Assembly (NCBI GenBank): GCA_021162905.1
Contig: JAGGXT010000237.1
Location: forward strand, 1-9,972
Length of the DNA stretch: 9,972 nucleotides
Direction: 5' to 3'
Origin: Candidatus Odinarchaeota archaeon
GTDB lineage: Archaea; Asgardarchaeota; JAGGXT01
Part shown: positions 1 through 9,972 of the stretch, one piece after another
How the letters are laid out: every line of letters starts with the position of its first letter
Position numbering within the stretch: the stretch's first letter is position 1
Notes under the pieces: model-generated
The model's database searches: none
Told to the model about the DNA's origin: nothing
Seen by the model: the letters and a program-made list of their open reading frames with translations, nothing else
Program-made: the position numbers and the translations under genes

Positions 1-2
1 AT

Positions 3-197
3 AAACTAATTAAATTTATGGAGGAAAATAGGGATTACCATCCCTTAGCTTACGTAGCTACCTTCCTAATTATAAGTAGAGACTACGTTAAGTACGCTGA
101 CATAGAAGAGCTTCTTTTCATAAAGTACGCTGCAAAACAAATTTTAAAGGAAATCAAAAAAGTTTTGAAGCGAAAGAAAACAAAACAACACATCTAA
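3..197 (+). CDS. C-terminal end of an unidentified protein (5' truncated by window edge)
   Basis: The frame is open from the window edge to a TAA at 195-197, giving about 64 residues. An internal ATG lies at 18-20, but the frame continues upstream of it with no stop and no convincing ribosome binding site is visible, so I read this as the tail of a longer gene. The visible part contains HPLAYVATFLIISRDYVKYADIEELL, split here as HPLAYVATFLIISRDY then VKYADIEELL, followed by a very basic, Lys-rich helical end (KEIKKVLKRKKTKQHI). I recognise no family. A basic tail would suit a nucleic-acid-binding protein, but that is only an inference. It converges on the minus-strand gene ending at 288, with a hairpin between them. 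Confidence 0.5.
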   Translation, partial: KLIKFMEENRDYHPLAYVATFLIISRDYVKYADIEELLFIKYAAKQILKEIKKVLKRKKTKQHI

Positions 198-202
198 AAC
201 AA

Positions 203-237
203 ATACCACAAACTTCACTTATTGAAATTTGTAGTAT
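203..237 (-). terminator. Hairpin terminator between convergent genes
   Basis: Bases 203-216 and 224-237 are inverted copies with a 7-base loop. Two positions mismatch as C/A on the plus strand. In minus-strand RNA these become G-U pairs, so a complete 14-pair stem forms. T-rich sequence follows on the minus strand (rc of about 165-200). It lies downstream of the minus gene ending at 288, so it most likely ends that transcript. Confidence 0.5.
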
Positions 238-287
238 CTAGGATTATGTTAGCGGACAGCGGAAAAGGGGCAATAAGTTATCGCCAT

Positions 288-545
288 TTAACCTAGTAAA
301 GCTGCTAGTTTCTTAATGTTTCCAGATTTGGCTTTTCTCGGTCTTTTATAGTACGGTCTTTCATAGTATTCTCTTTTAAATCCCCACTCAATAAATCGTA
401 ATGTAAGTTGAAACACTTCTTCGTAGTTTGGTACAATTTCTCCTCTCTTAGTTTTCTCCTCAAGTTTACGTAAATAATGCTGTAGCGCCTCTCTAATAAT
501 CTCTATTTCTTTATCTGAAAGTCTAACTCTATGGATCTTTCCCAT
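288..545 (-). CDS. Small basic DNA-binding-like protein, possibly ribbon-helix-helix
   Basis: This encodes 85 residues from an ATG at 543-545. A longer reading from an ATG at 566 is possible, but a clear GGTGAT ribosome binding site lies just before the inner ATG and would be inside the longer reading, which decides the start. The protein begins with a short strand (KIHRVRLS, residues 3-10), then a long helix (11-31), then a second helix (about 40-56), then a tail very rich in Arg, Lys and Tyr (58-75). The strand-helix-helix order and basic tail resemble ribbon-helix-helix or similar small regulators of archaeal plasmids and viruses. No diagnostic residue proves this. Its promoter carries two GGTACC repeats overlapping the TATA box, which suggests autorepression. 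The family assignment is inference. Confidence 0.72.
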   Translation of the reverse strand: MGKIHRVRLSDKEIEIIREALQHYLRKLEEKTKRGEIVPNYEEVFQLTLRFIEWGFKREYYERPYYKRPRKAKSGNIKKLAALLG

Positions 546-579
546 TTTTATCACCAATGTATACAAATGACATGTTATA

Positions 580-618
580 TATAGGTACCTATAACATCTT
601 GTATAAAGGTACCTATAA
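580..618 (-). promoter_or_regulatory. TATA promoter with twin GGTACC operator-like repeats
   Basis: The 12-mer AGGTACCTATAA occurs at 583-594 and 607-618, exactly 24 bp apart. The first copy sits in a perfect 14-bp palindrome, TATAGGTACCTATA (580-593). On the minus strand the sequence CTATATATAA (about 590-575) is a good TATA box for the gene starting at 545, so a protein on these sites would block TBP/TFB. The likely ligand is the adjacent small basic protein, though the plus-strand winged-helix protein at 845 is also possible. Confidence 0.6.
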
Positions 619-793
619 AAATTCTATATGAGTTACGTAGGTTGCGTAGCTTAAAATCTAGGTTTTATTGTTGTTCTATAGGTGTAGAATACGTAAACCC
701 TAAAATTTCTGGGGATTCGGTTGTTTCTCATCGTCACCATCAGATAGACAATTTATATTTTTGTCGGCTTATTTATCGACACTTACAACTAAA

Positions 794-832
794 ACCTAAA
801 AATTTTTGAGTTGTTCCTTGAAAATTTTAGGT
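794..832 (+). promoter_or_regulatory. Inverted repeat in the leader of the 845 gene
   Basis: ACCTAAAAATTTTTGAG (794-810) and CTTGAAAATTTTAGGT (817-832) are near-complementary arms with a short loop. They end directly before the ribosome-binding region (GGGAT at 834-838) of the gene starting at 845. TATA-like tracts (about 751-760 and 768-777) could place transcript starts upstream of the hairpin. The element could be an operator or an RNA hairpin affecting translation. The sequence does not distinguish these. Confidence 0.35.
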
Positions 833-844
833 AGGGATTAAGAT

Positions 845-1144
845 ATGGGTTTAGAGGAACTATGTAGCATAATTGCAAGTAGCCAGAAAGTTCAGGAGAA
901 AATTGCTTCACTACTAATTTGCTTAAGGGAAAGGCCTAAAACAAGGGAAGAGTTGATGGAAGAGTTGGCATTGTCAGAAAAACAATTAGAATACCTTATT
1001 TCAAAAGTTAGGAAGGTTGGAATTGTTCAAGGATTTAGGCAAAACAACAAATACTACTATTATCTAAGCTACGATGGCTTCTACATGTTTTGGAAACGGA
1101 TAAAAGACACAGCATACAACCTAATAAAAAGAGAGAGGATTTAG
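845..1144 (+). CDS. Winged helix-turn-helix DNA-binding protein
   Basis: A 99-residue protein starting at ATG 845, preceded by GGGAT at a spacing of 6. Residues 15-78 read as a winged helix: helix 1 (VQEKIASLLICLRE), a turn plus helix 2 (KTREELMEELA), recognition helix (SEKQLEYLISKVRKVGI), and a beta hairpin wing (VQGFRQNNKYYYYLS). The C-terminus is a basic amphipathic helix (FWKRIKDTAYNLIKRERI), perhaps for dimerisation. It is alone on the plus strand between the small basic protein and the nuclease-like gene, with a leader hairpin upstream and a T-rich terminator downstream. It is probably a transcription regulator of the element. The target is unknown, and the GGTACC repeats are one candidate. 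Confidence 0.78.
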   Translation: MGLEELCSIIASSQKVQEKIASLLICLRERPKTREELMEELALSEKQLEYLISKVRKVGIVQGFRQNNKYYYYLSYDGFYMFWKRIKDTAYNLIKRERI

Positions 1145-1185
1145 TGGAAAGAATTGCTAGCCTCTTGTGTTTCAGTCTATGGAAC

Positions 1186-1203
1186 TTTTCTATTTTTTGC
1201 TTT
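1186..1203 (+). terminator. T-rich terminator after the winged-helix gene
   Basis: TTTTCTATTTTTTGCTTT lies about 40 bases after the stop codon of the gene ending at 1144. Archaeal termination commonly uses T-tracts without a hairpin, and no stable stem is seen here. It sits in the gap between two convergent genes. Confidence 0.45.
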
Positions 1204-1241
1204 GTAAAATTCTCATTGCTTCGTGTTTCCGTATTCATGTT

Positions 1242-2492
1242 TCAAATCTTTTGAGAATCAGGAGATGATAAATCTATTTTCATTTTGCTTGGATAAGGTG
1301 TTTCAATATCTTCTGCATAATATGACCTTCCAGTTTTTTTAATATAATTGAATCTTTGTAGCGTTCTAAGTATACCCTCAATGAAATCCTCACGATCCTT
1401 CTTATTTAGCTTCTTCAAGTAATCTGATTTTCTAGTAAGAATATTGACAAAGCTGTGGGCAGTGTGACGCTTATGTTCTTGATCGATTAAAAAACGGAAA
1501 TAAAGTTCATCTAGTAGCATTATTTTTTCTCTAATAGATTTAGGCAATTCTATATTACTTAATGTTCCAATTAGCTTAGAAGACTGCACAAATGCGTCTT
1601 TTAATGTACTTAAACTAGCAAATTTGAAAATCCCACGAACTTTTCTTAAAATGAAATTAAGTCTTTGATCTCTAAAAATCTTATCTATTTTCTTTTTCAC
1701 TTCTTCAAATTCAGCCCTGTTTAGCTTTTCTCTGAGCCATGTTTTAGCATCAGCAGCGGTCTCCCACTCATCTAACTTATAAAAAATAAATGTATCACCT
1801 AATCCTGCTTCGTAAAAGATATCGATGAGTTCATCACTTGTATATTGTGTAACATTGTATCCTAGGTTGCAAAAGAAACCTCCAGTCATTATTAAGTAAT
1901 CTTGCAATTCTTTTGAAAGGAAAGGTGCGATAAGAATAGGAGTAAACTTATAACTCTTATATGCATCCAATTTTCTTTTTAAGTCTCCTCTCTTATAATT
2001 TAGACCTATGTAACCTGAAGGATTCTTGATTTCAATAGCAAATTTATTGTACGCTGCGTTTTCTATATAGACATCCAGTTTAAAACTTCCAATAGGTTTT
2101 TCAATTTCTATAGGGCCTATTGGAAATTCATCTGGGAGTTCTAGTTGTATTGCCCTTAATGCGAGTGCGATTATAAACTCAAGCATTGATGCATGCTTGT
2201 TTTTGTCAGTCAAGTGTTGATTGATTTTCTTTAGATTTATTTTAAATCTGCTATCTACTTTGAAACTCTTATGATGGAAAAATGCTAATGGTCTTTCATA
2301 AAATTTGAAGTTTCTACTGTTTTTTAAAATGTTTATACGCTCACCAGTTATTGAAGGGTATATGCCATACTTAGACCATAAAAACCTTTCAAAACCATGT
2401 GTCAACCATATTTTTTCTCTTGCGTGCGACTTAATTTTTCCTTCTATATATTTTTCAGAGCGGTCTGCTGAGTCATAGTTCACTTTGACCAC
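1242..2492 (-). CDS. PD-(D/E)XK nuclease-like protein, 416 residues, family unknown
   Basis: The central part carries a recognisable PD-(D/E)XK nuclease core: a helix with Glu105 (MLEFIIALALRAIQ), Asp140 in GSFKLDVYIE, and Glu154-x-Lys156 in FAIEIKNP, followed by a helix and the strand FTPILIAPF (183-191). This arrangement is typical of restriction-endonuclease-fold enzymes that cut DNA with Mg2+. The N-terminal 95 residues are basic and unfamiliar. The C-terminal 150 residues are helical and end in a possible small winged helix (about 365-396). The start is a GTG at 2490-2492. No strong ribosome binding site is visible and a second in-frame GTG (codon 4) is an alternative, but the TATA box upstream supports a start here. 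It is a single-gene unit, separate from the big operon. A restriction/defence or recombination role is plausible but not shown. Confidence 0.75.
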   Translation of the reverse strand: MVKVNYDSADRSEKYIEGKIKSHAREKIWLTHGFERFLWSKYGIYPSITGERINILKNSRNFKFYERPLAFFHHKSFKVDSRFKINLKKINQHLTDKNKHASMLEFIIALALRAIQLELPDEFPIGPIEIEKPIGSFKLDVYIENAAYNKFAIEIKNPSGYIGLNYKRGDLKRKLDAYKSYKFTPILIAPFLSKELQDYLIMTGGFFCNLGYNVTQYTSDELIDIFYEAGLGDTFIFYKLDEWETAADAKTWLREKLNRAEFEEVKKKIDKIFRDQRLNFILRKVRGIFKFASLSTLKDAFVQSSKLIGTLSNIELPKSIREKIMLLDELYFRFLIDQEHKRHTAHSFVNILTRKSDYLKKLNKKDREDFIEGILRTLQRFNYIKKTGRSYYAEDIETPYPSKMKIDLSSPDSQKI

Positions 2493-2539
2493 GCTTACAC
2501 TAGGGCGGATAGCTATGTTCTAACGTTGTTATTATTTGT

Positions 2540-2562
2540 TTTATCACAAATATATAATATAC
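2540..2562 (-). promoter_or_regulatory. TATA promoter of the PD-(D/E)XK gene
   Basis: On the minus strand, GTATATTATATATTTG (about 2562-2547) is a strong archaeal TATA element. Initiation would be expected near 2525-2530, leaving a leader of roughly 35 bases before the GTG at 2492. The rest of 2493-2745 shows no credible gene. Its most distinct feature is a G-run, GGGGGGAGGGG, at 2649-2659. Confidence 0.5.
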
Positions 2563-2745
2563 CCCGATAATATAGGGCAACACCAGTGGCGGAATTAGTT
2601 GGTTGTCTAAGATTTTGCTCTGCGATAGAATTGCTTGTTACCAAAATAGGGGGGAGGGGTACTTTTAGAAGTTGAAGAGGCATTTTGTTTGTTCTTTTGC
2701 AACAAATATTTTGGCAACGATTTAACAATTCATGAAAAACTATTT

Positions 2746-3123
2746 TTAAGTGAAAAATGCAAGGAAGTTGCATAGCGAAAAACATAAACAGCGACGGCTC
2801 TTTCTCTCAAATCCCTGAGCTATCAAAACGGGAATAACTTGATTAAATTTGAATCCTAATTTTTGGAAGTGCTTCGCAACCCGCCTCTTCTTTTTGTTTA
2901 ACCTATAAACTATTTTAAGCATCTTGTTTTTCGGAATCCAATAGTTTTTAACCTCGCAAACAAATAGAACTTCGAGATTTCTGCTGAAAAACACTATATC
3001 GGCACGACATGGGTGCTCCTTAAAAACAAGATAACCTCGCTCTTGCAAAGTTTTGTAAATATAGTTTTGCAGTTGGAGGCCTTTAACCCTAACTTCAGCA
3101 CCCAAACTAACCGCCTTTCTCAA
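2746..3123 (-). CDS. Small PD-(D/E)XK nuclease, Hjc/RecB-like
   Basis: Residues 14-60 follow the small archaeal resolvase/RecB-type nuclease plan: helix (GLQLQNYIYKTLQERG), strand (YLVFKEHP), then Arg40-Ala-Asp42 in RADIVFF, then Glu57-Val-Lys59 in FVCEVKNYW. These supply the D…ExK metal-binding residues. A basic helix follows (NKKKRRVAKHFQKLG), then a strand (FNQVIPVLIAQ). At about 125 residues it matches the size of Holliday junction resolvase Hjc. The final Cys/Phe-rich residues are unusual. The start is a TTG at 3123, which overlaps the Sm-like gene by 17 bases; a TTG six codons further in is an alternative. It is the last gene of the eight-gene operon, suiting a role in resolving replication or recombination intermediates. 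Specific Hjc identity is not proven. Confidence 0.7.
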   Translation of the reverse strand: MRKAVSLGAEVRVKGLQLQNYIYKTLQERGYLVFKEHPCRADIVFFSRNLEVLFVCEVKNYWIPKNKMLKIVYRLNKKKRRVAKHFQKLGFKFNQVIPVLIAQGFERKSRRCLCFSLCNFLAFFT

Positions 3124-3334
3124 CCTCAGCCAAATATAAAATACTATGCTTCGGAATCAATATTCTTCGGCCATTAAACTCTAAAAGAACATCGTATTTA
3201 TTGTATGTGTTTGTATGCAATTTTCCCATCAATTTTTGACCTGTGATAAGAGTAATTACAACTTCTTTATGGTTAAATCTTTCAAAGTATCCTTTTGGCT
3301 TCTTTTTCTTCTCGATTTTAACTTCTTTTTGCAA
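3107..3334 (-). CDS. Hfq/Sm-like RNA-binding protein
   Basis: A 75-residue protein with an Sm fold pattern: N-terminal helix (FERFNHKE), Sm1 strands VVITLITGQKLMGKLHTNTY (25-44, with the G-x-x-x-x-G spacing of VNGVKLQG-type Hfq strands), YDVLLEFNGRR (47-57), and Sm2 ILIPKHSILYL (58-68). The Lys62-His63-Ser-Ile motif strongly recalls the bacterial Hfq signature YKHAIST rather than the RG-containing Sm2 of archaeal SmAP proteins. Sm and Hfq proteins form hexamer or heptamer rings that bind U- or A-rich RNA. The start is TTG at 3334, set by a very strong AAGGAGGAGAT site 4-6 bases upstream that is itself the C-terminal coding sequence of the preceding gene. It lies in the replication operon, so it may act in RNA-based control of the element. 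The fold is fairly secure and the role is inferred. Confidence 0.72.
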   Translation of the reverse strand: MQKEVKIEKKKKPKGYFERFNHKEVVITLITGQKLMGKLHTNTYNKYDVLLEFNGRRILIPKHSILYLAEVEKGG

Positions 3335-3336
3335 AT

Positions 3337-3636
3337 CTATCTCCTCCTTTTTAAAAGTTTAAATTTAACATCATCATACAAAGATTTCAATTTTCTGACG
3401 TTTTTTACCTTAACTAGGCGGTCTTTCACATTTTTCGGCAGATTTGGAGACAGTTTTCCGCAGAAAACGTAAATTTTCCGATCACCTACCTTTACTCCTA
3501 AGAAATGTGGACACTGCAAGCAAGTTGAAACATCTACGAAACCATGTCGACTTTTACGGCAATTGCTACGGATCCAAAACTTGTTAGCAACACTATTAAA
3601 CCAGATTGCCCTTCCCTTAATTTTCTCAACCAACAT
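3337..3636 (-). CDS. Small Cys-rich putative zinc-binding protein
   Basis: A 99-residue basic protein with four cysteines in the pattern C26-x12-C39-x2-C42-x16-C59 (…STCLQCPHFLG… …IYVFCGK). This is likely one zinc site. The C-terminus is strongly basic (VKNVRKLKSLYDDVKFKLLKRRR in two helical parts), suiting nucleic-acid binding. I chose the ATG at 3634-3636: it overlaps the Alba-fusion stop by 11 bases and follows GGAGG and AGGGGA sequences. A longer reading from an ATG at 3696 would overlap by 71 bases and add residues that look like out-of-frame Alba sequence. The CLxC…C segment resembles the N-terminal Cys cluster of the upstream Alba-fusion neighbour, hinting at a shared mini-domain. No known family recognised. 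Confidence 0.65.
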   Translation of the reverse strand: MLVEKIKGRAIWFNSVANKFWIRSNCRKSRHGFVDVSTCLQCPHFLGVKVGDRKIYVFCGKLSPNLPKNVKDRLVKVKNVRKLKSLYDDVKFKLLKRRR

Positions 3637-4087
3637 TTCCCCTAAAACCTCCCCAAGCAAGCAAGATTTCGATTTCGCTGACTCTCTTACCGTCATCCCT
3701 TATTGCTGTGCCTATTCTAACTTTTTTTACAACTGTTCCAGGCAGAAGTTTGTTTTTAATGTTAACAGCGACGTCGACAGCCCTACTTATCAGTCGCCCT
3801 CTAGCTTTCAGCACACAGCGGCTAGAAGTCTCCAAAGCCTTAAGTGTTGCAAGTATATATCTCGAAATCTCCTTTTTGCCGATAAAAATAATTGAAGGTT
3901 GCAAAACATCACCTCCATCGTGGTTTTTAGGAATATAAAAACTGCAATTAGCGTAATCTTCATAATTTTTTAGAATGGCTTCTAACCTAACATCGAATAC
4001 GGTACAGAAAAACTCAAATTTCTTATTTCTCTTTTTAATTTGCAGATTTTCACAATCCAAACATTTGAAGTATTTTTGATGTTTCAC
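3626..4087 (-). CDS. Cys-cluster/Alba-domain fusion protein
   Basis: Residues 62-145 are a clear Alba domain: SIIFIGKKEISRYILA, then CVLKARGRLISRAVDVA, then LLPGTVVKKVRIGTAI and VSEIEILLAW. These match the classical Alba signatures (IGKKPVMNYVLA, IKARGRAISKAVD, I.VGS, S.IEI), including the lysine pair Lys71-Lys72 at the DNA- or RNA-contacting position. Alba proteins are dimeric archaeal chromatin and RNA-binding proteins. Ordinary Alba is about 90-100 residues, so the 60-residue N-terminal extension is the oddity: it holds C9-x2-C12-x15-C28-x19-C48, a probable zinc site. The start is a GTG at 4085-4087, directly after the stop of the upstream gene, with AAAGGAGTG 8 bases upstream. It would coat or mark element DNA, or bind RNA with the Hfq-like neighbour (inference). 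Confidence 0.85.
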   Translation of the reverse strand: MKHQKYFKCLDCENLQIKKRNKKFEFFCTVFDVRLEAILKNYEDYANCSFYIPKNHDGGDVLQPSIIFIGKKEISRYILATLKALETSSRCVLKARGRLISRAVDVAVNIKNKLLPGTVVKKVRIGTAIRDDGKRVSEIEILLAWGGFRGNVG

Positions 4088-4393
4088 CTAGCGTACACTC
4101 CTTTTTTCAAGTAAAATGTATTTTTTGAAGTTTGCACCAGCCTCAAAAAGCAGCTCTTCAACTTTTTCTTCTAATCCAATGGGTACAAGTAGGGATGTTT
4201 GATCTATTCGCTGCACTCCCAACTTTCTAAGCCAGTATCTTAATTTGGCAGCGGCTGAAGTTTGACCTCGATGGTAAAATTTCCCATCTTTATATTTTGC
4301 ATCGGTATATCCGCGGAAGTCGTAAACGAACAGCAAATAGGTGCGATAACCATGCTTAAAAGCGAAATCAACTATTTCATCTAGGTTTTTCAC
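4088..4393 (-). CDS. Small protein with a possible ferredoxin-like (Cas2/VapD-type) fold
   Basis: About 101 residues from a GTG at 4391-4393, which overlaps the upstream stop by 17 bases. A TTG at 4435 would give 115 residues with a 59-base overlap. The order strand (TYLLFVYDF), long helix (TSAAAKLRYWLRKLGV), strand (DQTSLLVPI), helix (EEKVEELLFEAGANF), strand (KKYILLEK) recalls Cas2 and VapD, which begin with a YD(I/F) strand and continue with an R/K-L-L-x-x-x-G helix. A loop (RGYTDAKYKDGKFYHRGQ) separates strand 1 from the helix and is longer than in Cas2. There is no cas1 or CRISPR array here. Fold similarity is only by eye. It could be a nuclease-like toxin, a structural protein or an unrelated family. 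Confidence 0.6.
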   Translation of the reverse strand: MKNLDEIVDFAFKHGYRTYLLFVYDFRGYTDAKYKDGKFYHRGQTSAAAKLRYWLRKLGVQRIDQTSLLVPIGLEEKVEELLFEAGANFKKYILLEKRSVR

Positions 4394-4676
4394 CTTTTTC
4401 AGCCCCCATAACCTTGAAAAACACGTTTTCTCCAATCTCTATTTGCCTAATTTTACCCTGCTCCAAAAGCTCACACAAAGGCTTATAGACATCTTTCCTT
4501 AAACTGCAAATTTCGAAAAGAAAATTCCAGACATCACTTAAACTAGCTAATCGCTTATTTTTGATGAAATCAAGTAGTTTTTGCTTTACTTTTTCTTTTT
4601 CTTCTATGTCTTCTTCTCTTTCAAAAAATTTTAGATAGAAATCCATTTTCATTTGCTTAGCTTTCGTTTTTATCAT
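4377..4676 (-). CDS. Small winged-helix-like protein following MCM
   Basis: A 99-residue protein starting at ATG 4676, which overlaps the MCM stop by 20 bases with AAAAAGGGGG immediately upstream. ATGs at codons 9 and 11 are alternatives. After a charged, Glu/Lys-rich N-terminal helix (12-32), residues 33-90 look like a winged helix: VKQKLLDFIKNKRL, ASLSDVWNFLFEIC, LRKDVYKPLCELLEQGKI, and a wing RQIEIGENVFFKV. This suits a DNA-binding accessory protein made with the helicase. It might help load or target the MCM, or act as a regulator. No family recognised with confidence. Confidence 0.65.
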   Translation of the reverse strand: MIKTKAKQMKMDFYLKFFEREEDIEEKEKVKQKLLDFIKNKRLASLSDVWNFLFEICSLRKDVYKPLCELLEQGKIRQIEIGENVFFKVMGAEKGEKPR

Positions 4677-6810
4677 CCCCCTTTTTAGGAGGCTTTCTAG
4701 GCTTCCTATAATAAATGACCATGTCGTATTGGTATTCTTCGATTTTCTCCTCCCTTTTTCCCTCCCCGATGATTTTATCTAATTCTTCTTTTGGAATTCC
4801 ATGACCCTTAGCAAAATTCTCAAGCTTCCATCTCTCTAACGGGCCATTTTTATCAACATAATCGAAAATAAGTTGTTTCTTGCTTTCCCACGTGTATTCT
4901 TCCAGCTTTGCATTTGTAAAATTAGTGAACCTTTTCTTCACTATTTCACTAATATTTTTCATATCTTTTTTACTTATTGAGTCAGCATCTTTAATCAAAG
5001 TAGATATAGATTCTATTAGTGAAATAGTGAAGTTTTCCTTCACTAATTTGACATTTGTAAAAGCTTCAAGTATCTTTAAGAATTTGACTCCCTTCGTCGT
5101 TATTTGAGTCCCTACTCCTTGCTTTGTTGTGATGAGTCCGTATTTTGTTAGAAGCTTATAATCTTCCTTTACTGTTCTGTCTGAAACCCCGAGGATATTA
5201 GCTAACTCGGTTGATGACTTACCGCCGATTTTCAAAATGTTTAGTATATCAATTTGCCTTTTTGAGAGATTGTTCACAATTTCTAAAAATTCCCCTATCT
5301 TTATCTCCCTTCTACCCTCAACATCAAGCTTATACTCCCTTAGCTTAAGCATCTCCAAAGTCTTCTCATAAAATTTAACCGCTTCTTCAACATGTTTTGG
5401 TTTAACAATTACTTTCTCATGAGTTTCATCTGTTGAATGTCTAAGACAAGCGTAGGCAACAGATAGACGTGTCAAAACCTCTCTAAAACCATTATGAACA
5501 ACGGGAAGTTCTGATAGGGAATATTCCCTTATTATTCTCGCAGATTCTTCAACTATTTTTTCCCTCGCTTCATCCGTATATGTGATGTCTTCAGGCCTTC
5601 TACTCCAAGCCCAAAAGACGTGCCGAATAAAGATTTCATCAGGAATTTGCCTCCCCTTAGGTTTAGCTCTAACTATGAGTTCTGGATCGACATCAGCTTG
5701 ACTAAAAGGTAGGTAAACATCCCATCGAGTTACAAAATAGCTTTTGCTGAAAATTTTTGAGTCTAGGAGAGCTTGACATGGATACGGATATTCCTCCATG
5801 TTTTTCGGCATGTTTGAAATACCTACGATCCTTGTTCTTGCTGGCGCTTCTCCCTGAACACTTTTCCTTACAACGACTCTTTGCTGTTCTAATGCCTCCC
5901 TCATCTCTTTAACTTCTTCGACATGTAGCTTATCTAAACCATCTAGAACAACTAAGCCTAGATCGTTTAAGACTAGGGAGCCCCATATCAAAATTCGCCT
6001 TTCGGTGTCAATAGTCCAGCAGATCCCCGTTCTACCACCCGATTCAATCGCAACATAGTCTCCGAAGTTGTAGTGTTCTCCAACAAGCTGGAGAGCCGCC
6101 CTACTCTTGTAGCACTTAGTGTCGCCGAAAGCTACTATCCTCAAGCAACCTCTAATTATTTCGTTTCCATAGATGTTTGGGATTTGAGGGGGACTATGCA
6201 AAATTAGCTGTAAACTTTTTTCATAGTTTTCCCTTCCAACCATTCCAGGAGCTATTTGCACATAAGTGGCGTCATTTTCTTGGAAATACTTCTTGAAATT
6301 TACCCTATCTTCCTCTGTTATCTTAAAATTCTCAAAGGTTTCCTCCAACTCCTCTATATCATAGATTAGAAATGTTAGGTTTTTTCCCCTATCCTTCACT
6401 AATCTCCCTATTATTTTAACTTTTGTTGAGAAGGGTATTTCCCTACTTATTAGATGGGCTGCAACAGTTTGACCTATCTGTATCCTCTTCCCAATGGTTG
6501 GAATGCTTCTTAAGAATAAAACACGGTAATTCATCTGTTCATTGCTTTCAACAAAACCTTTAACATCTCTATTCTTCATTCTAGCTAACTCTAGCACTTC
6601 CTTCCTTTTGCCGAAGAGGTATACACGAAGAAAATCAAAATTTTTTTCTTCTGATAAATCCACATCAAAAACGGCTACACCGTCTTCTTCAAAAACCAAC
6701 TTTTTAGGTAAAGCCTTAGGATTACTGAAGCCAGCGATCTGAACTTTGACCTTGACCCTCCTACCGTAATGTTGCGTGTTTAAGGCGTCTTCAAGTCTTT
6801 CAAACTCCAC
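4657..6810 (-). CDS. Divergent MCM-family replicative helicase/initiator, Walker B Glu replaced by Gly
   Basis: A 717-residue AAA+ protein. Recognisable MCM features in order: Walker A GDTKCYKS (229-236, standard GDPxxxKS), Walker B VVLDGLDKL (287-295, standard xxIDEFDKM), EALEQQ (305-310), the ART segment before sensor 1 (325-327), sensor 1 ISNMPK with Asn333, the arginine finger TRWDVYLPF (Arg362), and a helical lid RLSVAYACLR (448-457). The Walker B catalytic Glu is Gly291, and no Cys zinc site is visible in the N-terminal domain. Residues 513-582 form an additional winged helix, and 640-700 look like the usual MCM C-terminal winged helix. The start is a GTG at 6810 after a strong GGAGGG site, overlapping the upstream stop by 11 bases. 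MCM hexamers unwind DNA ahead of polymerase. The altered Walker B makes unaided ATP hydrolysis doubtful. A gene symbol of mcm would overstate orthology. Confidence 0.88.
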   Translation of the reverse strand: MEFERLEDALNTQHYGRRVKVKVQIAGFSNPKALPKKLVFEEDGVAVFDVDLSEEKNFDFLRVYLFGKRKEVLELARMKNRDVKGFVESNEQMNYRVLFLRSIPTIGKRIQIGQTVAAHLISREIPFSTKVKIIGRLVKDRGKNLTFLIYDIEELEETFENFKITEEDRVNFKKYFQENDATYVQIAPGMVGRENYEKSLQLILHSPPQIPNIYGNEIIRGCLRIVAFGDTKCYKSRAALQLVGEHYNFGDYVAIESGGRTGICWTIDTERRILIWGSLVLNDLGLVVLDGLDKLHVEEVKEMREALEQQRVVVRKSVQGEAPARTRIVGISNMPKNMEEYPYPCQALLDSKIFSKSYFVTRWDVYLPFSQADVDPELIVRAKPKGRQIPDEIFIRHVFWAWSRRPEDITYTDEAREKIVEESARIIREYSLSELPVVHNGFREVLTRLSVAYACLRHSTDETHEKVIVKPKHVEEAVKFYEKTLEMLKLREYKLDVEGRREIKIGEFLEIVNNLSKRQIDILNILKIGGKSSTELANILGVSDRTVKEDYKLLTKYGLITTKQGVGTQITTKGVKFLKILEAFTNVKLVKENFTISLIESISTLIKDADSISKKDMKNISEIVKKRFTNFTNAKLEEYTWESKKQLIFDYVDKNGPLERWKLENFAKGHGIPKEELDKIIGEGKREEKIEEYQYDMVIYYRKPRKPPKKGDDKNES
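4911..5062. repeat. Inverted-repeat cluster inside the MCM gene (origin-like)
   Basis: CTTCACTATTTCACTAATA (4936-4954) has a perfect inverted copy at 5014-5032, 59 bases away. Outside these, AAATTAGTGAA (4919-4929) pairs with TTCACTAATTT (5039-5049) at equal 6-base offsets, so the arms are 36 bases long with 30 matched. CATTTGTAAAA occurs directly at 4911-4921 and 5052-5062. Six copies of a TTCACTAW motif in alternating orientation result. The cluster falls in the linker between the two C-terminal winged helices of the MCM. Confidence 0.7.
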
Positions 6811-7324
6811 TGTTTTCCCTCCTCACCTCTAACTTAACATTACACCTACTGCAAGTGAAGCTCAATTTCTCAGCTAAATCATTAGGATAATTCAGCTTAC
6901 ATCTAGGGCAACGCCAAAATTTCGGTTTCTCCTCGTTCATAATTTCAATGTAGTTTTCCAATTCAGCTATTATCCGTTCAAGAATTATTTTCCAACGTTT
7001 ACCATACTTTTCCCTTAAAATTTGTCTAATAGGAGAAGTTTCATTGTTTTTCCTAAGAGAACTAGGTTTCTTAATGAAAAACCAGCCTGTAAGAGGATAA
7101 ATGAAATCATAGATGTCGAGAAGCTTCACGGCTATCCTAGTATAGTCGTAATCCACAACTAGGAAAAGATCTTCCATGCCGATAGCAATACCTTTTAAAC
7201 CTGACTTAAGCTCCGTGAACCTAACTAATTCGGCGTTGTAACATTTTTGCTTTAACCTCTCATCTAAATTATCGACAGATTTATTGGTGGATTTGCTATT
7301 CCTATTTTTAGCTCTGTTTTTCAA
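6800..7324 (-). CDS. Zinc-ribbon protein (TFE-like ribbon), first gene of the MCM operon
   Basis: A 174-residue protein. The C-terminus is a zinc ribbon, C139-PRC142-x15-C158-SRC161, in the form CPRCxxxYxxxxAxxxxFxCxxC. That layout closely resembles the ribbon of archaeal TFE-alpha (transcription factor E) and less specifically other archaeal ribbons. The N-terminal 25 residues are basic and low in complexity. Residues 30-80 are strand-rich, with a hydrophobic segment IYDFIYPLTGWFFI (71-84), and 97-132 form charged helices (RQILREKYGKRWKIILERI). I see no clear winged helix as TFE would have. The start is a TTG at 7322-7324, placed by GGGGGT 5 bases upstream. It overlaps MCM by 11 bases and so is co-expressed with it. 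It could be a replication or transcription accessory factor. Confidence 0.72.
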   Translation of the reverse strand: MKNRAKNRNSKSTNKSVDNLDERLKQKCYNAELVRFTELKSGLKGIAIGMEDLFLVVDYDYTRIAVKLLDIYDFIYPLTGWFFIKKPSSLRKNNETSPIRQILREKYGKRWKIILERIIAELENYIEIMNEEKPKFWRCPRCKLNYPNDLAEKLSFTCSRCNVKLEVRRENSGV

Positions 7325-7402
7325 TCTTTACCCCCTTACATTTTTTGAGGAGTTTGTTTTCGTGCTTTTCTTCTTTTTCGGGCGACCATAATGTTTAAGT
7401 AT

Positions 7403-7434
7403 TTTTGCCGTAACATATATGTTACGGCAAAAAA
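7403..7434. promoter_or_regulatory. Perfect 32-bp palindrome operator between divergent transcription units
   Basis: The half-site TTTTTGCCGTAACATA is followed by its exact reverse complement, with no spacer, centred between 7418 and 7419. The centre, CATATATG, can act as TATA for the plus-strand gene at 7456 (expected start near 7440). A separate TATA-like ATACTTAAAC (about 7402-7393, minus) faces the MCM operon starting at 7324. A dimeric winged-helix regulator bound here would control both directions. The neighbouring 299-residue protein is the natural candidate. The sequence could also form a 16-bp cruciform arm. Confidence 0.8.
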
Positions 7435-7455
7435 GAGTAAAAATAGGGAAGAAAA

Positions 7456-8355
7456 ATGCCAAGAAAAATTGATAAAGAAAATATTAAACGTGTGATAGAT
7501 GCATTAAAGGACGGTGGAAAAAACTGGACTGAACTAAAAAGACTAACAAAATTATCAGAAAGAACATTAACTCATATCCTATGCGAGTATTTAAAGTACT
7601 GGGGCATCGTCAAAAAAATAAATGGTATCTGGTATTTAGCTACCAGTTTATCTGATCAATTTTATGTTTTTAAAAATCCATATGAAGCCGAAATATACTT
7701 TAAGCATCAGAAAACAATCGTGGAAAACTTACGTAAAATTGCTGAGCGGTTTTCACGGCCCAGAAAATCTGAAAAACCTCTCATAATAGAATACTGGCAA
7801 GAAGCCTTAGAACATTTAAAAGCTTTTAAAGAACCCTATGAAAACTACAGAAAATTAGAAGAACTGGAAAAAAGAGTTTTATCCATAAAAAACAGATTTG
7901 AAGAAATAGCTACAAAAAGTTTTAAAATATTAGGGGATCCTGTACTCAGAACACATCTAACTTTACTGGCATGGAAGATCTTTAGCGAAGATACTATTAC
8001 TGCTAAGTTTTTACTGGGATATCCCGTTGAAAACGCAGCAAAACTTATTTTACAATACCTTAAAATGGATCTAACTGACCGGGACTTTTTTAAAGAGTAT
8101 GTGGTAAAAAAACTGTCGGAAAATGAAGAAAAGGAAATACTAAAAGCATTAAAAGCTTTTATCTCAAGACTTACCTCAAAAGAAAACAGAGAAATAATTT
8201 CTGAGCTCATTGAAATTATAGAAAAAGAAAGAGAAATCTCTATTCAGTTCCAGCAAGAAATTCTTGAAATAGCAAAAATGGTAGAAAATTATCAGATTCT
8301 CCCAGGTCGATGTCGACTATGTCCAAAGATCAAAATCATGACTTCCTATGGGTAG
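7456..8355 (+). CDS. Winged-helix transcriptional regulator with helical C-terminal domain
   Basis: A 299-residue protein from ATG 7456, with GGGA 6 bases upstream. Residues 8-62 are a winged helix: ENIKRVIDALKDGG, NWTELKRLT, LSERTLTHILCEYLKYWGI and the wing VKKINGIWYLA. The rest is almost wholly helical and charged, with probable coiled-coil segments (about 80-160 and 215-280), suitable for dimerisation or partner binding. It ends with a Cys pair, GRC286RLC289P, that may bind metal jointly between subunits. The gene runs divergently from the MCM operon across the 32-bp palindrome, the classic layout of a self-regulating switch. It converges on the 363-residue winged-helix gene. No specific family recognised. 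Confidence 0.78.
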   Translation: MPRKIDKENIKRVIDALKDGGKNWTELKRLTKLSERTLTHILCEYLKYWGIVKKINGIWYLATSLSDQFYVFKNPYEAEIYFKHQKTIVENLRKIAERFSRPRKSEKPLIIEYWQEALEHLKAFKEPYENYRKLEELEKRVLSIKNRFEEIATKSFKILGDPVLRTHLTLLAWKIFSEDTITAKFLLGYPVENAAKLILQYLKMDLTDRDFFKEYVVKKLSENEEKEILKALKAFISRLTSKENREIISELIEIIEKEREISIQFQQEILEIAKMVENYQILPGRCRLCPKIKIMTSYG

Positions 8356-8381
8356 CAACTAAGCCGTCATATTATTTTATT

Positions 8382-8396
8382 GTCTACCTAGTAGAC
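8382..8396. terminator. Short hairpin between convergent genes
   Basis: GTCTAC (8382-8387), loop CTA, GTAGAC (8391-8396), followed by GTTTT on the plus strand. It lies in the 44-base gap between the stops of the genes ending at 8355 and 8400. A T-rich stretch (8370-8381) precedes it. It could terminate in either direction. Confidence 0.4.
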
Positions 8397-8399
8397 GTT

Positions 8400-9491
8400 T
8401 TAAACTGATAAAAGTTGTTTTATAACTTGTTCACCTATCTCGGTTAATCGCCAGCCTACCTCTCTGCTCTTTGTTGTAACTTTCACAATGTGGCCTTTTT
8501 CGCTGAGTTTCTGTAGATTACGTCTAACTGTTATCTCCGATTTGTCGATTTGAGCAACTATCTGTCGTGTAGGTAAAAATATTGGGCTGTTGTGGAAACA
8601 TTTTGAGTCGTAGAGCAATTTCAAAATTTTTTCGCTTGTTGAAAGCTGGATCTCCTTTTTCAAAGGTTTTAAGGTTGGCTGCTGACTGCTCTCCGTAATC
8701 AAATAGTGCAATCTCATAATGTCGGAGAAGTGTTGTTTTAATATTGAATGTAGTTCTCCAGCCGTTCTAACGCCTTCAAGTTTACCTAGAAATCTGAAAG
8801 CTCCATCTAGAAACTGTCTTCGCTCAAAATCGTTTCTAACCAGAAATTTTCCTTTGGCAACCAGCTTATTAATAATATTCTCCAATTGTGTTTTAATCCT
8901 CTGCAAAGATAAATCATCTACGTAAAACCGAGTTGCAATTAAGATGTTTTCCAAAGTTCTTTTGACTTCAGTTTCAGGTGTAGGTTTTTCAGCCAATTCA
9001 TCACGTAAAGCATCTAGGAAACGTTCAACGTTCCGCAGATTTTCGATGTCTGGATTTTCCCTCAAATACGCTACGCAAACTCCGAGCGCCTCCTGTAAAA
9101 CTAGATCATCGGTGCTGAAAATCATGTGTAGCAGATATCCATCTAAGACTTCTAAAGCCTTCTCGTTAAGTCTTTTCTCGTGGCACAGCTCGGCGATAAT
9201 GCTTTTAATTAAAATTGCAGAGGTTTCCAGAAGCTCTAGATTTACTTTACCAGTAATTTTGTCAAGATACCGCGAGGTTAAATCCGTAGCCCTATAAATT
9301 CTTTCGCTCATCTCATTTATTTTTTCGGTAAGGTTTTTTAGGGTTTCAGCAAGCTCGCTGAAGAAACTGTACTTACTAGATTCCGTATTGCTCCTAGTGG
9401 GGTTGCTACTAGGGTTGTTTTTCTTCTTAGAGTCCATTTTCCTAAGTTCACGTAGAAAGTCGTATAACCAGTCGCCATCCCAAAAACCCAT
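8400..9491 (-). CDS. Helical protein with C-terminal winged-helix domain
   Basis: A 363-residue protein from ATG 9489-9491, with AGGTGA (minus strand, 9505-9500) as a well-placed ribosome binding site. It starts MGFWDGDWLYDFLREL, followed by a Ser/Asn-rich linker (21-40), then long helices (41-280) without recognisable motifs. Residues 284-360 are a winged helix: SEKILKLLYDSKCF, TRQIVAQI, KSEITVRRNLQKLSEKGHI (recognition helix) and wing VKVTTKSREVGWRLTEIG. The recognition-helix region resembles MarR/ArsR-type archaeal regulators. It is a single gene with its own TATA promoter, facing the repeat-rich 9541-9850 region. It could be an origin- or operator-binding protein for those repeats, or a regulator. 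Function not recognised. Confidence 0.75.
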   Translation of the reverse strand: MGFWDGDWLYDFLRELRKMDSKKKNNPSSNPTRSNTESSKYSFFSELAETLKNLTEKINEMSERIYRATDLTSRYLDKITGKVNLELLETSAILIKSIIAELCHEKRLNEKALEVLDGYLLHMIFSTDDLVLQEALGVCVAYLRENPDIENLRNVERFLDALRDELAEKPTPETEVKRTLENILIATRFYVDDLSLQRIKTQLENIINKLVAKGKFLVRNDFERRQFLDGAFRFLGKLEGVRTAGELHSILKQHFSDIMRLHYLITESSQQPTLKPLKKEIQLSTSEKILKLLYDSKCFHNSPIFLPTRQIVAQIDKSEITVRRNLQKLSEKGHIVKVTTKSREVGWRLTEIGEQVIKQLLSV

Positions 9492-9504
9492 AGCTTAATT
9501 CACC

Positions 9505-9540
9505 TAACATAACTTAAATGTTGAATGTTTAAAAGAATAT
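9505..9540 (-). promoter_or_regulatory. TATA promoter of the 363-residue protein gene
   Basis: On the minus strand TTTTAAAC (about 9535-9528) is a TATA element, with an AT-rich block upstream. Transcription would begin near 9506, just before the AGGTGA ribosome binding site, giving a very short leader. Confidence 0.45.
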
Positions 9541-9544
9541 TTGT

Positions 9545-9642
9545 GGCAAATGATATACATTGACATGATATACATAATCTCGCCGCATATAGGGGCTTTA
9601 CGCCTATATGGTAATTGGTATGCCTAATGTATGGCATTTGCT
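9545..9642. repeat. Nested inverted repeats with tandem ATGATATACAT motifs
   Basis: The outer arms GGCAAATGATATACATT (9545-9561) and AATGTATGGCATTTGCT (9626-9642) are inverted with 3 mismatches in 17. Inside lies a perfect 8-bp stem, CATATAGG (9586-9593) and CCTATATG (9603-9610), with a 9-base loop. ATGATATACAT is also repeated directly at 9550-9560 and 9565-9575, 15 bp apart. The spacing and nesting suggest protein-binding sites: a control region, a replication origin or a recombination site. Confidence 0.65.
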
Positions 9643-9847
9643 ATAAATAGGGTTTTATATAAACGATTACTTAATTGAACCTAAAAACCATAAGAAATCA
9701 TGCCCGCAGCTCATCTCAGATTATCTCGGCTATTTTCAGCATATTTTTGCTAAAATTCAAAATCTTTTAAAATAAGACTTTAAGATTTAAAATTTTAATC
9801 TAAGAAGATTAAGAATTTATTACTTTAATTTTTCTAATTAGAAAAAT
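9643..9847. other. AT-rich non-coding region with palindromic TATA box and 20-bp palindrome
   Basis: No credible full-length gene is visible here. TTTATATAAA (9654-9663) is a perfect palindromic TATA box that could fire in either direction. From about 9735 to 9847 the sequence is almost entirely A and T, with overlapping AAGATT/AATCTT copies. It ends in a perfect 20-bp palindrome, ATTTTTCTAATTAGAAAAAT (9828-9847). Such easily melted DNA beside repeats is typical of a DNA unwinding element, but that is inference. Confidence 0.5.
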
Positions 9848-9972
9848 GAGAATAAGCTTGAAAGGCCTGTTTCGAAAATTTTCAAGTTTTCTACGTAAAT
9901 CTTTAGATCTAGGTTTTAACGGTTTTTCTCAAAAAATGATATGTTTTTCAACTCTTAGAGGCATATCTATTG
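9846..9972 (+). CDS. Possible start of a gene running off the window
   Basis: An ATG at 9846-9848 opens a frame of 42 codons without a stop to the window end, starting MRISLKGLFRKFSSFLRK. There is no ribosome binding site, but TTTAT at 9816-9820 lies about 28 bases upstream, the distance expected for a leaderless archaeal transcript. The frame is short and the base composition is ordinary for the region, so it may be chance. No family recognised. Confidence 0.25.
   Translation, partial: MRISLKGLFRKFSSFLRKSLDLGFNGFSQKMICFSTLRGISI

What the first reader, a model, noticed from the sequence alone, without database searches (positions are those of the whole stretch)
5920..5960. MCM helicase lacking the Walker B glutamate
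The AAA+ Walker B motif reads VVLDGLDKL where MCMs have IDEFDKM: the catalytic Glu that activates water is Gly291 (codon GGT, read directly). Walker A is also altered (GDTKCYKS for GDPxxxKS), yet Lys235, Ser236, Asp290, Asn333 and Arg362 remain. Keeping the frame and the other motifs argues against simple decay. It may bind ATP without hydrolysing it efficiently, work in mixed rings with the host MCM, or be an initiator derived from MCM.
Basis: partly seen in the sequence, partly recalled or inferred. Interest (0 to 1): 0.72.

Follow-up and report, generated by a model that had tools for sequence, protein, structure and literature searches.

The report
Helicase whose catalytic glutamate apparently moved
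A DNA helicase, probably from an archaeal mobile element, has lost the acidic residue that its enzyme class normally uses to split ATP, but it and its relatives share another one at the spot where a different enzyme class keeps it, so it probably still works; simple bench tests could show this.

Summary
In detail: the 717-aa MCM-like protein at 4657-6810 (-) reads VVLDGLDKL, with Gly291 (GGT, 5938-5940) where MCM has the Walker B Glu. It is not a private mutation: 147 of 149 sequences in two families (A, the window's; B, archaeal where named) have this Gly. "May not hydrolyse ATP" is the weaker reading: the same 147 carry Glu at position 256, two residues past strand beta2, where 54 of 54 canonical MCMs have Lys, Arg or Ser. 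That place, the end of the strand next to Walker B, is where RecA/F1/DnaB ATPases keep their catalytic Glu. Related primase-MCM proteins of phages, viral contigs and metagenomes (C) have both Glu in 103 of 108. One family A protein, P0018, is reversed: Asn256 with Walker B Glu. Of 311 sequences one has neither. Most likely the catalytic Glu moved from the AAA+ to the RecA-type place through a two-Glu stage. Not shown: no coordinates or assays; the reversal rests on one protein; tree-based tests are not significant; Glu256 is also kept where the Walker B Glu is present, so it may do another job. New variant of a known kind.

The parts
4657..6810 (-). MCM-like AAA+ helicase, 717 aa (MCM-type N-terminal domain, AAA+ module, C-terminal winged helix)
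6103..6126 (-). Walker A GDTKCYKS (residues 229-236)
6049..6063 (-). strand beta2 of the AAA+ sheet (residues 250-254) in the predicted model
6043..6045 (-). Glu256 (GAA): proposed relocated catalytic glutamate, two residues past the end of beta2
5926..5952 (-). Walker B VVLDGLDKL (residues 287-295); Asp290 kept, Gly291 at the usual Glu place (5938-5940)
5812..5814 (-). Asn333, sensor 1
5725..5727 (-). Arg362, arginine finger (TRWD for SRFD)
5467..5469 (-). Arg448, conserved Arg of the C-terminal part of the AAA+ module
5110..5259 (-). winged-helix / HTH_11 domain (residues 518-567)
   Evidence: 6.8e-6

Best explanation
The protein is an active MCM-like replicative helicase, probably of an archaeal mobile element, in which the catalytic glutamate has moved. 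Canonical MCM, like other AAA+ ATPases, positions the attacking water with the Glu right after the Walker B Asp. Here that residue is Gly, and Glu256, just past the end of the neighbouring strand beta2, takes over the job from the place that RecA/F1/DnaB-class ATPases use; Gly291 leaves room for its side chain (inference). Asp290, Lys235, Ser236, Asn333, Arg362 and Arg448 keep their usual roles. Evolution went through a stage with both Glu, still seen in phage and viral primase-MCM proteins; the Walker B Glu was then lost once or twice in archaeal lineages, and one protein (P0018) carries the reverse arrangement. Shown: the conservation pattern, the predicted strand positions, the overall MCM fold. 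Inferred: that Glu256 reaches the water, that the enzyme hydrolyses ATP and unwinds DNA, and the order of events.
For: Counts at positions 256/291: family A 29 = 27 E/G, 1 N/E (P0018), 1 G/N (P0019); family B 120 of 120 E/G; family C 108 = 103 E/E, 2 K/E, 1 S/E, 1 N/E, 1 G/E; canonical MCM 54 = 50 K/E, 3 R/E, 1 S/E. 310 of 311 have Glu at one of the two places or both. Of the acidic columns in residues 185-500, those conserved at 85% or more in both A (28 rows without Walker B Glu) and B are 230, 256, 283, 290, 305, 364, 373; only 256 is 0 of 24 in the canonical MCMs of that call (283 is 3 of 24), and P0018, which has the Walker B Glu, lost 256 but kept 283. E256 and G291 are each 98.7% conserved over A+B. 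AlphaFold2: beta2 250-254 then Glu256, beta3 286-290 then Gly291; family B protein P0035: beta2 337-341 then Glu343, beta3 376-380 then Gly381, the same offsets. [quoted passage not shown] bacterial RadA has Walker A K101, catalytic E124 and Mg ligand D170 (PMC11612176, passages), spacing K+23, here K235, E256, D290 (K+21). The host genomes of L011 and L013 also carry a canonical MCM with Walker B Glu (L016, L017), and so does that of P0018 (L015), so there the divergent protein is an extra copy; L011 has a tyrosine integrase gene upstream.
Against: No atomic coordinates were available, so no distance from Glu256 to the gamma-phosphate was measured. Glu256 is also conserved in family C where the Walker B Glu is present (103 of 108, many of these close kin), so it has some function besides replacing it. 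The reciprocal exchange rests on one protein; in family A alone a random match of the one Walker B Glu row with one of two non-Glu256 rows has odds of 2 in 29. The independent-pairs test has 3 pairs and is not significant (median p 0.5). Neither a single loss (A+B held together, p-AU 0.281) nor a basal place of P0018 in A (p-AU 0.104) is rejected. P0019 has neither Glu (and Gly for Walker A Asp230); L043 keeps Glu256 but has Gln for Asp290. In G004, the genome of L014, no canonical MCM was found, so 'extra copy' holds for 3 of the 4 genomes looked at. No assay is known to me for any family A or B protein.
Confidence: 0.6

Rival explanations
1. Glu256 is not the water-activating residue but a switch or structural residue (near the 'glutamate switch' place that couples the helix-2 insert to the ATP site); A and B proteins hydrolyse ATP, perhaps slowly, without a classical catalytic Glu, relying on the Walker B Asp, sensor 1 and arginines.
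For: Glu256 is conserved in family C together with the Walker B Glu (103 of 108), so it does something else there; in PspF a conserved Asn, the glutamate switch, couples the helix-2 insert to the Walker B Glu (PMC4047620, passage), and P0018 has Asn256 with Walker B Glu; one structural survey turns to the Walker B Asp and the Walker A Ser/Thr, not Glu, as proton acceptors (PMC9599734, passages).
Against: Does not explain why Glu256 and Gly291 are kept strictly together in 147 of 149, or why rows without Glu256 nearly always have the Walker B Glu (6 of 7 such rows in A+B+C).
Confidence: 0.22
2. One reading: an ATP-binding, hydrolysis-poor MCM relative that acts as initiator or loader or in mixed rings with the host MCM.
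For: Walker B Glu is absent; 3 of 4 host genomes looked at have their own MCM; mobile-element MCMs are presumed to recruit the host replisome (PMC6563490, passage).
Against: The other catalytic residues incl. Arg362 and Arg448 are at least 99% conserved over A+B; PrimPol fusion in 28 of 120 listed family B rows and in P0007 and L011 of family A; the window protein shares only 19-22% identity with the 20 canonical MCMs, which makes mixed rings unlikely (inference).
Confidence: 0.15
3. Private mutation, sequencing error or pseudogene.
For: Glu to Gly can be one base change; P0019 and L043 show that some relatives do lose further motif residues.
Against: Gly in 147 of 149 sequences from several sources; open 717-codon frame; high-confidence MCM model.
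Confidence: 0.01

Closest known systems
Canonical archaeal/eukaryotic MCM helicase (Pfam PF00493; e.g. SsoPfMCM 4r7y, 9nuk)
   Different: Walker B Glu replaced by Gly; Glu256 where canonical MCM has Lys/Arg/Ser (54 of 54); separate branch (canonical rows 100/100)
Primase-MCM fusions of phages and viral contigs (e.g. Bacillus, Microbacterium, Arthrobacter phages)
   Same: Shares Glu256 (103 of 108) and the WG..PLND stretch; among the nearest non-A relatives
   Different: Keeps the Walker B Glu (108 of 108); the two scanned here carry a DnaG-type (P0025) or AEP-type (L049) primase on the same chain
RecA/F1 class ATPases (RecA, RadA, DnaB, T7 gp4)
   Same: Position of the proposed catalytic Glu at the end of the strand next to Walker B (PMC9599734 and PMC11612176, passages)
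   Different: Different class: the window protein is an AAA+ MCM by sequence and model; RecA-type proteins usually have a hydrogen-bonding residue after the Walker B Asp (PMC9599734, passage), here Gly
AAA+ glutamate switch (PspF Asn)
   Same: A residue that acts on the Walker B Glu and the helix-2 insert (PMC4047620, passage); P0018 has Asn at 256. That the switch lies at the end of beta2 is recalled
   Different: Described as a polar partner of the Glu, not as a catalytic Glu itself; structural equivalence to 256 not measured here

Membership tests
MCM family (PF00493) | sequence match above Pfam cut-off | tested here: met
   44.9 bits against 23.3
MCM family (PF00493) | MCM fold: N-terminal domain plus AAA+ module | tested here: met
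MCM family (PF00493) | Walker A Lys-Ser/Thr, Walker B Asp, sensor 1 Asn, arginine finger | tested here: met
Canonical (cellular) MCM helicases | Walker B catalytic Glu | tested here: not met
   Gly291; 147 of 149 A+B sequences have Gly
Canonical (cellular) MCM helicases | groups with cellular MCMs in the tree | tested here: not met
   12 canonical rows form their own side of a branch, 100/100; likewise 11 rows
MCM family (PF00493) | ATP hydrolysis and DNA unwinding as a hexamer | not testable with these tools
   needs purified protein
RecA/F1 class (works-like comparison only) | Glu at the C-cap of the strand next to Walker B, none after the Walker B Asp | tested here: met
   predicted strand 250-254, Glu256 two residues on; Gly291; definition from PMC9599734 passages. 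Position by sequence and predicted strands only
RecA/F1 class (works-like comparison only) | RecA/F1 fold | tested here: inconclusive
   the 50 rows listed in each are MCM or MCM-containing replisome entries; absence from such a list does not exclude; sequence places it in MCM
AAA+ glutamate switch | residue at the exact switch place contacting the Walker B Glu | not testable with these tools
   no coordinates of the model were available

The most novel reading that the evidence does not exclude
A lineage of AAA+ replicative helicases changed its catalytic architecture: the ATP-hydrolysing glutamate moved from the AAA+ place (after the Walker B Asp) to the RecA/F1 place (end of the next strand), through a two-glutamate intermediate that phage relatives still keep, possibly twice, with one lineage having gone back. 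It would be a natural bridge between the two ways of ASCE catalysis.
Probability: 0.5. Interest if true: 0.85.

Novelty: new variant of a known kind. Interest (0 to 1): 0.7.

Why it matters
Where the catalytic Glu sits is one of the features by which AAA+ and RecA/F1 motors are told apart, and a missing Walker B Glu is commonly read as a dead AAA+ subunit. A whole clade of probably active MCM-like helicases with the Glu elsewhere would show that such calls can be wrong, would give a natural intermediate for how the two architectures can interconvert, and makes the question directly testable with a few purified proteins. It also sets apart two families of MCM-like helicases (A, B), some fused to PrimPol, that probably serve archaeal mobile elements.

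Tried and rejected
Own-genome search: no genome is held for the window. tRNA scan: none. Viral scans with family A (10 loci) and with family B (1 locus) found only C-type loci, so the window element could not be placed in a viral genome. Phage and plasmid collections: I read 8 stretches (L045-L052), all C-type; the other records listed were not read. Genome searches for more family A members: 14 of 301 genomes in the phylum of G001 had a match at 1e-20, of which 3 (G001, G003, G004) were already known family A loci, one (L030) was a fragment without the motifs, and 10 (E 5.7e-22 to 8.5e-21) scored near the level of canonical MCM and were not read; 3 of 392 at 1e-30 in the phylum of P0018's host (P0018 itself, L042, L043); no further P0018-like protein in its class (1 of 3 genomes, itself). 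Phylogenetic pair test too small to decide. The idea that the Walker A change matters was dropped: it is the clade norm. The idea that Asp283 or Glu299 replaces the Glu was dropped: Asp283 is kept in P0018 together with the Walker B Glu, and 299 is acidic in 1 of 120 in family B. Distances in the model could not be measured. PMC2806578 (glutamate switch) and PMC2715239 (BcMCM) are not held; both are known to me only as references or recall. Whether a moved Glu in MCM is already in print: searches were read as listings (titles and abstract starts), and passages of some of those papers were read; no such report was seen; subscription papers are mostly not held.

Rows dropped before counts: P0056-P0058 (inteins), L012, L027-L029, L041, L133 (same genes as rows counted), L030 (fragment), L023 (partial match), L018-L022, L024-L026 and L031-L040 (duplicates or not read), L064 (no readable frame found), and 127 of the 247 hits, which the tool did not list. 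L053-L132 are the best 80 of 436 confirmed loci, so they favour close kin of the query, and some are near-copies; L005 and L009 are partial genes. The 30 canonical control loci are the 30 best-scoring of 147 genomes, so they favour canonical sequences. Trees used 81 and 77 rows chosen from these.

Full report

The Gly is a clade trait. A protein search gave the window's own protein and 23 close relatives (P0001-P0024), 11 more distant ones and 20 canonical MCMs. A further search with one of the distant ones (P0035) opened a second family of 247 hits, 120 of them listed (P0035 included); the five listed rows whose names tell an organism are from Bathyarchaeia/Bathyarchaeota (4) and Nitrososphaerota (1). 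With loci from genomes, phages and viral contigs I sorted 311 sequences into four groups: A (the window's family, 29), B (120), C (primase-MCM proteins of phages, viral contigs and metagenomes, 108) and canonical MCM (54). The Walker B residue is Gly in 27 of 29 A and 120 of 120 B, Glu in 108 of 108 C and 54 of 54 canonical. 79 of the C rows come from the best 80 of 436 loci of one scan, and 30 of the canonical rows are the best-scoring of 147 genomes, so both sets lean to close kin.

A second glutamate. The same alignment shows Glu at position 256 in 27 of 29 A, 120 of 120 B, 103 of 108 C and 0 of 54 canonical MCM, which have Lys 50, Arg 3, Ser 1. The three profile alignments shown with solved MCMs pair this place with the Lys of the GK(G/S)SS stretch. 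In the model Glu256 comes two residues after strand beta2 (250-254) and Gly291 directly follows strand beta3 (286-290). A second model, of the family B protein P0035, gives the same: beta2 337-341, Glu343; beta3 376-380, Gly381 (61-row alignment, mean pLDDT 85.0). Among acidic columns of residues 185-500 that are conserved in both A and B, only 256 is absent from all 24 canonical MCMs then examined.

Covariation. 310 of 311 sequences have Glu at one of the two sites or both. P0018 (Candidatus Methanohalarchaeum, family A) is the mirror case, Asn256 with Walker B Glu, codons AAT and GAA. In group C the five rows without Glu256 (2 Lys, 1 Ser, 1 Asn, 1 Gly) all have the Walker B Glu. The exception is P0019, Gly256 and Asn291, which also lacks the Walker A Asp. 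This is suggestive, not proof: sequences are related, and the test on independent pairs has only 3 pairs, two of which on average go the expected way and none the other (median p 0.5).

Tree. On 81 rows, with both positions left out, A (97/98), B (100/100), C (99/91) and canonical MCM (100/100) are each one side of a branch, and B joins C (97/91). A second tree of 77 rows with more phage sequences agrees, with weaker support for C (88/79). Read with canonical MCM as outgroup, Glu256 arose before A, B and C parted, C still shows the two-Glu state, and the Walker B Glu was lost in A and in B. But holding A and B together is not rejected (p-AU 0.281), so one loss is possible. P0018 lies inside A in the first tree (with P0022 and P0023, 92/87), but its place within A is unresolved in the second, and a place at the base of A is not rejected (p-AU 0.104).

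Mechanism. In AAA+ ATPases the water-coordinating Glu follows the Walker B Asp; in RecA/F1-class ATPases it stands at the C-cap of the strand next to Walker B, a feature said to be specific for that class within the ASCE division (PMC9599734, passages). Bacterial RadA has Walker A K101, catalytic E124 and Mg ligand D170 (PMC11612176, passages). The window protein has K235, E256, D290: the RecA-type order and near-equal spacing in an AAA+ MCM. The simplest reading is that the catalytic Glu moved. Gly at 291 may be kept to make room for the Glu256 side chain (inference). In PspF the 'glutamate switch', an Asn, acts on the Walker B Glu and the helix-2 insert (PMC4047620, passage); that it lies at the end of beta2, close to position 256, is recalled, not tested. 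P0018's Asn would fit that older arrangement.

What speaks against it. Glu256 is nearly as conserved in C, where the Walker B Glu is present, so it has some function of its own; it could be a switch, with A and B hydrolysing ATP in some other way or poorly. No coordinates were available to measure distances, and no assay of an A or B protein is known to me. I put the relocation at 0.6.

Setting. Of four genomes with family A genes, three (G001 and G003, and G002, the host of P0018) also carry a canonical MCM with Walker B Glu; in G004 none was found. The family A gene of Candidatus Fermentimicrarchaeum (L011, 6927-9896) is a PrimPol-MCM fusion with a tyrosine integrase gene upstream (4495-5649), a resolvase fragment right downstream and a second integrase gene about 6 kb downstream, beyond what look like chromosomal genes. 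28 of 120 listed family B proteins carry PF09250 PrimPol; their gene surroundings were not looked at. So these are probably replication proteins of mobile elements. The window's host is unknown, and that it is archaeal is inferred from its relatives; its gene row also codes an Alba-like protein and a possible Hfq/LSm-like one.

Verdict. New variant of a known kind, interest 0.7, and directly testable.

Noticed in passing
window 3626-4087 (-): Alba-like domain protein (Pfam Alba 7.4e-11) in the same minus-strand gene row as the helicase.
   Followed up: no
window 3107-3334 (-): 75-aa protein with a weak Hfq/LSm-type match (1.7e-5, below Pfam's cut-off), overlapping the next gene.
   Followed up: no
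window 6800-7324 (-): 174-aa protein ending in a CxxC...CxxC zinc ribbon, overlapping the helicase start; the window protein and P0002 lack the N-terminal zinc cysteines that many other family A proteins have, so the ribbon may stand in for them (guess).
   Followed up: no
window 2746-3123 (-): 125-aa protein that by eye resembles a small archaeal resolvase/nuclease (D...EVKN pattern); no significant Pfam or PDB match.
   Followed up: partly
L043 (G597): Family A relative that keeps Glu256 but has Gln for the Walker B Asp and GDQRTGKG for Walker A; possibly a decaying copy.
   Followed up: no
P0019: Family A protein with neither Glu (Gly256, Asn291) and Gly for the Walker A Asp; the only one of 311 without either Glu.
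   Followed up: partly
L042 (G549): Family A relative in a genome whose matched span holds 1 TGA and 2 TAA; the motifs lie in a 647-aa open frame (E256/G291).
   Followed up: no
family B: A large family (247 hits, 120 listed) of MCM-like helicases, 28 of the 120 with PrimPol; where a source names a listed row it is mostly 'hypothetical protein' and never MCM.
   Followed up: partly
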